From: Selenomonas sputigena
Lineage (GTDB): Bacteria > Bacillota > Negativicutes > Selenomonadales > Selenomonadaceae
Assembly: GCF_026015965.1 (NCBI RefSeq)
Contig: NZ_CP110383.1
Location: forward strand, 1,429,501-1,493,500
Direction: 5' to 3'
Length of the DNA: 64,000 nucleotides
Shown: one piece after another, positions 1 through 64,000 of the stretch
Position numbering within the stretch: position 1 is the stretch's first letter
How the letters are laid out: the number at the start of each line of letters is the position of its first letter
Notes under the pieces: model-generated
The model's input: only the letters and a program-made list of their open reading frames with translations
Told to the model about the DNA's origin: nothing
Database searches by the model: none
Made by a program: the position numbers and the translations under genes

Positions 1-286
<286 letters not shown>

Positions 287-325
287 CTATCGAATCTATC
301 GAATCTGCGCTCTCTCAGACAAATC

Positions 326-625
<300 letters not shown>

Positions 626-630
626 TCAAC

Positions 631-657
631 GGAATCGCTGACGAATCAGCTCTTCCT
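631..657. repeat. Short inverted repeat in groES leader, related to TIR repeat family
   Basis: GGAATCGCTGA and TCAGCTCTTCC face each other around a few bases. Both arms resemble the ends of the larger repeats at 2187-2454 and 12099-12379 (GGAANCGCTGATAAA). It may be a minimal derivative of that family or a simple leader stem-loop. It lies between CIRCE and the groES ribosome-binding site. Confidence 0.4.
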
Positions 658-670
658 AAATTCTTTTTTG

Positions 671-697
671 TTAGCACTCGCATTGCTTGAGTGCTAA
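671..697 (-). promoter_or_regulatory. CIRCE operator (HrcA binding site)
   Basis: The canonical inverted repeat TTAGCACTC-N9-GAGTGCTAA is present without mismatch. In Firmicutes this is the HrcA repressor site for groESL and dnaK operons. It lies just downstream of the -10 box, where bound repressor would block transcription. Confidence 0.98.
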
Positions 698-708
698 CCA
701 CAGTTCTT

Positions 709-737
709 ATATTACTCATTTTTCGACAAATAGTCAA
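709..737 (-). promoter_or_regulatory. groESL promoter (-35 TTGACT, -10 TAATAT)
   Basis: On the minus strand TTGACT (732-737) and TAATAT (709-714) are separated by 17 bp, close to the sigma-A consensus, directly upstream of CIRCE. Confidence 0.8.
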
Positions 738-805
738 GAACTTTTTTTGATTTTTTGACCTTTTAGAGAAAAATCTGCCGCGAAGTGTAATAGAACGGCA
801 CGTTG

Positions 806-2059
806 TCAGTTTTCCAGACTCTTCTCATCGAGCAGAAAATCATAGACATTCATGAAGAGGACGCCCTTCTCATTATAATGCGGCGCCGGGCTGTCCTTCG
901 TGATGATCATGCGCTTGAAAAAATCCCCCGTCAGCATCAGGGAGCGCTGCTCCTGCTCCATCTTCGCGGCATCCGGCAGCGCGTAGGCAGACTGAATGTA
1001 ATAGCGCTTCGAGCCCTTATTGCAGACGAAGTCTATTTCGAGCTGCCTGCGGATGCTGCTTCCCTTATCATTCGTGCCGTACTGCTGGATGACGCCCACA
1101 TCCACATTAAACCCACGGATCTTCAGCTCATTGAAGATGATATTCTCCATGCTGTGCGTTTCCTCCAGCTGTCTGAAATTCAGTCGGGCATTCCGCAGCC
1201 CCATGTCCGTAAAATAGTATTTCACTGGAGTGTCCATGTATTTCTTTCCCTTTACGTCATAGCGCAGAGCACCGTCAATCAGAAACGAATCACACAGATA
1301 ATCAATATAGCGTTTGATCGTACTGTTGCTGATCTTCTTTCCCTTGACCGAGCGAAAGGTCGCCGACAGCTTTTCCGGGTTGGTCAGCGAGCCGATGGCA
1401 GAAGAGAGAATGTTCAAAAGCTCTTCCAGTTCCGTCTTGTTGCGTATCCTGTGCCTGCCGACAATATCGGAAATATAGGTTTCCTCAAAAAGTGCTTTCA
1501 GAAAAGCAATCTTCTGCTCTGTCGTCGTAAAATTCAGCACCAACGGCAGACCGCCGTAGAGCATATATTCATTCCAGCCATCGTATTTGCTGCCAGAATA
1601 GACCGACATAAATTCTGCAAAGCTCAGCGGATACATGCGAACCTCATCGCCGCGCCCTCGGAATTCCGTAATCACGTCCTTCGACAGAAAGCGGGCGTTA
1701 CTGCCGGTCACATACACATCTACATTTTCCATGCGAATCAAACTGTTAAGGACGGACTCAAATTCCCCCAGAAGCTGCACCTCATCGAGCAGTACATAAT
1801 ACAGCCCTTCACCTGCGAGCTGTTCCTTCAAATACGGATACAGCACAACAGGATCGCAGAATCGCTTATTTTCAAACGTATCGAACGCGATCTCGACGAT
1901 ATGATTCGCGTCCGTTCCTTCCGAGAGCAAATGCTCCTTGAAGAGCTTGAACAAGAGATACGATTTCCCGCATCGTCGCATGCCCGTAACGACCTTGATC
2001 AGCCCGTTATGCTTCTTGCTGATCAGGGTATTCAGATAACGATCTCTTTTGATTTCCAT
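806..2059 (-). CDS. ATP-binding protein of the AAA_14 / DUF4143 family
   Basis: The 417-residue protein has an N-terminal P-loop (VTGMRRCGKSYLL, residues about 24-36), a Walker B segment (YYVLLDEVQLL), and a TGSNARFLS sensor-like motif followed by FRGRGDEVRMYPLSFAEF. These are typical of the widespread bacterial AAA_14 ATPases with a C-terminal nuclease-like DUF4143 domain. Their physiological role is largely unknown. The C-terminal part ends in a QLEIDFVCNKGSKRYYIQSAYAL stretch resembling the restriction-endonuclease-like fold. It is a lone gene between groESL and exoA and appears more AT-rich than its neighbours, which suggests recent acquisition. A perfect inverted repeat sits just upstream of its AGGAGG. 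Confidence 0.88.
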   Translation of the reverse strand: MEIKRDRYLNTLISKKHNGLIKVVTGMRRCGKSYLLFKLFKEHLLSEGTDANHIVEIAFDTFENKRFCDPVVLYPYLKEQLAGEGLYYVLLDEVQLLGEFESVLNSLIRMENVDVYVTGSNARFLSKDVITEFRGRGDEVRMYPLSFAEFMSVYSGSKYDGWNEYMLYGGLPLVLNFTTTEQKIAFLKALFEETYISDIVGRHRIRNKTELEELLNILSSAIGSLTNPEKLSATFRSVKGKKISNSTIKRYIDYLCDSFLIDGALRYDVKGKKYMDTPVKYYFTDMGLRNARLNFRQLEETHSMENIIFNELKIRGFNVDVGVIQQYGTNDKGSSIRRQLEIDFVCNKGSKRYYIQSAYALPDAAKMEQEQRSLMLTGDFFKRMIITKDSPAPHYNEKGVLFMNVYDFLLDEKSLEN

Positions 2060-2071
2060 TCCATAGCCTCC

Positions 2072-2111
2072 TATTGAAGATTTTTGCGGTATACTGAAAA
2101 AATCTTCAATA
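2072..2111. promoter_or_regulatory. Perfect 14-bp inverted repeat in front of the AAA ATPase gene
   Basis: TATTGAAGATTTTT (2072-2085) is mirrored exactly by AAAAATCTTCAATA (2098-2111) around 12 bp. It lies directly upstream of the gene's ribosome-binding site, so it is either an operator or a leader hairpin. The loop holds TATACT, which could be a -10 box in plus orientation. Confidence 0.55.
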
Positions 2112-2149
2112 TAATTATATCCCCGACAGCATTATTTTTCCAGTCAAAT

Positions 2150-2185
2150 AAAAAGATTTTTGCGGCTGCCCGCAAAAATCTTTTT
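2150..2185. terminator. 16-bp perfect hairpin, probable bidirectional terminator
   Basis: AAAAAGATTTTTGCGG (2150-2165) pairs with CCGCAAAAATCTTTTT (2170-2185) around a 4-base loop. T-rich ends on both strands fit an intrinsic terminator for transcription coming from exoA. The core GATTTTTGCGG is shared with the inverted repeat at 2072-2111. Confidence 0.6.
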
Positions 2186-2186
2186 T

Positions 2187-2454
2187 AGGGAAACGCTGAT
2201 AAAATGAAGTCGCCCAGATTTGCGCAGATGCGCTGTATCTATCGAGGAGACAAGCTACACGCACAAACGTCCACTTTGTAGACATTGTGCGCCGCCCTTA
2301 CCTGAAACCAGCCAATCGATCTGCGCCTTCGGCTTGACCTCTTGGGGTTTCAGTGTAAACCGGAGGCGTAGCGGTGCTACGTCGAGGATTTGTCGACGAC
2401 GAGAGGACAGCGCAGATGCGTGAAGATGGGTGGCTGAATTTATCAGTGGTCCCT
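2187..2454. repeat. 268-bp element with terminal inverted repeats (copy A)
   Basis: The left end AGGGAAACGCTGATAAA and the right end (reverse complement AGGGACCACTGATAAA) form imperfect terminal inverted repeats. The first ~45 bp and last ~90 bp closely match the element at 12099-12379; the middle has diverged. The conserved right part contains CGTAGCGGTGCTACG and a GTCG...CGAC hairpin. GCGCAGATGCG occurs near both ends. No transposase or convincing ORF is inside, so it looks like a non-autonomous, MITE-like repeat. It fills most of the 465-bp gap between the AAA ATPase gene and exoA. Confidence 0.7.
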
Positions 2455-2524
2455 TAGGAACTCATATAAAATCGACCTGCCGCGTAGCAACAAAGCTGTT
2501 CCTCGCTTCTCCGATCTTCCCCCC

Positions 2525-3277
2525 TCACCCCAGCACCAGTCCCACAGGACAATGATCGCTGCCGAAGACCTCGTTGTGGATCGTCGCCTCCTTGATCTTC
2601 GGCGCAAGGCGGTCGGAAACGAGGAAGTAGTCGATGCGCCAGCCTGCATTCGTCTCACGCGCCTTGCGGAGATACGACCACCAGGTATAGATGCCCGTCT
2701 TGTCGGGGTAGAGTGCGCGGAACGTGTCGGTGAAGCCCGCTGCGAGAAGCTCCGTCATCTTCTCGCGCTCCTCGTCGGTGAAGCCTGCATTCTTGCGGTT
2801 CGTCTTGGGATTCTTGAGGTCGATTTCCGTATGCGCCACGTTGAGGTCGCCGCAGACGACGACGGGCTTCTTCGCGTCAAGCGCCAAAAGATAGTCGCGG
2901 AACGCCTCCTCCCACGTCATGCGATAGGCGAGGCGCTCAAGGCCGCGCTGCGAATTTGGCGTGTAAACTGTCACGAAGTAGAGATCGTCGAACTCCAACG
3001 CGATGACGCGCCCCTCGTGATCGTGCTCTTCAATGCCGAGACCGTAGCTGACGGAAAGCGGCTCGATGCGGCTGAAGACCGCCGTGCCCGAGTAGCCCTT
3101 CTTCTCCGCACTGTTCCAATACTGCTTGTAGCCCGTAAGCTCCAAGATTGCCTGCTCCGGCTGCATCTTCGTCTCCTGCACGCCGAAGACGTCGGCGTCG
3201 AGCGCCTTGAACGACTGCATGAAGCCCTTGCCGAGGCAAGCGCGCAGACCATTGACATTCCATGATACGAAACGCAT
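2525..3277 (-). CDS. exoA: Exodeoxyribonuclease III / AP endonuclease
   Basis: This metal-dependent DNA repair nuclease cuts at abasic sites and degrades duplex DNA from 3' ends. The 250 residues show the full exonuclease-endonuclease-phosphatase signature in order: SWNVNGLRA (5-13), VQETK (33-37, catalytic Glu), VYTPNSQRG, the [12 protein letters not shown] metal/catalytic block, [10 protein letters not shown] and GSDHCPVGL (catalytic Asp-His) at the C-terminus. GGGGGA precedes the ATG. It lies 12 bp downstream of uppP and may be co-transcribed with it. Confidence 0.96.
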
Positions 3278-3289
3278 GATATTTCCCCC

Positions 3290-4135
3290 TCAGCCCTGCA
3301 CGGGATCGCCGACGAAGTAGAGATAGAGGACGACGATGATGCCGAGCACGATGCGATACCAACCGAACGCCTTGAAATCATTGTTCTTGATGTAGCGCAG
3401 CAGAAACTTGATCGAAAGGATCGACACGACGAATGCCGTCGCCATGCCCACGACGAGAATCAAGATCTCGCTGCCCGTGTAGTGCCAGCCAAACTTGACC
3501 ATCTTCAAGAGACTCGCGCCGAACATGACGGGAATGGCGAGGAAGAACGTGAATTCCGCCGCCACATAGCGCGACGTGCCGAAGAGGATGCCGCCCAAGA
3601 TCGTCGCGCCCGAGCGCGACGTGCCCGGCACGAGAGACAGCACCTGGAACAGGCCGATGATGAACGCCGTCTTGTAGTCGAGCCGCTCGATCTCGCGCAC
3701 GCGCGGCGTGCGACGCTTATTGTACGTCTCGACGACGAGGAACATGACGCCGTAGAAGATCAAGGTCGCCGCGACGACAGGCGCTGTCATAAAGTGCTCT
3801 TCCATGAACTTGTTGAACAAAAGTCCGATGACCGCCGCCGGCACGCAGGCAAGGATGACCTTGTACCAGAGCTGCCACGTAGCACGCTTCTCCCAGCTTG
3901 ACTTCCAGCTCGAAAACGGGTTGAGCTTCTCAAAGTTCAGCACGACGACGGCAAGGATGGCGCCGAGCTGTATGACGACGAGGAACATGTCCATAAAGGA
4001 CTTCGAGACGTCGAGCTTGATGAACTCATCGACAAGAATCATATGTCCCGTACTGCTGATCGGCAGCCACTCCGTCAGCCCTTCGACAATGCCCAGGACA
4101 ACCGTTTTCAAAAGCTCCATAATACTTAAATCCAC
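3290..4135 (-). CDS. uppP: Undecaprenyl-diphosphatase UppP (BacA family)
   Basis: This integral membrane phosphatase regenerates undecaprenyl phosphate, the lipid carrier for peptidoglycan and other envelope polymers. The family motifs [17 protein letters not shown] (residues about 18-34, catalytic Glu/Ser/His region) and [10 protein letters not shown] (catalytic Arg) are present, with several hydrophobic helices. Length is normal at 281 residues. A GTG start is taken because AGGGGG precedes it by 7 bp; an in-frame ATG 15 bp downstream is the alternative. Confidence 0.96.
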
Positions 4136-4294
4136 ACAGAATCCCCCTAATTCTCCCTACGAGATATTGAACGGGAACATTATACCACAGTTGCCGCGTC
4201 GTTGGAACAAAAAGGATTGCTCTTTCCATTCGCAAACTTACGGAATCACTGCCCACTCATGAATCCTTGAATTATAAAAGATAATAAATCTTAT

Positions 4295-4323
4295 TTGTGA
4301 ATCCGTACCATTTATGCTATAAT
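4295..4323 (+). promoter_or_regulatory. dps promoter
   Basis: TTGTGA (4295-4300), 17 bp, TATAAT (4318-4323) with a TGC extended -10. The AT-rich stretch just upstream (4270-4290) weakly resembles a PerR/Fur-type site, but the match is poor. Confidence 0.75.
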
Positions 4324-4380
4324 GGGAGCGATGAATTTGCGGGCAAAGTTCCGCCCCTATATCGCAAAGGAGGATTTTTC

Positions 4381-4812
4381 ATGCACAAGATGTTGAACCA
4401 GCTTCTTTCCGACCTCGTCGTCGAATATCACAAACTTCAGCACTACCACTGGTACGTCAAGGGTCCCGACTTCTTCCCCGTTCACGCGCAGTTGGAAAGC
4501 TACTACGACGGCGTGCGCGAAGACATCGACGCCATCGCCGAGAGCCTGCTGCAGATCAACCACGAACCGCTGTCGTCCCTCAAGGACTTCCTCGCAACCG
4601 CGAAGATTGAGGAAGCGAAGCCCGGCTTCGTGACCTCGGACGAGATCCTCGCTGAAGTCGAGAAGGACTTCTCCTATATCTACGAGCAGGTGCGCAGCCT
4701 CAAGAAAGCTGCCGACGAGGCGAACCGCTACGTCACTTCCATGCTCATGGACGACCTCATCAAGAAATACGCCAAGTCGCTGTGGATGCTTCGTCAGGCG
4801 CGCATGAAGTAA
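4381..4812 (+). CDS. dps: Dps-family ferritin-like DNA-binding / iron-storage protein
   Basis: Dps proteins form 12-mers that oxidise and store iron and protect DNA from peroxide. The 143 residues match the family: a first helix with HYHWYVKGPDFFPVHAQLE (His and acidic ferroxidase residues at the subunit interface), then YYDGVREDIDAIAESLLQI, and a helix-rich C-terminus ending in LWMLRQARMK. The ATG at 4381 is chosen because AAAGGAGG lies just upstream; a longer in-frame ORF from 4297 would run through the promoter region. It has its own sigma-A promoter and a strong terminator after it. Confidence 0.94.
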   Translation: MHKMLNQLLSDLVVEYHKLQHYHWYVKGPDFFPVHAQLESYYDGVREDIDAIAESLLQINHEPLSSLKDFLATAKIEEAKPGFVTSDEILAEVEKDFSYIYEQVRSLKKAADEANRYVTSMLMDDLIKKYAKSLWMLRQARMK

Positions 4813-4840
4813 GAGAACCCGCAGCATGAACAGTCAAAAA

Positions 4841-4875
4841 TGGGCGATGCATAGACATGCATCGCCCATTTTTTC
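4841..4875. terminator. Bidirectional terminator between dps and glyS
   Basis: TGGGCGATGCAT (4841-4852) pairs perfectly with ATGCATCGCCCA (4857-4868) around a 4-base loop. It is followed by TTTTTT on the plus strand and by TTTTT on the minus strand, so it can end both converging units. Confidence 0.9.
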
Positions 4876-4890
4876 ATTTCGTGCCGCTCT

Positions 4891-4971
4891 TCAGGTCTTG
4901 AACTTGGCGGCCGCCGCATTGAGGTCGTGTGCCATATCGGAGAGACCGCGCGTACTTGCAGCGATCTCTTC
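4891..4971 (-). pseudogene. C-terminal tail remnant of a methyl-accepting chemotaxis protein
   Basis: Immediately after the glyS TAA, in the same frame, 26 sense codons follow before a TGA. They translate to EEIAASTRGLSDMAHDLN plus an Ala-rich run ending KFKT. This pattern (EEIAAS, L-x-x-MA-x-x-L, terminal KFK) is the usual extreme C-terminus of methyl-accepting chemotaxis proteins. No start codon or upstream chemoreceptor sequence is visible, because glyS occupies the preceding DNA. It is best read as the leftover end of a chemoreceptor gene replaced by the glyS 3' end. The match is by eye and short, so chance cannot be excluded. Confidence 0.55.
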
Positions 4972-7038
4972 TTACGCTTGCACGATCTTACTGAAGTCAG
5001 CGACCTCGCGCAGGAGATCGTCGACGCCCTTCAAGAGGGCGAGGCGATTCTTGCGAATCTTCTCGTCGTCCGCCATGACCATGACGGCGTCAAAGAAGGC
5101 GTTGATCGGCTCGGCAAGATCCTTGAAATCGTCGATGGCGCCGACGAAGTCGTGCGCCTCGATGAGGCTCTCAGCTGCACTCCTAGCGGAAGCGTAGGCC
5201 TTCATCAGTTCCTTCTCCTCGTCCGTCTCGAAGAGCGCTGCATCGACGTGCACTTCGCCCTTCTCCGCCTTCGCCGCGAGGTTCGCCACGCGCACGAAGG
5301 CCTGCACGGCGTCCGCCATGCCGGGCGCGGCAAGCTGCTCTCTGACCGCCTTCGCCGCGAGCAGCACGCGGCGCACGTCGTCGACATTGCCAAGCACAGC
5401 ATCAGCGATGTCGTAGCGTATGCCTTCTTCGGCGAGCACGTTCTTGAGGCGCAGGCGCATGAAGTCAGCGACATCCGCCTGCATCTTCTCGCGCACCGCC
5501 GCATCCGTGATCTTGAGCAGATCCATCGTCCAGTCCACGAGGTCATGCAGGGATATGGCAACGCCCGCCTCGATGATGCTGTGTACCATGCCGAGCGCCT
5601 GGCGGCGCAGGGCGAAGGGATCTTGAGAACCCGTCGGAATCAGGCCGCGGCTGAACGTCGCGACGATGTTGTCCATCTTGTCCGCGAGACTCACGACGAG
5701 CCCCGCACGCGTCTTCGGCTGCGCATCGCCCGCAAAGCGCGGCATGTAGTGCTCGTCGATCGCGAGGGCTACGTCCTCACCCTCGCCGTCGAGACGCGCG
5801 TACTCCTTGCCCATGACGCCCTGCAGCTCCGTGAACTCCGTGACCATTCCCGTCACGAGATCCGCCTTGGAAAGAAGCGCTGCACGCATCGCCGCTTTCT
5901 TCTCGGCATCATTCGCATCGATGGCGTCAGCGATTTTTCCTGCGAGCTTTTCGAGACGCAGTGACTTGTCGTAGACCGTGCCAAGCCCTTCCTGGAACAC
6001 GACGGTCTTGAGCTTTTCCAAATGCTCCGCAAGGCTCTTCTTCCTGTCCTCGTCGAAGAAGAACTGCGCGTCGGCGAGGCGCGCGCGCAGCACGCGCTCG
6101 TTGCCGTGCTGCACCGTCTCAAGGTACTCTTTCCCGCCGTTTCGCACCGTGAGGAAGAGCGGCAGGAGCTTGCCGTCCGCCGACTTCACGGGGAAGTAGC
6201 GCTGATGGTCGCGCATCGGCGTGATGACGGCATCGGGCGGCAGCGCGAGATACTTGTCCTCGAAACTTCCCGCGAGCGCTGTCGGATACTCGACGAGGTA
6301 AAGCACCTCTTCGAGGAGGTTCGGCGTGATTTCCGCCGTGCCGCCATGCGCCTTCGCTGCTTCGACGAGTCCCTCCTCAATCAGAGCCTTGCGCCGCGCG
6401 GGATCGACGATGATGAAGGCCTTCTCGCACGCCTCCTCGTAATGCGCGGCATCCTCAATCGTGAAGTCGCCCGTGCTGAGGAAACGATGGCCGCGCGATG
6501 TATTGCCGCTCTTGACACATGCAAGCTCGAAGGGCACGATCCTATCGCCGTAGAGCGCGACGAGCCAGCGCAGGGGACGAATGAAGCGGAAGTCGAGGTC
6601 GCCCCAGCGCATGCTGTTCGGAAGCGGAAGACCTGAAATGAGCTCGGGCAGCATCTTTGCCAGCACCTTTTCCGCACTCTCTCCCTTTTCTTCGACGAGC
6701 GCATAGACGTAGCCGTCACGCACGACGAGATCCTGCGCCTTCAATCCCTGCCCGCGTGCGAAGCCTTCCGCCGCCTTCGTCGGCTTGCCTGCCGCATCGA
6801 ACGCCACCTGTACGGAAGGACCGCGCTTCTCCTCGGCGACGTCCTCCTGCTTTTCTGCGAGTCCTTCGACGACGAGCGCGAGGCGGCGCGGCGTGCCGAG
6901 CGTCCGCACCGCGCCGTGCGCGAGGCGCAGTTCCTTCAGAGCCTTCTTCGCGTTCTCGCCAAGCTCCTTGAGCATTCCGGGCATCGCATGTGCCGGAATC
7001 TCCTCCGTACCGATCTCCAACAACAAATCCTTGCTCAT
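4972..7038 (-). CDS. glyS: Glycyl-tRNA synthetase beta subunit
   Basis: This is the large subunit of the bacterial alpha2-beta2 enzyme that charges tRNA-Gly. The 688 residues start [21 protein letters not shown], the typical N-terminus, and contain [37 protein letters not shown]-like sequence and the HD-type region with [19 protein letters not shown], all family hallmarks. A longer reading frame exists upstream, but it runs through glyQ; the ATG overlaps the glyQ stop (ATGA), giving translational coupling. Control comes from the T-box upstream of glyQ. Confidence 0.97.
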
Positions 7039-7916
7039 GCTTTCGCCCCCCTCTTCAGCATCGGATAGCCAAGTTCCTCGCGCTGCTTCAGATAGCACTG
7101 GGCGCAAAGGCGCGCAAGCCTTCTCACGCGCCCGATGAACGCCGTGCGCTCCGACACGCTGATCGCGCCGCGCGCGTCGAGCAGATTGAAGGCGTGCGAG
7201 CACTTCAAAACGTAATCGTAGGCGGGATGGACGCGCCCCAGCTCAATGATGCGCACGGCCTCCTTCTCGTACTTGTCAAAAAGATCGAAGAGAAGAGCCT
7301 CATCCGACAGGTCGAAGGAATACGCCGACTGCTCGACTTCGTTCTGATGGAAGACGTCGCCGTATGTATAATCTGCCGTCCACTGGATGTCGAAGACGTT
7401 CTCGACGCCCTGGATGTACATGGCAAGACGCTCCAGCCCATAGGTGATCTCCGAGGAGACGGGCTTGACGTCCACGCTGCCGACCTGCTGGAAATAGGTG
7501 AACTGCGTGATCTCCATGCCGTCGAGCCAGACTTCCCAGCCAAGACCCCATGCGCCCAAGGTCGGCGACTCCCAGTTGTCCTCGACGAAGCGGATGTCGT
7601 GCTGCTTGGGATCGATGCCAAGGCTTTCGAGACTTTCGAGGTAAAGCTCCTGGATATTGTCAGGCGACGGCTTCATGATGACCTGGAACTGATGGTGCTG
7701 ATACAGACGATTCGGATTGTCGCCGTAGCGCCCGTCCGCCGGACGGCGCGAAGGCTCGACATAGGCGACGTTCCACGGCTCCGGCCCCAAGACGCGCAGG
7801 AAGGTCGCGGGATTCATCGTGCCCGCGCCCTTCTCCACGTCATACGGCTGCGCCAAGATGCAGCCTTGCTCGCTCCAGAACTTCTGCAGAGCGAGGATGA
7901 TCTCCTGAAACTTCAA
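7035..7916 (-). CDS. glyQ: Glycyl-tRNA synthetase alpha subunit
   Basis: This catalytic subunit carries the class II core. The 293-residue protein is nearly diagnostic: [68 protein letters not shown] and [20 protein letters not shown]. No suitable ATG exists. A TTG at 7916 is chosen because AAGGAG lies 9 bp upstream and the downstream protein then aligns with the normal start ([14 protein letters not shown]). Upstream in-frame codons run into the T-box leader and are not coding. It overlaps glyS by 4 bp. Confidence 0.96.
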
Positions 7917-7939
7917 ATCGAACAACTCCTTATCTCGCG

Positions 7940-8194
7940 AAACGGACAAAAAAACGCCCCGCCCCGCAACAAAAATGTCACAGGGACGAGACGTATCCCG
8001 CGGTTCCACCCTGATTGACGCCGCCGTGCAGCAAAGCATGCTGCGGCAAACGCCCACCTTGAATTTTATTGAACTGATGCTCCAAAGCGCCCGTCACTCC
8101 CAAGAACCGCGCAAGAATCGTGCGCCGCCCTGACGGTCTTCCACTGCCACCGTCTCGCTGTACGGAAGTTCCTTTTCTTCTTCATCGCATGTTT
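7940..8194 (-). ncRNA. T-box riboswitch (glycyl-tRNA sensing) upstream of glyQS
   Basis: On the minus strand the leader contains the conserved T-box core AGGGTGGAACCGCGG (7997-8012), including the UGGN that pairs with the acceptor end of uncharged tRNA. It is followed by a GC-rich terminator (GTCTCGTCCCTG against GCGGGGCGGGGCG, then a run of seven T) ending about 7950. An upstream stem I region spans to about 8190. In Firmicutes such leaders sit in front of glyQS and permit read-through when tRNA-Gly is uncharged. Outer limits are approximate. Confidence 0.93.
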
Positions 8195-8405
8195 AGTTTA
8201 GCAAAGGATGCGGCGGCTTGTCAATGGAGGGAATATCATTTGTTATCATACCCAGTTTTCCACGCTTAATCCAGCAACACGTTATGCCGAGCTGCTGCAG
8301 CGCCAACCTTTTTAAAAGCTGCGGCACATTCGATCTCTTCGCACGCGCCGCCTTCACAAATTTTCTGCGCTCCATATTGTTGAGCGGAACATTCACCATA
8401 CGCAT
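8193..8405 (-). CDS. Small protein, possibly ribbon-helix-helix-like or a remnant
   Basis: A 70-residue ORF starts at an ATG 9 bp after GGGAGG. Its first half (MRMVNVPLNNMERRKFVKAA) and the following ARAKRSNVPQLLKRLALQQL resemble the basic strand-helix-helix arrangement of CopG/Arc-type proteins. The second half looks unrelated and runs into the glyQS promoter. No partner gene is adjacent. It may be a truncated antitoxin-like gene whose 3' end was replaced, or a chance ORF with a good ribosome-binding site. I do not recognise a specific family. Confidence 0.38.
   Translation of the reverse strand: MRMVNVPLNNMERRKFVKAARAKRSNVPQLLKRLALQQLGITCCWIKRGKLGMITNDIPSIDKPPHPLLN
8195..8224 (-). promoter_or_regulatory. 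Promoter of the glyQS T-box leader
   Basis: On the minus strand TTGACA (8219-8224) and TAAACT (8195-8200) are 18 bp apart, just upstream of the T-box leader. The promoter overlaps the end of the small ORF at 8193-8405. Confidence 0.65.
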
Positions 8406-8471
8406 AGCAGCCACCTCCCTACAAATGATTATATTTCATCCAATCGTATGCCGTCAAGACAAACTGCACGT

Positions 8472-10223
8472 TCAAACGCCCGTTTCCCCACGCGCCGCCT
8501 TCCAGCCGAGCGCTGCCTGCCTCGCACGGATGAAATCGGCGTAGATACCGCGTTCTTGCAAAAGTTCCTCATGCGTGCCGCGCTGCACGATCCTTCCCTC
8601 AGCGACGACGATAATCTGCCGCGCGTTCCGCACGGTGTTGAGCCGATGTGCGATCATGATGACCGTCTTGCCTTTCGTCAGCGATTCCATCGCCTTTTGC
8701 AGACGGTCTTCGTTCTCGGGATCGACATTCGCCGTCGCCTCGTCGAAGATGATGATCGGCGCGTCCTTCAAGATGGCACGCGCAATGGAAATGCGCTGGC
8801 GCTCACCGCCCGAAAGGCTCGCGCCACCGTCTCCGATCACAGTATCGTAGCCCTCGGGCAGCGCCTCGATGAAGTCGTGGCAGCAGGCCTCGCGTGCAGC
8901 GGCGACAACTTCCTCGTGCGTTGCCGTCGGCTTGCCGAAGCGGATGTTGTTTTCTATCGTATCGCGGAAAAGATAGACGTTCTGGAAGACGATGCTGATC
9001 TGTCGCATCAAAGATTCGAGCGTGTAGTCGCGCACATCATGTCCGCCGACCTTGATGCTGCCGTCCGCCACATCCCAGAAGCGTGCGATGAGATGGCAGA
9101 GTGTCGTCTTGCCCGAGCCGCTCGGACCGACGATCGCCGTCAAGGCGCGCTCAGGAATCGCCAATGAAACATCATCAAGAATCTTTCGCGTACCGTAGAA
9201 AAAGTCGACGTGTTCGAAGGAAACATCGTGATGCTCCGGCTCGATATCCGTGCCGCCCGAATCCATCTGCGGCAGATCCGCCGCCCGCTCCGCCTGCTCG
9301 ATGGAGCTTGTCACAACGCGCAGAATCATCAGCATGCTTCCCGTCGATTCAATCTGCGAGAAAATCAGAAACGAGAGCACCAAACCCATGAGAGCTGTCA
9401 GAAGATCCATCGTACCTGCCTCGTAAGAAAACAAGGCGACGAACATGATCAAGACGCTGAAGAGGCGCAGCGTCGTCTCCTGCGCGATGGCGTACGGCGT
9501 GAAGATCCTTTCGATAGCGAGATTCGCTGCACGGCTCTCATCAAGGGCTTCACGCACGCGTGTATCGCCCTTGCCACGCAGGTTGAACGCCTTGATGACG
9601 GGCATTCCCTCGATCTGCTCGAGAACCGCCTCGACCAGTTTCGCTTGCGCCTTCTGCCGCTTCGGTGCAAGGCTGCGCGACTTCTTTTCCACCGAAGAGG
9701 TCACGAGCAAGTAGCAGAGGACGCCGAGAATAAAGAGCACGCCGATGCGCCACTGCCAGAAAAGCAGCATGAGCATGAGGATCAGCGTATTCAAAAAGCC
9801 GCTCAAAAGGGTGACCAAGAGGCGCGGCGCCGTGTTCTCCACATCGTTCAGAACCGTCGTCGCAACACCCGTAAGCTCGCCTCTGCTGCTTTCGTCAAAA
9901 TAGCCCATGGGAACCGCCTTGAGCTTGTCGCCGATGGCGATGCGCTTTTGTGCCACCATGAAGTAGCCGGCATGGACGCGCTGCAGCTGCGAAAAATAAT
10001 GGGCAACTGCCCTGCCCGTCACGCTCAATGCGAGCAACCCCAGAGAAGAAAGCGCCGCCTCCGCCGTAACCCTTCCTTCGACCAAGGCCTGCAGGACGAT
10101 GTAGATCGCCGTGATCTGCAGGATGTGGAAGAGTGCGTAAATAACGCCCAGAGCGAGCGACTTGTTGAGGTTTCCCCGCTCCTTTCCCGCAAAATGCCAA
10201 ATCATCTTCAGCGCTTCAAGCAT
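8472..10223 (-). CDS. ABC transporter, fused permease/ATPase, subunit 2
   Basis: This is a 583-residue half-transporter with the exporter fold: six hydrophobic helices in residues about 1-310, then a nucleotide-binding domain with Walker A (VGPSGSGKTTL), signature LSGGERQRISIARAI and Walker B (IIIFDEATANVD), plus the IVIAHRL-type His switch (MIAHRLNTV). Together with the gene upstream, which overlaps it by 8 bp, it forms a heterodimer. Pairs of this layout include the siderophore importers IrtAB/YbtPQ as well as drug exporters, so substrate and direction are unsettled. The start at 10223 is chosen over 10235 or the longer ORF, which would overlap the partner much further. Confidence 0.9.
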   Translation of the reverse strand: MLEALKMIWHFAGKERGNLNKSLALGVIYALFHILQITAIYIVLQALVEGRVTAEAALSSLGLLALSVTGRAVAHYFSQLQRVHAGYFMVAQKRIAIGDKLKAVPMGYFDESSRGELTGVATTVLNDVENTAPRLLVTLLSGFLNTLILMLMLLFWQWRIGVLFILGVLCYLLVTSSVEKKSRSLAPKRQKAQAKLVEAVLEQIEGMPVIKAFNLRGKGDTRVREALDESRAANLAIERIFTPYAIAQETTLRLFSVLIMFVALFSYEAGTMDLLTALMGLVLSFLIFSQIESTGSMLMILRVVTSSIEQAERAADLPQMDSGGTDIEPEHHDVSFEHVDFFYGTRKILDDVSLAIPERALTAIVGPSGSGKTTLCHLIARFWDVADGSIKVGGHDVRDYTLESLMRQISIVFQNVYLFRDTIENNIRFGKPTATHEEVVAAAREACCHDFIEALPEGYDTVIGDGGASLSGGERQRISIARAILKDAPIIIFDEATANVDPENEDRLQKAMESLTKGKTVIMIAHRLNTVRNARQIIVVAEGRIVQRGTHEELLQERGIYADFIRARQAALGWKAARGETGV

Positions 10224-11964
10224 GGCAATCACCATCCTTTGCTCCGACATGCGCGTGCCACATCGCGCGATACGCTGTGCTCTTTTCAAGCAGCTCCTCG
10301 TGCGTGCCGCTCGCCGCAACCATGCCCGCTTCTATGAGGAAGATCTTGTCGGCGTCCGTAATCGTCGACAGCCGATGCGCGATGATGATGACCGTCTTCC
10401 CCGCGATGAGGCGTGCGACCGCCCGCTGCAGGACCGCCTCGTTCTCAGGATCGACATAGGCAGTCGCCTCGTCGAGCACGACGATCGGCGCATCCTTCAA
10501 GACGGCGCGCGCGATGGCGATGCGCTGACGCTCGCCGCCCGATACATGACTGCCGCCCGTGCCGACGCGCGTGTCATAACCATGCGCAAGCCGCAGGATG
10601 AAGTCTTCGCATCCCGCAGCTCGCGCGGCGCGCTCGACCTCCTCGTCGGAGGCCTGCGGCCTGCCCATGCGAATGTTCTCACGAATGCTGTCGTCGAAGA
10701 GATAGGCGTCCTGCGCAACGAAGGAAACGAGATCGTAGAGCTGCGCGAGCGGAATATCCGTACTCTCCCTGCCGCCGATCTTCAAGCTGCCCGAATCTAT
10801 ATCCCAATAGCCGGCAATCAGGCGTGCGAGCGTCGTCTTACCGCTGCCGCTCTGTCCGACGAATGCGTTCAAGGTATGCGGTGCAAGCGCAAGGCTCACG
10901 CCATGCAGCACTTCCTTGCCATCTTGGTAAGAAAAGCGCACATCCGTAAGCTCGATGCCCGCATTGAGAAGCTCGACATCCGATGTGCCATGATGCTGCT
11001 CCTCCGCTCTCAGCAGCTTGTCAGCCGAAGCGACGACTGTCCCGACCTGCGACACCGTGTCAATGAACCCCATGGCCTCGATCAACGGCCCTGCGACTCC
11101 CAGAGAAAGAATCACCGCCGTCACGAACACTTCCATGCTCATGCAGTCCTGCATGTAAAGAAGCCAGCCGCCGGGCAAAACCGTCAGCAGTGTCGTCGGC
11201 GCGATCGTCATCGCCAAGGAGATGGGAAATTGGCAGTCCTTCATCCACTGATAGAAATATGCAGCGTTCGCCGCGATGCTGCGCGAGAACTTCTCGTAGG
11301 ACGCCGCGCCCTGGTTGAACGCCTTGATGACCTCGATGCCGCCGATGTACTCGACGATAGCGGCATTCATCGTCTCCGTCGCCGCCACCGACGCCTCGAA
11401 GCGCTCCTTGTAATCGCGCATGGCGAAGCTCAGGCAAAAGAGCCCGACGGGGATGGAAACGATTGCCAGGAGCGCCATGCGCCAATCAAGCACAAGCAGA
11501 TAGCAGAAGATGCAGAAAGGGCCGACGAGATTCGCCGTCAACTCGGGCAGAAGATGCGCGAGCGTGCGCTCCGTGCTCTCCACCTGGTCAACGATGATGT
11601 GCTTGACCTCGCCGACAGGCAGATCCGTGACCGTGCCGAGCGGCAGCTTCGGCAGTTTTTGCAGGATCTTCCAGCGAACTTCGCGCAGAATGGAGAACGC
11701 CGCCTTATGCGAGACGGAAAGCGCGTACGCATAGAGGATGCTGCGCAGAAGATAGCCGACGAACGCGGCGAAGCACAGCAGAAAAACCTCATCTCTCTGC
11801 AGCCCCCGTCCTGCCAGAAGCGCCGCGAGGAGTGACGATACGACGAAATACGGCACAAGTCCGCAGAGCACTGCCGTAACAGAAAGGAAAATCGAAAAGA
11901 GAAGCCTGCCATGCTCCTCTTCATCCAACTCCCACAGACGCAGCAAAGCACTTTTCGCATCCAT
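10216..11964 (-). CDS. ABC transporter, fused permease/ATPase, subunit 1
   Basis: The 582-residue partner has the same layout. A cytosolic N-terminus (MDAKSALLRLWELDEEEHGR) precedes six transmembrane helices and a nucleotide-binding domain with Walker A VGQSGSGKTTLARLI, signature VSGGERQRIAIARAVL, Walker B PIVVLDEATAYVD and switch IIAHRLSTI. It is first in the two-gene operon. An AT-rich palindrome (12042-12056) reminiscent of iron-regulator sites lies about 80 bp upstream, which would fit an IrtAB/YbtPQ-like role in iron-siderophore traffic; this is inference. A TIR repeat lies further upstream. Confidence 0.9.
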   Translation of the reverse strand: MDAKSALLRLWELDEEEHGRLLFSIFLSVTAVLCGLVPYFVVSSLLAALLAGRGLQRDEVFLLCFAAFVGYLLRSILYAYALSVSHKAAFSILREVRWKILQKLPKLPLGTVTDLPVGEVKHIIVDQVESTERTLAHLLPELTANLVGPFCIFCYLLVLDWRMALLAIVSIPVGLFCLSFAMRDYKERFEASVAATETMNAAIVEYIGGIEVIKAFNQGAASYEKFSRSIAANAAYFYQWMKDCQFPISLAMTIAPTTLLTVLPGGWLLYMQDCMSMEVFVTAVILSLGVAGPLIEAMGFIDTVSQVGTVVASADKLLRAEEQHHGTSDVELLNAGIELTDVRFSYQDGKEVLHGVSLALAPHTLNAFVGQSGSGKTTLARLIAGYWDIDSGSLKIGGRESTDIPLAQLYDLVSFVAQDAYLFDDSIRENIRMGRPQASDEEVERAARAAGCEDFILRLAHGYDTRVGTGGSHVSGGERQRIAIARAVLKDAPIVVLDEATAYVDPENEAVLQRAVARLIAGKTVIIIAHRLSTITDADKIFLIEAGMVAASGTHEELLEKSTAYRAMWHAHVGAKDGDCHA

Positions 11965-12041
11965 GTCCGCACCTCCTCAATATTTTCCGGTTGGATTCCA
12001 TGATAAGTTTAACGAATCTTTAGGCAATGATATGTAAATCT

Positions 12042-12056
12042 ATTATCAATGATAAT
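12042..12056. promoter_or_regulatory. AT-rich palindrome, candidate Fur-type operator
   Basis: ATTATCAATGATAAT is a 7-1-7 palindrome made of GATAAT-type half sites, the same hexamer used in Fur boxes but with the arms in the opposite order to the standard 19-mer. It is upstream of the ABC transporter pair. The regulator is not identified. Confidence 0.4.
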
Positions 12057-12098
12057 CTATATCGTTATATCATACTTCACGCTGCAATGCAAGAATAA

Positions 12099-12379
12099 AG
12101 GAAGCGCTGATAAAATGAGGTCGCCCAGATTTGCACAGATGCGCTGTATCTATAGCGGTCAACGTCAGCCAATCATGCGACGCGCTTCGCGCTTGCATTC
12201 TTGGGACGTTTTCGCATACGAGCCGTTGCCCAATCGCCTGCGTCCTTCGGACTTGGCTCTTGGACGGCTCAGCAAGGAGACAAACCGCAGGCGTAGCGGT
12301 GCTACGTCGAGGATTTGTCGACGACGAGAGGACAGCGCAGATGTGTGAAGATGGGTGGCTGAATTTATCAGTGATTCCT
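12099..12379. repeat. 281-bp element with terminal inverted repeats (copy B)
   Basis: The ends AGGAAGCGCTGATAAA and (reverse complement) AGGAATCACTGATAAA form 16-bp terminal inverted repeats with two mismatches. The left ~45 bp and right ~90 bp match copy A at 2187-2454 almost base for base, including the GGCGTAGCGGTGCTACG hairpin and the following TCGAGGATTTGTCGACGACG. The middle ~130 bp is only loosely related. No ORF of note is inside. It fills the gap between nifJ and the ABC transporter operon. Confidence 0.75.
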
Positions 12380-12423
12380 AAAGTTTTATTAACGCCTTTC
12401 TGCGACACAAAACAGCATCCGTC

Positions 12424-12461
12424 AAAGAAAAAAGGGCTGCCGCACAAATTGTGCGGCAGCC
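12424..12461 (-). terminator. nifJ terminator
   Basis: GGCTGCCGCACAA (12435-12447) and TTGTGCGGCAGCC (12449-12461) form a perfect 13-bp stem. On the minus strand it is followed by a CTTTTTTCTTTG run, a classic intrinsic terminator 25 bp after the nifJ stop. Confidence 0.92.
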
Positions 12462-12486
12462 TCTTTTCGTTGCAGCAAACCTCGCC

Positions 12487-15400
12487 TTACTTGCCGGCGA
12501 GCTTCTTGTAGCCTGCGAGCCTCATCTTGGCATCGCTCTCCGTCTTCTCGAAGAGTGCGTCGGCAGCTTCGGGGAAGCTGCGCTTCAAGGAAGCATAGCG
12601 GACTTCGCCCTGCAGGAATTCCTGGAACTTGCTGAAATCCGGCTCCTTCGAGTCGAGCGTGAACGGATTCTTGTCCGTGCCGACGAGCGTCGGGTTGAAG
12701 CGATAGTTCGCCCAGTAGCCGCAGGCATTGGCGCGCTTGCCTTCTTCCTGGCTGCAGCCCATGCCGATGCGGATGCCATGGTTGATGCACGGCGAATAGG
12801 CGATGATGAGCGACGGTCCTTTATAAGCCTCGGCTTCCTTGATCGCCTTCAAGACCTGGTTGTGGTCGGCGCCCATGTTGACCTGCGCGACGTAGACGTA
12901 GCCGTAGGACATCGCCATCATGCCGAGATCCTTCTTCTTCGTCCTCTTGCCCGTCGCAGCGAACTCTGCGATCGCAGCCGCCGGCGTGGACTTCGAAGCC
13001 TGACCGCCCGTATTGGAGTAGACTTCCGTATCGAACACGAAGATGTTGACATCCTCGCCCGAAGCGAGCACATGGTCGACGCCGCCGTAGCCGATATCGT
13101 AAGCCCAGCCGTCGCCGCCGAAGATCCACTGCGAACGCTTCACGAAGTAGTCGCGCTCATCGTAAATCTTGTTCAGAAGCTCGTCCGTGCCCTTCTCCTT
13201 TTCGAGAAGTTCCGTCAGCTTGTCAGCGCGCTCGCGCGTGCCCTCGCCCTCGGCCATGTTGTCCTTCCAGTCCTTCAAAGCAGCCTGGAGGTCTGCGCTT
13301 CCCTTGCCATCTGTAAGAGCCGCATCGACATCTGCCGCAACGCGGTCGCGGATCGCACGAACGCCGAGGAACATGCCGAGACCGAACTCTGCGTTGTCCT
13401 CGAAGAGGGAGTTCGCCCAAGCCGGGCCATAGCCCTTCTCGTTCTTCGTGTACGGCATCGCCGGCGCGCTGCCGCCCCAGATCGACGAGCAGCCCGTAGC
13501 ATTCGAGATCATCATGCGGTCGCCGAAGAGCTGCGTGAGGAGCTTCGCGTACGGCGTCTCGCCGCAGCCTGCGCAAGCGCCCGAGAATTCGAGCAGCGGC
13601 TTCTCGAACTGCGAGCCGATGACCGTGTCCTTCTTCATCGGGTTCTTCTTCGGTGCGACCTTCTTCGCGTCGACGCCGTAATCGAAGTAGACCTGCTGCG
13701 CCTTGAGGTCGTCGTCGAGCGGCTTCATGTCGAGAGCCTTCGCCGGGCAGACCTGTGCACAGTTGCCGCAGCCGAGGCAGTCCATCGTGGAGACGGCGAT
13801 CGTGAAGTTGTAGTCCTTGATCGCCTTGGACTTCTTCCACGGGAAGCCAGCGGGGGCCGCATCCTTCTCCGCGTCCGTCGTGAGTACGGGCCGGATCGTC
13901 GCATGCGGGCAGACGTACGAGCACTGATTGCAGCCGATACACTTTTCGGCATTCCATACGGGAACATTGATCGCCGTGCCGCGCTTCTCGTAAGCCGCGC
14001 CGCCGACAGGGAACGTGCCGTCGACCATTTCCTCAGCGAACTGCGAAACCTTGAGGCGGTCGCCTTCCTGACGGTTCATGACATTCTGAACGCCCGTGAT
14101 GAACGCCGGAATCTCATGTGCCTCTTCCTTCTCGTCCTCGGCATTCGCCCAGTCCGCAGGAACATTGACGCGATGCAGAGCCTCGATGCCCTTGTCGATG
14201 GCGCCATTGTTCATGTCGACGATCTTTTGACCCTTCTTGCCATACGATGTGACGACAGCATCCTTGAGGTATTTGACAGCCGTTTCAATCGGAATGATGT
14301 TCGCGAGCTTGAAGAACGCGGACTGCATGACCATGTTGAAGCGACCACCAAGGCCGAGTTCCTTGGCAATTTCCACAGCGTTGACCGTGTAGAACTCGAT
14401 GTCGTTCTTCGCGATGTAGCGCTTCATGTAGGCGGGCAGGTGCTTCGAGAGATCCTCCTCGCTCCAGACCGTGTTGAGCAGGAATTTGCCGCCGCGCTTG
14501 AGACCTGCGAGGAGATCGTACTTCGTCACATACGACTGCTGCGAACACGAGATGAAGTTCGCGTTATGAATGAGGTACGGCGAATTGATCGGAGACTTGC
14601 CGAAGCGCAGATGCGACATCGTGATGCCGCCCGACTTCTTCGAGTCATAGGCGAAATACGCCTGCGCATACATGTCGGTCTTGTCGCCGATGATCTTGAT
14701 GGCACTCTTGTTCGCGCCGACCGTGCCGTCCGAGCCAAGACCCCAGAACTTGCAGGCCGTCGTGCCTTCCGGCGTGAGATCGACGTCCTCGGGATACTCA
14801 GCGAGCGACGTATGCGTGACATCATCGTCGATGGCAATCGTGAAGCCGTGCTTCGGATCGTCCTTCTTGAGTTCCTCGTAGACCGAGAGGACATGATCGG
14901 GCGTCGTGTCCTTGCCGCCGAGACCATAGCGGCCGCCGACGATGACAGGGTTCATGTCGGAGTTGTAGAATGCCGCCTTGACATCGAGGTAGAGCGGCTC
15001 GCCGATCGCGCCCGGCTCCTTCGTGCGGTCGAGGACGGCGATCTTCTTGACCGTCTTCGGCAGATACTTGAAGAAATGTTCGAGCGAGAACGGACGATAG
15101 AGATGCACGGAAAGAAGGCCGACCTTTTCACCCTTGGAATTGAGATAATCCACGGCTTCGCCGGCCGTCTGACAGATCGAGCCCATGGCGATGATGATGC
15201 GCTCGGCATCCTTTGCACCATGATAGTCGAAGAGATGGTGCTCGCGGCCCGTGATCTTCGCGAGATCTGCCATGGCTTCCTCGACAAGCTCAGGCAGCGC
15301 TTCATAGTACTTGTTGGCGGCTTCCTGCGACTGGAAGTAGATATCCGGGTTCTGCGCCGTACCGCGGATGACCGGATGATTCGGGTTCAGTGCGCGTGCA

Positions 15401-16011
15401 CGGAACTCCTTGACCGCATCCCAGTCGAGGAGTTTCGCAAGATCGTCAAAGTCGATGACTTCGATCTTCTGAATCTCATGCGACGTGCGGAAACCGTCGA
15501 AGAAGTTGATGAAAGGCACGCGGCCCTTGATGGCGACGAGATGCGCGACAGCGGCGAGATCCATGACCTCCTGCACGCTCGCCTCACACAGCATCGCACA
15601 GCCCGTCTGACGCGCTGCCATAACATCGCGCTGATCGCCGAAAATATTGAGGGAGGAAGTCGCCAGAGCACGGGCGCTCACATGGAAGACACCGGGAAGG
15701 AGCTCGCCGGCAATCTTGTAGAGGTTCGGGATCATCAGCAGGAAGCCCTGCGAAGCCGTGTACGTCGTCGTCAGGGCGCCTGCCTGCAAAGAACCGTGCA
15801 CAGCGCCTGCAGCGCCTGCCTCGGACTGCATCTCGATGACGCGCACCTTCTGACCGAAGATGTTCTTCGTTCCCTTCGCCGCCAGAGCGTCGACATGCTC
15901 CGCCATCGGCGAGGACGGCGTGATCGGGTAGATGGCCGCAACATCGGTGAATGCGTAGGAAATATATCCCGCAGCCGTGTTGCCGTCCATGGTCTTCATT
16001 TTTTTGCTCAT
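12487..16011 (-). CDS. nifJ: Pyruvate:ferredoxin (flavodoxin) oxidoreductase
   Basis: This single-chain enzyme converts pyruvate and CoA to acetyl-CoA and CO2, reducing ferredoxin or flavodoxin. The 1174 residues are full length. Domains in order: N-terminal pyruvate-binding part (YPITPSSPMAEHVDALAAKG), gamma-type domain, two 4Fe-4S ferredoxin clusters (CIGCNQCSYVCPHATIRP and CLGCGNCAQVCPAKALDM), the further CAGCGET cysteines, and the thiamine-diphosphate domain (GGDGWAYDIGYGG, then VFDTEVYSNTGGQASK). The ATG at 16011 follows GAGGGGAG. It stands alone between its own promoter and terminator and is the main pyruvate-oxidising route visible here. Confidence 0.97.
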   Translation of the reverse strand: MSKKMKTMDGNTAAGYISYAFTDVAAIYPITPSSPMAEHVDALAAKGTKNIFGQKVRVIEMQSEAGAAGAVHGSLQAGALTTTYTASQGFLLMIPNLYKIAGELLPGVFHVSARALATSSLNIFGDQRDVMAARQTGCAMLCEASVQEVMDLAAVAHLVAIKGRVPFINFFDGFRTSHEIQKIEVIDFDDLAKLLDWDAVKEFRARALNPNHPVIRGTAQNPDIYFQSQEAANKYYEALPELVEEAMADLAKITGREHHLFDYHGAKDAERIIIAMGSICQTAGEAVDYLNSKGEKVGLLSVHLYRPFSLEHFFKYLPKTVKKIAVLDRTKEPGAIGEPLYLDVKAAFYNSDMNPVIVGGRYGLGGKDTTPDHVLSVYEELKKDDPKHGFTIAIDDDVTHTSLAEYPEDVDLTPEGTTACKFWGLGSDGTVGANKSAIKIIGDKTDMYAQAYFAYDSKKSGGITMSHLRFGKSPINSPYLIHNANFISCSQQSYVTKYDLLAGLKRGGKFLLNTVWSEEDLSKHLPAYMKRYIAKNDIEFYTVNAVEIAKELGLGGRFNMVMQSAFFKLANIIPIETAVKYLKDAVVTSYGKKGQKIVDMNNGAIDKGIEALHRVNVPADWANAEDEKEEAHEIPAFITGVQNVMNRQEGDRLKVSQFAEEMVDGTFPVGGAAYEKRGTAINVPVWNAEKCIGCNQCSYVCPHATIRPVLTTDAEKDAAPAGFPWKKSKAIKDYNFTIAVSTMDCLGCGNCAQVCPAKALDMKPLDDDLKAQQVYFDYGVDAKKVAPKKNPMKKDTVIGSQFEKPLLEFSGACAGCGETPYAKLLTQLFGDRMMISNATGCSSIWGGSAPAMPYTKNEKGYGPAWANSLFEDNAEFGLGMFLGVRAIRDRVAADVDAALTDGKGSADLQAALKDWKDNMAEGEGTRERADKLTELLEKEKGTDELLNKIYDERDYFVKRSQWIFGGDGWAYDIGYGGVDHVLASGEDVNIFVFDTEVYSNTGGQASKSTPAAAIAEFAATGKRTKKKDLGMMAMSYGYVYVAQVNMGADHNQVLKAIKEAEAYKGPSLIIAYSPCINHGIRIGMGCSQEEGKRANACGYWANYRFNPTLVGTDKNPFTLDSKEPDFSKFQEFLQGEVRYASLKRSFPEAADALFEKTESDAKMRLAGYKKLAGK

Positions 16012-16081
16012 GTTTTGAATTGCTCCCCTCTTTATAAAAAGATACAAAACACATAAATGTGGGTAATACCCGCTATGACCT

Positions 16082-16110
16082 ATTATACACCGAACCATTC
16101 CTGTTGTAAA
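16082..16110 (-). promoter_or_regulatory. nifJ promoter
   Basis: On the minus strand TTTACA (16105-16110) and TATAAT (16082-16087) are 17 bp apart, leaving a leader of about 65 bp before nifJ. Confidence 0.7.
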
Positions 16111-16160
16111 TAAACAGCATGAGGAACAATTCGGAAAAATAGGAGAAAATCACAGATTTA

Positions 16161-16189
16161 TTGACCTTGCGTCCGCCTCCCGATATAAT
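16161..16189 (+). promoter_or_regulatory. Promoter of the SGNH hydrolase gene
   Basis: TTGACC (16161-16166), 17 bp, TATAAT (16184-16189), divergent from the nifJ promoter. Confidence 0.75.
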
Positions 16190-16245
16190 AGAAACCATTA
16201 TGAAAACTGCACCAAGACCGCCAAGAAAGCTAGGAGTGGAATCTC

Positions 16246-17586
16246 TTGCATCACCTTCGCCGCCTGAGGCCTCTCGTGCCCGCACTCATCGTCCCTCTGA
16301 TCCTTTGGGCGACCGTCATCGAAAGTGATGAAGCGCTCTATGCCAAGGCGCCGCTTCGCGCCATAACGGAGACGTCCATGCTGCATCCCTTGTCCTTCTC
16401 CCCCATTCTCGTGTGGGAGAAGAACGTCAACGCCACGCACTACGAAATCGAATTCTTCCGCGAACAGCCTGCCATTTGCTATCCCGATACGGCGTCCTCC
16501 GAAGCCGTCTGGCGCTCCGATGACGTCTATGCGAGCAGTTACAACCCGCCGCTCTTCCTCTTCGCTGCCGATCTCTTGGGGCGCGCGCCGCTCTATTGGC
16601 GCGTGCGCGCCCTCGACTTCGACGGCACGCCCGTGTCGCTTTTCAGTGCCGTCATGCCGCTCTACACGAGCGCCGCCGTCGCGCCGAGCGTCATGACCGT
16701 GCCACTTCCCATCGCCTTCTCCGAGCTCACAGCGCCTCTTCTCTATCCCGTCTACCATTGGGTGCGCCCCTATCGTGCGCATGCCTTCGAGGTCGCACTC
16801 TACGCAGAAGATCCGACGGAAACCCCCGACGCCGAGCCGATCGACACGATGACGACGCGGCTTTCTGAAATCTACGACCAGAAGCCCCGCATCGGCTCCG
16901 GATTCTTCTACTGGCGCGTGCGTTCGCTCGACGAGGCAGACGAACCCGCAAGCGACTGGTCTCCCGTGCTGAAGTTCCGCAACGACCCCCAAGACAACTG
17001 GGAAATCGCTGTTTTCGGCGACAGCATCAGCCACGGCGGCGGTCATATCTCCTACGGGCCCGCCGACCACGAATTCAGCTGGCTCTCCTATCTCGACTTT
17101 CCTGCCATCAACCTCTCGATGAGCGGCGATACGAGCGTGACAATGCTCGAACGCTTCGAAGCGGACGTCCTGCCCTTCCATCCGCGCTACCTGCTTATCC
17201 TGAATGGCACGAACAGCCTGCGTGCGGGCGTCAGCGCCGCCGAGGTCATCGCCGACCTTGAAGAACTCAAGGCACGCTGCCTCGCGAACGGCATCCGCCC
17301 CATCTTCCTCACGCTGCCGCCGATCAACCCCGAGAACATCGCACGCGCCTTTGACGAGCCGACGGCGGATGACTGGCAGACGCAGTTCTCCCTCGTCAAC
17401 GCCTTCCTGCGCACCGAGGTGCACATCGATGTGGCGGCGGCATTCTCCACCCATCCCCTGCTGCCGACGGAACTGGCTCTGGACGGACTGCACGAGGACG
17501 TGATCGGAAAGCAGCTCATCGCCCAGACGGTCAACCGCGCCTGGCCGGAAACGAAGCAGCAAGCTGACCGACTTCCCGCGCAGTAG
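16246..17586 (+). CDS. SGNH/GDSL-family hydrolase with duplicated N-terminal beta domain
   Basis: The 446-residue protein has an N-terminal hydrophobic stretch (residues about 8-23) that could be a signal or anchor. Two similar segments follow (about 47-135 and 160-245), each ending in a YWRVR-S/A-LD motif, like fibronectin type III repeats. The C-terminal half is an SGNH esterase domain: FGDSISHGG (Ser260), SMSGDT (Gly294), LNGTNSLR (Asn320) and DGLH (Asp413/His416). All four catalytic blocks are intact. The family includes esterases acting on acyl or acetyl groups of envelope polysaccharides; the substrate here is unknown. The start is TTG with AGGAG upstream. It is monocistronic with its own promoter. 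Confidence 0.82.
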   Translation: MHHLRRLRPLVPALIVPLILWATVIESDEALYAKAPLRAITETSMLHPLSFSPILVWEKNVNATHYEIEFFREQPAICYPDTASSEAVWRSDDVYASSYNPPLFLFAADLLGRAPLYWRVRALDFDGTPVSLFSAVMPLYTSAAVAPSVMTVPLPIAFSELTAPLLYPVYHWVRPYRAHAFEVALYAEDPTETPDAEPIDTMTTRLSEIYDQKPRIGSGFFYWRVRSLDEADEPASDWSPVLKFRNDPQDNWEIAVFGDSISHGGGHISYGPADHEFSWLSYLDFPAINLSMSGDTSVTMLERFEADVLPFHPRYLLILNGTNSLRAGVSAAEVIADLEELKARCLANGIRPIFLTLPPINPENIARAFDEPTADDWQTQFSLVNAFLRTEVHIDVAAAFSTHPLLPTELALDGLHEDVIGKQLIAQTVNRAWPETKQQADRLPAQ

Positions 17587-17602
17587 GTTTTGGGGCGTGA
17601 TG

Positions 17603-17628
17603 ACAATATATTAAGGAGAATATATTGT
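17603..17628. promoter_or_regulatory. Perfect 10-bp palindrome upstream of fprA
   Basis: ACAATATATT (17603-17612) and AATATATTGT (17619-17628) flank AAGGAG. The right arm overlaps a possible -35 (TTGTAT, 17625-17630) of fprA, the position expected for a repressor operator. No known regulator consensus was matched. Confidence 0.5.
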
Positions 17629-17714
17629 ATTTATCTCTCTTCCGATATAGAATAAGGAGTATAGATTCAAAACACACGGACATGCTCCGTTCCAAAAGAA
17701 AGGCGGTCATATTC

Positions 17715-18884
17715 ATGCAGGCAATCGAAATCAAGAAAGGCATCTACTGGGTCGGCGCCATCGACTGGTCGATGCGCAGTTTTCACGGCTACGAGACGGG
17801 ACGCGGTTCAAGCTACAATGCCTACCTCATCCTCGACGAGAAAATCACGCTGATCGACACGGTGAAAGAACCGTTCCGTGATGAGCTGATTTCACGCATC
17901 TCCTCCGTCATCGACCCCGCCAAGATCGACATCATCGTCTCGAACCATGTCGAGCCCGATCACTCCGGCTCTATCCCTGCGATGATGAAGCTTTGCCCCA
18001 AGGCGGAAATCTATACGAGCGATCCCAACGGCTTCAAGGGATTGACCGCCCACTACGGCGATCTTCCCTACCACGGCGTCAAGGCGGGTGACACACTGAG
18101 CCTCGGCAAGCGCACGCTCACGTTCGTGCCGACGCCCATGCTCCACTGGCCCGACAGCATGGTCACCTACTGCCCCGAAGAGAAGATTCTCTTCTCGAAC
18201 GACGCTTTCGGTCAGCACCTTGCCGCTTCCAAGCTCTTCGACGATGAAGTGGACTTCGCCGTACTCATGGAAGAGGCGAAAAAGTACTATGCGAACATCC
18301 TCATGCTCTACGGACGCCAGGCGCAGACGGCCTTGAAAGCGCTCGCAGGGATCGACATCGAGATGATCGCCACAGGACACGGCCGACTCTGGCGCTCCCA
18401 TATCCCCGACATTCTCGCCGCCTACCAGAAGTGGAGTACGGGCGAGCTGGAAGATAAGGCCGTCGTCGTCTTCGACTCCATGTGGCATTCGACGGAAAAG
18501 ATGGCGCGCGCCATCGCCGAGGCCTTCGCTGAAAAGGGTCTGCCCACGCAGTTCTATGACATCAAGAAGACACATATGTCCGACATCGTCGTCGACGTCC
18601 TCACGAGCCGCTACCTTGCCGTCGGCTCGCCGACCATCAACAACCAGATGATGCCGACCATCGCGGGCTTCCTCTGCTACCTCAAGGGACTCGCGCCAAA
18701 GGGACGCGAAGCCTTCGCCTTCGGCTCTTACGGCTGGGGCGGCCAGAGCATCAAGCTCGTCGAAGACGAGCTCAAGGCCGCCGGCTGCAACATCTGCCTC
18801 GCCATGATCCGCATCGCGAACGTGCCGAGCAAAGAGCAGCTCGATGAAGTCCGCGAGAAGGTCAAGGGAATTGAGATAAAATAA
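17715..18884 (+). CDS. fprA: Flavodiiron protein (FprA family A-type flavoprotein)
   Basis: Flavodiiron proteins reduce O2 to water or NO to N2O in the cytosol of anaerobes, using electrons from rubredoxin or a related donor. The 389 residues have an N-terminal metallo-beta-lactamase-like diiron domain with the ligand set (NHVEPDHSG, HxExDH type; MLHWPDSM; FSNDAFGQHL; ATGHG) and a C-terminal flavodoxin domain (VVVFDSMWHSTEKMA, then GSPTINNQMMP and FGSYGWGGQ). No fused rubredoxin domain is present. A possible operator lies upstream and a strong terminator downstream. With cydAB it forms the oxygen defence visible in the window. Confidence 0.95.
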   Translation: MQAIEIKKGIYWVGAIDWSMRSFHGYETGRGSSYNAYLILDEKITLIDTVKEPFRDELISRISSVIDPAKIDIIVSNHVEPDHSGSIPAMMKLCPKAEIYTSDPNGFKGLTAHYGDLPYHGVKAGDTLSLGKRTLTFVPTPMLHWPDSMVTYCPEEKILFSNDAFGQHLAASKLFDDEVDFAVLMEEAKKYYANILMLYGRQAQTALKALAGIDIEMIATGHGRLWRSHIPDILAAYQKWSTGELEDKAVVVFDSMWHSTEKMARAIAEAFAEKGLPTQFYDIKKTHMSDIVVDVLTSRYLAVGSPTINNQMMPTIAGFLCYLKGLAPKGREAFAFGSYGWGGQSIKLVEDELKAAGCNICLAMIRIANVPSKEQLDEVREKVKGIEIK

Positions 18885-18888
18885 TGAT

Positions 18889-18930
18889 AAAGAAAAACGC
18901 TGCTGAAAATGTTCGGCAGCGTTTTTCTTT
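18889..18930. terminator. Bidirectional terminator between fprA and oadB
   Basis: AAAGAAAAACGCTGC (18889-18903) pairs perfectly with GCAGCGTTTTTCTTT (18916-18930); T-rich arms serve both converging units. Confidence 0.92.
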
Positions 18931-18972
18931 ATCTCACACAAAAGCAGTATGACTTTTGCCATATTTTTCCTT

Positions 18973-20109
18973 TTACCGTCCGAGCATCGCGAGCATCGTG
19001 CCTGCGGCGACGGCGGTGCCGATGACGCCGGCTACGTTCGGTCCCATGGCGTGCATGAGGAGGAAGTTGCCGGGCCGTGACTTCGCGCCGACGACCTGGC
19101 TGACGCGCGCTGCCATCGGCACGGCGGAAACGCCGGCGGAGCCGATCAGCGGATTGACCTTGTGACCCGAAACGACGTACATGATCTTGCCAAAGATGAC
19201 GCCGCCCGCCGTGCCGCCGATGAAAGCGACGAGTCCGAGCATGATGATGAGCAGCGTGTCGCGCGTGAGGAAGTGCTCCGCCGACATCGTCATGCCCGTG
19301 CCCGTGGCGAGAAAAATCGTGATAATGTTGCACAGTGAGTTCTGCGCCGTATCCGAAAGGCGGTCGGTGACGCCCGATTCACGGAAGAGGTTGCCGAGCA
19401 TGAGCATGCCCAAAAGCGCTGCGATCGACGGCAGCAGCAAGCTGATGAAGATGGTCGCGACGAGCGGGAAGATGACCTTCTCGAACTTCGTTACGTCACG
19501 CAGCTGCTCCATGACGACCTCGCGCTCCGTCTTCGTCGTGAAGAGCTTCATGATGGGCGGCTGAATGAGCGGCACGAGCGACATGTAGGAGTACGCTGCG
19601 ACAGCGATCGCCCCCAAGAGATTCGGCGCGAGCTTCGTCGCCAGATAGATGGACGTCGGTCCATCGGCGCCGCCGATGATGCCGATGGCGGCGGATTCTT
19701 CGACGGAGAAGCCGCAGACCATGGCGAGCCCGAGTGCTACGAAGACGCCGATCTGCGCCGCCGCTCCCAAGAGGAGCGTGTTCGGATTGGCGATCAGAGG
19801 GCCGAAGTCCGTCATCGCGCCGATGCCGAGGAAGATCAGCGGCGGAAAGATTTCGTAGGTGATGCCGAAGTTGATTGCCTTCATGACGTTCATCTCTTCA
19901 GCGAAGAAGCCCGTCTCCGGAAAATTCGCCAAGATACAGCCGAAAGCGATCGGGCCAAGGAGCAGCGGCTCGAACTCCTTGGCAAAGGCCAGATAAAGAA
20001 GCACGAGTCCGACGAGAATCATGATGCCGTTGCCCATCGTGAAGTGGGAAAAGCCCGATCCTGCCCAGACGGCCTGCAGCGATACGATAAAAGCATTGAG
20101 GAATTCCAT
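18973..20109 (-). CDS. oadB: Sodium-translocating decarboxylase beta subunit
   Basis: This membrane subunit couples decarboxylation of carboxybiotin to Na+ export. The 378 residues are strongly hydrophobic, with the family's [18 protein letters not shown], the [23 protein letters not shown] block containing the ion-binding Asp, and [19 protein letters not shown] near the C-terminus. OadB, MmdB and GcdB are very similar, so oxaloacetate, methylmalonyl-CoA or glutaconyl-CoA could be the substrate. The biotin-carrier and carboxyltransferase subunits are not in this window, so the symbol is provisional. AGGAGG precedes the ATG. It lies 27 bp after the small gamma/delta subunit. Confidence 0.92.
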
Positions 20110-20136
20110 GATTTTGCCTCCTTTGCATCCGATGGT

Positions 20137-20475
20137 CTAGCGCAGGGCGCGGCCGGAGTTCTTCCAGCCATCGCGCGCCAGCGGGCGGATCGTGCGGATC
20201 GCGCCTGCCGAAAATCCCGCGAGCGTGACGGCCGCCGCAATCGCCGCGACAACCTCCGCCGAAAGGCCTTCCGGCTCGGGAGCGCGCACAGGCTCCGGCG
20301 CGGCAATCGGTGCTGCTGCGGGAGCTGCGACGGAAACCGGCGTTTCCTTCTTGCGCGTCGGATCAACGGCATGGATCAGCCGAATCAGGAGACTCAGTGA
20401 AATCAAGACGATGAATACGACGGTCATGTTGATCAGCATGATGATCAAAGGATTCGTTGTTACTGGCTGTGACAT
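20137..20475 (-). CDS. Sodium-translocating decarboxylase gamma/delta subunit (OadG family)
   Basis: The 112-residue protein has one N-terminal transmembrane helix (about residues 9-33), then a Pro/Ala-rich linker (about 45-70), and a C-terminal segment ending NSGRALR, the usual architecture of OadG/MmdD subunits that assemble the pump and anchor the soluble subunits. It is first in the oadG-oadB pair. The alternative names OadG and MmdD cannot be separated without the missing catalytic subunit. Confidence 0.82.
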   Translation of the reverse strand: MSQPVTTNPLIIMLINMTVVFIVLISLSLLIRLIHAVDPTRKKETPVSVAAPAAAPIAAPEPVRAPEPEGLSAEVVAAIAAAVTLAGFSAGAIRTIRPLARDGWKNSGRALR

Positions 20476-20591
20476 ACACTCACCTCATTCTTGATAGATG
20501 AAAATGCTGCGTCTTGCAAGGAAGTGTATCGTTTCCTCGTTTCTATTATAGATGAATTTTCAAAAAACTTAAAATACATTATATGAATAAA

Positions 20592-20614
20592 GAGGATAAC
20601 TTTTAGTTATCCTC
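20592..20614 (-). terminator. Hairpin at the end of cbiK
   Basis: GAGGATAACT (20592-20601) and AGTTATCCTC (20605-20614) form a 10-bp stem overlapping the cbiK stop codon. The following minus-strand sequence is only moderately T-rich, so termination is probable rather than certain. Confidence 0.55.
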
Positions 20615-21400
20615 CGATAAGACAACGTACTTTTTCCACATAGATTCTCCGAAAGGCGGCTCTTTCCCCAAGCGTCCTCCTGTCGAGCCGCACGGAAAAG
20701 CCCGCCTTCTGCAGGCGGCTCTTCCACGAGCCGTCCTCTTCCCCTGCCAGATCGTGCCTGACATGGCGTCCGCCCGCCAAGAGGAGCGGGGCGAGCAGCA
20801 CGTGCTTTTTCCCGCTCTTTTCAAGGCGATCGAGCACCATGGCAAAGTTCGGCACATCCGCCTCCTCCAACACGCCGATATGTACGGGAAGCCCCTCTTC
20901 ATCTGCACGCTGCTGCAACAGCGTGTAGGCAGGATTGTGCCTGTGCGGCGAACCGTGGCCGAGGAGCACCATCTCCTCTCCTGCCTGCGCTGCAAGACCG
21001 GAAAAGATCGCGGCCAAACCGTGCGCAATATCATCGTTTTCTGTACCGTCTGCGCGAAAGAATACAGGCTCACCGACCTTGAGCACGTCGAAGCGCGAAG
21101 AGAACGCTTCCGCTTCCTTGAGAATCTTGTTTTCGTATTCCTCTCCTGGCGTCAGATGCGTCGGCTGCACATAGACTTCACGCACACCCGCCCGGCAAAG
21201 TTCTTCCAAGCGCTCCGCCAGAGAAGCCATATCGATTCCCGCCTCCTGCAGGCGGCGACGAATGAAGGCGGACGTATAAGCCTCGACAACCGTGAATTCC
21301 GGAAAGGCCTCCGCGATCTCGCGCGCGATTGGTACGAGGCTTTTCTCCCGCGCCTCGGACGCACTGACGCCGAAGCTCGTGACGACGATAGCAGGGCGCA

Positions 21401-21401
<1 letters not shown>
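20607..21401 (-). CDS. cbiK: Sirohydrochlorin cobaltochelatase, CbiK type
   Basis: This enzyme inserts cobalt into sirohydrochlorin in the anaerobic route to cobalamin. The 264 residues show the class II chelatase fold: VVTSFGVSASEARE at the start, VYVQPTHLTPGEEYE, the metal-site VLLGHGSPHRHNPAY, and LLAPLLLAGGRHVRHDLAGEE with the second His. ATG at 21401 overlaps the glmM stop (GTGATG), so it is co-translated as the last gene of the cdaA-cdaR-glmM operon, an odd place for a cobalamin gene. No other cobalamin gene or B12 riboswitch is seen in the window. Some CbiK-like proteins act on iron or heme, so specificity is inferred. Confidence 0.9.
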
Positions 21402-22750
<1,349 letters not shown>

Positions 22751-22786
22751 GAAATTCTCTCCTATTCTTCATCGCCCTTGGCGATC

Positions 22787-24403
22787 TTATTCCATAGACT
22801 CCCTTTGCTCCAAGAAAGCGATAGCCGCCTTCATGCCATCGACGGCAGCGCTCATGATGCCGCCCGCGTAGCCCGCACCCTCGCCGATGGGATAAAGCCC
22901 CAAAAGACCATGCGCCAGGAAGCTCTCCTTCTCGCGCACGATGCGGCACGGCGCAGAAGAGCGCGTCTCGACGCCCGTCAGAGGCACATCAGATGCGGAA
23001 AATCCCTTCATGCGCCCGTCGAAGGCGCGAAGAGCATCCTCGAGCGTATCCGTGACGAAGCGCGGCAGGCACTCGTGCAAGTCGACAGGGCGCACGCCGG
23101 GCAAATACGTCGGCTGCACGAGGAAGTCTACCGCACCCTTTTGATGTGCAAGAAAGTCGCCGACGGACTGCACGGGCGCACGGTAGTCTGCACCCGCCAG
23201 CTTGAAGGCGAGGCTCTCGCACTGCCTTTGAAATTCCATTCCTGCGAGCACCCCGATGCCGAAATCCTTCGGGCCAACCTGCACGAGAAGCGCGGCGTTC
23301 GCCACGCCCGAATCGCGCTTGTAGCAGCTCATGCCGTTCGTCGCGACGCGGGAAAGCTCGGACGCCGCCGCAACGACCTGCCCGCCCGGGCACATGCAGA
23401 AGGAATACGCGCCCCTGCCACGCAACTTGTCCTGATACGTGAGGCTATAGTCGGCGACAGGCAGGCGCACATTCCCAGCATCCTCTCCGTACTGCGCACG
23501 ATCGATGAATTCTTGGGGATGCTCGATGCGCACGCCCACGGCAAACGCCTTCGCTTCCAGAAAAAGGCCGCGTGAAAGAAGCATCTCGTAGGTGTCGCGC
23601 GCCGAATGTCCAATGGCGAAGAAAGCTGCTCCGGCCTCCACGCGCTCCTCGCCGTTGACGATGAGCGCGTGGAGCGCGCCGTCTTTCAGCTCGATGTCTG
23701 TCACTTGAGCCAAGAAGCGAATCTCGCCGCCCAGGCGGCGGATCTCTTCACGGATGTTCTTGACGATGCCGCGCAGGAGGTCGGTGCCGACATGCGGCTT
23801 GTGCAGATACTTGATCTCTTTTGGTGCGCCGGCCGCCACGAAAGCGTCGAGCACCTCGCTCACGAGAGAATCGCCGATGCGCGTCGTCAGCTTGCCGTCA
23901 GAAAACGTCCCCGCGCCGCCTTCACCGAATTGGACGTTGGAACGCACGTCAAGCGTTCCCTTCTGCCAGAAGCACTCGATTGCCGCATGACGCGCCTCGA
24001 CGTCATAGCCGCGCTCTAGGATGAGTGGTGAAAGCCCCGTGCGTGCGAGCGTCAGCGCGGCGAACATGCCGGCAGGGCCGAAGCCCACGACGACAGGACG
24101 CGCCTCGCCCGGTGCGAGCGGGGAAAAGCGTGCAAGGTCGAGCTTTTCCTCCTTTTCAGCAAGCGCAACATGGCGGTCGCGCCGCAAGCGCGACAAAAGC
24201 TTTTTCTCACTGCCCTGGATGCGCACATCGAGCGTATAGAGGAAGGCGAGCGGCGCTCCACGGTAGCGTCGCGCATCGAGTGCCCTGCGCACGATGCGCA
24301 CTGCAAGAATATCGTCTGGAGAAATACCCAAACGCTCAGCGGCAAGAGCTGCAAGCGGGCGTTCGTCGCTCAAGGGGACAGCATAGCTGCTGATTCGGAT
24401 CAT
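22787..24403 (-). CDS. FAD-dependent oxidoreductase, COG2509 type
   Basis: The 538-residue flavoprotein has an N-terminal extension of about 100 residues, then the dinucleotide-binding GFGPAGMFAALTLARTG (GxGxxG at 107-112) and ILERG. Further on are GEGGAGTFSDGKLTTR, KPHVGTD, FAIGHSARDTYEML, FCMCPGGQVVAA and a C-terminal GLYPIGEGAGYAGGIMSAA. This set fits the uncharacterised COG2509 family of FAD dehydrogenases common in Firmicutes and plants. The reaction is not known. It overlaps cdaR by 4 bp and separates cdaR from glmM, which are usually adjacent. Confidence 0.9.
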   Translation of the reverse strand: MIRISSYAVPLSDERPLAALAAERLGISPDDILAVRIVRRALDARRYRGAPLAFLYTLDVRIQGSEKKLLSRLRRDRHVALAEKEEKLDLARFSPLAPGEARPVVVGFGPAGMFAALTLARTGLSPLILERGYDVEARHAAIECFWQKGTLDVRSNVQFGEGGAGTFSDGKLTTRIGDSLVSEVLDAFVAAGAPKEIKYLHKPHVGTDLLRGIVKNIREEIRRLGGEIRFLAQVTDIELKDGALHALIVNGEERVEAGAAFFAIGHSARDTYEMLLSRGLFLEAKAFAVGVRIEHPQEFIDRAQYGEDAGNVRLPVADYSLTYQDKLRGRGAYSFCMCPGGQVVAAASELSRVATNGMSCYKRDSGVANAALLVQVGPKDFGIGVLAGMEFQRQCESLAFKLAGADYRAPVQSVGDFLAHQKGAVDFLVQPTYLPGVRPVDLHECLPRFVTDTLEDALRAFDGRMKGFSASDVPLTGVETRSSAPCRIVREKESFLAHGLLGLYPIGEGAGYAGGIMSAAVDGMKAAIAFLEQRESME

Positions 24404-25356
24404 GGCGCGTCCGCTCCCTTTGCCTGTGCCTTCGGTTTCAGCTCGACCGTGACCGTGACCTCTCGATTGGAAATCGCAACACCATTGGGTATGGCAAGAT
24501 GTACTATCTTCTTGCCGCTCTCCTTCATGTCCGAGATGACGATCTTCTCCGTGTCGATGCTCGCCACCTTGCTGATGAGCGCAGCCTCGCCTGCGATCTC
24601 GATCTTCGCCGGCTCAACTTGCACCTCGCCCAGAGTGAATCCCTCGGGCAGAGCATCGTCAAGGACGGGGCGAACACTGACGATCTTGCGCGTCAGCCCG
24701 CGCGCAAGCTGTACGGAAACCTCAACCGTACGCGCGAGAAGATCCACATCGTCGACTGCCTTGCCGTCGCTGTTGATCGGCGTCAACGGCACCTGCAAGG
24801 TGAAGTCGTCACGATTTCCCGAAAGGCCGACGTAGCCGATGACGCGGTCGACCTCCGCCACGCGCGACTCGGGGCCCTCGATGACCGTGGTGTTCGCCGA
24901 CTGCGAAATCTTGCCCACGGTGTAGCCAGCAGACGCCGAACCTGTGACAATGAGATCGATGCGAACCGCTCGCCGCACGATCTTGTCCAAGGTGACCGAA
25001 ACGGTCTCCGGCTGCGCGTCGACGAGTTCGAATCCCTGCGGCAAAACGGCCTTGACTTTAACCTCGTGCTCGCCTGAATCAAGTCCGTCAAGATCAGCGT
25101 AAGCCTTGAATCCTTCCGGCTCTGCTGAAACAAAGAAGGAGCGCGCGCCGCGCACCTTGAGTTTCACACTTTTCTCCGACTGCGTGATCTTGTATCCCTC
25201 AGGCGCATTGCGCAGCTCAACGGCAACAGTGAAGCTGCCCTCGATCTGCGGATTTTGCTCGTTCATGACGAAAAGCCAGAGCACGACGGCGACAACAAGG
25301 GCGATGATTTTTGCCGGGAGGTTGCGCTGGACGAGCGCACGCAATCGTGTCATCAT
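24400..25356 (-). CDS. cdaR: CdaA regulatory protein CdaR (YbbR-domain protein)
   Basis: CdaR is membrane-anchored and modulates the diadenylate cyclase CdaA. The 318 residues have one N-terminal transmembrane helix (KIIALVVAVVLWLFVM) and then several YbbR repeats predicted to lie outside the membrane, recognised by recurring patterns such as VKLKVRGARSFF, VEPAKIEIAGEAALIS and the V-x-V-x-L-x strand ends. The ATG at 25356 overlaps the cdaA stop (ATGA), so the genes are translationally coupled. An upstream in-frame ATG at 25371 lies inside cdaA. Confidence 0.93.
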   Translation of the reverse strand: MMTRLRALVQRNLPAKIIALVVAVVLWLFVMNEQNPQIEGSFTVAVELRNAPEGYKITQSEKSVKLKVRGARSFFVSAEPEGFKAYADLDGLDSGEHEVKVKAVLPQGFELVDAQPETVSVTLDKIVRRAVRIDLIVTGSASAGYTVGKISQSANTTVIEGPESRVAEVDRVIGYVGLSGNRDDFTLQVPLTPINSDGKAVDDVDLLARTVEVSVQLARGLTRKIVSVRPVLDDALPEGFTLGEVQVEPAKIEIAGEAALISKVASIDTEKIVISDMKESGKKIVHLAIPNGVAISNREVTVTVELKPKAQAKGADAP

Positions 25357-26192
25357 TTCCCCTTCCTCCAATTCAACACCATGTCCTTGATGCCTGTCGT
25401 CTTGGGCATGAAGATAGGACGCAAGTAGGATTTCAGGTGTTCCGAACTCAGGCGGCGCACGATCCTGCCGTTCTCCGCGACGGAGACCGTACCTGTCTCC
25501 TCACTAACGACAACGATGAGGGCATCACACTGCTCAGAAAGGCCGATGGCAGCGCGATGGCGCGTGCCAAGTTCCGTGCTCAGCGTGCGATTTTCTGTCA
25601 AGGGCAGAAGGCATCCCGCCGCGATCAGGCGCTTGCCGCGTATGACGGCGGCACCGTCGTGCAAAGGTGTATTCGGGATGAAGACGTTCATGAGAAAGTC
25701 TGCCGTGATGAGACCGTCGATCTGGACGCCCGTAGCGCTGATGTCGTTGAGTCCCATCTCGCGTTCAAAGACGAGCAAGGCGCCAATCTTACGCGAAGAC
25801 AGGAGCATCACCGCCTTATCAAGCTCATTGACGAGTGAGCGCGCCTCACTGTCATCGAGAAAAAGTGATTTGCCGAAGAAGCGTCCCTGTCCCAGATGCT
25901 CAAGCGTACGGCGAAGTTCCGGCTGAAATACAATGGGAAGCGCGACGAAGAGCAAGGTCAGCGTCTGCTGCAAGAGCCAGTAGATGACGTGCAGCGACAG
26001 CCAGTTGCAGACAATCGTGAGCCCTAGGAGCACGAGCAGCCCCTTCACCAATGTGATGGCGCGCGTATCCTGCAGCATCACATAGAGTTTGTAAAGAATC
26101 AATGCCACGATTAGGATGTCAAGAACGTCCAACAAGCTGATCGTCGACAAGATTCCTTGAAAGTGAATCGGAATATGGAACGGCATAAACAA
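25353..26192 (-). CDS. cdaA: Diadenylate cyclase CdaA (c-di-AMP synthase)
   Basis: CdaA makes the second messenger c-di-AMP from two ATP, controlling potassium and osmolyte balance and the envelope. The 279 residues have three N-terminal membrane helices (about 17-100) followed by a DisA_N catalytic domain. The signature NTPLHDGAAVI (DGA) and GTRHRAAIGLSE (RHR) motifs are both intact. It heads the operon cdaA-cdaR-FAD oxidoreductase-glmM-cbiK; the intergenic spacing is zero or short throughout. Annotations sometimes call it TIGR00159. Confidence 0.97.
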   Translation of the reverse strand: MFMPFHIPIHFQGILSTISLLDVLDILIVALILYKLYVMLQDTRAITLVKGLLVLLGLTIVCNWLSLHVIYWLLQQTLTLLFVALPIVFQPELRRTLEHLGQGRFFGKSLFLDDSEARSLVNELDKAVMLLSSRKIGALLVFEREMGLNDISATGVQIDGLITADFLMNVFIPNTPLHDGAAVIRGKRLIAAGCLLPLTENRTLSTELGTRHRAAIGLSEQCDALIVVVSEETGTVSVAENGRIVRRLSSEHLKSYLRPIFMPKTTGIKDMVLNWRKGK

Positions 26193-26294
26193 AACCCCTA
26201 GAAAAGCATCCCATCATAGTTGAACATAAAACCTATTTCTTCTCGTGTGCAGGGAAATCCTTTCGAGAAAACGAATTTGCCCAAAAGACCCATT

Positions 26295-27836
26295 TCAAAC
26301 CAAGGTGCACAGTGCACACGGTAGATTCTCCAAAATATCGGAGGCGATGAGTCCATAGCCCTTCTCCTTCGCCGCCAGATCTCCGGCAAGACCATGGATG
26401 TAGACACCTGCGAGCGGCGCAAGCCCCGCCGCCGTCTGCTTCATAAGCCCGGCAATCGCACCTGCAAGCACATCACCCGCACCTGCCGTCGCCATACCCG
26501 AATTGCCCTTCGACGTGAGGAAGACCTGTCCGTCGGGATAGACGATGATCGTGCATTCGCTCTTGACGACGAACACGGCATGATACTCGCGTGCGGCTTC
26601 ACGAGTCATGTCAAGAAGCGACGTGCGCAGATCGCTGACAGCGAGTCCCAAAAGGTGTGCCATCTCGCCGAGATGCGGCGTCAAGATCGGCACGAATGCG
26701 AAACCCTTGAACGCGTCCGTCTTGCCGCAAAATGCGTAAATGGCATCGGCATCCAGAATCAAAGGCTTCTTGACGGCGGCGCAGAAATCCTGCACGAACT
26801 TCTGCGTCTCCTGCGCCCTTCCAAGTCCCGGACCGATCAGCACGGCATCGAAGCCTTCCGCCAGCGCCAGCGCCTCGCCGAGCGCCGCGATGTCAATCGC
26901 ACCCTCGTCCGTCTCGGGAAGAGGTTTCGTCATGACCTCGGTCAATTTTCCCGCCATCATCTCCTGAAGACTTCTCGGCAAAGCCAACACAGCAACGCCC
27001 GCGCCGCTTCTGAGAACGGCAGAAGCGGCAAGCGCCGCCGCGCCTGTCATGCCGCGCGAACCCGCAATGACGAGGATGCGTCCGCAAGAACCCTTGTGCG
27101 CATCGAGCGGACGCGGCAGCAGGACCGGCGCTACCGTCACATCATCAAGGTAGGTCTGGCGGATCGTATCGTCTTCGAGCAAGACTTTCGGTATGCCGAT
27201 GTCATCGACGAGCAGTTTTCCCGTCGCCGTTTCGCCGGCGCCAATCATATGCCCGAACTTCGGCAGCCCGAAGGTCACAGTGAGATCCGCGCGAATCGCC
27301 TCGGGAGAAGCGTTCCCCGTATCTGCCTCGACACCCGTCGGAATGTCGACGGCGATGACCGGCTTGCCGTGACCATTGACCATGCGCACGACACGCGCGG
27401 CCGCGTCGCGCAGATTGCCCTTGAATCCCGTGCCCAGGATGCCGTCGACAACTCCATCGACGAAGCGCAAAGTCACTTGCAGTTTGTCCCAATCGCGCTC
27501 CGTTTCGAGAACATGTACGACGACGCCCATCTTGATGATGATGTCACGGTTGAGCGCCGCACTCTTCGTCAGATGCGCAGGACTGCCCACGAGGAATATG
27601 CTGATCTGCGCACCATGGTTCATCAGATGCCGCGCAGCGACGAAAGCATCGCCGCCATTGTTGCCGCTTCCCGCGAGCACACAGATCCGCTTGCCCGAAA
27701 CGCCGCCTAGGTATTCCTCAAAAGCAGCGGCGACTTCGCGTCCCGCATTCTCCATCAGCAGAATCTCCGGTACGCCGTATTCCTCGATAGCTCTTTTATC
27801 GATCTTCTTCATCTCATCTGCCAAAGCGATCTTCAT
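26295..27836 (-). CDS. nnr: Bifunctional NAD(P)HX epimerase / dehydratase
   Basis: This enzyme repairs hydrated NADH and NADPH. The 513 residues join an N-terminal epimerase domain (MKIALADEMKKIDKRAIEEYG, then GSGNNGGDAFVAARHL; about 1-215) and a C-terminal ADP/ATP-dependent dehydratase with ribokinase-like fold (GSRGMTGAAALAASAVLRSGAG, LIGPGLGRAQETQKF, and GNSGMATAGAGDVLAGAIAGL with the catalytic Asp). The ATG at 27836 follows GGAGGGGG. It overlaps acpS by 23 bp, a gene pair conserved in many Firmicutes. Confidence 0.95.
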   Translation of the reverse strand: MKIALADEMKKIDKRAIEEYGVPEILLMENAGREVAAAFEEYLGGVSGKRICVLAGSGNNGGDAFVAARHLMNHGAQISIFLVGSPAHLTKSAALNRDIIIKMGVVVHVLETERDWDKLQVTLRFVDGVVDGILGTGFKGNLRDAAARVVRMVNGHGKPVIAVDIPTGVEADTGNASPEAIRADLTVTFGLPKFGHMIGAGETATGKLLVDDIGIPKVLLEDDTIRQTYLDDVTVAPVLLPRPLDAHKGSCGRILVIAGSRGMTGAAALAASAVLRSGAGVAVLALPRSLQEMMAGKLTEVMTKPLPETDEGAIDIAALGEALALAEGFDAVLIGPGLGRAQETQKFVQDFCAAVKKPLILDADAIYAFCGKTDAFKGFAFVPILTPHLGEMAHLLGLAVSDLRTSLLDMTREAAREYHAVFVVKSECTIIVYPDGQVFLTSKGNSGMATAGAGDVLAGAIAGLMKQTAAGLAPLAGVYIHGLAGDLAAKEKGYGLIASDILENLPCALCTLV

Positions 27837-28212
27837 GCTTCTCCCCCTCCAGAATACATTGTGCGACGGCATATTCCCTGGCGTGACTCAAGGAAAGATG
27901 TATGCGGCGCACGCCCCTCTCCTCTGCGAGCGTCGCAAAGAACCCGAAAAGATGTACCTCGGGTGCGCCGAGCGCATCGGGCACGATCTCAACATCCAGC
28001 AACGTTCCTCGGCGCAATCCCGTACCAAACGCCTTCAAGACGGCCTCCTTACCAGCCCAGCGCGCTGCATACGACGCCTCACGACCCGCACCGCGTCCAT
28101 CACAGTAAGCTCGTTCCTCCTGCGTGAAAACGCGTGCAAGGAATGCCTCTCTCCCCATCGCTTTTTTCATACGCTCGATCTCGATGATGTCCGTGCCGAC
28201 TCCCAAAACCAT
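27814..28212 (-). CDS. acpS: Holo-[acyl-carrier-protein] synthase
   Basis: AcpS attaches phosphopantetheine to acyl carrier protein. The 132 residues include VGTDIIEIERMKKAM with the Mg-binding Asp, FTQEERAYC, ARWAGKEAVLKAFGTGL with the second metal-binding Glu, and HLSLSHAREYAVAQCIL. The ATG at 28212 gives the standard N-terminus MVLGVGTDI; the longer frame upstream runs into the motAB terminator. Confidence 0.95.
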   Translation of the reverse strand: MVLGVGTDIIEIERMKKAMGREAFLARVFTQEERAYCDGRGAGREASYAARWAGKEAVLKAFGTGLRRGTLLDVEIVPDALGAPEVHLFGFFATLAEERGVRRIHLSLSHAREYAVAQCILEGEKHEDRFGR

Positions 28213-28275
28213 CGCATCACCCCAGCTCACAATCCCCGCCCATCGCCAAACTGCACGGCGAGTCAGACGTTCCAC

Positions 28276-28317
28276 AAGAAAAGCCGGCTTTATGCGGAAA
28301 GAGATAAAGCCGGCTTT
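28276..28317 (-). terminator. motAB terminator
   Basis: AAAGCCGGCTTTAT (28280-28293) and ATAAAGCCGGCTTT (28304-28317) form a perfect 14-bp stem followed on the minus strand by TTTTCTT, separating motAB from acpS. Confidence 0.9.
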
Positions 28318-28328
28318 CATCCACTATT

Positions 28329-29240
28329 CTACTGTTCCTGCCGCGCAGGTGCAGGCGCCTGCGGCTGCTCCACATTGCCGGGCGCCGTCGGGCGCATCGG
28401 CGTGATGACGGGATTCATGCCGCCGCCCGAAAGGTTGGGCGAAATGTCGGGCAGTTCAGGTTTTGCCGTCAGTGTTTCCGTCGATGAACTGTCGGGATTG
28501 AACTGGTACGTCCTGGCAATCAGAACCTCGACGCGACGGTTCTGTGACCTGCCCTCGTCCGTCTTGTTATCCGCGATCGGACGATATTCGCTATAGCCGA
28601 TGGAACTGAAGCGTGCCGGATTGAGCGACGCATTGCTCGCAAAAAGGAATTTCATGAAATTCAGGGCGCGCTGTGAACTCAGTTCCCAGTTCGACGGGTA
28701 GCGCGCCGTAGAAATCGGCACATTATCCGTATGCCCCGAGATGACGACGCGCTCGGGAATCTTCGCGAGAAGGCCTGCGACGACAGGGCCGATCTTCTGC
28801 GCCTCACCTACGAGTTCCGCCGAGCCCGAGGGGAAAAGCGCCTTTTCCTTGATGCGGATCATCAAGCCGTCATCGGTCATCGTCGTGTTCAGCTCACCTT
28901 GCAGGCCGTTCTGCTTGATGTAATTATCAAGTTCCTTCTGCACCTCTTCCAAAGCCTTCGCTTCTTGAATGTAGGCGCTGTTACCCTTGTCTTCCGTCGC
29001 CATGCGTTCGGCATGGCGGCTTTCGCTCGGCCCCATCTGACTGAAGAACGAAGGCCCGCCCGTATTGAAAGCCGCTGTGAACGCCTGCGCCATCTGCGCC
29101 ATCTTGGCCGAGTCCGTAGCGGACATGGCATAGAGGGCGATGAACGTGGCAAGGAGCAGCGTCATGAGGTCGGAGTAAGGCAGAAGCCAAGCCTCGCCCG
29201 CTTCTTCTTCATGCGGTGCATGCCGCTTCTTTCTTGCCAT
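28329..29240 (-). CDS. motB: Flagellar motor stator protein MotB
   Basis: MotB anchors the stator to peptidoglycan and forms its ion channel with MotA. The 303 residues begin with a basic cytosolic tail, then LPYSDLMTLLLATFIALYAMS, where the Asp at about residue 24 is the conserved ion-binding residue at the start of the single membrane helix. The C-terminal half is an OmpA-like peptidoglycan-binding domain (VISGHTDNVPI, SSQRALNFMKFL, EGRSQNRRVEVLI). The last ~40 residues are Pro-rich and disordered. It starts 3 bp after motA and is followed by a strong terminator. Confidence 0.94.
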   Translation of the reverse strand: MARKKRHAPHEEEAGEAWLLPYSDLMTLLLATFIALYAMSATDSAKMAQMAQAFTAAFNTGGPSFFSQMGPSESRHAERMATEDKGNSAYIQEAKALEEVQKELDNYIKQNGLQGELNTTMTDDGLMIRIKEKALFPSGSAELVGEAQKIGPVVAGLLAKIPERVVISGHTDNVPISTARYPSNWELSSQRALNFMKFLFASNASLNPARFSSIGYSEYRPIADNKTDEGRSQNRRVEVLIARTYQFNPDSSSTETLTAKPELPDISPNLSGGGMNPVITPMRPTAPGNVEQPQAPAPARQEQ

Positions 29241-29243
29241 GCC

Positions 29244-30020
29244 TTACGCCTCCTTCTTCAGTAGATCGCGCTCCGACTGCGGAATGAAGACCATGAGCTT
29301 CGCCTCGATGGCCGTCGGTGAATCACCTGCCTGCAGAGACAGGATGCCCTCGACGATCATTCGCTTCTGACCTATCTCAGAATCTGACATGATCTTGAGT
29401 TTATTTGCCCACGGAAGCCAGAGAACGTACGCCGTATAGATACCGAGGATCGTAGCGACAAACGCGGCCGCGATGGCGTGACCGACGACGTTAACATCCG
29501 ACAGGTTGCTCAGAGCTGCGATCAGACCGATAACGGCACCAAGAACACCGAGCGTAGGCGCGTAGGTACCGGCCTGCATGAGCATCAGACGCCCCAGGGA
29601 GTGACGCTCCTGCATGACAGAAATCTCAGCGTCGAGAACGTCGCTGACAAAGTCCGGATCCATGCCGTCGATGACCATGCTAAGCCCCGTTTTGAAGAAC
29701 GGATCGGAGATGTCCTCGACGCGGCTCTCCAATGCCAAGATACCTTCACGACGCGCAATCTGCGAAAGCTCGATAAAAAGCTGCAGAAGCTCACCCTTCT
29801 GATGCGAAGGCGGCGCCTGGAAAGTCATCTTGATCAACTTCGGCAGCATCTTCATCTCATCCATGCGGAAAGCCGTGAAAAGACAGGCAAACGTGCCGAG
29901 GATGATGATCATGAATGCCGCCGGATTGTTCAATGAACTGATTGGCGCGCCCTTCAGAACCATACCGCCGAAAATGGCGATGAGTCCCGACAACAGTCCG
30001 ATTAGCGTTGATTTTTCCAA
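29244..30020 (-). CDS. motA: Flagellar motor stator protein MotA
   Basis: MotA is the multi-spanning stator subunit that contacts the rotor. The 258 residues hold four hydrophobic helices, the proline-containing LGAVIGLIAALSN helix, and the family segments GMDPDFVSDVLDAEI and GTYAPTLGVLGAVIGLI. The start is taken as the TTG at 30020 (LEKSTLIGLLSG) with GAGGGG upstream; the longer frame upstream has a Cys/Arg-rich composition unlike MotA and is probably not translated. No other flagellar genes are in the window. Confidence 0.93.
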   Translation of the reverse strand: MEKSTLIGLLSGLIAIFGGMVLKGAPISSLNNPAAFMIIILGTFACLFTAFRMDEMKMLPKLIKMTFQAPPSHQKGELLQLFIELSQIARREGILALESRVEDISDPFFKTGLSMVIDGMDPDFVSDVLDAEISVMQERHSLGRLMLMQAGTYAPTLGVLGAVIGLIAALSNLSDVNVVGHAIAAAFVATILGIYTAYVLWLPWANKLKIMSDSEIGQKRMIVEGILSLQAGDSPTAIEAKLMVFIPQSERDLLKKEA

Positions 30021-30372
30021 AAAAATCCCCCTCTTCCCTAATGGCAGAGACGCAGGGCGTCTCCTGCAACGCCGTCTGCCCACTTGCATCCAGCACCCGC
30101 AAACGATGCAGATGATTTTTGCGGCGTCTTCATCCTTGCTTGCGACCGACGGAATACGTCGGATAGAGCATCTTGGCTGCCCTTCCTCTCGCACGAAGCC
30201 CGCTCGACCTGTGCAGGTCATGACCGTCAAAACTTCATGGCAAAAGTGCAGAGCACAATCCACTGCTTAATATATATCGAAATAAATGCAAAAAAAATTC
30301 ATGACTGGCTAAAGGACTTTGCCACTATTTTTCTTTGAACTTCCATCCTCGCGAATCTCAAGCCGGTACTTT

Positions 30373-30440
30373 AGGAAATGCTGATAAATGAAGTCGTCCA
30401 GAGGTATGAAGATGCAGGACAGAATTTATCAGTGATTCCT
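30373..30440. repeat. 68-bp short element with terminal inverted repeats (copy C)
   Basis: AGGAAATGCTGATAAA at the left and TTTATCAGTGATTCCT at the right are inverted repeats of the same type as copies A and B. The next bases (TGAAGTCGTCCAG, and GAAGATG near the right end) also match copies A and B, so this is an internally deleted member. It lies in the 596-bp stretch between motA and the LysR gene, which otherwise holds no recognisable gene. Confidence 0.7.
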
Positions 30441-30485
30441 TTACAGTGTACACTAGATTGGTGTCGCTGTAAAGGAACATTTTCA
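30438..30485. other. Inverted repeat adjoining copy C
   Basis: CCTTTACAG (30438-30446) is mirrored by CTGTAAAGG (30477-30485), with partial inner pairing (TACAC/GTGT). It begins inside the last 3 bases of copy C. It could be a terminator-like hairpin, an operator of the LysR gene, or part of a composite repeat. Confidence 0.4.
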
Positions 30486-30616
30486 AAAAAATTACATCTG
30501 TTTTTAATCATAAAAAATAAATTTTTCTTATTGTATCATAGATGATTTTGAAGTATGATAGATTTAACGAAAATAATTCATTTTTATGGACGACAGGGAA
30601 TGGGTGGCGATCAAGC

Positions 30617-31498
30617 ATGGAACTAAGACAACTCGAATACTTTCAAATGGCAAGCCGACTGAAAAACATCACGCGCGCCGCTGAAAGGCTTCGCGTATCA
30701 CAGCCGAACATCACCGTCGCGATCAAGAAGCTTGAGGCGGAACTTGGCATCCAGCTCTTTGACCGCAGTCAGAAGCAGCTGTCTCTGACGCCCGAGGGCG
30801 CTGTATTTCTGACCCGCATTGAGCTTGCGCTGCGCAATATCCAGGACGCCGTGCTCGAAGTCAACGATTACAAACAGCTGCAGAAAGGCACGATCAAGAT
30901 CGGCATCCCGTCGATGATCGGCGCCTACCTCTTCCCCAAGATTTTCTCCAGCTTCCAAAAGAAATACTCGCATCTCGACGTCTATCTCTACGAAGAAGGC
31001 TCGATGCGCATCCGCGAGCAGCTCGAGCGCGATGAGCTGGACTTTGGCATCGTCATCCTCTCCAATGCAGCGGCGAGCCTACAGACGCTTCCCATGGCGA
31101 AGAGCCAGATCGTCGCGTGCCTGCCCGAGCAGCACCCACTTGCCAAAAAAAAGGCCATCTCCCTGCACGACATCGAAGACGTGAACCTCATCATGCTCAA
31201 GGACGGTTCCTTCCTGCGAAAGCTCCTGCTCGACACCTTCAAGCAGGAAAGCATCACGCCCGACATCGTGCTCGAATCGAATCAGATCGAGACCATCAAG
31301 GGGCTGATCGCGAGCGGTGCAGGCATCGCCTTCCTGCTCGACTTCATCGTCGAGGAGACGCCCGGGATCGTGACGCTGCCCTTTGACAAGCCCGTCTTCG
31401 TCGACGTCGGGCTTGCCTGGAAGAAGGATCGTTACGTTTCCAAGGCCGCGCAGGCTTTCATCGACTTCTGCCAGAACACGCTGAAAAAAGAAAAATGA
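30617..31498 (+). CDS. LysR-family transcriptional regulator
   Basis: The 293-residue protein has the N-terminal winged helix-turn-helix ([20 protein letters not shown], then [20 protein letters not shown], residues 1-60) and a C-terminal periplasmic-binding-type effector domain ([21 protein letters not shown] onwards). Overall length is typical. The ATG at 30617 gives the standard LysR N-terminus; an ORF 75 bp longer exists upstream. It lies upstream of dapL in the same direction but is separated by a terminator. The effector and target genes are unknown. A related YwbI/CynR-like role cannot be assigned from sequence. Confidence 0.92.
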
Positions 31499-31507
31499 TG
31501 TGCTTTC

Positions 31508-31540
31508 AGACGGCCGCTCCGAAGAGGGCGGTCTTTTTTT
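31508..31540 (+). terminator. Terminator after the LysR gene
   Basis: An imperfect GC-rich stem (AGACGGCCGCTC against GAGGGCGGTCT) with a CGAA loop is followed by a run of seven T, 10 bp after the stop. Confidence 0.85.
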
Positions 31541-31557
31541 CAAAAATTTTATGGGAA

Positions 31558-31591
31558 TTTACGGGAAATGTGCTACAATGGTAGCCGTAAA
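31558..31591 (+). promoter_or_regulatory. dapL promoter region with flanking inverted repeat
   Basis: TGCTACAAT (extended -10, TACAAT at 31574-31579) lies between TTTACGG (31558-31564) and CCGTAAA (31585-31591), a perfect 7-bp inverted repeat. A good -35 is not obvious, so an activator or repressor bound at the repeat is plausible. Confidence 0.45.
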
Positions 31592-31649
31592 CTCTGACGG
31601 ACTCGAACTGTATCCGCCCACCTTGCATGAAGCAACAGGAGGAATCACC

Positions 31650-32879
31650 ATGGCTTACATCAACGAAAACTATCTGAAACTCGCCGGCAGCTATCTCTTC
31701 CGCGAGATCGCACACCGCGTCGCTGACTATAAGGAAAAGAATCCCGCAGCCGACGTCATCTCGCTCGGCATCGGCGACGTGACGCAGCCCCTGCCGCCCG
31801 CCTGCATCGCCGCCATGCACAAGGCGGTCGACGAGATGGCTGCAGCCGAGACCTTCCGCGGCTACGGGCCCGAACAGGGCTACGACTTCCTCATCGAGAA
31901 AATCATAGAAAACAACTTCCCGGGACTCGGCATCGAGCCGGACGAGGTGTTTATTTCCGACGGCGCCAAGAGCGACTGCGGAAACATTCAGGAAATCTTC
32001 AGCGAAAAGGCGAAAATCGCCATCACCGACCCCGTCTACCCCGTCTACCTCGACACGAACGTCATGGCTGGACGCACGGGCGCACTGCAGAAAAACGGAC
32101 ACTTCTCGGGCGTTGTCTACCTGCCCTGCACGGCGGAGAACGGCTTCCTGCCCGAACTGCCCACGGAGCATGTCGACATCATCTATCTTTGCTCGCCGAA
32201 TAACCCGACGGGCATGGCGATGACGCGCGAGTCTCTCTCCCGATGGGTTGCCTACGCGCGAGAGAACGAGTCCGTCATTCTCTTCGATGCCGCTTATCAG
32301 GCCTTCATCACCGAGGACGATTTGCCGCACTCCATCTTCGAGATCGAGGGCGCGAAGGACGTCGCCATCGAATTCCGCTCCTTCTCGAAGACAGCGGGCT
32401 TCACGGGCACGCGCTGCGGCTACATCGTGCTGCCGAAGAGCGTGCAGGGCAGGAGCGCCGACGGCACGAAGAAGAGCCTCAACCCGCTCTGGAATCGCCG
32501 CCACACGACGAAGTACAACGGCACCTCCTACATCATCCAGCGCGGCGCAGAGGCCATCTTCACACCCGAAGGGAAGCGAGAGACGGCGGCTGCCATCTCC
32601 TACTACCTCGAAAACGCCCGACTCATCCGCGAGGGCCTCGAATCCATCGGTCTTGAGGCATACGGCGGCATAAACGCGCCCTACATCTGGCTCAAGACAC
32701 CGCACGGACTCTCCTCGTGGGACTTCTTCGACCGCCTTCTCACAGGCGCGGACATCGTCGGCACGCCGGGCGCAGGGTTCGGTCCATGCGGCGAAGGATA
32801 TTTCCGCCTCACGGCTTTCGGCAACCGAGAGAATACGAAGCGAGCGGTTGAGCGCATCAAGGAAAAACTGACGTTCTGA
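31650..32879 (+). CDS. dapL: LL-diaminopimelate aminotransferase
   Basis: DapL converts tetrahydrodipicolinate directly to LL-diaminopimelate, bypassing the succinyl or acetyl steps of lysine and peptidoglycan precursor synthesis. The 409-residue fold-type I PLP enzyme starts [19 protein letters not shown], then has [36 protein letters not shown], the PLP-Lys motif [21 protein letters not shown], and [18 protein letters not shown]. All are characteristic of DapL. ACAGGAGG precedes the ATG at 31650. The DUF815 ATPase gene starts 15 bp downstream. Confidence 0.95.
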
Positions 32880-32894
32880 CGAGAGGAGAAAGAC

Positions 32895-34136
32895 ATGCTC
32901 AAACCTCGCCTGCAGGAACTCTGCATCTGCCGTCCCATATTAGAGGATACGCTCATCGGGAAATTCCTGTGCTTTCTGGAAAATCCCGAGAACACTTCGC
33001 ACGCTTACGATTTCACCGCAGGGCTCATCGAGAAGGCGGAATTGCTCGGCCTTTCCGGAAATATCCTGCGCTCCTATTTTCTCCATGTGCTCGCTCATGT
33101 GGAAAACACCTTCGCATGCACGGTGGAACAATCTTCCGGCAATGTCGGCAAGAGTCTTCGCCGCGCCTTCGTGCGCGATATGGAAATCCTCGCCGACGTC
33201 TTTCACGAGCCGCCAAGCGCCATGCTGCCATGCGACCTCCTTGACGACTACGAACCGACGAAGCGCTGCACGAGCGAAGCGTCCTCCTTCCTCCACGAAC
33301 GCATGGCATCTGCGGCATCGGCAGAGGAAGTCTCAGACGCCTTCCTCGATTTTTACCGGCGCTACGGCTGCGGCGAGATTTCGAGCTGCAAGGCGTTCTC
33401 TTGGAACGACAAGGAGCACAAGCTTCAAGGCGTCGAGCACTTCGAAGCGCTCCCTCTCACTGACGTCATCGGTTACGACCGCCAGAAGAAGCAGCTGACG
33501 GACAATACGGAAGCCTTCCTTGAAGGGCGTCCTGCCAACAACGTCCTTTTGATCGGCGCGCGCGGCACGGGCAAGTCCTCCTCCGTCAAGGCTCTCGCTC
33601 ACGAATACTATGGTCGCGGTCTTCGGCTCGTGCAGCTCACGAAATCGCAGCTCGGCGAACTGCCGCGCATTCTCGCGGCGCTTCGCCGATTTCCCTCCAA
33701 GCGCTTCATTCTCTTCCTCGACGACCTCTCATTTGAGGCATTTGAGACGGAGTACAAGTATCTGAAATCCGCCATCGAAGGCAGCGTCGAGGCGCGTCCC
33801 CAAAACGTACTCATCTACGCGACATCCAACCGCCGCCACCTCATCAAGGAAAGCTGGCGCGACCGCGATCAGGCGCAAGACGAACTCTATCGTCAGGACA
33901 GCGTGAACGAGACAGTCTCCCTTTCCGACCGCTTCGGTCTCATCATCACCTTCCTCGCCCCCAACCAAGAGCAATATCATGCTATCATCGCCCACTACCT
34001 TGAAAAAGAGGGCGTCCGCCTCGCCCCCGAGGAGCTTCGCATCCTCGCGCATCGCTGGGAGCTTGAGCACTCCGGACGCAGCGGCCGCACGGCGCAGCAA
34101 TTCGTCGTGCACTATCTAGGACAAATGCGGAAATGA
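32895..34136 (+). CDS. DUF815-family ATP-binding protein
   Basis: The 413-residue protein has an N-terminal helical region of about 180 residues. The DUF815 AAA-type core follows: VIGYDRQKKQLTDNTEAFLE, Walker A NVLLIGARGTGKSSSVKALA, Walker B FILFLDDLSFE, YATSNRRHLI and SDRFGLIITF. The family (COG2607) is common in bacteria but has no settled function. It is likely co-transcribed with dapL (15-bp gap) and ends at a bidirectional terminator. No protease or nuclease domain is visible. Confidence 0.9.
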   Translation: MLKPRLQELCICRPILEDTLIGKFLCFLENPENTSHAYDFTAGLIEKAELLGLSGNILRSYFLHVLAHVENTFACTVEQSSGNVGKSLRRAFVRDMEILADVFHEPPSAMLPCDLLDDYEPTKRCTSEASSFLHERMASAASAEEVSDAFLDFYRRYGCGEISSCKAFSWNDKEHKLQGVEHFEALPLTDVIGYDRQKKQLTDNTEAFLEGRPANNVLLIGARGTGKSSSVKALAHEYYGRGLRLVQLTKSQLGELPRILAALRRFPSKRFILFLDDLSFEAFETEYKYLKSAIEGSVEARPQNVLIYATSNRRHLIKESWRDRDQAQDELYRQDSVNETVSLSDRFGLIITFLAPNQEQYHAIIAHYLEKEGVRLAPEELRILAHRWELEHSGRSGRTAQQFVVHYLGQMRK

Positions 34137-34182
34137 AGAATCCCCCTCGCTTCTCTCAAAAGAGTCGCGAAGGGGATTCTTC
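34136..34182. terminator. Bidirectional terminator
   Basis: AAGAATCCCC...TCGC (from 34136) pairs with GCGAAGGGGATTCTT (to 34181), with T/A-rich flanks on both sides. It lies between the converging DUF815 gene and the small exported-protein gene. Confidence 0.85.
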
Positions 34183-34223
34183 TTCCTGTGGGGCGCACGG
34201 AGCAATGCTCCATAGCTTCGGCT

Positions 34224-34424
34224 TTATCTGCGATCGTAAGTGCAGTAGCCGTTCTCGTCACAGTAGGGGCCGCTCTGTTCGCTGTCGCGATAGTATCTGC
34301 TGCCGCAGCAATTATAGCGCTGCACGCCTGCCGTATCTTTCGCCGATGACATCGAAGCCGCAAAAACAGGAGCCGCACTCACCGCAAGCATAGCCAGAAG
34401 GGCGGCGCAAAGCATCTTCTTCAT
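34224..34424 (-). CDS. Small exported Cys/Tyr-rich protein
   Basis: A 66-residue ORF begins MKKMLCAALLAMLAVSAAPV followed by FAAS, a textbook signal peptide with a predicted cleavage after about residue 22-23. The mature part is about 44 residues, with four Cys (NCCGS, PYCDENGYC), several Tyr and a basic end (TYDRR). Two disulfides are possible. GGAGGTGA lies 5 bp before the ATG, and a near-perfect promoter precedes it. I do not recognise a family. The promoter, ribosome-binding site and terminator together make it a real gene. Confidence 0.8.
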   Translation of the reverse strand: MKKMLCAALLAMLAVSAAPVFAASMSSAKDTAGVQRYNCCGSRYYRDSEQSGPYCDENGYCTYDRR

Positions 34425-34443
34425 GGAATCACCTCCTATTACT

Positions 34444-34472
34444 ATTATACCATGGAAGCATCTTCATTACAA
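34444..34472 (-). promoter_or_regulatory. Promoter of the small exported protein gene
   Basis: On the minus strand TTGTAA (34467-34472), 17 bp, TATAAT (34444-34449); the transcript leader would be under 20 bases. Confidence 0.8.
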
Positions 34473-34489
34473 GGGAAGCTATGATGCGC

Positions 34490-34527
34490 AACAAAACGGG
34501 ACAGCCTTGCAGCTGTCCCGTTTTGTA
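34490..34527 (-). terminator. metK terminator
   Basis: AAAACGGGACAGC (34493-34505) and GCTGTCCCGTTTT (34512-34524) form a perfect 13-bp stem with T-rich flank on the minus strand, just after the metK stop. Confidence 0.92.
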
Positions 34528-34539
34528 TATGTATCCTTT

Positions 34540-35727
34540 TCAGATTCCCGCAGCTTTCTTCAAGGCATCCGCCTTGTCTGTCTTCTCCCACGGCAGATCA
34601 GCATCGGTGCGGCCGAAGTGTCCGTAGGCCGCCGTCTGCTCGTAGATCGGGCGGCGCAGGTTGAGGTTGCTGATGATCGAGGCCGGACGCAGATCGAAGT
34701 TCTCGTGCACAAGCTTTTCGATCAGAGCTTCGTCCACCTTGTTCGTGCCGAACGTATCGACCATGATCGAGACGGGACGCGCGACGCCGATGGCGTAGGC
34801 GAGCTGGATCTCACAGCGATCGGCGAGTCCTGCGGCGACGACATTCTTCGCCACATAGCGCGCGGCGTAGGCAGCGGAGCGATCGACCTTCGTGGGATCC
34901 TTGCCCGAGAAGGCGCCGCCGCCGTGACGTGCCATGCCGCCGTAGGTGTCGACGATGATCTTGCGGCCCGTGAGACCCGAATCGCCCTGCGGGCCGCCGA
35001 TGACGAACTTGCCCGTCGGGTTCACGAAGTACTTCGTGTCCGCCGTCAGAAGTTCTGCCGGAATGATGACCTTGATGACCTTTTCAATCATATCCTTGCG
35101 GATCGTCGCCAGATCGACTTCCGGATCGTGCTGCGTGGAGATGACGACGGTATCGACGGCGACGGGCTTGCCGTCCTCATAGCGCACCGTTACCTGCGTC
35201 TTGCCGTCGGGGCGCAGGTAGCCGAGTTCGCCGTTCTTACGCACCTCTGCAAGGCGACGTGCCAGACGATGTGCGAGTGCAATCGGCAGCGGCATGAGCT
35301 CAGGCGTCTCGTTCGCCGCATAGCCGAACATCATGCCCTGATCGCCCGCGCCGATGGAGTCGGCGACATCGGACTCACCCTCCTTCGCCTCAAGCGCCTT
35401 GTCAACACCGAGTGCGATGTCGGCAGACTGCTCATCGAGCGATACGAGAATGCCGCACGTCGCTGCATCGAAGCCATACTTCGCACGCGTGTAGCCGATC
35501 TTCTCCACAGTCTTGCGGATGATGTGTGGGATGTCGATGTAGCACGAAGTCGAGATCTCGCCGACGACATGCACCTGCCCCGTCGTCACCAATGTCTCGC
35601 ACGCCACGCGCCCCTGCGGATCTTTTGCGAGGATCGCATCGAGAATGGCGTCAGAAATCTGATCGGCCATCTTGTCGGGATGACCTTCCGTCACCGACTC
35701 GGAAGTGAACAACATCGTTTTGCTCAT
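34540..35727 (-). CDS. metK: S-adenosylmethionine synthetase
   Basis: MetK makes SAM from methionine and ATP. The 395 residues carry [21 protein letters not shown], the ATP-site [28 protein letters not shown] and [16 protein letters not shown], all invariant in the family. The ATG at 35727 is preferred to one 12 bp upstream because GGAG precedes it at 8-9 bp. A SAM-I riboswitch in the ~150-300 bp leader gives feedback control by its product. Confidence 0.98.
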
Positions 35728-35878
35728 GGTATGCTCCATTCCGCCGCTGCCGCCTGCGGCAAATATCTGAAAAACAAGGTGCGACCTTCCCTGTCCGGCG
35801 GCCTCAAAGCGCCGCTTTCATGAAATCGTCCGCGAAACATCTTCAGCAGAAGCCGATTCGCAGCATACATCATCCATC

Positions 35879-36025
35879 AAAAAAGACTCTCTTCCTACGA
35901 AAAGAGAGTCTTCCTTCGCTCCCATCTCATAGGCAATACCTATAGGAATTGGCACCTTTTTGGCCTACGCCAACGGTTGCCGCAGTTTCATAGGGCCAGT
36001 CCCTCCACTGCTCTTGATGAGTGAT
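35879..36025 (-). ncRNA. SAM-I riboswitch (S-box) with terminator, upstream of metK
   Basis: On the minus strand the S-box core is present: ATCAAGAGCAGTGGAGGGA, CTGGCCCTATGAAAC, GCGGCAACC and the closing GGTGCCAATTCC. It is followed by an intrinsic terminator (AAGACTCTC...GAGAGTCTT plus T run, 35879-35913). When SAM binds, the terminator forms and metK is off. Aptamer about 35925-36025. Confidence 0.97.
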
Positions 36026-36040
36026 ATTCGATTCGGCTTT

Positions 36041-36069
36041 ATTATACGAGAAAACATTTCAATTGTCAA
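36041..36069 (-). promoter_or_regulatory. Consensus promoter of the metK riboswitch
   Basis: On the minus strand TTGACA (36064-36069), 17 bp, TATAAT (36041-36046), a perfect sigma-A consensus. The -35 box directly abuts the coaBC stop codon. Confidence 0.93.
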
Positions 36070-37272
36070 CTATTTTTGTAGGGATTCGATGCGGTCGAGG
36101 AGAACCTCTGCCACCTTCTGCTTGCTCATCAAAGGAACTTCCTCGACGGAGCCGTCACGCGCCACGATCTTCACGAGATTCGTCTCCGTATTGAATCCCG
36201 CGTCGGGGCACGTCACATCGTTCGCCACGATGAGGTCAAGATTCTTCTTTTGGAGCTTCGCCTTCGCATAGTCGAGGAGATTCTGCGTCTCTGCCGCAAA
36301 CCCCACAAGGATCTGCTTCTCCTTTTTTCGGCCGCCCAGTTCCAGCAAAATATCGGGATTCTTCTCCAAGACAAGCGTGAGTTCAGCGTCGTTCTTCTTG
36401 ATCTTCTGCGCTTGCCGCGTCTTCGGGCGATAGTCGGCGACGGCGGCCGCCTTGATGACGATCGCAGCGTCCTCGGCTTCCTGCAGCACGGCATCGCGCA
36501 TGGCGAGCGCCGATTCCGTACGCAGGACGCGCACACCGTCGGGATCGGCGAGCGCGACGGTGCCGCCCGCGACGAGCACGACGTCAGCGCCGCGCCGCGC
36601 CGCCTCCTGCGCGATGGCATAGCCCATCTTGCCGCTCGAACGATTGCCGATGAAACGTACGGGATCGATGGCTTCAAGCGTGCCGCCCGCCGTCACGAGC
36701 ACTTTCTTGCCGGCGAGCGTCCTGCCGCGCGCGCCCGCTTCTTCCAGCTCGCGCACGATGTCCTGCGGTTCCGGCAAACGCCCGACGCCCGAGACGCCAC
36801 AAGCCAAGTATCCCGCTGCCGGCTCGATCTTATGCCAGCCACGCGCTTGGAGCTTTGCCATATTTTCCTGCGTCACGGGATTTTCGTACATCGCGCTGTT
36901 CATCGCCGGAGCGAAGAAAATCGGCGATGTGACAGCAAGCAGCGTCGTCGTCAGCATGTCGTCAGCTATGCCCGCCGCCGCCTTGGCAATGATGTTCGCC
37001 GTAGCGGGCGCGATGAGCACAAGATCCGCCAGACGCGCCAGAGCGATATGTTCGACGTTCCAATGCGCAGGCTCTTCCCACATGTCGAGCGACACGGGCT
37101 GTCCCGTAATCTCGCGAAAGGTCAGCGGCGTGACAAAATGGGCGGCCTCTTTCGTCATGACGACGTGAACCTCCGCCCCTTTCTTGCGCAGGCGGCTCGC
37201 AATCTCCACCGCCTTGTAGGCGGCGATGCCGCCCGTGACGCCTAAAAGGATTTTCCTGCCCGCAAGAACCAT
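36070..37272 (-). CDS. coaBC: Phosphopantothenoylcysteine synthetase/decarboxylase CoaBC
   Basis: This bifunctional enzyme performs two consecutive steps of coenzyme A synthesis. The 400 residues have an N-terminal FMN decarboxylase (LLGVTGGIAAYKAVEIASRL, APAMNSAMYENPVTQ, and the active-site ACGVSGVGRLPEP) and a C-terminal CTP-dependent ligase (VTAGGTLEAIDPVRFIGN then RSSGKMGYAIA; KKNPDIL-like end). The ATG overlaps the rpoZ stop (TAATG). It is the last gene of yicC-remA-gmk-rpoZ-coaBC, an order conserved in Firmicutes. Confidence 0.97.
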   Translation of the reverse strand: MVLAGRKILLGVTGGIAAYKAVEIASRLRKKGAEVHVVMTKEAAHFVTPLTFREITGQPVSLDMWEEPAHWNVEHIALARLADLVLIAPATANIIAKAAAGIADDMLTTTLLAVTSPIFFAPAMNSAMYENPVTQENMAKLQARGWHKIEPAAGYLACGVSGVGRLPEPQDIVRELEEAGARGRTLAGKKVLVTAGGTLEAIDPVRFIGNRSSGKMGYAIAQEAARRGADVVLVAGGTVALADPDGVRVLRTESALAMRDAVLQEAEDAAIVIKAAAVADYRPKTRQAQKIKKNDAELTLVLEKNPDILLELGGRKKEKQILVGFAAETQNLLDYAKAKLQKKNLDLIVANDVTCPDAGFNTETNLVKIVARDGSVEEVPLMSKQKVAEVLLDRIESLQK

Positions 37273-37484
37273 TACTTTATGCCGCCTTTGCTGCGTCGAT
37301 AAAGGATGTCGCCTTCAGAAATCTCTTCCAGAGCAATCGTCACATCTTTCGAGGACTTCGCCACCACCTTCGGCTCATCGCCGCTCAAAAGCTGACGCGC
37401 CCGCTTCGCCGCCAAGACGACGAGCGTGTAGCGGCTGTCGACTACCTCCAGGAGTTTGTTGATCGAAGGATCTGCCATGCTCAT
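37272..37484 (-). CDS. rpoZ: RNA polymerase omega subunit
   Basis: The 70-residue protein matches omega: PSINKLLEVVDSRYTLVVLAA, KRARQLLSGD, and VTIALEEISEGDI. Omega helps assemble the beta' subunit. The ATG overlaps the gmk stop by 4 bp, and its stop overlaps coaBC, placing it firmly in the operon. Confidence 0.95.
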   Translation of the reverse strand: MSMADPSINKLLEVVDSRYTLVVLAAKRARQLLSGDEPKVVAKSSKDVTIALEEISEGDILYRRSKGGIK

Positions 37485-38098
37485 ATCGGATCTTCCCTTC
37501 CCTTTTCTATTTCGTCAAAAAGCTCTCCATTGCGTGCGACAAGGCGCCTCTCCGCCGCAAGGATGGCGCAGACGGAATCGACCGCGCCATCGACCTCGTC
37601 GTTCGTGACGACGTACTTGTAGCACTTTCCCGCTTCAATCTCATCGATCGCCGCAGCGAGGCGCTTCTGCAAGACCTCCTCCGTCTCCGTATCGCGTCCG
37701 CGGATGCGCCTTTCCAGCTCGGCGAGCGACGGCGGCAAGATGAAGATGTAGACGCCCTCAGGAAACTTCTCGCACACCTTCATCGCGCCCTGCGTGTCGA
37801 TCTCAAGCAAGATGTCCTCGCCCGCCGCGAGCTTTTCCTCCACCTTTTTCAATGGCGTTCCGTAATAATTGTCGTAGACCTTTGCCCATTCGAGCAATTC
37901 GTCCTTTTCGATCATTTTCTCGAACGCCTCGACCGAGAGGAAATAGTAGCTCTCGCCGTCGACCTCGCCCGCACGCGGCTTTCGCGTCGTAGCGGAAACG
38001 GAGTAGGCAAGCGGCGTCTTTTCCAAGAGCGTCTGACAGATCGTGCCCTTGCCCGCACCCGACGGGCCGGAAACGACGACCAAAAGTCCTTTTCTCAT
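37481..38098 (-). CDS. gmk: Guanylate kinase
   Basis: Gmk phosphorylates GMP to GDP. The 205 residues show the P-loop [21 protein letters not shown], the GMP-binding [19 protein letters not shown], the [12 protein letters not shown] segment and [21 protein letters not shown]. The ATG overlaps the remA stop by 4 bp. Confidence 0.97.
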
Positions 38099-38373
38099 TT
38101 TCCGTCCTCTCTTCCTTTCGTTTCCGGAGTGTCTGAATCAAGAACGCGATGCGCCACGGTCTCCGGCTGCACGGCAGAAAGAATCACATGATCACTGTCC
38201 ATGATGGCAACGGCACGCGTCCGTCTGCCGTAAGTGGCGTCAATGAGCCTGCCGCCGTCGCGCGCCTCCTGAATGATGCGCTTGATTGGCGCCGATTCAG
38301 GGCTGACGATCGCCACGACGCGGTTCGCCGAAACGATGTTGCCGAACCCGATATTGATGAGCTTGATGTCCAT
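38095..38373 (-). CDS. remA: RemA-family regulatory protein (DUF370)
   Basis: In Bacillus, RemA is a DNA-binding activator of biofilm matrix and osmoprotection genes. The 92 residues match the family: [20 protein letters not shown], then [40 protein letters not shown] and [12 protein letters not shown]. The conserved Arg residues needed for DNA contact are present. The Asp/Glu-rich last 12 residues are extra. It lies between yicC and gmk, the usual location. Targets here are unknown. Confidence 0.93.
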
Positions 38374-38382
38374 ATTGACCCC

Positions 38383-39261
38383 TCACTCGATGTTTTGCAC
38401 CTGCTCGCGCAGCTTCTCGACCTCACTCTTGATCTCGACGACAAGTTTCGCCGCCTGCGTGAAGTTCGCCTTCGCACCAATCGTGTTCGTCTCGCGATTG
38501 ATCTCCTGAATCAGAAAGTCGAGCTTCCTGCCGATGGGCGCTTCCTCCACCTCGATCGTCTCACGGAACTGAGCGATGTGGCTCTTGAGGCGCACGACCT
38601 CCTCGTTGTAGCTGATGCGATCAGCGTAGAGCACCGTTTCCTGCAGGATGCGCATCTCATCAATGCCCTGCCCCTTGAGCATTTCGCTGAGGACGTTCCT
38701 CAGGTGCGTGCGGTAGCGCTCGACGATCTCCGGTTCGAAGGCCGAGAGTTTCTCGATTGCCTCGACGAGAAACGCGAGGCGCGGCTCGAAGTCGAGGCGC
38801 GTATGCTCGCCCTCCTTTTTTCGCATTTGGGCGAAATGCTCCAAGGCGCTTTCCAAGGCGTCAAAGACGAGTTCGCGGGCGTCAAGCACATCGCGGCTCT
38901 CCTCGTGCACGCGCAGGACGTCGGGATACAAGGCTATTTTACATACATCGGCGGGCGGTGTCAAATGCAGGAAATCGCCAAGTTCGTAAAGCGCCGTCTG
39001 ATAGGCGCGTGCCAAGTTCTTGTCAACGACGATGGTCGCTTCCTTTTCACGCTTGTCATGAAAGGCGATGTTCACATCGATCTTGCCGCGCGCCGAGAAT
39101 TTCTTGATGGCATGGCGCATATCGTTCTCAAAGACATTGAGAGCGCGCGGCATGGAAAACGATATGTCCAGATACCGCTGATTGACCGATTTCACTTCCA
39201 CATGAACCTTGTAATCCTCATTCTCCCGGCCCGCCGCGCCGAACCCCGTCATGCTCTTCAT
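38383..39261 (-). CDS. yicC: YicC family protein (endoribonuclease)
   Basis: The 292 residues match YicC/YloC: MKSMTGFGAAGRENEDYKVH, VEVKSVNQRYLDISFSMPRA, then EMLKGQGIDEMRILQETVLYAD and KLDFLIQEINRETNTIGAKA at the C-terminus. YicC proteins are Mn-dependent endoribonucleases affecting RNA turnover. It heads the remA-gmk-rpoZ-coaBC operon. Confidence 0.95.
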   Translation of the reverse strand: MKSMTGFGAAGRENEDYKVHVEVKSVNQRYLDISFSMPRALNVFENDMRHAIKKFSARGKIDVNIAFHDKREKEATIVVDKNLARAYQTALYELGDFLHLTPPADVCKIALYPDVLRVHEESRDVLDARELVFDALESALEHFAQMRKKEGEHTRLDFEPRLAFLVEAIEKLSAFEPEIVERYRTHLRNVLSEMLKGQGIDEMRILQETVLYADRISYNEEVVRLKSHIAQFRETIEVEEAPIGRKLDFLIQEINRETNTIGAKANFTQAAKLVVEIKSEVEKLREQVQNIE

Positions 39262-39290
39262 GCCAACAGCCCCCCATTCCTGCTCATTCA

Positions 39291-39319
39291 GGGAACCGCC
39301 AATCTCCTCAGCGTTTCCT
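39291..39319. repeat. Short inverted repeat related to the TIR family
   Basis: GGGAACCGCC and, inverted, GGAAACGCTGAGG flank a few bases in the yicC-prfC gap. The right arm matches the element ends seen in copies A-C except the final TAAA. It is a probable minimal derivative; chance is possible. Confidence 0.35.
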
Positions 39320-39373
39320 TCATTTTGTTATATCAAGGTATTCTACCACACTTTTCGCCTCTTCGACAAGGCT

Positions 39374-40993
39374 TTATGCCTCCGTACGGTCGACGGGTAC
39401 GGCATGAAGCAGGAGGTCGGGATTGTTCTCCGTGATCCAGCCGAGCGCCCATTCGTTGCTCACGAGCAGCACGGGATTGCCCCGGCGGTCGCGCACAAAC
39501 ATGCCGCGGTCTGCGCCGCGCAGGGTTGCGGGCGTGATTTCGCGCCCATCGGCGAATGTCATCCAACGCGCGACCTCGTAGGGCTGCATCTGCAGCACGA
39601 TATCGACATTGTACTCGTTCTTCAGACGGTATTCGAGCACTTCAAACTGCAGCGTGCCGACCGTGCCGACGATGTATGCGTCCGCGCCCGCGCCCTCCTG
39701 CATGAAAAGCTGGATCGCGCCCTCCTGCGTGAGCTGCTCGACGCCCTTGACGAACTGCTTGCGCTTCATCGTGTCCTTCGCCGAGACGCGTGCAAACTTC
39801 TCGGGCGGAAACACGGGAAAATCTTCGTACTTGAACTTGTGCGAGGCGTCCGTCAGCGTATCGCCGATCGAGAAGATGCCGGGATCGAAAAGCCCCACGA
39901 TGTCGCCCGGAAACGCCTCGTCGATGATCTGCCGATCCTGCGCGAGGAACTGCTGCGGCTGCGCGAGCTTGATCAGCTTTCCGCTCTTTTCGTGCCAGAC
40001 GCTCATGTTGCGCTCGAACGCGCCCGACACAATGCGAATGAAGGCGAGGCGATCGCGGTGCGCGGGATTCATGTTCGCCTGGATCTTGAATACGAAAGCC
40101 GAGAAGCGCTCGTCCGTCGGCTCGATGATGCCATCGGACGAAGCGCGAGGCGCAGGCGCGGGCGCGAGTCGCAGATACTCTTCCAGAAAATTCTTGACGC
40201 CGAAATTCGTCATGGCAGAACCGAAGAACGTCGGCGTCAATTCGCCGCGATCGACCTTCTCGCGGTCAAAGTCCTCGCCCGCCGCATCGAGAAGCTCGAT
40301 GTCGTCGGCGAGCGTCCGGCGCTCCTCTTCCGTCAGCTGTGCCATGAAAGCCTCGTCGTCGATCGAGCCGCAGACGGAGACGCGTTCTGTCTGCCCGTGG
40401 CTCATATCGGCAGCGAAAAGCTCGACCTCGCGCTTCGCGCGGTCATAGACGCCTTTGTAATTGCCGTCCGTACCGACCGGCCAATTCATCGGATAAGAGC
40501 GAATGCCCAAGACATCTTCCAGCTCCGCCATGAGGTCGAGCGGCGCCTTGCCAAAGCGGTCGAGCTTGTTGACGAAGGTGAAGATTGGAATATGGCGCTC
40601 GCGGCAAACCTTGAAGAGTTTCTTCGTCTGCGCCTCGACGCCCTTCGCCACGTCGAGAATCATGACCGCGCTGTCGACCGCCATCAGCGTGCGGTACGTA
40701 TCCTCACTGAAATCCTGATGCCCGGGCGTGTCAAGGATGTTGATGCGGCAACCGCCGTAGTCGAACTGCAGCACGCTCGACGTGACGGAAATACCGCGCT
40801 GCTTCTCGATCTCCATCCAATCGGACACGGCATGGCGCTGCGTCTTGCGCGACTTGATCGATCCTGCGAGATGGATTGCCCCACCGTAGAGCAGGAGCTT
40901 CTCCGTCAGTGTCGTCTTTCCCGCGTCCGGGTGCGAAATGATGGCGAACGTGCGCCTCTTCTCTATTTCCTTCTTCAATTCTTCCTGCGACAA
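39374..40993 (-). CDS. prfC: Peptide chain release factor 3
   Basis: RF3 is a GTPase that removes RF1/RF2 from ribosomes after termination. The 539 residues show the RF3-specific G1 loop ISHPDAGKTTLTEKLLLYGG, KSRKTQRHAVSDWMEIEKQR, the G3 DTPGHQDFSEDTYRTL, the G4 FVNKLDR, and the C-terminal FEVLEYRLKNEYNVDI. The TTG at 40993 is preferred, with GGAGGATG 7 bp upstream. An ATG 15 bp further upstream overlaps that ribosome-binding site and is unlikely. Confidence 0.96.
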   Translation of the reverse strand: MSQEELKKEIEKRRTFAIISHPDAGKTTLTEKLLLYGGAIHLAGSIKSRKTQRHAVSDWMEIEKQRGISVTSSVLQFDYGGCRINILDTPGHQDFSEDTYRTLMAVDSAVMILDVAKGVEAQTKKLFKVCRERHIPIFTFVNKLDRFGKAPLDLMAELEDVLGIRSYPMNWPVGTDGNYKGVYDRAKREVELFAADMSHGQTERVSVCGSIDDEAFMAQLTEEERRTLADDIELLDAAGEDFDREKVDRGELTPTFFGSAMTNFGVKNFLEEYLRLAPAPAPRASSDGIIEPTDERFSAFVFKIQANMNPAHRDRLAFIRIVSGAFERNMSVWHEKSGKLIKLAQPQQFLAQDRQIIDEAFPGDIVGLFDPGIFSIGDTLTDASHKFKYEDFPVFPPEKFARVSAKDTMKRKQFVKGVEQLTQEGAIQLFMQEGAGADAYIVGTVGTLQFEVLEYRLKNEYNVDIVLQMQPYEVARWMTFADGREITPATLRGADRGMFVRDRRGNPVLLVSNEWALGWITENNPDLLLHAVPVDRTEA

Positions 40994-41021
40994 AATACAT
41001 CCTCCCACACCGTTGTCATTT

Positions 41022-41058
41022 GAAAAAAAGACTGCTGCAGAATCTCTGCAGCAGTCTT
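41022..41058 (-). terminator. Terminator of the tRNA operon
   Basis: AAGACTGCTGCAGA (41028-41041) and TCTGCAGCAGTCTT (41045-41058) form a perfect 14-bp stem with a 3-base loop, followed on the minus strand by a T run. Confidence 0.93.
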
Positions 41059-41069
41059 GCCTATCGTTT

Positions 41070-41144
41070 TGGAGGCGACACCCAGAATCGAACTGGGGAA
41101 TGAGGGTTTTGCAGACCCCTGCCTTACCGCTTGGCTATGTCGCC
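41070..41144 (-). tRNA. tRNA-Cys (GCA)
   Basis: The minus strand reads GGCGACATAGCCAAGCGGTA and folds as a cloverleaf with acceptor GGCGACA/TGTCGCC, anticodon loop TCTGCAAAA (anticodon GCA), T loop GTTCGATTC, discriminator T and an encoded CCA. It is last of three tRNA genes. Confidence 0.96.
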
Positions 41145-41147
41145 GTA

Positions 41148-41222
41148 TGGAGCGGAAAACGAGGCTCGAACTCGCGACCCCCACCTTGGCAAGGTGGTGC
41201 TCTACCACTGAGCTACTTCCGC
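41148..41222 (-). tRNA. tRNA-Gly (GCC)
   Basis: The minus strand begins GCGGAAGTAGCTCAGTGGTA; anticodon loop TTGCCAA gives GCC. The T loop GTTCGAGCC, discriminator T and encoded CCA are present. It is 3 bp from tRNA-Cys. This is the tRNA type sensed by the glyQS T-box. Confidence 0.96.
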
Positions 41223-41228
41223 ATGAAG

Positions 41229-41305
41229 TGGCGACCCGAAGGGGACTTGAACCCCTGACCTCCGCCGTGACAGGGCGGCATTCTAACCAACTAAACTACC
41301 GGGCC
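41229..41305 (-). tRNA. tRNA-Asp (GTC)
   Basis: The minus strand begins GGCCCGGTAGTTTAGTTGGT; anticodon loop CTGTCAC gives GTC. The acceptor pairs GGCCCGG with TCGGGTC through G-T wobbles, discriminator G, and CCA is encoded. First of the three-tRNA cluster. Confidence 0.95.
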
Positions 41306-41481
41306 ATCCATCGCCTTCCGTAAGGTCGGCAACAAGTAGTATTATACAGAGCGATGGGGGGCTTGTCAAGGAATCTGAAAGAAATATTTCAACCTTCCGT
41401 TTCCCGTGAGTGCCTGCGCTCGCGTTTTAGCTAATTGCTCGACGCAAACCCGCATAGCCTTTCAGAAATGACCGAGCAAAA

Positions 41482-41525
41482 GCAACTGAATCATAGTTGC
41501 ATACAGCACCCCATTCTGCTATAAT
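41482..41525 (+). promoter_or_regulatory. hicAB promoter with overlapping inverted repeat
   Basis: TTGCAT (41497-41502), 17 bp, TATAAT (41520-41525) with TGC extension form a strong promoter. GCAACT (41482-41487) and AGTTGC (41495-41500) are an inverted repeat overlapping the -35, the expected place for autoregulation by HicB. Confidence 0.75.
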
Positions 41526-41542
41526 CTCCTTGAGGTGAAACC

Positions 41543-41800
41543 ATGCCTACAAAAGATATACTGCTTGAAAAGATCTGCAGGAAACCCGCACCCGCGAATT
41601 TCACGGTGCGTGAGCTTGACGCCTTGATGAAGAAATGCGGCTGTGAAAAATTCCAAGGCGGAAGAGGCTCCGGCATCGGTTATTTTCATACGGCAAGCAA
41701 GCGCATCCTGCAGTTTGACGGCCCGCATCCCAGAAAGGAACTTTATCGGTATCAAATCAAGAAAGTCCTTGCGTTCTTGAAGGACATCGAGGAATTTTAA
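41543..41800 (+). CDS. hicA: HicA-family mRNA interferase toxin
   Basis: HicA toxins cleave mRNA and are held inactive by HicB. The 85-residue protein has a dsRBD-like outline: TVRELDALMKKCGCEKFQGG, RGSGIGYFH, ILQFDGPHPRKELYRYQIKK and VLAFLKDIEEF. In this subgroup the usual GSH active-site motif reads GSG with a His five residues on, followed by the HP-K-E-L motif, so the active His position is inferred. It is the first gene of the pair; hicB follows 12 bp later. Confidence 0.85.
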   Translation: MPTKDILLEKICRKPAPANFTVRELDALMKKCGCEKFQGGRGSGIGYFHTASKRILQFDGPHPRKELYRYQIKKVLAFLKDIEEF

Positions 41801-41812
41801 GGAGGATTCATC

Positions 41813-42154
41813 ATGAATCTGTTGGAATACAAAGGCTACCATGCGAAAATTTCGTTCGATGCACAAGACTCTCTCTTCATAGGCGAAGTGTTCGGCATCA
41901 ATGACTCTCTGAACTTTCATGGCGCGAGCGTCGCCGAACTGAAAGATGCTTTCCATCATTGCATTGACAATTATTTGGATGTCTGCAAAAAGATTCAAAA
42001 GAATCCCGATAAGGAATTCAAAGGCAATTTCAACATCCGCATCCCGAGCGAGCTTCATCGAAAGCTGGCGCTGGAAGCGACGAGGCATGATGTGTCTTTG
42101 AACCAATTTATCAAGGATGTCTTGACGCAGGCAACGACGGTGCCGCAGGCATGA
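41813..42154 (+). CDS. hicB: HicB-family antitoxin
   Basis: The 113-residue protein has an N-terminal HicB fold (YKGYHAKISFDAQDSLFIGE, VFGINDSLNFHGASVAELKD, AFHHCIDNYLDVCKK) and a C-terminal ribbon-helix-helix DNA-binding segment (FNIRIPSELHRKLALEATRH, then DVSLNQFIKDVL). It should neutralise HicA and repress the operon through the inverted repeat at 41482-41500. A terminator follows 41 bp downstream. Confidence 0.93.
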   Translation: MNLLEYKGYHAKISFDAQDSLFIGEVFGINDSLNFHGASVAELKDAFHHCIDNYLDVCKKIQKNPDKEFKGNFNIRIPSELHRKLALEATRHDVSLNQFIKDVLTQATTVPQA

Positions 42155-42195
42155 ACTGTCTCTCTAGGAAAACCCATGATGCTTCCATACGACAA

Positions 42196-42233
42196 GAGCG
42201 CACTCCCCGGCAATCGGGAAGTGCGCTCCTTTT
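42196..42233. terminator. Terminator between hicB and sdhB
   Basis: GAGCGCACT...CCCG pairs with CGGG...AGTGCGCTC (42196-42228), with CTTTTAT on the plus side. It probably ends both converging units. Confidence 0.85.
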
Positions 42234-42274
42234 ATCTTGGGACGATGGCGAAGAATTCGCCGCCGTTCCTTTTT

Positions 42275-43027
42275 TTAGTTGTTGAAGATATTCCGCAGCG
42301 CCTGCTTGTTGACGTCGCGGTTGAGCTGTGCGAGGTGCTGCGTGAGCTTGATGTTCTTCGGGCATGCCTGCTCACAGTTCTGACTGTTGCCGCAGCTCGT
42401 GATGCCGCCCTTGCCCATGAGAGCTTCGAGGCGCGTCGGGGCGTCGAACTTTCCGAGCGGATGCAGGTTGAAGAGCAGCGTCTGCACCGTCGGCGCAGGT
42501 CCGATGAAGTCGGACTGCGGGCCGACGTTCGGGCACGCCTCAAGGCAGCAGCCGCATGTCATGCAGTGCGAAATCTCGTAGGTCGTCTGCGCCGTGTAAG
42601 GATTCTGCAGCGGAGCGTCGGGGTTGTCCCAAGAGCCGTCGATCTCGATCCAGCCATGGATGCGCTTCAAGCTCTCGAACATGACGGAACGGTCGATGAG
42701 GAGGTCGCGGATGACGGGGAAGGTGCGTGCCGGCGCGAGCGTGATCGGCTGCTCAAGCTCGTCGACGAGCGAGCAGCATGCCTGACGCGCCTTGCCGTTG
42801 ATGACCATCATGCAGGCGCCGCAGACCTTCTCCAGGCAGTTGCACTCCCAAGTGACCGGGGCGACCGTCTTGCCGTCGACCGTCACGGGATTCTTCTGGA
42901 TCTCCATCAGAGCCGCGACGACATTGAGGCCGGGACGATAGTCGACATCGAATTCCTGCTTGTAAGGGCTGGCGTCAGGGCTGTCCTGACGCTCTATGAT
43001 GAATCTTACCTTTTTCTGTTCTGCCAT
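42275..43027 (-). CDS. sdhB: Fumarate reductase / succinate dehydrogenase iron-sulfur subunit
   Basis: This subunit passes electrons between quinone and flavin. The 250 residues have an N-terminal 2Fe-2S domain (CNCLEKVCGACMMVINGKAR plus a later Cys) and a C-terminal double-cluster ferredoxin domain (CMTCGCCLEACPNVG and CGNSQNCEQACPKNI), giving the 2Fe-2S, 4Fe-4S and 3Fe-4S set. It is last in sdhC-sdhA-sdhB. In an anaerobe next to class I fumarase the physiological direction is probably fumarate reduction; sequence alone cannot decide, and frdB would be an equivalent name. Confidence 0.95.
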   Translation of the reverse strand: MAEQKKVRFIIERQDSPDASPYKQEFDVDYRPGLNVVAALMEIQKNPVTVDGKTVAPVTWECNCLEKVCGACMMVINGKARQACCSLVDELEQPITLAPARTFPVIRDLLIDRSVMFESLKRIHGWIEIDGSWDNPDAPLQNPYTAQTTYEISHCMTCGCCLEACPNVGPQSDFIGPAPTVQTLLFNLHPLGKFDAPTRLEALMGKGGITSCGNSQNCEQACPKNIKLTQHLAQLNRDVNKQALRNIFNN

Positions 43028-43043
43028 TTGCTATCTCCTCCTC

Positions 43044-44846
43044 TTACTCTTTCTTCGCTACCGCGTAGTTGCGAGGACGCGGCTTGATGAGCGAATGGTC
43101 GAACTCGTCGTAGCTGACGATCGGCTCTTCCGTCTTCGGGTCGTAGTCGACGATGGAGATGCGCATGAAGTTCTTGTCATCACGCGGCATGAAGACGAGC
43201 TCTTCGCCGTCCATCATGCGCTTGCCGTTCGCGTCGAGGGCAATCTTGGCATGGGCGCCGCGGCTTTCGTCACGGCAGCGAGCCGCCTTCGTGATGCACA
43301 TCGCGTAGAGGATCATGTTGCGCAGCTGGCGCACGAACATGGCTTCCTGGTTCGCCCAATGGCCGCGATCCGTCAGGCCGATGTTGTCCCAACGCTTGAG
43401 GATTTCCTTGAGCTCCACGAGGCACTGGTCGAGGCCGTTGTTGTCGCGCTCGATGGAGACGTACTTGTACATGATGTCGCCAAGCTCGTGATGAAGCTTG
43501 TGCGCGTTCTCGGGGCCGTCCATCTTGAGGATGCCTTCAAACTGGTCGACGACCTCCTGACGAGCCTTGTCAAGCTCCGCCTGCGTGAGGGCGTCGCCAA
43601 GCTCGCCGGACTTCGCCATGCGCATGGCTTCAGGGCCGGAGACCGTGCCGGAGTAAGCGGCGGAAAGGAGCGAGTTCGCGCCGAGGCGGTTCGCGCCGTG
43701 GTACTGGTAGTCGCACTCGCCCGAGGCCATGAGTCCCTTGATGTTCGTATGATGCAGACGGTCGACCCAGATGCCGCCCATCGAGTAGTGGACGGACGGG
43801 AAGATCTCCATCGGCACCTTGCGCGGATCTTTTCCGACGAAGTCCATGTAGATTTCGAGGATACCGCCGAGCTTGCGCTCCAAGTAATGCGGATCGATAT
43901 GCGAGAGGTCAAGGTAGACGCGGTTCTCGCCGTTGATGCCAAGACCCATGTGCACGCAGACCTTGAAGATGGCGCGCGAGGCGACGTCACGCGGCACGAG
44001 GTTGCCGTATGCCGGATACATGTCCTCAAGGAAGTACCAGGGCTTACCGTCGCGGTAGACCCAGACGCGCCCGCCTTCGCCGCGGCACGCCTCGCTCATC
44101 AGGCGGTTCTTGTCCGAACCCGGAATCGCCGTCGGATGAATCTGGATGAACTCGGGGTTGCCGATGTGCGCCCCCTGCTGGTAGACGGCGGATACGGCCG
44201 AGCCGTTGCAGATCGTCGAAGCCGTGCAGCGGCCAAACACCTGGCCGGGGCCGCCCGTCGCAAGGATGACGACATCGGCGGGGAACGCCTTGATCTCCAT
44301 CGAGTTCATGTTCTGCGCGACGATGCCGCGGCAGATGCCGTCCTTGTTCTTGATGATGCGGATGAATTCCCAGAACTCGTACTTCTTGACGCCGCCCTTG
44401 ACTTCCCAGCGGCGAACCTGCTCGTCGAGCGCATAGAGGAGCTGCTGACCCGTCGTCGAGCCGGCAAAACAGGTGCGCTTGTTCTTCTGACCGCCGAAAT
44501 TGCGGAGGTCGAGGTTGCCTTCCGGCGTGCGCGTGAAGGGAACGCCCATGCGGTCGAACATCTTGATGAGCTTCGGCGCCGCCTCGACCATGCCCTTGAC
44601 CGCGACCTGATCGGCGAGGAAGTCGCCGCCGTAGACCGTATCATCGAAGTGCTCATAAACGCTGTCATGCTCGCCCTTCGTGTCCATGCAGGCGTTGATG
44701 CCGCCCTGCGCACACAGCGAGTGGGAGCGCTTTACGGGGCAGTAGGAAAACAGGTCGACTTCGCCGCCGAGCTCACAGACCTTGATGGTCGCCATGAGAC
44801 CCGAGAGACCGCCGCCTACAATAATGATTTTCTTCTTTTCAGCCAT
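43044..44846 (-). CDS. sdhA: Fumarate reductase / succinate dehydrogenase flavoprotein subunit
   Basis: This is the catalytic subunit interconverting fumarate and succinate. The 600 residues have the FAD-binding IIIVGGGLSGLMATIKVCELG, the flavin-linking His region KRSHSLCAQGGINACMD, QIHPTAIPGSDKNRLMSEAC, GEGGRVWVYRD, and SVHYSMGGIWVD. The size and the single cytochrome b partner match the Bacillus/Wolinella type (class B) enzyme. AGGAGAG precedes the ATG; sdhB follows 16 bp later. Confidence 0.96.
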   Translation of the reverse strand: MAEKKKIIIVGGGLSGLMATIKVCELGGEVDLFSYCPVKRSHSLCAQGGINACMDTKGEHDSVYEHFDDTVYGGDFLADQVAVKGMVEAAPKLIKMFDRMGVPFTRTPEGNLDLRNFGGQKNKRTCFAGSTTGQQLLYALDEQVRRWEVKGGVKKYEFWEFIRIIKNKDGICRGIVAQNMNSMEIKAFPADVVILATGGPGQVFGRCTASTICNGSAVSAVYQQGAHIGNPEFIQIHPTAIPGSDKNRLMSEACRGEGGRVWVYRDGKPWYFLEDMYPAYGNLVPRDVASRAIFKVCVHMGLGINGENRVYLDLSHIDPHYLERKLGGILEIYMDFVGKDPRKVPMEIFPSVHYSMGGIWVDRLHHTNIKGLMASGECDYQYHGANRLGANSLLSAAYSGTVSGPEAMRMAKSGELGDALTQAELDKARQEVVDQFEGILKMDGPENAHKLHHELGDIMYKYVSIERDNNGLDQCLVELKEILKRWDNIGLTDRGHWANQEAMFVRQLRNMILYAMCITKAARCRDESRGAHAKIALDANGKRMMDGEELVFMPRDDKNFMRISIVDYDPKTEEPIVSYDEFDHSLIKPRPRNYAVAKKE

Positions 44847-44884
44847 GTAGGTTCTCTCCTTATCTATACATCACAATCAATCGA

Positions 44885-45517
44885 TCAATGCATGGGAACG
44901 AAGTAGCTCACCATGAAGGCAATCGTCACGAAGCTCAGAGCCACGCAGAGCAACATGGAGAGAAGCCCCGCCGTCTTCTGGGCGCGAGGCCCCTTGACGA
45001 CGCCCCACGTCATGAGGAAGGTCGTAATGCCGTTCGTGAAATGGAAGATCGCTGCGAGCATGCCGATGAGGTAGAGGACGAAGACGATCGGGCTGCCCGT
45101 GACGTAGCTCTGGATCAGTTCATAGGTGATCGGCGTGCCGAGGACACCCTTGACGTAGCAGCGCAAGTAACCGACGTGCCATACGAGGAAGACGAGCAGG
45201 AACCATGCCGTCCAGCGCTGGAAAGCAAAATTCCAGTTGTTGAGGTAGCCATACTTCGTCGGGTTGTTCTTCGCCTGCATGCAGATGTAGATGCCATAGA
45301 TCGCATGGAAGAGGAACGGGATGGCGACGGCGCCGACCTCAAGTCCGAGGAAGATTGGTTTCGGAATCAGCTCCATCATGGCGAGCTTGCCATTCAGGGC
45401 TTCAGCACCGCCCAGAGCCGAAGCATTAGTGAGGATGTGCTCCATGAGGAATCCTCCGAGTGCCAGCAAGCCGACCAGGGAATGCAGGCGGCGGGCGTAA
45501 AAAGTTGTGTTAATCAT
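44885..45517 (-). CDS. sdhC: Succinate dehydrogenase / fumarate reductase cytochrome b558 subunit
   Basis: The 210-residue membrane anchor has five hydrophobic helices and conserved heme-ligand candidates: RRLHSLVGLLALGGFLMEHI, PFLFHAIYGIYI, WFLLVFLVWHVGYL, AIFHFTNGITTFLMTWGV. This is the diheme cytochrome b of class B enzymes that exchanges electrons with menaquinone. It is first in its operon, with AGGAGG before the ATG and GC-rich hairpins in the leader. Confidence 0.95.
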   Translation of the reverse strand: MINTTFYARRLHSLVGLLALGGFLMEHILTNASALGGAEALNGKLAMMELIPKPIFLGLEVGAVAIPFLFHAIYGIYICMQAKNNPTKYGYLNNWNFAFQRWTAWFLLVFLVWHVGYLRCYVKGVLGTPITYELIQSYVTGSPIVFVLYLIGMLAAIFHFTNGITTFLMTWGVVKGPRAQKTAGLLSMLLCVALSFVTIAFMVSYFVPMH

Positions 45518-45540
45518 TCTATACCTCCTATAAATTCTTT

Positions 45541-45623
45541 GCGCCCCGCATCGTGCGGGGGCGGATTACAGGAAGCGCCGATAAGTTCAGCGCCTCCCAT
45601 GAAAGCGCCAAACAGGCGCTTTC
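45541..45623. other. fumB-sdhC gap with three stem-loops, one related to the TIR family
   Basis: Three hairpins are packed into about 80 bp: CGCCCCGCA/TGCGGGGGCG (45542-45562); GGAAGCGCCGATAA facing TTCAGCGCCTCC (45571-45597), whose arms resemble the dispersed repeat ends; and GAAAGCGCC/GGCGCTTTC (45601-45623), which overlaps the fumB stop. No T run follows, so they may be read-through hairpins or an mRNA stability element between fumAB and sdhCAB rather than a terminator. Confidence 0.5.
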
Positions 45624-46180
45624 TATAACTTACGATACGGCGCCTGGCCAATCTCGTAGAAGTTATTCCCCTCGCAGTCGATGCCGACGATCGCCGGAAA
45701 GTCGACAACGGTCAGACGAGCCACAGCCTCCGGGCCGAGTTCCGGATAGGCGAGCACTTCGTACTTCTTGACGGACTTGGCGATCAGAGCCGCCGCGCCG
45801 CCGACGGCGACGAAGTATGTCACGCCGTTCTTCTTCATCGACTCGATGACCTTCGGGTCACGCGATCCCTTTCCGATCATGCCCGTGATGCCCTGTTCAA
45901 GCATCGTCGGCGTGTAGGCGTCCATGCGGCCGGCAGTCGTCGGGCCGCACGAGCCGATAGGATCGCCGGGCTTCGCAGGCGTAGGTCCGAGGTAGTAGAC
46001 GATTTCATTCTTCCAGTCCACGGGGAGCTTCTCGCCGCGTGCCAGAGCTTCGCACATGACCTTGTGCGCCGCATCGCGTGCGCTGATGATCGTGCCTGTG
46101 ATGAGCACGCTGTCGCCCGCCTTGAGCTTCTTGGACTGCTCCACGGTAAACGGTGTTTCGATACGAATCTTTTCAGCCAT
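45623..46180 (-). CDS. fumB: Fumarate hydratase class I, beta (C-terminal) subunit
   Basis: This is one half of the split, iron-sulfur fumarase that interconverts malate and fumarate. The 185 residues show LKAGDSVLITGTIISARDAA, GEKLPVDWKNEIVYYLGPTP, SCGPTTAGRMDAYTP, GMIGKGSRD and AIVGIDCEGNNFYEI. The ATG at 46180 gives MAEKIRIETPF; the longer frame lies within fumA. It follows fumA with a 26-bp gap and precedes sdhCAB, so malate can flow to succinate. Confidence 0.95.
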   Translation of the reverse strand: MAEKIRIETPFTVEQSKKLKAGDSVLITGTIISARDAAHKVMCEALARGEKLPVDWKNEIVYYLGPTPAKPGDPIGSCGPTTAGRMDAYTPTMLEQGITGMIGKGSRDPKVIESMKKNGVTYFVAVGGAAALIAKSVKKYEVLAYPELGPEAVARLTVVDFPAIVGIDCEGNNFYEIGQAPYRKL

Positions 46181-46206
46181 TTTTCTTATCCTCCCATCCC
46201 GAGCAA

Positions 46207-47049
46207 TTAAAGGACGCGATCCTTGTGGCGCATCGCATGACAGCAGATCGTGACGGCCACGGGCAGTCCCGCGATGTGCGTCGGGCCCCATTCGATGTTG
46301 ACGGCGAGAGCCGATACGGAGCCGCCTAGCTGAGGGCCGATGCCCGTCTTGTTGATCATCTCAAGAAGCTCGCCTTCGAGCTTCGCGTACTCGGGCATGG
46401 GGTTGCGCTCGTTGATGGAGCGCACGAGCGCCTTCTTCGAGTAGTAAGCGGCGCGGTCCATCGTGCCGCCGATGCCGACGCCGACAACCATGGGAGGACA
46501 GGGGTTGCAGCTTGCGTGCAGGATGATGTCGAGCACGGCCTTCTTGACGCCTTCGACGCCATCCGCAGGAACGAGCATCTTGACGCCCGACTTGTTCTCG
46601 CTGCCGAAGCCCTTGGGTCCGACCGTGATCTTGAGCTTGTCGCCCGGCACGATGCGCGTGTAGATGACGGCAGGCGTATTGTTCTGCGTGTTCTTGCGGT
46701 TGAACAGCGGCTCGGCAACGACGGACTTCCTCAGATACCCTTCCGTATAGCCCTTGGCGACACCGGCATTGACCGCCTCTTCGAGATCGCCGCCTGCGAT
46801 GTGCAGATCCTGACCGATCTCAAGGAAGACGATCGTCATGCCGGTGTCCTGACAGATGGGGCGATCCTCGGCCTTGGCGATCTCCGCATTGCGGATGATC
46901 TGGTCGAGCACGTCGCGCCCTACCGGCGACTCCTCTGCCTCGCGTCCGCGCTTCAAAGCCTCGTAGACGTCGTCCGGCAGATAGTAGGCAGCCTCTTTGC
47001 ACATCTCGGCAACGGCTTCCGTAATCTGTTTCGCTTCGATTGTACGCAA
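46207..47049 (-). CDS. fumA: Fumarate hydratase class I, alpha (N-terminal) subunit
   Basis: This is the 4Fe-4S-binding half of the split fumarase. The 280 residues contain EDRPICQDTGMTIVFLEIGQ, LFNRKNTQNNTPAVIYTRIV, GSENKSGVKMLVPADG, HASCNPCPPMVVGVGIGG and LGGSVSALAVNIEWGPTHIA; the three cluster-ligand Cys are visible. The start is taken as TTG at 47049 with GGGAGGG 6 bp upstream; the in-frame ATG at 47064 overlaps that ribosome-binding site. Confidence 0.95.
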   Translation of the reverse strand: MRTIEAKQITEAVAEMCKEAAYYLPDDVYEALKRGREAEESPVGRDVLDQIIRNAEIAKAEDRPICQDTGMTIVFLEIGQDLHIAGGDLEEAVNAGVAKGYTEGYLRKSVVAEPLFNRKNTQNNTPAVIYTRIVPGDKLKITVGPKGFGSENKSGVKMLVPADGVEGVKKAVLDIILHASCNPCPPMVVGVGIGGTMDRAAYYSKKALVRSINERNPMPEYAKLEGELLEMINKTGIGPQLGGSVSALAVNIEWGPTHIAGLPVAVTICCHAMRHKDRVL

Positions 47050-47264
47050 GATAAACCCTCCCATAAGAAATTGTAATACTCACATAGCTTCATCATATCA
47101 TATTTTCATCGCACATTCAACACCGAAACCCTTGTGTTTCTTGAGTTTCTGCAGAGAAAAAGATGAATCCCGTTCGCTTTTTTGCATGCCGAAAACCGGC
47201 GAAAAAGTGACCGGAATTCCCTTCCAATATTCCTTTCGTGCACTTGCCAGCAAGCCCTCTGCCG

Positions 47265-47750
47265 TCAAGCTCTTCCCAAGCGGATGAGTTCGACCTGCGG
47301 CGGCTTCCCCGTCTCAAGCTCGGCGAGCATGAAGGAAGGACGCGCCTCATCGCGCGGACGCGCCACGCTTCCGGGGTTGAGGACATGAACATCTCCCGTG
47401 ACCTCCTGCGCCACATGCGTATGACCGTAGACGGCAATGTCCGCCTGCGCCTCCTTCGCCGCTGTCACCAGCATTTCAAGCGTCGAACGCACGCCGTAGA
47501 TGTGACCGTGCGTGAGAAAGATGCGGTGTCCTGCCGCTTCGACAACGATCTCGTCGGGCGTCTTGCCGTCGGGCCAGTCCGTGTTGCCCGCGACGTTTTC
47601 CACGCGCACCGCCGAGACGAGCGCGAGGTACGCCGCATCGGGAACGCAGTCTCCCGCATGAAGCCAGAGGTCGACCTTGCCCGCACGTTCCACAGCGCGA
47701 TCGATCGCGCGGCGGTCGCCGTGGCTGTCGCTCACAATGCCGATCTTCAT
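47265..47750 (-). CDS. YfcE/MJ0936-family metallophosphoesterase
   Basis: The 161 residues carry all blocks of small calcineurin-like phosphodiesterases: [20 protein letters not shown] (DxH), LHAGDCVPDA (GD), NVAGNTDWP (GN-D), ITHGH-like LTHGHIYGV and YGHTHVA. Family members hydrolyse phosphodiesters; the natural substrate is unclear. It overlaps rdgB by 4 bp and is last in rph-rdgB-phosphoesterase, a common Firmicute arrangement. Confidence 0.94.
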   Translation of the reverse strand: MKIGIVSDSHGDRRAIDRAVERAGKVDLWLHAGDCVPDAAYLALVSAVRVENVAGNTDWPDGKTPDEIVVEAAGHRIFLTHGHIYGVRSTLEMLVTAAKEAQADIAVYGHTHVAQEVTGDVHVLNPGSVARPRDEARPSFMLAELETGKPPQVELIRLGRA

Positions 47751-48337
47751 GTGAGATGCTCCTTCATCTGCGCCGCCATGAGACGAAGCGCTGCGCCGCG
47801 ATGGCTGACCGCCTGCTTTTCAGAAACCGTCAGTTCCGCCAGCGACTTGCCGCTCGCGAGATAGAAATACGGGTCATAGCCGAAGCCGCCCGCACCGCGC
47901 GGCTCTTGGCGCACGCGTCCGACACACGTCCCTTCAGAGATGAGTTCCGTGCCGTCCGTGTCGTGCAGGACGAGCACGCAGCGAAAAGCGGCAGCAGATT
48001 CGACAGCCCCCCTCTTTTGAAGCTCTGCCACGAGCTTCTCGTTGTTCGCCGCATCATCGTGCCGCCCCGAGTAACGCGCCGAGTGAACGCCCGGTGCACC
48101 GCCCAAGACTTCGACCTCCAGTCCCGAGTCGTCAGCAAGGCACGCGCATCCCGTCCTTTCTGCATAAAAACGCGCCTTGATGCGCGCGTTCCCCTCGAAG
48201 GTCGAAGCGTCCTCAACAGCATCGGGAAGCTCCCCAAAATCCTTGAGGGTCAAAAGCTCCACGGGGAGCTTTTGAAAAGCTGCAAGGATTTCCTTCACCT
48301 TGCCCTCATTCTTCGTAGCGACTACGATCTTCTTCAT
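47747..48337 (-). CDS. rdgB: XTP/dITP diphosphatase (non-canonical purine NTP pyrophosphatase)
   Basis: RdgB removes deaminated purine nucleotides so they do not enter nucleic acids. The 196 residues begin [16 protein letters not shown], with [38 protein letters not shown] then [14 protein letters not shown], and [12 protein letters not shown]. The ATG overlaps the rph stop by 4 bp. Confidence 0.96.
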
Positions 48338-49080
48338 CCGATTCGCCCCACTTTCCAGACGAGCTCGCCGCCAAGCGCGTCCTTTTCTCTTGCTATCAAT
48401 TCGTCGATGCCCTTTTCCGCCAGCGCGAGGAGCTCCTCCATCTCCTTGCGTGAGAAGGGCCGCCCCTCGCCCGTGCCCTGCACCTCGACGAAGTCATAAG
48501 CGCCCGTCATCACGACGTTCATATCGACGAGCGCCGTGCTGTCCTCCTCGTAGCAAAGGTCGAGGATCGGTTCGCCGTCCTTCGCAAGACCGACGCTGAC
48601 CGCCGCGAGGAAATCTTTGACAGGAAACGTCTTGCCCTTCTCATAGAAGCTCGCACATGCCTCTACGAGCGCGACGAAAGCGCCCGTGATCGCCGCCGTA
48701 CGCGTGCCGCCGTCCGCCTCGATGACGTCACAGTCCAAGGCGATCGTGCGCTCGCCGAGCGCCGCAAGGTCGACGACGGAGCGCAGCGAGCGGCCGATGA
48801 GCCGCTGAATCTCCTGCGTGCGCCCCGACTGGCGGCCTTGGCACGCCTCGCGCGGCGTGCGCGTCGAAGTCGCGCTCGGCAAGAGCGCGTACTCCGCCTT
48901 GATCCATCCCGTGCCCGTGCCGCGCAGAAAGTACGGCACGCGATCTTCGACGGACGCAGCGCAGATGACGCGCGTGCGCCCCATCTCGATGAGCACCGAA
49001 CCCGCCGGCCCCTTTTGGAAGCCGCGCATCATCTTCAAGGGACGCAGCGCGTCAGCGGCACGTCCGCGGTTTCTTTGCAT
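48334..49080 (-). CDS. rph: Ribonuclease PH
   Basis: RNase PH trims tRNA 3' ends phosphorolytically. The 248 residues show [80 protein letters not shown] and the C-terminal [19 protein letters not shown]. It heads the operon with rdgB and the phosphoesterase. Confidence 0.97.
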
Positions 49081-49104
49081 AGCGCATGTTCCTCTCCTCT
49101 CACT

Positions 49105-49133
49105 TGAAAAGGGCAGGGCGTCAAGCCCTGCCC
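49105..49133 (-). terminator. Terminator before rph
   Basis: GGGCAGGGC (49111-49119) pairs with GCCCTGCCC (49125-49133) and is followed on the minus strand by TTTTCA, directly after the stop of the CofE-like gene. It separates that operon from rph. Confidence 0.85.
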
Positions 49134-49137
49134 CAAC

Positions 49138-49800
49138 TCAGTCGCAGCCTTCCTGATACTGCCGGAAGTTTTTTATGATGCAGATCGGCGTCTTCTGCGA
49201 CGCATTGCCGAACGGGTTGTCGATGAGGAGCTTCGCGACAAGCTCGCCCTTCGTACCGTCCGTCACGCCGACGATGCGCGAGCGCTTGAGGTCGTTGACA
49301 TCGGCGATGACGGCGCCGAAGCAGCCGAGCCTCTCTTTGAGACGCGCGACGACATCCTCCGGATCACGCGGCCCGTAGACGATATGCTTGTCGAAAGGCG
49401 GCATCGTCCCCGTCACATCGTCGATAAGCGCCGTCTGCTCGCCGCCCCATTTATAAAAAAGGCCGCTCTTTCCCACAAGCTTGCCCAAGGAGCCCGCGAA
49501 GAGCGCGGCGGCGACGCGCCACTTGCCCTCGACGTTCATCAAGGACTGCATGCCGTGCGGACTCGCGAGGCTGCCGACATCCGGGATGAAGCGGCAGCAG
49601 AACTGCGCGACGCGCGAAATCTTCAGATCCTCGGGACGCACGATGCGTCCCTGCGTGATGGCGACGACGCTCTCTGCCACAGAAATCACGTCATCCTCGC
49701 CGATCTTGCCGCGCGTATACCTCTCCACGCAGTCGATGATGTCATCCCTGTCCGTCAGAATGCGCGTAGGAACGGGCAGAATCTCTACTTTCTCTTTCAT
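49138..49800 (-). CDS. Coenzyme F420:L-glutamate ligase-like (CofE-family) protein
   Basis: The 220-residue protein resembles the CofE fold. Visible blocks are [58 protein letters not shown] and [20 protein letters not shown], plus the C-terminal [19 protein letters not shown]. In F420-producing organisms CofE adds glutamates to F420-0. No other F420 gene is present here and Negativicutes are not known F420 producers, so it may ligate glutamate or another amino acid to a different acceptor. It is the last gene of a run from ispE or glmU downward. Confidence 0.78.
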
Positions 49801-49812
49801 GTTCGCCCCTCC

Positions 49813-50355
49813 TCAATCGTCCGCCAGCGTCACGCCGACGAGCGCGGCAACCTCCGCCGCATGCACGGGAATCGTCACCTTCGAATAACGCCACGGCCGT
49901 CTGCCTGTCTCCTGATAGATGAGCTCCACTGGGAAATCGACCATGTGTGTGACCGCCTCCTTGATGCTCCTGCCCTTTCGTGCCGTAAGCGTCACATACG
50001 CTTTGACGAAGATGCTTTCCCCCGCTTCGATGAGCACCGCCTCGAAGTAATCATCCTCGCGCGGCGCGCCCTCTCGCTCGGCTCTGCCGCGCACTTCAAG
50101 CCCGTCGTACTGTTCGTAGGGCACGAGCGGACGCACAAGGGCGTCCATGATCGTGCCGACCTGCTTGCCGACATTGGCGAACTCCAGCTTCGTGACGAGC
50201 GTCACGCTTTTTTCATCCTGCGCCGTTACTTCGAGGGGCGTGCGCTCCGTAAGCTTCACGACGACCTCTTCCGTTCCCTCCTTGGCAAAGAAGAGTTTCA
50301 CCACGATGATGCAAAGGAAAATCGTAGCGAGAACAACACCGATTGCAATATACAA
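49813..50355 (-). CDS. Unknown protein with N-terminal membrane anchor
   Basis: The 180-residue protein has one N-terminal hydrophobic helix (YIAIGVVLATIFLCIIVVKL) and then a likely external beta-rich domain with alternating hydrophobic pattern (VVVKLTERTPLEVTAQDEKS, VTLVTKLEFANVGKQVGTIM, then EAVLIEAGESIFVKAYVTLT). No catalytic motif or Cys cluster is visible beyond one Cys in the helix. I do not recognise the family. It lies 12 bp upstream of the CofE-like gene and 34 bp downstream of the thioesterase, so it is probably co-transcribed with both. Confidence 0.82.
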   Translation of the reverse strand: MYIAIGVVLATIFLCIIVVKLFFAKEGTEEVVVKLTERTPLEVTAQDEKSVTLVTKLEFANVGKQVGTIMDALVRPLVPYEQYDGLEVRGRAEREGAPREDDYFEAVLIEAGESIFVKAYVTLTARKGRSIKEAVTHMVDFPVELIYQETGRRPWRYSKVTIPVHAAEVAALVGVTLADD

Positions 50356-50389
50356 CTTTCAAGACCTCCCAAAGCTTCCTGGCGAACGT

Positions 50390-50827
50390 TCAGAGATTTT
50401 CTGCGCCCATCGGCGCATCCTCCGAAAGCGCGGCATGAAGCTTTTCATAAAACTCTGCAGGCAGTTTCGTGATGCGCCCCGTCTCTCGGCTCGTGAAGAC
50501 GTTCTGCGTATGACCGAGGACGAGCAATGCGTCGTCCGCCACGCGCCGCACTTCGTAGTCGAATGCCATCTTGACCTTTGTCAGCGCCGTCGGGCGCGTG
50601 ACGATGGCGAGTTCATCGTCGAACTTGCCTGAGGCGACGAATTTTGCGCTGACATCGGTCAGCGGAAAGACGTAGCCCGCCTCCATCAGATCGCCCAATG
50701 TGATGCCGAGCGCGCGCAGGAACTCGACCCTGCCGATCTCGAACCAACGAATGTAGTTCGCATGATGCACGACGCCCATGGCGTCCGTATCGTAGAAATT
50801 CACACGATGGTATGCCTTGACCTCCAT
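50390..50827 (-). CDS. Acyl-CoA thioesterase, 4HBT (YbgC/FadM-like) family
   Basis: The 145-residue hotdog-fold protein shows YHRVNFYDTDAMGVVHHANY, including the catalytic Asp of the 4-hydroxybenzoyl-CoA thioesterase group, IRWFEIGRVEFLRALG and GHTQNVFTSRETGRI. Such enzymes hydrolyse acyl-CoA thioesters; the physiological substrate is unknown. The ATG at 50827 is chosen because GGAGAG lies 5 bp upstream; the alternative ATG at 50839 overlaps the prs stop and lacks a ribosome-binding site. Confidence 0.92.
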   Translation of the reverse strand: MEVKAYHRVNFYDTDAMGVVHHANYIRWFEIGRVEFLRALGITLGDLMEAGYVFPLTDVSAKFVASGKFDDELAIVTRPTALTKVKMAFDYEVRRVADDALLVLGHTQNVFTSRETGRITKLPAEFYEKLHAALSEDAPMGAENL

Positions 50828-50838
50828 GACGCTCTCCA

Positions 50839-51780
50839 TCAGCGAAACAGGTGACTGACCGAACGATGCTCCTGTATGCTGATGAGCACGTCGCCGATAG
50901 CGTCCGCCATCGAGAGCACGACGATCTTGTCTGACTTCTTGTCGCCCAAAGGAATCGTGTCCGTGACAATCAGCTGCTTGAGCACCGACGCGTTGATGCG
51001 CTCGATGGCAGGATCGGTCAGGATCGCATGGGAACAGGCGGCGTAGACTTCTTTTGCACCAAGCTTTGCAAGTGCCTTCGCCCCCTCGCAAAGAGAGCCT
51101 GCCGTGTCGACGATGTCGTCGATGAGGATTGCCGTCTTGCCCTCGACGTCGCCGATGAGGTTCATGACCTCCGCCACGCCCGGCTGCGGGCGGCGCTTCT
51201 CGATGATGGCGATCGGTGCGTGCAGGCGGTCGGCAAGATTTCGCGTGCGCGTGACGCCGCCGAGATCGGGTGAGACGACGACGGCATTTTCGAGATTGTG
51301 CTCCTTCAGATACGCGGCGAGGACGGGAGCCGCTCCGAGATGATCGACGGGAATGTCGAAGAAGCCCTGGATCTGACCTGCATGCAGGTCGACCGTCACG
51401 ACGCGCGAGACGCCCGCCGTCTCCATGAGGTTCGCGACGAGCTTCGCCGAGATCGGCTCGCGCCCGCGCGTCTTGCGATCCTGACGCGCGTAGGCGTAGT
51501 ACGGCACGACGGCCGTGATGCTGTGCGCCGACGCCCTTTTACAGGCGTCCGTCATGATGAGAAGCTCCATGAGATTGTCGTTGACCGGCTGCGAGGTCGG
51601 TTGAATGATAAAGATGTCCTTGCCGCGAATGCTCTCGCTGATCATCACCTGCGTCTCGCCGTTATTGAAATGACCGACGTATGCATCACACAGCGGCACG
51701 CCGATGTGCGCTGCGATTTTTTTCGCGAGATCGGGGTTGGCGTTGCCCGTCATGATGCATAGGTTGTCAAGGTTCGTCAT
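50839..51780 (-). CDS. prs: Ribose-phosphate pyrophosphokinase
   Basis: Prs makes phosphoribosyl pyrophosphate for nucleotide, His and Trp synthesis. The 313 residues show CDAYVGHFNNGETQVMISES, RGKDIFIIQPTSQPVNDNLM, AVVPYYAYARQDRKTRGREP, VDLHAGQIQGFFDIPVDHL and the PRPP loop AILIDDIVDTAGSLCEGAKA. The start overlaps the glmU stop by 4 bp, the usual glmU-prs arrangement in Firmicutes. The longer upstream frame is antisense-free but lies in glmU and is not used. Confidence 0.97.
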   Translation of the reverse strand: MTNLDNLCIMTGNANPDLAKKIAAHIGVPLCDAYVGHFNNGETQVMISESIRGKDIFIIQPTSQPVNDNLMELLIMTDACKRASAHSITAVVPYYAYARQDRKTRGREPISAKLVANLMETAGVSRVVTVDLHAGQIQGFFDIPVDHLGAAPVLAAYLKEHNLENAVVVSPDLGGVTRTRNLADRLHAPIAIIEKRRPQPGVAEVMNLIGDVEGKTAILIDDIVDTAGSLCEGAKALAKLGAKEVYAACSHAILTDPAIERINASVLKQLIVTDTIPLGDKKSDKIVVLSMADAIGDVLISIQEHRSVSHLFR

Positions 51781-53165
51781 TTTCTGGTAGCCTCCATTTC
51801 TTCTTTGCGCTTGTCCGCCCAGCCCGTGATATTCTTCTGGTGGGCGCGCGCGATGGCGAGATCGCCTGCGGGGATGTCCTTCGTGATCGTCGACCCTGCG
51901 CCGATGTAGGCGCCGTCGCCGACGCTGACGGGTGCGACGAGGTTCGAGTTGCAGCCGACGAAAGCGCCGTCGCCGACCTTCGTGCGGAACTTCTGCCTGC
52001 CGTCGTAATTGACCGTGATCGTGCCACAGCCCATGTTGACGCCCGCACCGATGTCGGAATCGCCGATATACGAGAGATGCGGCAGCTTCGTCCCCTCGCC
52101 GACGACGGAGTTCTTGACCTCGACGAAATTGCCGATCTTGACGTGCGCGGCGATTTTCGTCGCGGGGCGAAGATGAACGTACGGGCCGAGCGTCGCACCG
52201 TCGGCGATTTCGCATTCATGCGCATAGCAGAAATGCGCCGTGACATGCGCGCCGACCTTCACGTCCTGAAAGCGCGAATTGGGGCCGATCTCACAGCCCT
52301 CGCCGATGACCGTCGCACCCTCAAGCCACGTGCCCGGATAGAGAACGGTGTCGCGGCCGACGATGACATCGACGTCGACATAGGTCGTATCGGGATCCAT
52401 GAGTGTCACGCCCTCTGCCATCAGCGCCTCATTCTTGCGGCGGCGCAGGATCTTCTCCGAAGCGGCGAGCTGGGCGCGCGAGTTGACGCCGAGCGTTTCC
52501 TCGTAGTCGTCGGCCGTGGCGGCGAAAATCTTCTCGCCCTTCTTTCGGAGGATTTCGAGCACGTCGGGCAGATAGTACTCGCCCTGTGCATTGTCATTTT
52601 TGACCTCGTGCAGAGCGGCGAAAAGGTCAGGCGCTTCAAAGCAATAGATGCCCGAATTGACCTCGCGCACATTGCGCTCCTCTTCCGTCGCGTCCTTGTG
52701 CTCGACGATCCTTTCCACCGTGCCGTCTGCGGCGCGGATGATGCGGCCATATCCCGTCGCATCGGGCATGACAGCGGTCAGCACGGTCGCCTTCGCGCCT
52801 GCTGCCGCGTGTTCTTTCGCGAGCTTCTTGAGGAGCTTCCCCGTCAGGAGCGGCGTGTCGCCGCAGAGCACAAGAACCGTGCCCTTTTCCTCGCGCAGCA
52901 GCGGTTCCGCCTGCAAGACGGCATGCCCCGTGCCGAGCTGCTCTTCCTGTGTGACGAAATCCGCCTCGCCCGCAAGCGCCTTTTCCACCGTCTCGCCGCC
53001 GAATCCCACGACGACGATATTGCGCACGGCGCCCGCCTCCTTCGCGGCCGCGAGCACATGGGCGAGCATCGCCTTGCCGCCCGCCTTGTGCAGCACCTTC
53101 GGCAAAGACGACTTCATGCGCGTCCCCTTGCCCGCCGCCAATATGACTGTTGTCAGATCTGCCAT
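51777..53165 (-). CDS. glmU: Bifunctional UDP-N-acetylglucosamine pyrophosphorylase / glucosamine-1-phosphate N-acetyltransferase
   Basis: GlmU makes UDP-GlcNAc from the product of GlmM. The 462 residues have an N-terminal uridylyltransferase (VILAAGKGTRMKSSLPKVLH, LCGDTPLL, ATGYGRIIR, EVNSGIYCF) and a C-terminal left-handed beta-helix acetyltransferase (hexapeptide repeats from about 255; HLRPATKIAAHVKIGNFVEV, HLSYIGDSDIGAGVNMGCGT, NYDGRQKFRT, and AIARAHQKNI). The ATG at 53165 follows TGGAGG. It is coupled to prs downstream. Confidence 0.97.
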   Translation of the reverse strand: MADLTTVILAAGKGTRMKSSLPKVLHKAGGKAMLAHVLAAAKEAGAVRNIVVVGFGGETVEKALAGEADFVTQEEQLGTGHAVLQAEPLLREEKGTVLVLCGDTPLLTGKLLKKLAKEHAAAGAKATVLTAVMPDATGYGRIIRAADGTVERIVEHKDATEEERNVREVNSGIYCFEAPDLFAALHEVKNDNAQGEYYLPDVLEILRKKGEKIFAATADDYEETLGVNSRAQLAASEKILRRRKNEALMAEGVTLMDPDTTYVDVDVIVGRDTVLYPGTWLEGATVIGEGCEIGPNSRFQDVKVGAHVTAHFCYAHECEIADGATLGPYVHLRPATKIAAHVKIGNFVEVKNSVVGEGTKLPHLSYIGDSDIGAGVNMGCGTITVNYDGRQKFRTKVGDGAFVGCNSNLVAPVSVGDGAYIGAGSTITKDIPAGDLAIARAHQKNITGWADKRKEEMEATRK

Positions 53166-53268
53166 TCGTTCAGCCTCCATTGCTCAAAGACATTTCCTCA
53201 GCATCGTTCTCAGGAAACTCCGCAGCCAATCCCTGCAGAGTTCTGGACGCATCCTTTCCTGCCATCTT

Positions 53269-53964
53269 TTAGATGCCGGCATTCTTCGCCGCCTCCATGC
53301 TCAGAAGAAGCGTACGCTCCGCCTTTTCCATATGGGCTTCCGCCGCCTGCTTCGCGCCCTGCACGTCACCCTGCGCAATCGCGTCGACGATCTCTCTATG
53401 CTCCTCAAGCGTCTCCTTGAGACGACCCGGAAACGACATCGAGGCGGAACGAAAGCGCGTGAGCTGCTCACGCAGGTTCGAGATGATGCCGACGAGACGC
53501 GTGTTGCGGCTCGCCTGATAGAGGAGGTCGTGAAAGCGCATGTCCGTTTCCACGATCTTTTCCATGTCGCCCGCCTCGATCTGTCCGCCGATGGCGACGA
53601 GGAGACGCTGCAGGCTTTCCAGCTCATTCTCCGTGATGCGCTCTGCCGCAAGGGCGCAGGCGAGCGAATCGAGCGCCGTGCGGATCTCGAAGACATCGTT
53701 GACGTCGCGAATGGAAAGGTTCGCGACGTAGGTGCCGCGCCGAGGCATCATGACGACGTAGCCTTCGAGTTCGAGCTTTCGGATCGCCTCGCGCACGGGC
53801 GTGCGGCTGACGCCAAGTTCTTCGGCGAGCTGGATCTCCATGAGCCTCTGTCCTGGCGCAAGCGTGCCGCTCTTGATCGCATCGCGCAGAGCCTCAGCAA
53901 CCACCTCGCGCAGAGGCTGGTAGCTGTCGAGGCGGATCGGTGCGAGCTTTGTTTCCTGTCCCAT
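53269..53964 (-). CDS. GntR-family regulator, FadR/FCD subfamily
   Basis: The 231 residues have an N-terminal winged helix-turn-helix (LREVVAEALRDAIKSGTLAP, GQRLMEIQLAEELGVSRTPV, REAIRKLELEGYVVMMPRRG) and a C-terminal FCD ligand-binding domain with helical pattern and the metal-site-like residues (DMRFHDLLYQAS, EEHREIVDAIAQGDVQGAKQ, AAEAHMEKAERTLL). The effector is unknown. It lies between ispE and glmU and may form part of that operon. The ATG at 53964 is preferred to the 18-bp-longer frame. Confidence 0.93.
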   Translation of the reverse strand: MGQETKLAPIRLDSYQPLREVVAEALRDAIKSGTLAPGQRLMEIQLAEELGVSRTPVREAIRKLELEGYVVMMPRRGTYVANLSIRDVNDVFEIRTALDSLACALAAERITENELESLQRLLVAIGGQIEAGDMEKIVETDMRFHDLLYQASRNTRLVGIISNLREQLTRFRSASMSFPGRLKETLEEHREIVDAIAQGDVQGAKQAAEAHMEKAERTLLLSMEAAKNAGI

Positions 53965-53994
53965 CGTTTTTCCCCCCCGCACAGGTACGGCGCT

Positions 53995-54858
53995 TCAGAA
54001 CATCTGCGCCCCCTGCGTCTTTGTGCAAAAGACGGCGGCATCCGTCTCTTCGCGCAGTCTCTTCGCCAGATTCTGCGCCGCCCCCTCGCTTTCCATCAGT
54101 GCGAAGACCGTCGGCCCTGAGCCGGACATCATGGCAGCGAGTGCGCCCTGCTCCAGCATCCTTTCCTTCAGACGACGGACCTCCTCATGCTCCTCTATGG
54201 TAACACTTTCGAGCACATTGCACAACTCCCGGCAAATGCGCAAGCGATCGCCCGCACCGATGGCGGCGAGCATCTTCTCCGTGTCCGGGTGCCGCACCGC
54301 CTTCTGCGCATCGTAGCGCCCGTACGCCCAGGCGGTCGAAACGTCGACGGGCGGCTTCGCCAGCACGACGGGAAAAGGCGGCAGATCGGCAAGGCGGCGC
54401 AGAATCTCGCCGCGCCCCGTCGCCAGCTGCGTACCGCCCGCAAGACAAAAGGGGACGTCAGAGCCGATCTCGGCTGCAAGCTCCGCAAGCGCCGCCTCAT
54501 CCAGCCCCTTCTCAAAAAGATCGTTCATCCCGAGGAGCACGGCGGCAGCGTCCGCAGAACCGCCCGCAAGTCCCGCCGCCATCGGAATCGTCTTTTTCAG
54601 GCGGATCGCTATGCCGCCCGCCGACGGAAAACGGCGCAAAAAGAGCGCCGCCGCACGCCACGCGAGATTGCTCTCGTCTGCAGCGAGCGTCGCGCCTTCG
54701 ATCTCCAAAGAAATGCCCTGCGCCGTCTTTTCCAGCTCGACCTCATCCGCGAGCGCGACGGACTGCATGACCATCTCCACCTCGTGATAGCCGTCGGGAC
54801 GTTTCCCCAAGATATCGAGCGTCAGATTGATCTTCGCCCGCGCCAAAAGCTTCAGCAA
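53995..54858 (-). CDS. ispE: 4-diphosphocytidyl-2-C-methyl-D-erythritol kinase
   Basis: IspE phosphorylates CDP-ME in the non-mevalonate isoprenoid pathway, feeding undecaprenyl and quinone synthesis. The 287 residues show ARAKINLTLDILGKRPDGYH, the GHMP ATP loop PMAAGLAGGSADAAAVLLGM, EIGSDVPFCLAGGTQLATGR and the C-terminal MMSGSGPTVFAL. The start is a TTG with AAGGATGG 12 bp upstream; no ATG fits. GntR follows 30 bp downstream. Confidence 0.95.
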   Translation of the reverse strand: MLKLLARAKINLTLDILGKRPDGYHEVEMVMQSVALADEVELEKTAQGISLEIEGATLAADESNLAWRAAALFLRRFPSAGGIAIRLKKTIPMAAGLAGGSADAAAVLLGMNDLFEKGLDEAALAELAAEIGSDVPFCLAGGTQLATGRGEILRRLADLPPFPVVLAKPPVDVSTAWAYGRYDAQKAVRHPDTEKMLAAIGAGDRLRICRELCNVLESVTIEEHEEVRRLKERMLEQGALAAMMSGSGPTVFALMESEGAAQNLAKRLREETDAAVFCTKTQGAQMF

Positions 54859-55020
54859 AAGAAATGCACCATCCTTCCCTCATATACCGCCATAAATTCT
54901 ATCAATTTTTTCTCTTTACAGCAAGCCTTAGAAAAAATTTGGTAGGAATTAACCAGCAAAAGGCGAATTAGATAATGTGAATTCTATTTTATTACACCTT
55001 GGAAAAGAGGGAATTTTATT

Positions 55021-56994
55021 ATGGATGAAAAGTCTGCAGCACCAGAGGAGGCGGAACGCATCAAAAAGGACGTGCGCTCCTCCCTCCTCATCGTCCTGCC
55101 CCTGACGCTTCTGGCATTCGCCTTTTCGCCGGGACTGCTCGCAGCCTCCACATTTGGCATAGACCTAGGGCCGCTCTCTCCCGAGGAGGCGCCGCTCCTC
55201 TTTGCAGGAATCGAGCTCTCCCTCGCGCTCGCCATGCTGCTCGCGTGCAAATCCATCCTCGTGCGCGGCGTCCGCCTGCTCTTCAAATCGCCGTGCGCCG
55301 ATTCACTCATCGTCGTCAGCGCCATCTCCGCCGTCATCGCGAGCCTCCTCCTCATGGTGCAGATGATGCTGACGGGAGAAGCGCTCTTTCACCAGCTTCT
55401 CTTCACGCCGCTCGGCCTCTTCCTGACCTTCACGCTCGGCGGCAAATACCTCGAAGTGCGCCTCGCCGCACGGAAGCTCTCGCTCGACGAGGACGAGGGC
55501 GTCATGCCGCCGGGCGCAGAGGAGATGATGGCGGAGCATGAAGCCGAGCGCCAGAGGCGCGAGGAGGAGGAACGTCGAAAGAAGGAGTCCGAGGCGCGCT
55601 ACCGCGAACTCGAAGCGCTGCGCGCCGAGGAGCGCCGTCTCGCCGAGCGGGAAGCGAGGCGTGCGCGAGGCGAGGTGCTGCCCGCAGAGGAAGAGGAAGA
55701 TGAGCCTGCCGCAAGCGACGCGCCCAGGCAGGAGGAAGCGGCGAAGACGCCCGAGCACACGCCGCTGCTCGCCGTCACGGACAATGCCGCCCTGCGCTTT
55801 CTCGCCTTCGGTCTGCTGCTCGCCATCGCCGATGCTGCCCTCTGGCAGACCATGGGACTCGATCTTCTGCAGACGGCGATCTTCTTTTTCTCCGTGCTCT
55901 TCTTCGCTTGCCCTGCCGCACTCTTCTTTGCCTCCTCGTTCGCCCTGCCCGAAGCGCTGAAAAAGTGCCGCGCCCAGAAGATCTTCGTGAAGAACGCCGG
56001 CGTCTTCGGCACGCTCAAGCACATCAGCGCCATCGCGCTCTCGAAGAGCGGCGGCATCACCGAAGGCAGGCCGTTCCTCGCGACCATCGTCGGCGAGGGG
56101 CTTTCCGACAGTGCGATCCTAGGACTCGCCGCGAGCGCGGAAAACGGCGTCTCCCATCCGCTCGCACGCGTCCTCGTCGCCAGCGCTGTCAGTCGGGGCG
56201 CTCGCCTCATGCGCGTTTCGGCGACGAGCAGCATCCCCGGCAAAGGCGTCGAGGCGCTGATCAACGGCAGAGCCGTACGCCTCGGCAAGCGCGAATGGCT
56301 CGAAGAAGAGGGCGTCCAGATCAGCAATTCCCTCTTGACGCAGGGCGATCAATTCGCCTCGCGCGGCAAGATCGTCATCTATCTCGCCACGGGCAAGATC
56401 GCCAAGGGCCTCCTCGTGTTCTCTGACGAGGCGCGAAGCGACATGCCGCGCACGATCCGCCTGCTGGAATCTCTGGGCGTCCAGACCGTGATGATGACGG
56501 GCGACTGCCGCACTGCGGCAAAGCGCACGGCAAAGGATGCCGGCATCTCCGTCTACCGCGCCGATCTTGCGCCCGCCGACAAGGCGAAGGAGGTGCAGAT
56601 GCTTCAGGCGCACGGTCACTCTGTCGCCCTGCTCGCCGCCAAGAAGGAGGACGCGGAGGCAGCCTCGATGGCTGACGTCGTGCTCGCCATGCAGACGAGC
56701 GAGAGCGAGATCGCACCCGACATCCTCATCGCCTCAGGAGATCCCTCGCACATTCCCCAGCTCATCACTCTTTCACGGAAGATCGTCCGCGCCGTGCACC
56801 TCGCGCTTTCTCTCGCCTTCCTCGCCGCCGTCCTGGCGGCCGTCCTGCTGCATGCCTCGCTCTTCTTCCTCGGCGACCTGCGCTTTTTGCCGCTGCTCTC
56901 CGTCCTCTCCATGCTCGCGGGCATCGTCGCAGCGACGCTCGTACCGCTCGGACTCAAGGGCTTCAAATTCGCGCCGCACACGCTCGACTACTGA
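55021..56994 (+). CDS. Catalytically degenerate P-type-ATPase-like membrane protein
   Basis: The 657-residue protein is laid out like a P1B (metal) ATPase. Hydrophobic segments lie at about 20-45, 58-80, 95-117, 124-140, 255-275, 284-305 and, at the end, 592-615 and 622-645. A CP motif (CPAAL, 297-301), the HP motif of the N domain (SHPLA, 378-382), GKGVEA (407-412), MTGD (492-495) and PADK (518-521) are in their usual places. Key residues are lost. The phosphorylation motif DKTGT reads SKSGG (341-345), so the acceptor Asp is Ser. The hinge GDGxND reads AAKKED (539-544). The actuator domain with TGES is absent; residues about 155-245 are instead a highly charged Glu/Arg-rich helix. There is no N-terminal metal-binding domain. 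The ORF is intact with a good ribosome-binding site (GAGGGA), so a pseudogene is unlikely. It lies 231 bp upstream of cydABDC. It should not pump ATP-dependently in the normal way; a scaffold, sensor or regulator is conceivable. Confidence 0.85.
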   Translation: MDEKSAAPEEAERIKKDVRSSLLIVLPLTLLAFAFSPGLLAASTFGIDLGPLSPEEAPLLFAGIELSLALAMLLACKSILVRGVRLLFKSPCADSLIVVSAISAVIASLLLMVQMMLTGEALFHQLLFTPLGLFLTFTLGGKYLEVRLAARKLSLDEDEGVMPPGAEEMMAEHEAERQRREEEERRKKESEARYRELEALRAEERRLAEREARRARGEVLPAEEEEDEPAASDAPRQEEAAKTPEHTPLLAVTDNAALRFLAFGLLLAIADAALWQTMGLDLLQTAIFFFSVLFFACPAALFFASSFALPEALKKCRAQKIFVKNAGVFGTLKHISAIALSKSGGITEGRPFLATIVGEGLSDSAILGLAASAENGVSHPLARVLVASAVSRGARLMRVSATSSIPGKGVEALINGRAVRLGKREWLEEEGVQISNSLLTQGDQFASRGKIVIYLATGKIAKGLLVFSDEARSDMPRTIRLLESLGVQTVMMTGDCRTAAKRTAKDAGISVYRADLAPADKAKEVQMLQAHGHSVALLAAKKEDAEAASMADVVLAMQTSESEIAPDILIASGDPSHIPQLITLSRKIVRAVHLALSLAFLAAVLAAVLLHASLFFLGDLRFLPLLSVLSMLAGIVAATLVPLGLKGFKFAPHTLDY

Positions 56995-57061
56995 GCTTCA
57001 AGGAGCACGAAACATGCGAGTATATCTCCTCTTCGCGGGGGCGGCTTTCTTCAACAATTTC

Positions 57062-57114
57062 AAGGAAACGCTGAGTTTGCCTGAAATCCCTTAAAAAAGT
57101 ACGGTGATTTCCTT
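57062..57114. repeat. Short degenerate TIR-like repeat upstream of cydA
   Basis: AAGGAAACGCTGAG at the left and GTGATTTCCTTA at the right resemble the inverted ends of copies A-C (AGGAANCGCTGA and its partner). The interior is unrelated and the similarity is weaker than for A-C. It sits just upstream of the cydA promoter. Confidence 0.4.
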
Positions 57115-57149
57115 ATCCAAAGATTCAAATTCACCGATACACTTATGCC

Positions 57150-57178
57150 TTGTTTTTTGCTGTCCCTTGTTTTATAAT
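57150..57178 (+). promoter_or_regulatory. cydABDC promoter
   Basis: TTGTTT (57150-57155), 17 bp, TATAAT (57173-57178), 48 bp before the cydA start. No clear Rex or other redox operator was recognised next to it. Confidence 0.7.
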
Positions 57179-57225
57179 GGACGCATAAAAAATAATTATT
57201 TTCTGAAAGGAAGGGGTATCATCCT

Positions 57226-58590
57226 ATGAGCACGGCTGTCCTATCACAATGGCAGTTTGCCATCACCTCGACGTATCATTTTCTCTTCGTCCCGCTGACG
57301 CTGGGGCTGACATTCTTCCTGGCACTTCTCGAAACCTGTCATGTCCGCACGAAGGACGCGCAGTGGAAGAAGGAAAGCCGCAAGCTGCTGCAATTCTTCA
57401 GCACGGTCTTCCTCATCAACTTCGCCATGGGTGTCGTCACGGGCATCGTACAGGAGTTCCACTTCGGCATGAACTGGTCGGAGTACGCGCGCTTCATGGG
57501 CGACATCTTCGGTGCGCCGCTCGCCTTGGAGGCACTCTCCGCCTTCTTCCTTGAGTCGACGTTCCTCGGCATCTGGATCTTCGGCTGGGATAAATTGTCA
57601 CCGAAACTTCACTGCGTGACGATGTGGCTCGTCGCCATCGGCGGCAACCTCTCGGCGCTCTGGATCATCGTCGCCAACTCCTTCATGCAGCATCCGACGG
57701 GCTATGCCATCGAAGGCGGCCGTGCCGTCATGACGGACTTCGGCGCTCTCCTCTCGAATCACTACGTCATCGGCGAGATCACGCATACGTTCTTCGCGGG
57801 CATGTCGACGGCGGGCGTCCTGCTCGCAGCGATCACCGCCTATAAGATCCTTCAGGGAGGCCCTGCCGCCGACCTCTTCCAGAAAGCCATGAAGGGCATC
57901 CTCGCCTTCACGCTCATCGGCCTTCTTGGCGTCGCGGGCGCCGGCCACATGCACGCCCAGTACCTGAAGGACGTCCAGCCCATGAAGCTCGCCGCCATGG
58001 AGGCTCTGTGGGAGACGGAAGATCCCGCGCCGTTCGCCGCCTTCGCCATCATCAACGAGGACAAGATGCAGAACGACTTCGAGATCACGATTCCCGCGAT
58101 GTTCTCCTTCATGGTCTACAATAAGCCTGCCGGCGAAATCAAGGGCATCCGCGACCTGCAGGAAGAAGCCGTCCAAATGTACGGCTCGGACAACTACGTG
58201 CCGAACGTCACGGCGCTCTTCTGGGCGTTCCGCATCATGGTCGGCACGGGCGGCCTCATGATTCTCATCACGGGCGCAGCGCTCCTCCTCGCGATGCGCG
58301 GCAAGCTCGCAGACAAGCGCTGCATGCTCAAGGTGCTGCTCTACAGTCTGCCGCTTCCCTTCATCGCCAACTCCGTCGGCTGGTTCGTCACCGAATCGGG
58401 ACGTCAGCCTTGGATCGTCGTCGGCCTGCAGAAGACGGTCGACGCCGTCTCCCCGAACCTCACCGCAACGGATATATGGCTGACGATCATCGGCTTCACG
58501 CTCATCTATCTCGTGCTCATCGTCTTCGCCCTCGGCGTTGCGATCCGCTTCATCAAGACCAGTCCTTCGCCGGAAAGGAGTGCAGCATAA
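57226..58590 (+). CDS. cydA: Cytochrome bd ubiquinol/menaquinol oxidase subunit I
   Basis: CydA carries the hemes and quinol site of the high-affinity oxygen reductase. The 454 residues start with the signature WQFAITSTYHFLFVPLTLGL (heme b595 His), followed by FAMGVVTGIVQEFHFGMNWS, FFLESTFLGIWIFGW, NSFMQHPTGYAIEGGRAVMT, and GLLGVAGAGHMHAQYLKDVQ then PMKLAAMEALWETE. The quinol loop is of the short type. In an anaerobe it scavenges oxygen. First gene of cydABDC. Confidence 0.97.
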   Translation: MSTAVLSQWQFAITSTYHFLFVPLTLGLTFFLALLETCHVRTKDAQWKKESRKLLQFFSTVFLINFAMGVVTGIVQEFHFGMNWSEYARFMGDIFGAPLALEALSAFFLESTFLGIWIFGWDKLSPKLHCVTMWLVAIGGNLSALWIIVANSFMQHPTGYAIEGGRAVMTDFGALLSNHYVIGEITHTFFAGMSTAGVLLAAITAYKILQGGPAADLFQKAMKGILAFTLIGLLGVAGAGHMHAQYLKDVQPMKLAAMEALWETEDPAPFAAFAIINEDKMQNDFEITIPAMFSFMVYNKPAGEIKGIRDLQEEAVQMYGSDNYVPNVTALFWAFRIMVGTGGLMILITGAALLLAMRGKLADKRCMLKVLLYSLPLPFIANSVGWFVTESGRQPWIVVGLQKTVDAVSPNLTATDIWLTIIGFTLIYLVLIVFALGVAIRFIKTSPSPERSAA

Positions 58591-59606
58591 TGGATTTGAA
58601 CATCTTATGGTTTGTCCTGATCGTCGTGCTCTTCACGGGCTTCTTCTTCCTTGAGGGCTTTGACTACGGCGTCGGCATGCTGCTGCCCTTCGTCGGCAAG
58701 ACCGATGAGGAGCGCCGCATCACGCTGCGCACGATCCTGCCCGTATGGGACGGAAACGAAGTGTGGATGATCACGGCGGGCGGCGCGAGCTTCGCGGCCT
58801 TCCCGCACCTTTACGCGACGATGTTCAGCACGTTCTACCTCGCGCTCTTCTTGATGCTCGTCGCGCTCATCCTGCGCGGCGTCGCTTTTGAACTGCGCGG
58901 ACACAAGGACTCCGCCGTCTGGCGCAGCGGCTGGGACAAGTGCATCGTCTTCGGCAGCGTCGTTCCCGCCTTCCTCTGGGGCGTCGCCGTGACCGACCTC
59001 ATCGCAGGCCTTGCCATCGACGCGAACATGACGTACACGGGCGGCTTCTTCGGTCTGCTCTCGCCCTATTCCATCGTCGGCGGCCTCGCCTTCGTCTTCG
59101 TCTTCGCCTTCCACGGTGCGGCATTTTTGACGATGCGCCTCGCCGACCGCCACCTCATCATGCGCGTGCAGGACGTGGCGAAAAAGGCCGGCGCTCTCGC
59201 CGTCGTCTTCTTCGTCTTGTGCATGGGACTCACCTACGTCTATACCGACCTCTACGCGAATCCCTTCGCTGCGGGCGCTCTCGTCCTCGCCGCCGTCGTC
59301 TTCCTCGCTTCCTATGCGAATGTGATCAACAAGGCCTCGACGAAGGGCTTCGTCTGCAGCGGCCTCGCCGTCGCCCTGACGGTCGTCGCCTTCTTCCTCG
59401 GGCTCTTCCCGCGCCTCATGGTGTCGAGCCTTTCGCCCGAGTACAGCCTGACGATCTACAATGCGTCTTCGACGCCCTACACGCTGTCGATCATGACGAT
59501 CGCTGCCGGCTGCCTCGTCCCGATCATACTCTGCTATCAGATCTGGACGTACTACATCTTCCGCAAGCGCGTGACGGCTGCCGACGCCAACCACCACGGC
59601 TATTGA
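58590..59606 (+). CDS. cydB: Cytochrome bd oxidase subunit II
   Basis: The 338-residue membrane protein matches CydB: LWFVLIVVLFTGFFFLEGFD, YGVGMLLPF, PVWDGNEVWMITAGGASFAA, FPHLYATMFSTFYLALFLML and GVAFELRGH. The ATG shares one base with the cydA stop (TAATG). AAAGGAG is 8 bp upstream. Confidence 0.96.
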   Translation: MDLNILWFVLIVVLFTGFFFLEGFDYGVGMLLPFVGKTDEERRITLRTILPVWDGNEVWMITAGGASFAAFPHLYATMFSTFYLALFLMLVALILRGVAFELRGHKDSAVWRSGWDKCIVFGSVVPAFLWGVAVTDLIAGLAIDANMTYTGGFFGLLSPYSIVGGLAFVFVFAFHGAAFLTMRLADRHLIMRVQDVAKKAGALAVVFFVLCMGLTYVYTDLYANPFAAGALVLAAVVFLASYANVINKASTKGFVCSGLAVALTVVAFFLGLFPRLMVSSLSPEYSLTIYNASSTPYTLSIMTIAAGCLVPIILCYQIWTYYIFRKRVTAADANHHGY

Positions 59607-59613
59607 GCAGCAC

Positions 59614-61257
59614 ATGAAGAACAGTCTGCTCTTCCTCACGCTCAAGGAAAAAAAGCATATCGTCCTCTGCCGCGCCTTGCTCGAAGCGCTCTCGGGCGTC
59701 TTCGTCATCGCGGCGGCATGGCAGACGGCTTCCGTCGTCAACGCGGTCTTCCTCCATGGCGCGGGAATGCACGAAACAGCATCAGATTTTCTGGTGCTGT
59801 TTTTGTGCGTCCTGGGCGCGGCTCTCCTGCGTCTGCCCAAAAGCAGCCTGGAAGACCGTCTGTCCGAGCACATGCGCCTCTTCTGCCGCAAGACGCTGCA
59901 TCGTGCGCTTCTTGCCGAGGGGCGCGATACGCACGGCGTCCTGACCCTGGCGTTAGAACGCGTGGATGCACTCGAGCCGTGGTTTCATACCGTCGTTCCG
60001 ACGGCCATATCGTTCGCCGTGCTCGTGCCCTTCATCCTCGCAGTCAGCGCCGTCTTCGATCCGCTCTCGGCATTGCTCTTTTTCGCGACGCTCCCCATCG
60101 CGCCCTTCTTGCTCATGCTCATCGGCAAGGCGACGCGCCGCGCGAGCGAGCGCCAGTGGTCGAAGATGGAGGCTCTGACCGCGGGCTTCGGCGAGATGAT
60201 CCGCGCGGCGATGACCTTGAAGCTCTTTCGCCGCACGGAATCTGAAGGTGCACATCTAAAGGCAAGCAGCCGCTCCTTTTCCGAAGCATCACTCGCCGTC
60301 CTGCGCCTCGCCTTCGTCTCCTCCTTCGCGCTCGAACTCATCACGACGCTCTCGATCGCACTGATTGCCGTATCGATCGGCCTCAGACTCATCGACGGAC
60401 AGATCAGCTTTCCTACGGCATTCTTCGTGCTGATTCTCGCGCCGCTCTTCTACCAGCCGCTGCGAGAAGGCGGCATCGCCTTTCACGCCGCCATGGACGC
60501 GCACACGGCAGCAAAGGCGCTCCTGCCGTGGCTCGCCGCTCCCCTCGACAGAGAAGACGGCAGGTGCGATCAGATTCTCGTGCCACCGCGCCTCCTTGCC
60601 GAAAAACTTTCCTATCGCTATCCGCTGACACAAGAAGCCGTCCTCCAAGGGCTCGATCTCAACTTTCGCGCGGGCAAGAAGACCGCACTCATCGGCGCGA
60701 GCGGTGCGGGCAAGACGACCCTGCTCAATCTTCTCGCCGGTCTTCTCACGCCGACCGAAGGAACGATCGTCCTGCAGGACGGCGCAGGCGACGGAAAGTC
60801 TTATGACCTCGCGCATCTTTCGCCTGCCTCGCGCCGCGCGCTCATCACCTATGTGCCGCAGGAAACGCATGTATTCAACGCGACGCTCGCCGAAAACATC
60901 AGCCTGTGGCAGGAGGGCGCGACGAAAAGCGCCGTGAGCGCCGCCCTTGAGCAAGCGGCGCTCGGCGGCTTCCTGGCAGCGCTTCCCCACGGGCTTGCCA
61001 CGCCGCTCGGCGCGGGCGGACATCCGCTGTCCGCCGGCGAGAGGAGACGTCTCGGCCTTGCGCGCGCCTTCTTCCAAGCTCGCCCCCTCGTCATCCTCGA
61101 CGAAATCACGGCAGGGCTCGACGAAGAGACGGAAAAGGCGGTTCTCGCCGCCCTCGACGATTTCTCTCACCGCCGCACCTTGATCCTCGCCTCGCATCGT
61201 CCCGCGCTCATCGCTTGGGCCGATCATATCATCGACATAGGAGGTGATGCCGAATGA
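59614..61257 (+). CDS. cydD: ABC exporter CydD (cytochrome bd assembly)
   Basis: CydD with CydC forms the heterodimeric exporter needed for assembly of cytochrome bd; cysteine/glutathione and heme have been proposed as substrates. The 547 residues have six N-terminal helices, an ELRTPAYRP-free but recognisable core, and a nucleotide-binding domain with Walker A LIGASGAGKTTLLNLLAGLL, signature LSAGERRRLGLARAFF and Walker B PLVILDEITAGLD. Signature residue Gly is replaced by Ala (LSAGE), which suggests an asymmetrical site. It starts 7 bp after cydB. Confidence 0.93.
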   Translation: MKNSLLFLTLKEKKHIVLCRALLEALSGVFVIAAAWQTASVVNAVFLHGAGMHETASDFLVLFLCVLGAALLRLPKSSLEDRLSEHMRLFCRKTLHRALLAEGRDTHGVLTLALERVDALEPWFHTVVPTAISFAVLVPFILAVSAVFDPLSALLFFATLPIAPFLLMLIGKATRRASERQWSKMEALTAGFGEMIRAAMTLKLFRRTESEGAHLKASSRSFSEASLAVLRLAFVSSFALELITTLSIALIAVSIGLRLIDGQISFPTAFFVLILAPLFYQPLREGGIAFHAAMDAHTAAKALLPWLAAPLDREDGRCDQILVPPRLLAEKLSYRYPLTQEAVLQGLDLNFRAGKKTALIGASGAGKTTLLNLLAGLLTPTEGTIVLQDGAGDGKSYDLAHLSPASRRALITYVPQETHVFNATLAENISLWQEGATKSAVSAALEQAALGGFLAALPHGLATPLGAGGHPLSAGERRRLGLARAFFQARPLVILDEITAGLDEETEKAVLAALDDFSHRRTLILASHRPALIAWADHIIDIGGDAE

Positions 61258-62897
61258 CGGAAATCCTGCATCTCATGCGCCTCGCTTCTCCTGCCAAAGG
61301 ACTGCCCGCGCTTCTCGCGGCATTCTTCGCCGCACTCTCGGGTATCGCGCTCATCGGCGCCGCCGCGTGGATCATCGCGAGCGCCGCACTCGCGCCGCCT
61401 CTCTCGGCGCTGACGCTCGGCATCACCTGCGTGCGTGCCGCAGGCGTCGCGCGCGCCGTCTTCCGCTACCTCGACCGCCTTCTCTCGCACCGTCTCGCCT
61501 TCGCCTGCTACGAAAAGCTGCAGCTTCTGACCTACCGTCAAGCGGCAGAAAAGCTGCCGCTCAAGGAGGGCGCAATGCGCGAGGGCGAATTCCTGCACGA
61601 CCTTCTGACGGGCTGCGAGACGCTGCGAAACTTCTACCTGCGCACCGTGCCGCCGCCGCTCCTCGCGGGACTCGTCGCGTTCTTCACCGCTGCCGCGCTC
61701 CTGCCGCTTTCCGCACTCGCAGCGGCCCTCGTCGCGGCGCTTTACCTGCTGCACCTCGCCCTGCCCCTCCTGCTCAAAGAAGAAAGCCTGCGCGAGGAAA
61801 GCGCTGCCTATCGGGACACGCTCCTCGACCTCGTCGACGGGCGCACCGAACTTCATCAGGCGGGCGCACTTCCCCTTGCCCGGCAGATGCTCGACGACGC
61901 TGCCAAAACCTTTCAGGAAAAACAGTCGGAAAAGCGCCAAAAGCGCGAGCGCCTGTTCACGCTGCTCGACGCCTCGCGCGTCATTCTCTGGGTTGGGCTG
62001 CTGCTGCTCCTCCTGCCCCATGCGCAGGCCGGCGAGATCAGCGGCATCGAATACGCCGTCTGGGCACTCGCCCTTGAGGCCGCTCTCGCCGAATACCGCG
62101 CTCTTCCCGCCGCCATTCTCGGCGCCTCAGCCGCACGACAAGCGGCACAGAATATCCTGCCCTCGAAAGGCGAGATGCAGCCGGAAGCAGCTCCAACGAA
62201 AGAAATGGCGACAAGAACGCCGCCAATGCCGGCGCTTCCCGCCGCCGACAGCGCCGTCCCCCTCTTGGAAGCACGAAACATCAGCTTCGCCTATCAGGCG
62301 GGACTGCCTGTGCTCGAAAACCTCACCTTCTGCATCCGACGCGGCGAGCACACGGCGATCATCGGCGAGAGCGGCGCGGGCAAGACGACGCTCGCGAGCC
62401 TTCTCCTGCGCCTCTGGGACATCGACAGCGGCACAATTTTCTATAGCGGCGTAGCCCATACTTCTCTGACGGCAGACGCAGTGCGCTCCCTCTTCGGAGT
62501 CTCCTTGCAGGGCAGCTATCTCTTCAGCACGTCGGTGCGCGACAACTTCCTGCGTCTGCACGAAAGCATCACGGAAGACACGATGTGGCAATCGCTCGAA
62601 ACGGCACAGCTCGCCGATGTCGTGCGCTCCCTGCCGCAAGGACTCGACGAACCGCTCGGCGAAAACGCCTCGCGCCTCTCAGGCGGCCAGAGAAGCCGTC
62701 TCTTAACGGCACTGGCGCTCGCCGCAGACGCTCCCCTGCTGCTGCTCGACGAGCCGACGGCAGGCCTCGACGCCGCACGCGGCGCAAAACTCATCGCCGC
62801 CGTGCTCGAAACCCTCGACAAAAGGGGCGGCACGCTCATCGTCATCACCCACGACCTGCCGCTCCTCAGCCGCATGAAACAGGTTATTTCGCTCTGA
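61254..62897 (+). CDS. cydC: ABC exporter CydC (cytochrome bd assembly)
   Basis: The partner of CydD, 547 residues: six helices (LISGIALIGAAAWIIASAAL type first helix, then GITCVRAAGVARAVFRYLDR then LLSHRLAF, the CydC hallmark), a long cytosolic extension, and a nucleotide-binding domain with Walker A IIGESGAGKTTLASLLLRLW, signature LSGGQRSRLLTALALA and Walker B PLLLLDEPTAGLD. The ATG overlaps the cydD stop by 4 bp (ATGA). It is last in the cyd operon. Confidence 0.94.
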   Translation: MTEILHLMRLASPAKGLPALLAAFFAALSGIALIGAAAWIIASAALAPPLSALTLGITCVRAAGVARAVFRYLDRLLSHRLAFACYEKLQLLTYRQAAEKLPLKEGAMREGEFLHDLLTGCETLRNFYLRTVPPPLLAGLVAFFTAAALLPLSALAAALVAALYLLHLALPLLLKEESLREESAAYRDTLLDLVDGRTELHQAGALPLARQMLDDAAKTFQEKQSEKRQKRERLFTLLDASRVILWVGLLLLLLPHAQAGEISGIEYAVWALALEAALAEYRALPAAILGASAARQAAQNILPSKGEMQPEAAPTKEMATRTPPMPALPAADSAVPLLEARNISFAYQAGLPVLENLTFCIRRGEHTAIIGESGAGKTTLASLLLRLWDIDSGTIFYSGVAHTSLTADAVRSLFGVSLQGSYLFSTSVRDNFLRLHESITEDTMWQSLETAQLADVVRSLPQGLDEPLGENASRLSGGQRSRLLTALALAADAPLLLLDEPTAGLDAARGAKLIAAVLETLDKRGGTLIVITHDLPLLSRMKQVISL

Positions 62898-62915
62898 AGC
62901 GTACGGATCATCAAC

Positions 62916-62943
62916 TTGCACACCAACGAGAGTATGCTATACT
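62916..62943 (+). promoter_or_regulatory. Promoter of a short transcript after cydC
   Basis: TTGCAC (62916-62921), 16 bp, TATACT (62938-62943), 19 bp after the cydC stop. Confidence 0.6.
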
Positions 62944-62956
62944 AAAGGTGGCAAAC

Positions 62957-63016
62957 ATGGATAACATCAAGGCACACGAAATCCCCCCAAGCTGCCATCT
63001 TTGGGGGGATTTCTAG
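62957..63016 (+). CDS. 19-codon ORF overlapping a hairpin (possible leader peptide)
   Basis: ATG at 62957 follows AAAGGTGG by 5 bp and opens a 19-codon frame ending in TAG, beginning MDNIKAHEIPPS and ending HLWGDF. It lies between the promoter at 62916-62943 and the downstream symporter gene, and its second half coincides with a perfect hairpin. It could be a leader peptide, or incidental to a small RNA. Confidence 0.4.
   Translation: MDNIKAHEIPPSCHLWGDF
62979..63012 (+). terminator. Perfect 12-bp hairpin between cydC and the symporter gene
   Basis: AAATCCCCCCAA (62979-62990) pairs with TTGGGGGGATTT (63001-63012) around a 10-base loop. Only a short T tract (TTTCT) follows. It may terminate the cyd operon or a short RNA of about 75 bases. 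Confidence 0.65.
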
Positions 63017-63075
63017 TCTCATTGTGCAGAAAGCCCATCGTGTCCACTGTATAAATACACAAAGGCAGAAAAAAC

Positions 63076-63104
63076 TTGCATATTTTCTGGCTTTATACTA
63101 TACT
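63076..63104 (+). promoter_or_regulatory. Promoter of the symporter gene
   Basis: TTGCAT (63076-63081), 17 bp, TATACT (63099-63104), 37 bp before the TTG start. Confidence 0.75.
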
Positions 63105-63141
63105 GTCAAAGTACTTTACAATTATTAAAGGAGGAATTTCT

Positions 63142-64000
63142 TTGTTCAGTTCCATCGGCAGAAAGTATCAGGAAACTGCCTTGATCAAGCTCATCGCCAT
63201 CGGACTCGTCCTCGGCATCATCGTCGCCGTTGCCTTGCCGCAGGTCGTTCCTGCGATCTCCATCCTCGGCGACCTCTTCGTAAAGGCGCTCAAGGGCGTC
63301 GCGCCCGTTCTCGTCTTTGTACTCGTCATGAACGCCATGGCACAGAAGAACGCGGATGCCAGCGCTTCGATGCGCCCCATCGTGCGTCTCTACATCATCA
63401 GCACCTTCCTCGCCTCGATGGTCGCCGTCAGCTACTCGTTTCTCTTCCCGACGACGCTCCATCTCGCCGTCGCCTCGTCTGAGGTGTCTCCGCCGAGCGG
63501 CATCATCGAAGTTCTGCACAACCTCATCCTGAGCGTTGTCGACAACCCGCTGCACGCCATCGTGACGGCGAACTACATCGGCATCCTCGCATGGGCTGTG
63601 CTCGCGGGCGTCGCACTTCATTCAGCGAACGACTCGACGAAGGAGACGATCGCCGACCTCGCCAAAGCTGTGACGAAGATCGTGCAGTGGGTCATCCGCT
63701 TCGCCCCCTTCGGCATCTTTGGCCTCGTCGCGAACGCCATCGGCGAAAGCGGCATCGCTGCCCTCATCGGCTACGCGCAGCTCCTCGCCGTCCTTCTCGC
63801 CGCATTCTTCTCCGTCGCGCTCATCATGAACCCGCTCATCGTCTTCCTGCACATCCGCCGCAACCCCTTCCCGCTCGTCTGGACGACGCTCCGGGAAAGC
63901 GGCATCTACGCCTTCTTCACGCGCAGTTCTGCGGCGAACATCCCCGTGAACCTCTCGCTGTGCAAACGTCTCGGACTGTCGGAGGACACCTATTCGCTCT
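63142..64000 (+). CDS. sstT: Sodium:dicarboxylate symporter family, SstT-like serine/threonine transporter, N-terminal part
   Basis: The first 286 codons of a DAACS-family sodium-coupled amino-acid transporter are present; the gene runs off the window. The protein begins with TTG (AAAGGAGG is 7 bp upstream) and reads LFSSIGRKYQETALIKLIAI, GLVLGIIVAVALPQ, DLFVKALKGVAPVLVFVLVM, NAMAQKN, WVIRFAPFGIFGLVANAIGE and the hairpin-1 motif YAFFTRSSAANIPVNL. This TRSSAANIPVNL version is typical of SstT rather than of glutamate or C4-dicarboxylate members. Uptake of serine or threonine is expected. Confidence 0.92.
   Translation, partial: MFSSIGRKYQETALIKLIAIGLVLGIIVAVALPQVVPAISILGDLFVKALKGVAPVLVFVLVMNAMAQKNADASASMRPIVRLYIISTFLASMVAVSYSFLFPTTLHLAVASSEVSPPSGIIEVLHNLILSVVDNPLHAIVTANYIGILAWAVLAGVALHSANDSTKETIADLAKAVTKIVQWVIRFAPFGIFGLVANAIGESGIAALIGYAQLLAVLLAAFFSVALIMNPLIVFLHIRRNPFPLVWTTLRESGIYAFFTRSSAANIPVNLSLCKRLGLSEDTYSL

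Follow-up and report, generated by a model that had tools for sequence, protein, structure and literature searches.

Degenerate copies of a CopA-type (P1B) copper pump occur at 110 loci in 23 genera of a single Negativicutes family, and the Selenomonas sputigena gene described here is one of them. On computational grounds these genes are descended from a CopA-type pump by way of losses, and the degenerate copies are under purifying selection with constraint shifted to the nucleotide-binding (N) domain. We tentatively propose that they constitute a pseudo-P-type-ATPase family that arose in one Negativicutes family and eroded stepwise and in which the N domain would have become the main part of a putative membrane-tethered nucleotide sensor or adaptor.

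The window, that is, the whole 64,000-nucleotide stretch of DNA that was analyzed, contains an intact ORF of 657 amino acids on the forward strand (ORF listing and translation). It starts with an ATG at 55021 that has a GAGGG stretch on its 5' side and it ends cleanly, as the initial annotation had described. With 107.7 bits the protein lies above the cut-off of the P-type ATPase subfamily profile TIGR01494 (62.3 bits), and with 195.2 bits it misses the curated cut-off of the P1B heavy-metal ATPase profile TIGR01525 (346.25). The motif readings of the initial annotation (CP, SKSGG, HP, TGD, and AAKKED) are all confirmed by translation and alignment, but its broader statement that every motif of the phosphorylation cycle had been rewritten goes too far. 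The Asp of DKTGT is the residue that is phosphorylated in the P-type ATPase cycle; SKSGG stands in its place in the window protein, without a phosphorylatable Asp. At the place of GDGxND is AAKKED, in which the first, Mg-binding Asp is gone and the last Asp is kept. TGES and a full actuator (A) domain are missing, as had been noted, with the Pfam profile E1-E2_ATPase matched only in part (residues 242–316 to profile positions 105–178 of 181) and below its cut-off. The statement does not extend to E374, H379-P380, GxG (G407 and G409), T493-G-D495, K521, and the last Asp of GDGxND, all of which are kept; in the alignment the P1B N-domain contacts Glu, HP, and GxG are thus all present. The copper ligands are replaced: CP remains at 297–298 and CPC reads CPA, Y-N reads AA, and M-x-x-S-S reads MLAGI. 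By descent, as judged from profile similarity over the P and N domains, the window protein is a P-type ATPase; it has neither the DKTGT Asp, the A domain with TGES, and the first Asp of GDGxND that define the enzyme nor the CPC, YN, and MxxSS ligands that define P1B-1 CopA. Five more matches are encoded in the window genome (2.61 Mb, one contig); each has DKTGT, and one is a long CopA (L003). A promoter-like TTAACC-16-GATAAT lies upstream of the ORF (54949–54976; consensus match only), and a short ORF of 26 codons, which has an AAGGAG site, lies after its stop codon (57013–57093), in a frame that is not kept in G001.

Table 1. Features of the pseudo-CopA locus, in window coordinates.
Feature	Position	Strand	Basis
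Degenerate P1B-ATPase (pseudo-CopA) ORF, 657 aa	55021..56994	+	translation, relatives
N-terminal hydrophobic helices, residues ~1–150, corresponding to first four CopA helices; no HMA domain aligned	55021..55470	+	alignment with CopA homologs
Glu/Arg-rich linker, residues 151–246, at place of CopA actuator domain	55471..55758	+	alignment, model
M3-M4 equivalent helices; CPA (297–299) for CPC	55759..55983	+	alignment
DKTGT site, SKSGG (341–345)	56041..56055	+	alignment
N (nucleotide-binding) domain, residues 353–457; E374, H379, G407, G409 kept	56077..56391	+	conservation, w by region
P domain second half, residues 458–566; TGD 493–495 and K521 kept; AAKKED 539–544	56392..56718	+	alignment
C-terminal two helices; AA for Y-N, MLAGI for M-x-x-S-S	56743..56991	+	copper-ligand alignment
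ispE, divergent neighbor; beside gene in 56/110 degenerate loci	53995..54858	-	locus comparison
cydABDC; cydA next downstream in 36/110 degenerate loci	57226..62897	+	locus comparison
TTGTTT-17-TATAAT, possible separate cydA promoter	57150..57178	+	read by eye, not in consensus scan; same letters in G001

Sixty relatives were surveyed first, followed by 189 genomes of the same Negativicutes family, for which the query was an alignment of 19 degenerate members. Because loci were taken from best hits, the 110 degenerate ones are not a random sample; the full table holds 133 loci, namely these 110, which lack DKTGT and come one each from 110 genomes, and 23 with DKTGT, including ten from other families (f15, f29, and f34). 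Orthologs that share the losses, which the initial annotation had predicted, exist in number, among them a 98% identical neighbor of the window copy (G001). When 300 genomes sampled across the class were searched, the matches listed outside the family all had open frames of at least 743 amino acids, although weaker degenerate copies may lie below those listed; a scan of genome contigs found only a distant Verrucomicrobiales relative (23%). Within the family the degenerate forms range from one with an altered A domain to A-less forms of ~650 amino acids, the window type, and forms of ~430 amino acids; counted from stop to stop, the frame reaches at least 500 codons at 22 of the 110 loci and is shorter at the other 88. 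Two copies, both in multi-contig assemblies, appear damaged: L043 (G030) has a TAG inside the frame and L131 (G195) has a shortened frame of 337 codons. Both are included in the letter counts over 110 and excluded from the genus-weighted columns, the counts over 108, the dN/dS pairs, and the trees.

The losses are shared widely and differ in degree between the domains. At the Asp of DKTGT the 110 loci read G (26), S (22), N (20), A (16), P (15), T (6), C (2), R (1), Asp (1, the DRSGT of G020), and a gap (1). TGES is at its place in none of them, and an A domain is found only at the five g6 loci, which there read TGKK, TGSF, TGDS, TGIK, and TGKK. The first Asp of GDGxND is present at 26 and the last at 78 of the 110 loci; T493 and K521, like this last Asp, are mostly kept. 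Copper ligands are complete in all 21 canonical copies compared (L040 and L068 of the 23 were left out), and at 108 degenerate loci the two Cys remain in 12 and 10, Tyr in 1, Asn in 12, Met in 7, and the three Ser of M-S-x-S-S in 3, 5, and 21. Weighted by genus (22 genera), columns conserved in canonical copies are retained at 0.65 in the N domain, 0.41–0.43 in the P domain, and 0.20–0.31 in the membrane parts. On the same weighting, retention is 0.97 for E374, 0.92 for H379, 0.77 for G407 (present at 83 of the 110 loci), and 1.00 for G409; in g13 (19 loci) the pocket His or Pro is often changed. R420, E411, W426, T440, D443, Q444, and E524 show higher conservation in the degenerate copies than in the canonical ones. 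Used as a lone query, the N domain has a hit at E < 1e-16 in 94 of the 101 family genomes drawn, a canonical copy in two of these (G010 and G024), and the highest score that it gives for a long CopA (850-aa type) is 45 bits; the seven genomes without such a match are G011, G090, G091, G008, G036, G013, and G114.

Both profiles and trees place the family among the copper pumps. TIGR01525 is matched at E ≤ 0.001 by all 19 members of the degenerate-family alignment (A2), and copper-ATPase structures are the first PDB hits of the A2 profile (3rfu, E 3.9e-86). In a long-branched tree of 64 rows, computed with the motif columns removed after seven long or near-duplicate rows had been taken out and with the root taken on the canonical side, one branch separates the degenerate from the canonical rows (100/99; 100% of 200 bootstrap trees). 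A quick tree of all 71 rows with the motif columns included gives the same split. The g6 copies, which have an A domain, attach beside the canonical rows (95/90), 28 of the 30 short rows form one clade (100/99), and the long A-less forms, including the window copy, G001, and G020, lie between g6 and the short clade in a weakly supported order (46/85). Four architecture changes are counted on the tree. A single clade of all 30 short forms gives a p-AU of 0.012, a value weakened by the group having been named after the first tree was seen, and the N-terminal half was thus probably lost more than once, with g22 apart. The closest relative outside the window genus, L038 of G020, retains the Asp in DRSGT and has lost TGES, the A domain, and GDGxND; the Asp was therefore either lost more than once or regained.

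The canonical rows nearest the window protein on the trees are CopA-type copies of the same family in G016, G024, and G010/G161. They differ from it in having canonical DKTGT, TGES, GDGxND, and CPC (the G024 contig ends inside GDGxND), and the segments WL and LLTxxDQLAxxGK are common to the window protein and the copies of G016, G010, and G024. The canonical copy of G016 adjoins ispE, and those of G025 and G095 lie beside ispE with cydA downstream, from which it follows that a working pump was probably present at the locus before the degenerate form. According to the initial annotation, orthologs with DKTGT and an A domain would mark the window copy as a decaying pseudogene. Such orthologs do exist in part (G016, G025/G095); given how widespread and constrained the degenerate copies are, we interpret these orthologs as representing the ancestral state.

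We calculated dN/dS (w) by the Nei-Gojobori method with Jukes-Cantor, with region borders set by the alignment and with pairs that overlap except for 20 disjoint ones. Over 53 degenerate pairs with dS < 1, w is 0.034–0.222 with a median of 0.108, which, together with the losses shared among relatives, supports the earlier suggestion of a pseudoenzyme under purifying selection. The close pair of the window genus, G000/G001, has a w of 0.196 versus 0.165 for ispE, and some pairs with dS > 1 run higher (0.37–0.63 in g15, 0.38 in g3, and 0.33 in g17). By region, the N domain has the lowest w in g9 (0.016, 27 pairs), g17 (0.037, 13 pairs), g7 (0.081, 3 pairs), and g22 (0.054, 4 pairs, versus 0.057 for the C-terminal helices). 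The pattern is broken in g3 (N 0.128, M3-M4 0.082; 2 pairs) and in G000/G001, where the second half of the P domain is lowest (0.052 versus 0.111 for N) on a handful of changes. In 19 of the 20 disjoint pairs the N domain changes more slowly than the remainder of the protein; G022/G062 is the exception, and the margin in G000/G001 is small (0.0107 versus 0.0136). The pooled w of the N domain is 0.053 versus 0.095–0.176.

The long CopA of the same genera served as a control and shows the N domain as the fastest of five regions, with w of 0.241 in g9 (all 27 pairs), 0.188 in g17 (7 of 13 pairs), and 0.182 in g7 (2 of 3 pairs), and with M3-M4 at 0.067–0.081. Control CopAs were chosen by DKTGT; 22 of the 27 have TGES, GDG[IV]ND, and CPC, and four g17 copies have SGES. 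In canonical pairs of the sister lineage g10, the N domain has a w of 0.054, which is not below all other regions, and in canonical f34 pairs it has 0.175. Two observations on the long CopAs themselves may be recorded: the full-length copies with SGES for TGES are L214, L215, L219, and L220 (G182, G190, G191, and G176), all in g17, and L237 (G079) has a 519-codon frame without GDGxND and one TGA inside the search match.

Residues ~155–245 of the window protein, where CopA has its actuator domain, are Glu/Arg-rich, and the initial annotation took this stretch for a charged helix swapped in for the A domain. The composition is as it had stated. Helix 166–215 is the sole fairly confident part of the single-sequence model (blocks of 74–82 pLDDT from 171 to 210). 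Among the A-less long copies fetched, this helix is seen only in the window genus (G000 and G001); G021 has a linker of ~50 residues of different composition in these columns, and the remaining copies have ~2–11 residues there. A replacement module with a general role is therefore rejected. Single-sequence models are poor as a whole (mean pLDDT 45.3 for the protein and 46.7 for the N domain alone), and the N-domain pocket was for this reason placed by alignment.

Flanking genes were compared among the loci and with the genes of the window. The ispE gene lies beside the pseudo-pump at 56 loci (19 genera) and is the first upstream landmark at 52, always on the opposite strand, and cydA is the first downstream landmark at 36 (8 genera); both are found at 17. 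No ispE is present in the fetched stretch at 18 of 19 g13 loci and at all 14 g9 loci, and cydA lies downstream without ispE in that stretch at all 14 g9 loci and at five of six g3 loci. In g11 and g23, ispE and cydA stand back to back without the pseudo-pump (in the ispE-flank comparison G008, G036, and G024 are missing wholly or in part), and in G023, where the best match is canonical, they are 289 bases apart. In g11 an ORF of 280–283 amino acids with ferredoxin-type Cys clusters at both ends lies between the two genes, at the place that the pseudo-pump occupies in other genera (L199:3721–4569, L200:3482–4330, and L201:3648–4487).

From the adjacent cydABDC operon the initial annotation had proposed a role in the assembly of cytochrome bd, in handling metal or heme, or in sensing, to which we now assign very little probability. 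The adjacency of cydA at 36 of the 110 loci, which extends to loci without a nearby ispE (those of g9 and g3 just mentioned) and to a canonical g25 copy, would agree with such a role. Yet 33 of the 189 family genomes have no cydA (156 do), and the degenerate copy is uninterrupted in 22 of these, 11 of them at least 90% complete, and broken in G030; of the other ten, eight are outside the fetched loci and two (G010 and G161) have a canonical copy (20 of the 33 were named directly by the search and 13 by elimination). In the cyd-less g7 the gene has a w of 0.143–0.222 at dS < 1. Conversely, in six cydA-bearing genomes of g8, g11, and g23 no degenerate copy was found, five of them having no N-domain match below 1e-16, and all seven genomes without such a match have cydA. 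Neither gene thus needs the other, the co-occurrence with cydAB that marks a cytochrome bd accessory gene is not found, and in the window a TATAAT box lies between the ORF and cydA. On the evidence of co-occurrence and gene order, and of selection where cyd genes are absent, the oxidase link is rejected as a general reading. A parallel could be seen in CcoI/FixI of cbb3 oxidase assembly, another P1B ATPase with an oxidase link in some genomes. Cytochrome bd, however, is not known to contain copper, and the oxidase link of the pseudo-pump is not general; CcoI is an active copper transporter (PMC8475189).

Decay of a redundant copper pump is scarcely credible: the long tree branches, the many losses, the broken G030 (TAG) and shortened G195 copies, and the w of 0.33–0.63 in some pairs with dS > 1 (g15, g3, and g17) would fit a pseudogene, but the 53 pairs with dS < 1 (median w 0.108) refute this as a general reading, frames are open in 22 genera, and the 11 short forms examined have a Shine-Dalgarno-like stretch before the start (loose test). 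It is also highly improbable that the proteins are still enzymes or transporters that work through other residues. T493, K521, and the last GDGxND Asp are mostly kept and G020 retains its Asp; against this, the nucleophile site is occupied by G, S, N, A, P, T, C, or R at 108 of 110 loci, the copper ligands are mostly lost, and the A domain is absent except in g6. A putative modulator of the same cell's full CopA, acting as a hetero-complex or a decoy through which nucleotide level sets copper export, would suit both the origin from CopA and the presence of a long CopA at E < 1e-220 in 27 of 28 genomes tested (the exception, G174, is 69% complete); CopA is, however, usually regarded as a working monomer, and we consider this reading as improbable. 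A pure docking scaffold, in which the N domain is kept for binding a partner protein and nucleotide binding is lost or irrelevant, seems to us somewhat unlikely. Docking alone could account for the N-domain constraint, the residues that are more conserved than in canonical copies (R420, E411, W426, T440, D443, Q444, and E524) suggest a surface, and in g13 the gene is still open although the pocket His or Pro is often changed; on the other side, E374, H379, and G409 are among the best-kept columns.

The reading that we favor, with a confidence that stands about midway, is that the protein most likely does not pump and, anchored in the membrane, serves as a nucleotide-binding regulator or scaffold; nucleotide binding, partner, and regulation are the conjectural parts of this reading. 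The ATP contacts of P1B N domains include E1064, H1069, and G1101 of the Wilson protein, and by analogy we take E374, H379, and GxG to be nucleotide contacts here; from the kept E374/H379/GxG pocket in the alignment we infer that the N domain binds nucleotide. The ancestor of the family would have had a second CopA-type copper pump, probably divergent from ispE, that ceased to pump. It would have been stripped of its copper ligands, TGES, the phosphorylated Asp, the Mg-binding Asp of GDGxND, and (in all genera but one) the whole A domain, in many lineages along with the N-terminal membrane half. The gene would have been retained for its cytoplasmic N domain, the ATP-binding part of a pump, on an anchor of four to eight helices. 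This domain may hold nucleotide in the kept Glu/His/GxG pocket without phosphate transfer, and a partner protein, possibly through the conserved R420-W426-T440-D443-Q444 surface, may read its bound or free state, which would make the protein a nucleotide-gated membrane regulator or scaffold. In the alignment these surface residues occur already in sister canonical CopAs. WL and LLTxxDQLAxxGK are likewise shared with the sister canonical pumps, so that a second role of the N domain may predate the loss of pumping.

Over ~400 profile positions, M3-M4, the P and N domains, and the C-terminal helices align with CopA, the P1B-1 Cu(I) export ATPases (3rfu, 3j09, and 7r0g). Like CopA, the window protein keeps the N-domain Glu, His, and GxG; unlike CopA, it has no phosphorylatable Asp and no A domain, its CPC/YN/MxxSS ligands are replaced, and no HMA domain is aligned. 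To our knowledge, no family combines loss of the Asp, the A domain, and the metal site with a retained N domain, nor are we aware of any described family of transport ATPases in which the chemistry was lost and selection nevertheless persisted as in the pseudo-pump. The TMEM94 and FUPA families are non-canonical P-type ATPases, and P6/CtpE (PMC10654040 and PMC5615198) are likewise superfamily members off the usual pattern. Among the papers listed in a literature search, which were judged mainly on titles and abstract openings and included few subscription papers, none described such a family.

The family forms a graded series from the intact pump through a changed A domain and A-less forms to a half-length form, and for each domain the full CopA in the same genomes provides a reference for constraint. 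Whether the nucleotide-binding domain of P-type ATPases can function independently can now be tested directly. Since pseudo-pump genes can pass a pump profile, as the window protein does with TIGR01494, they could be annotated as transporters. If our proposal is true, the N domain, which evolves fast in the pump, would in this Negativicutes family have become the region on which the function of the protein mainly depends.
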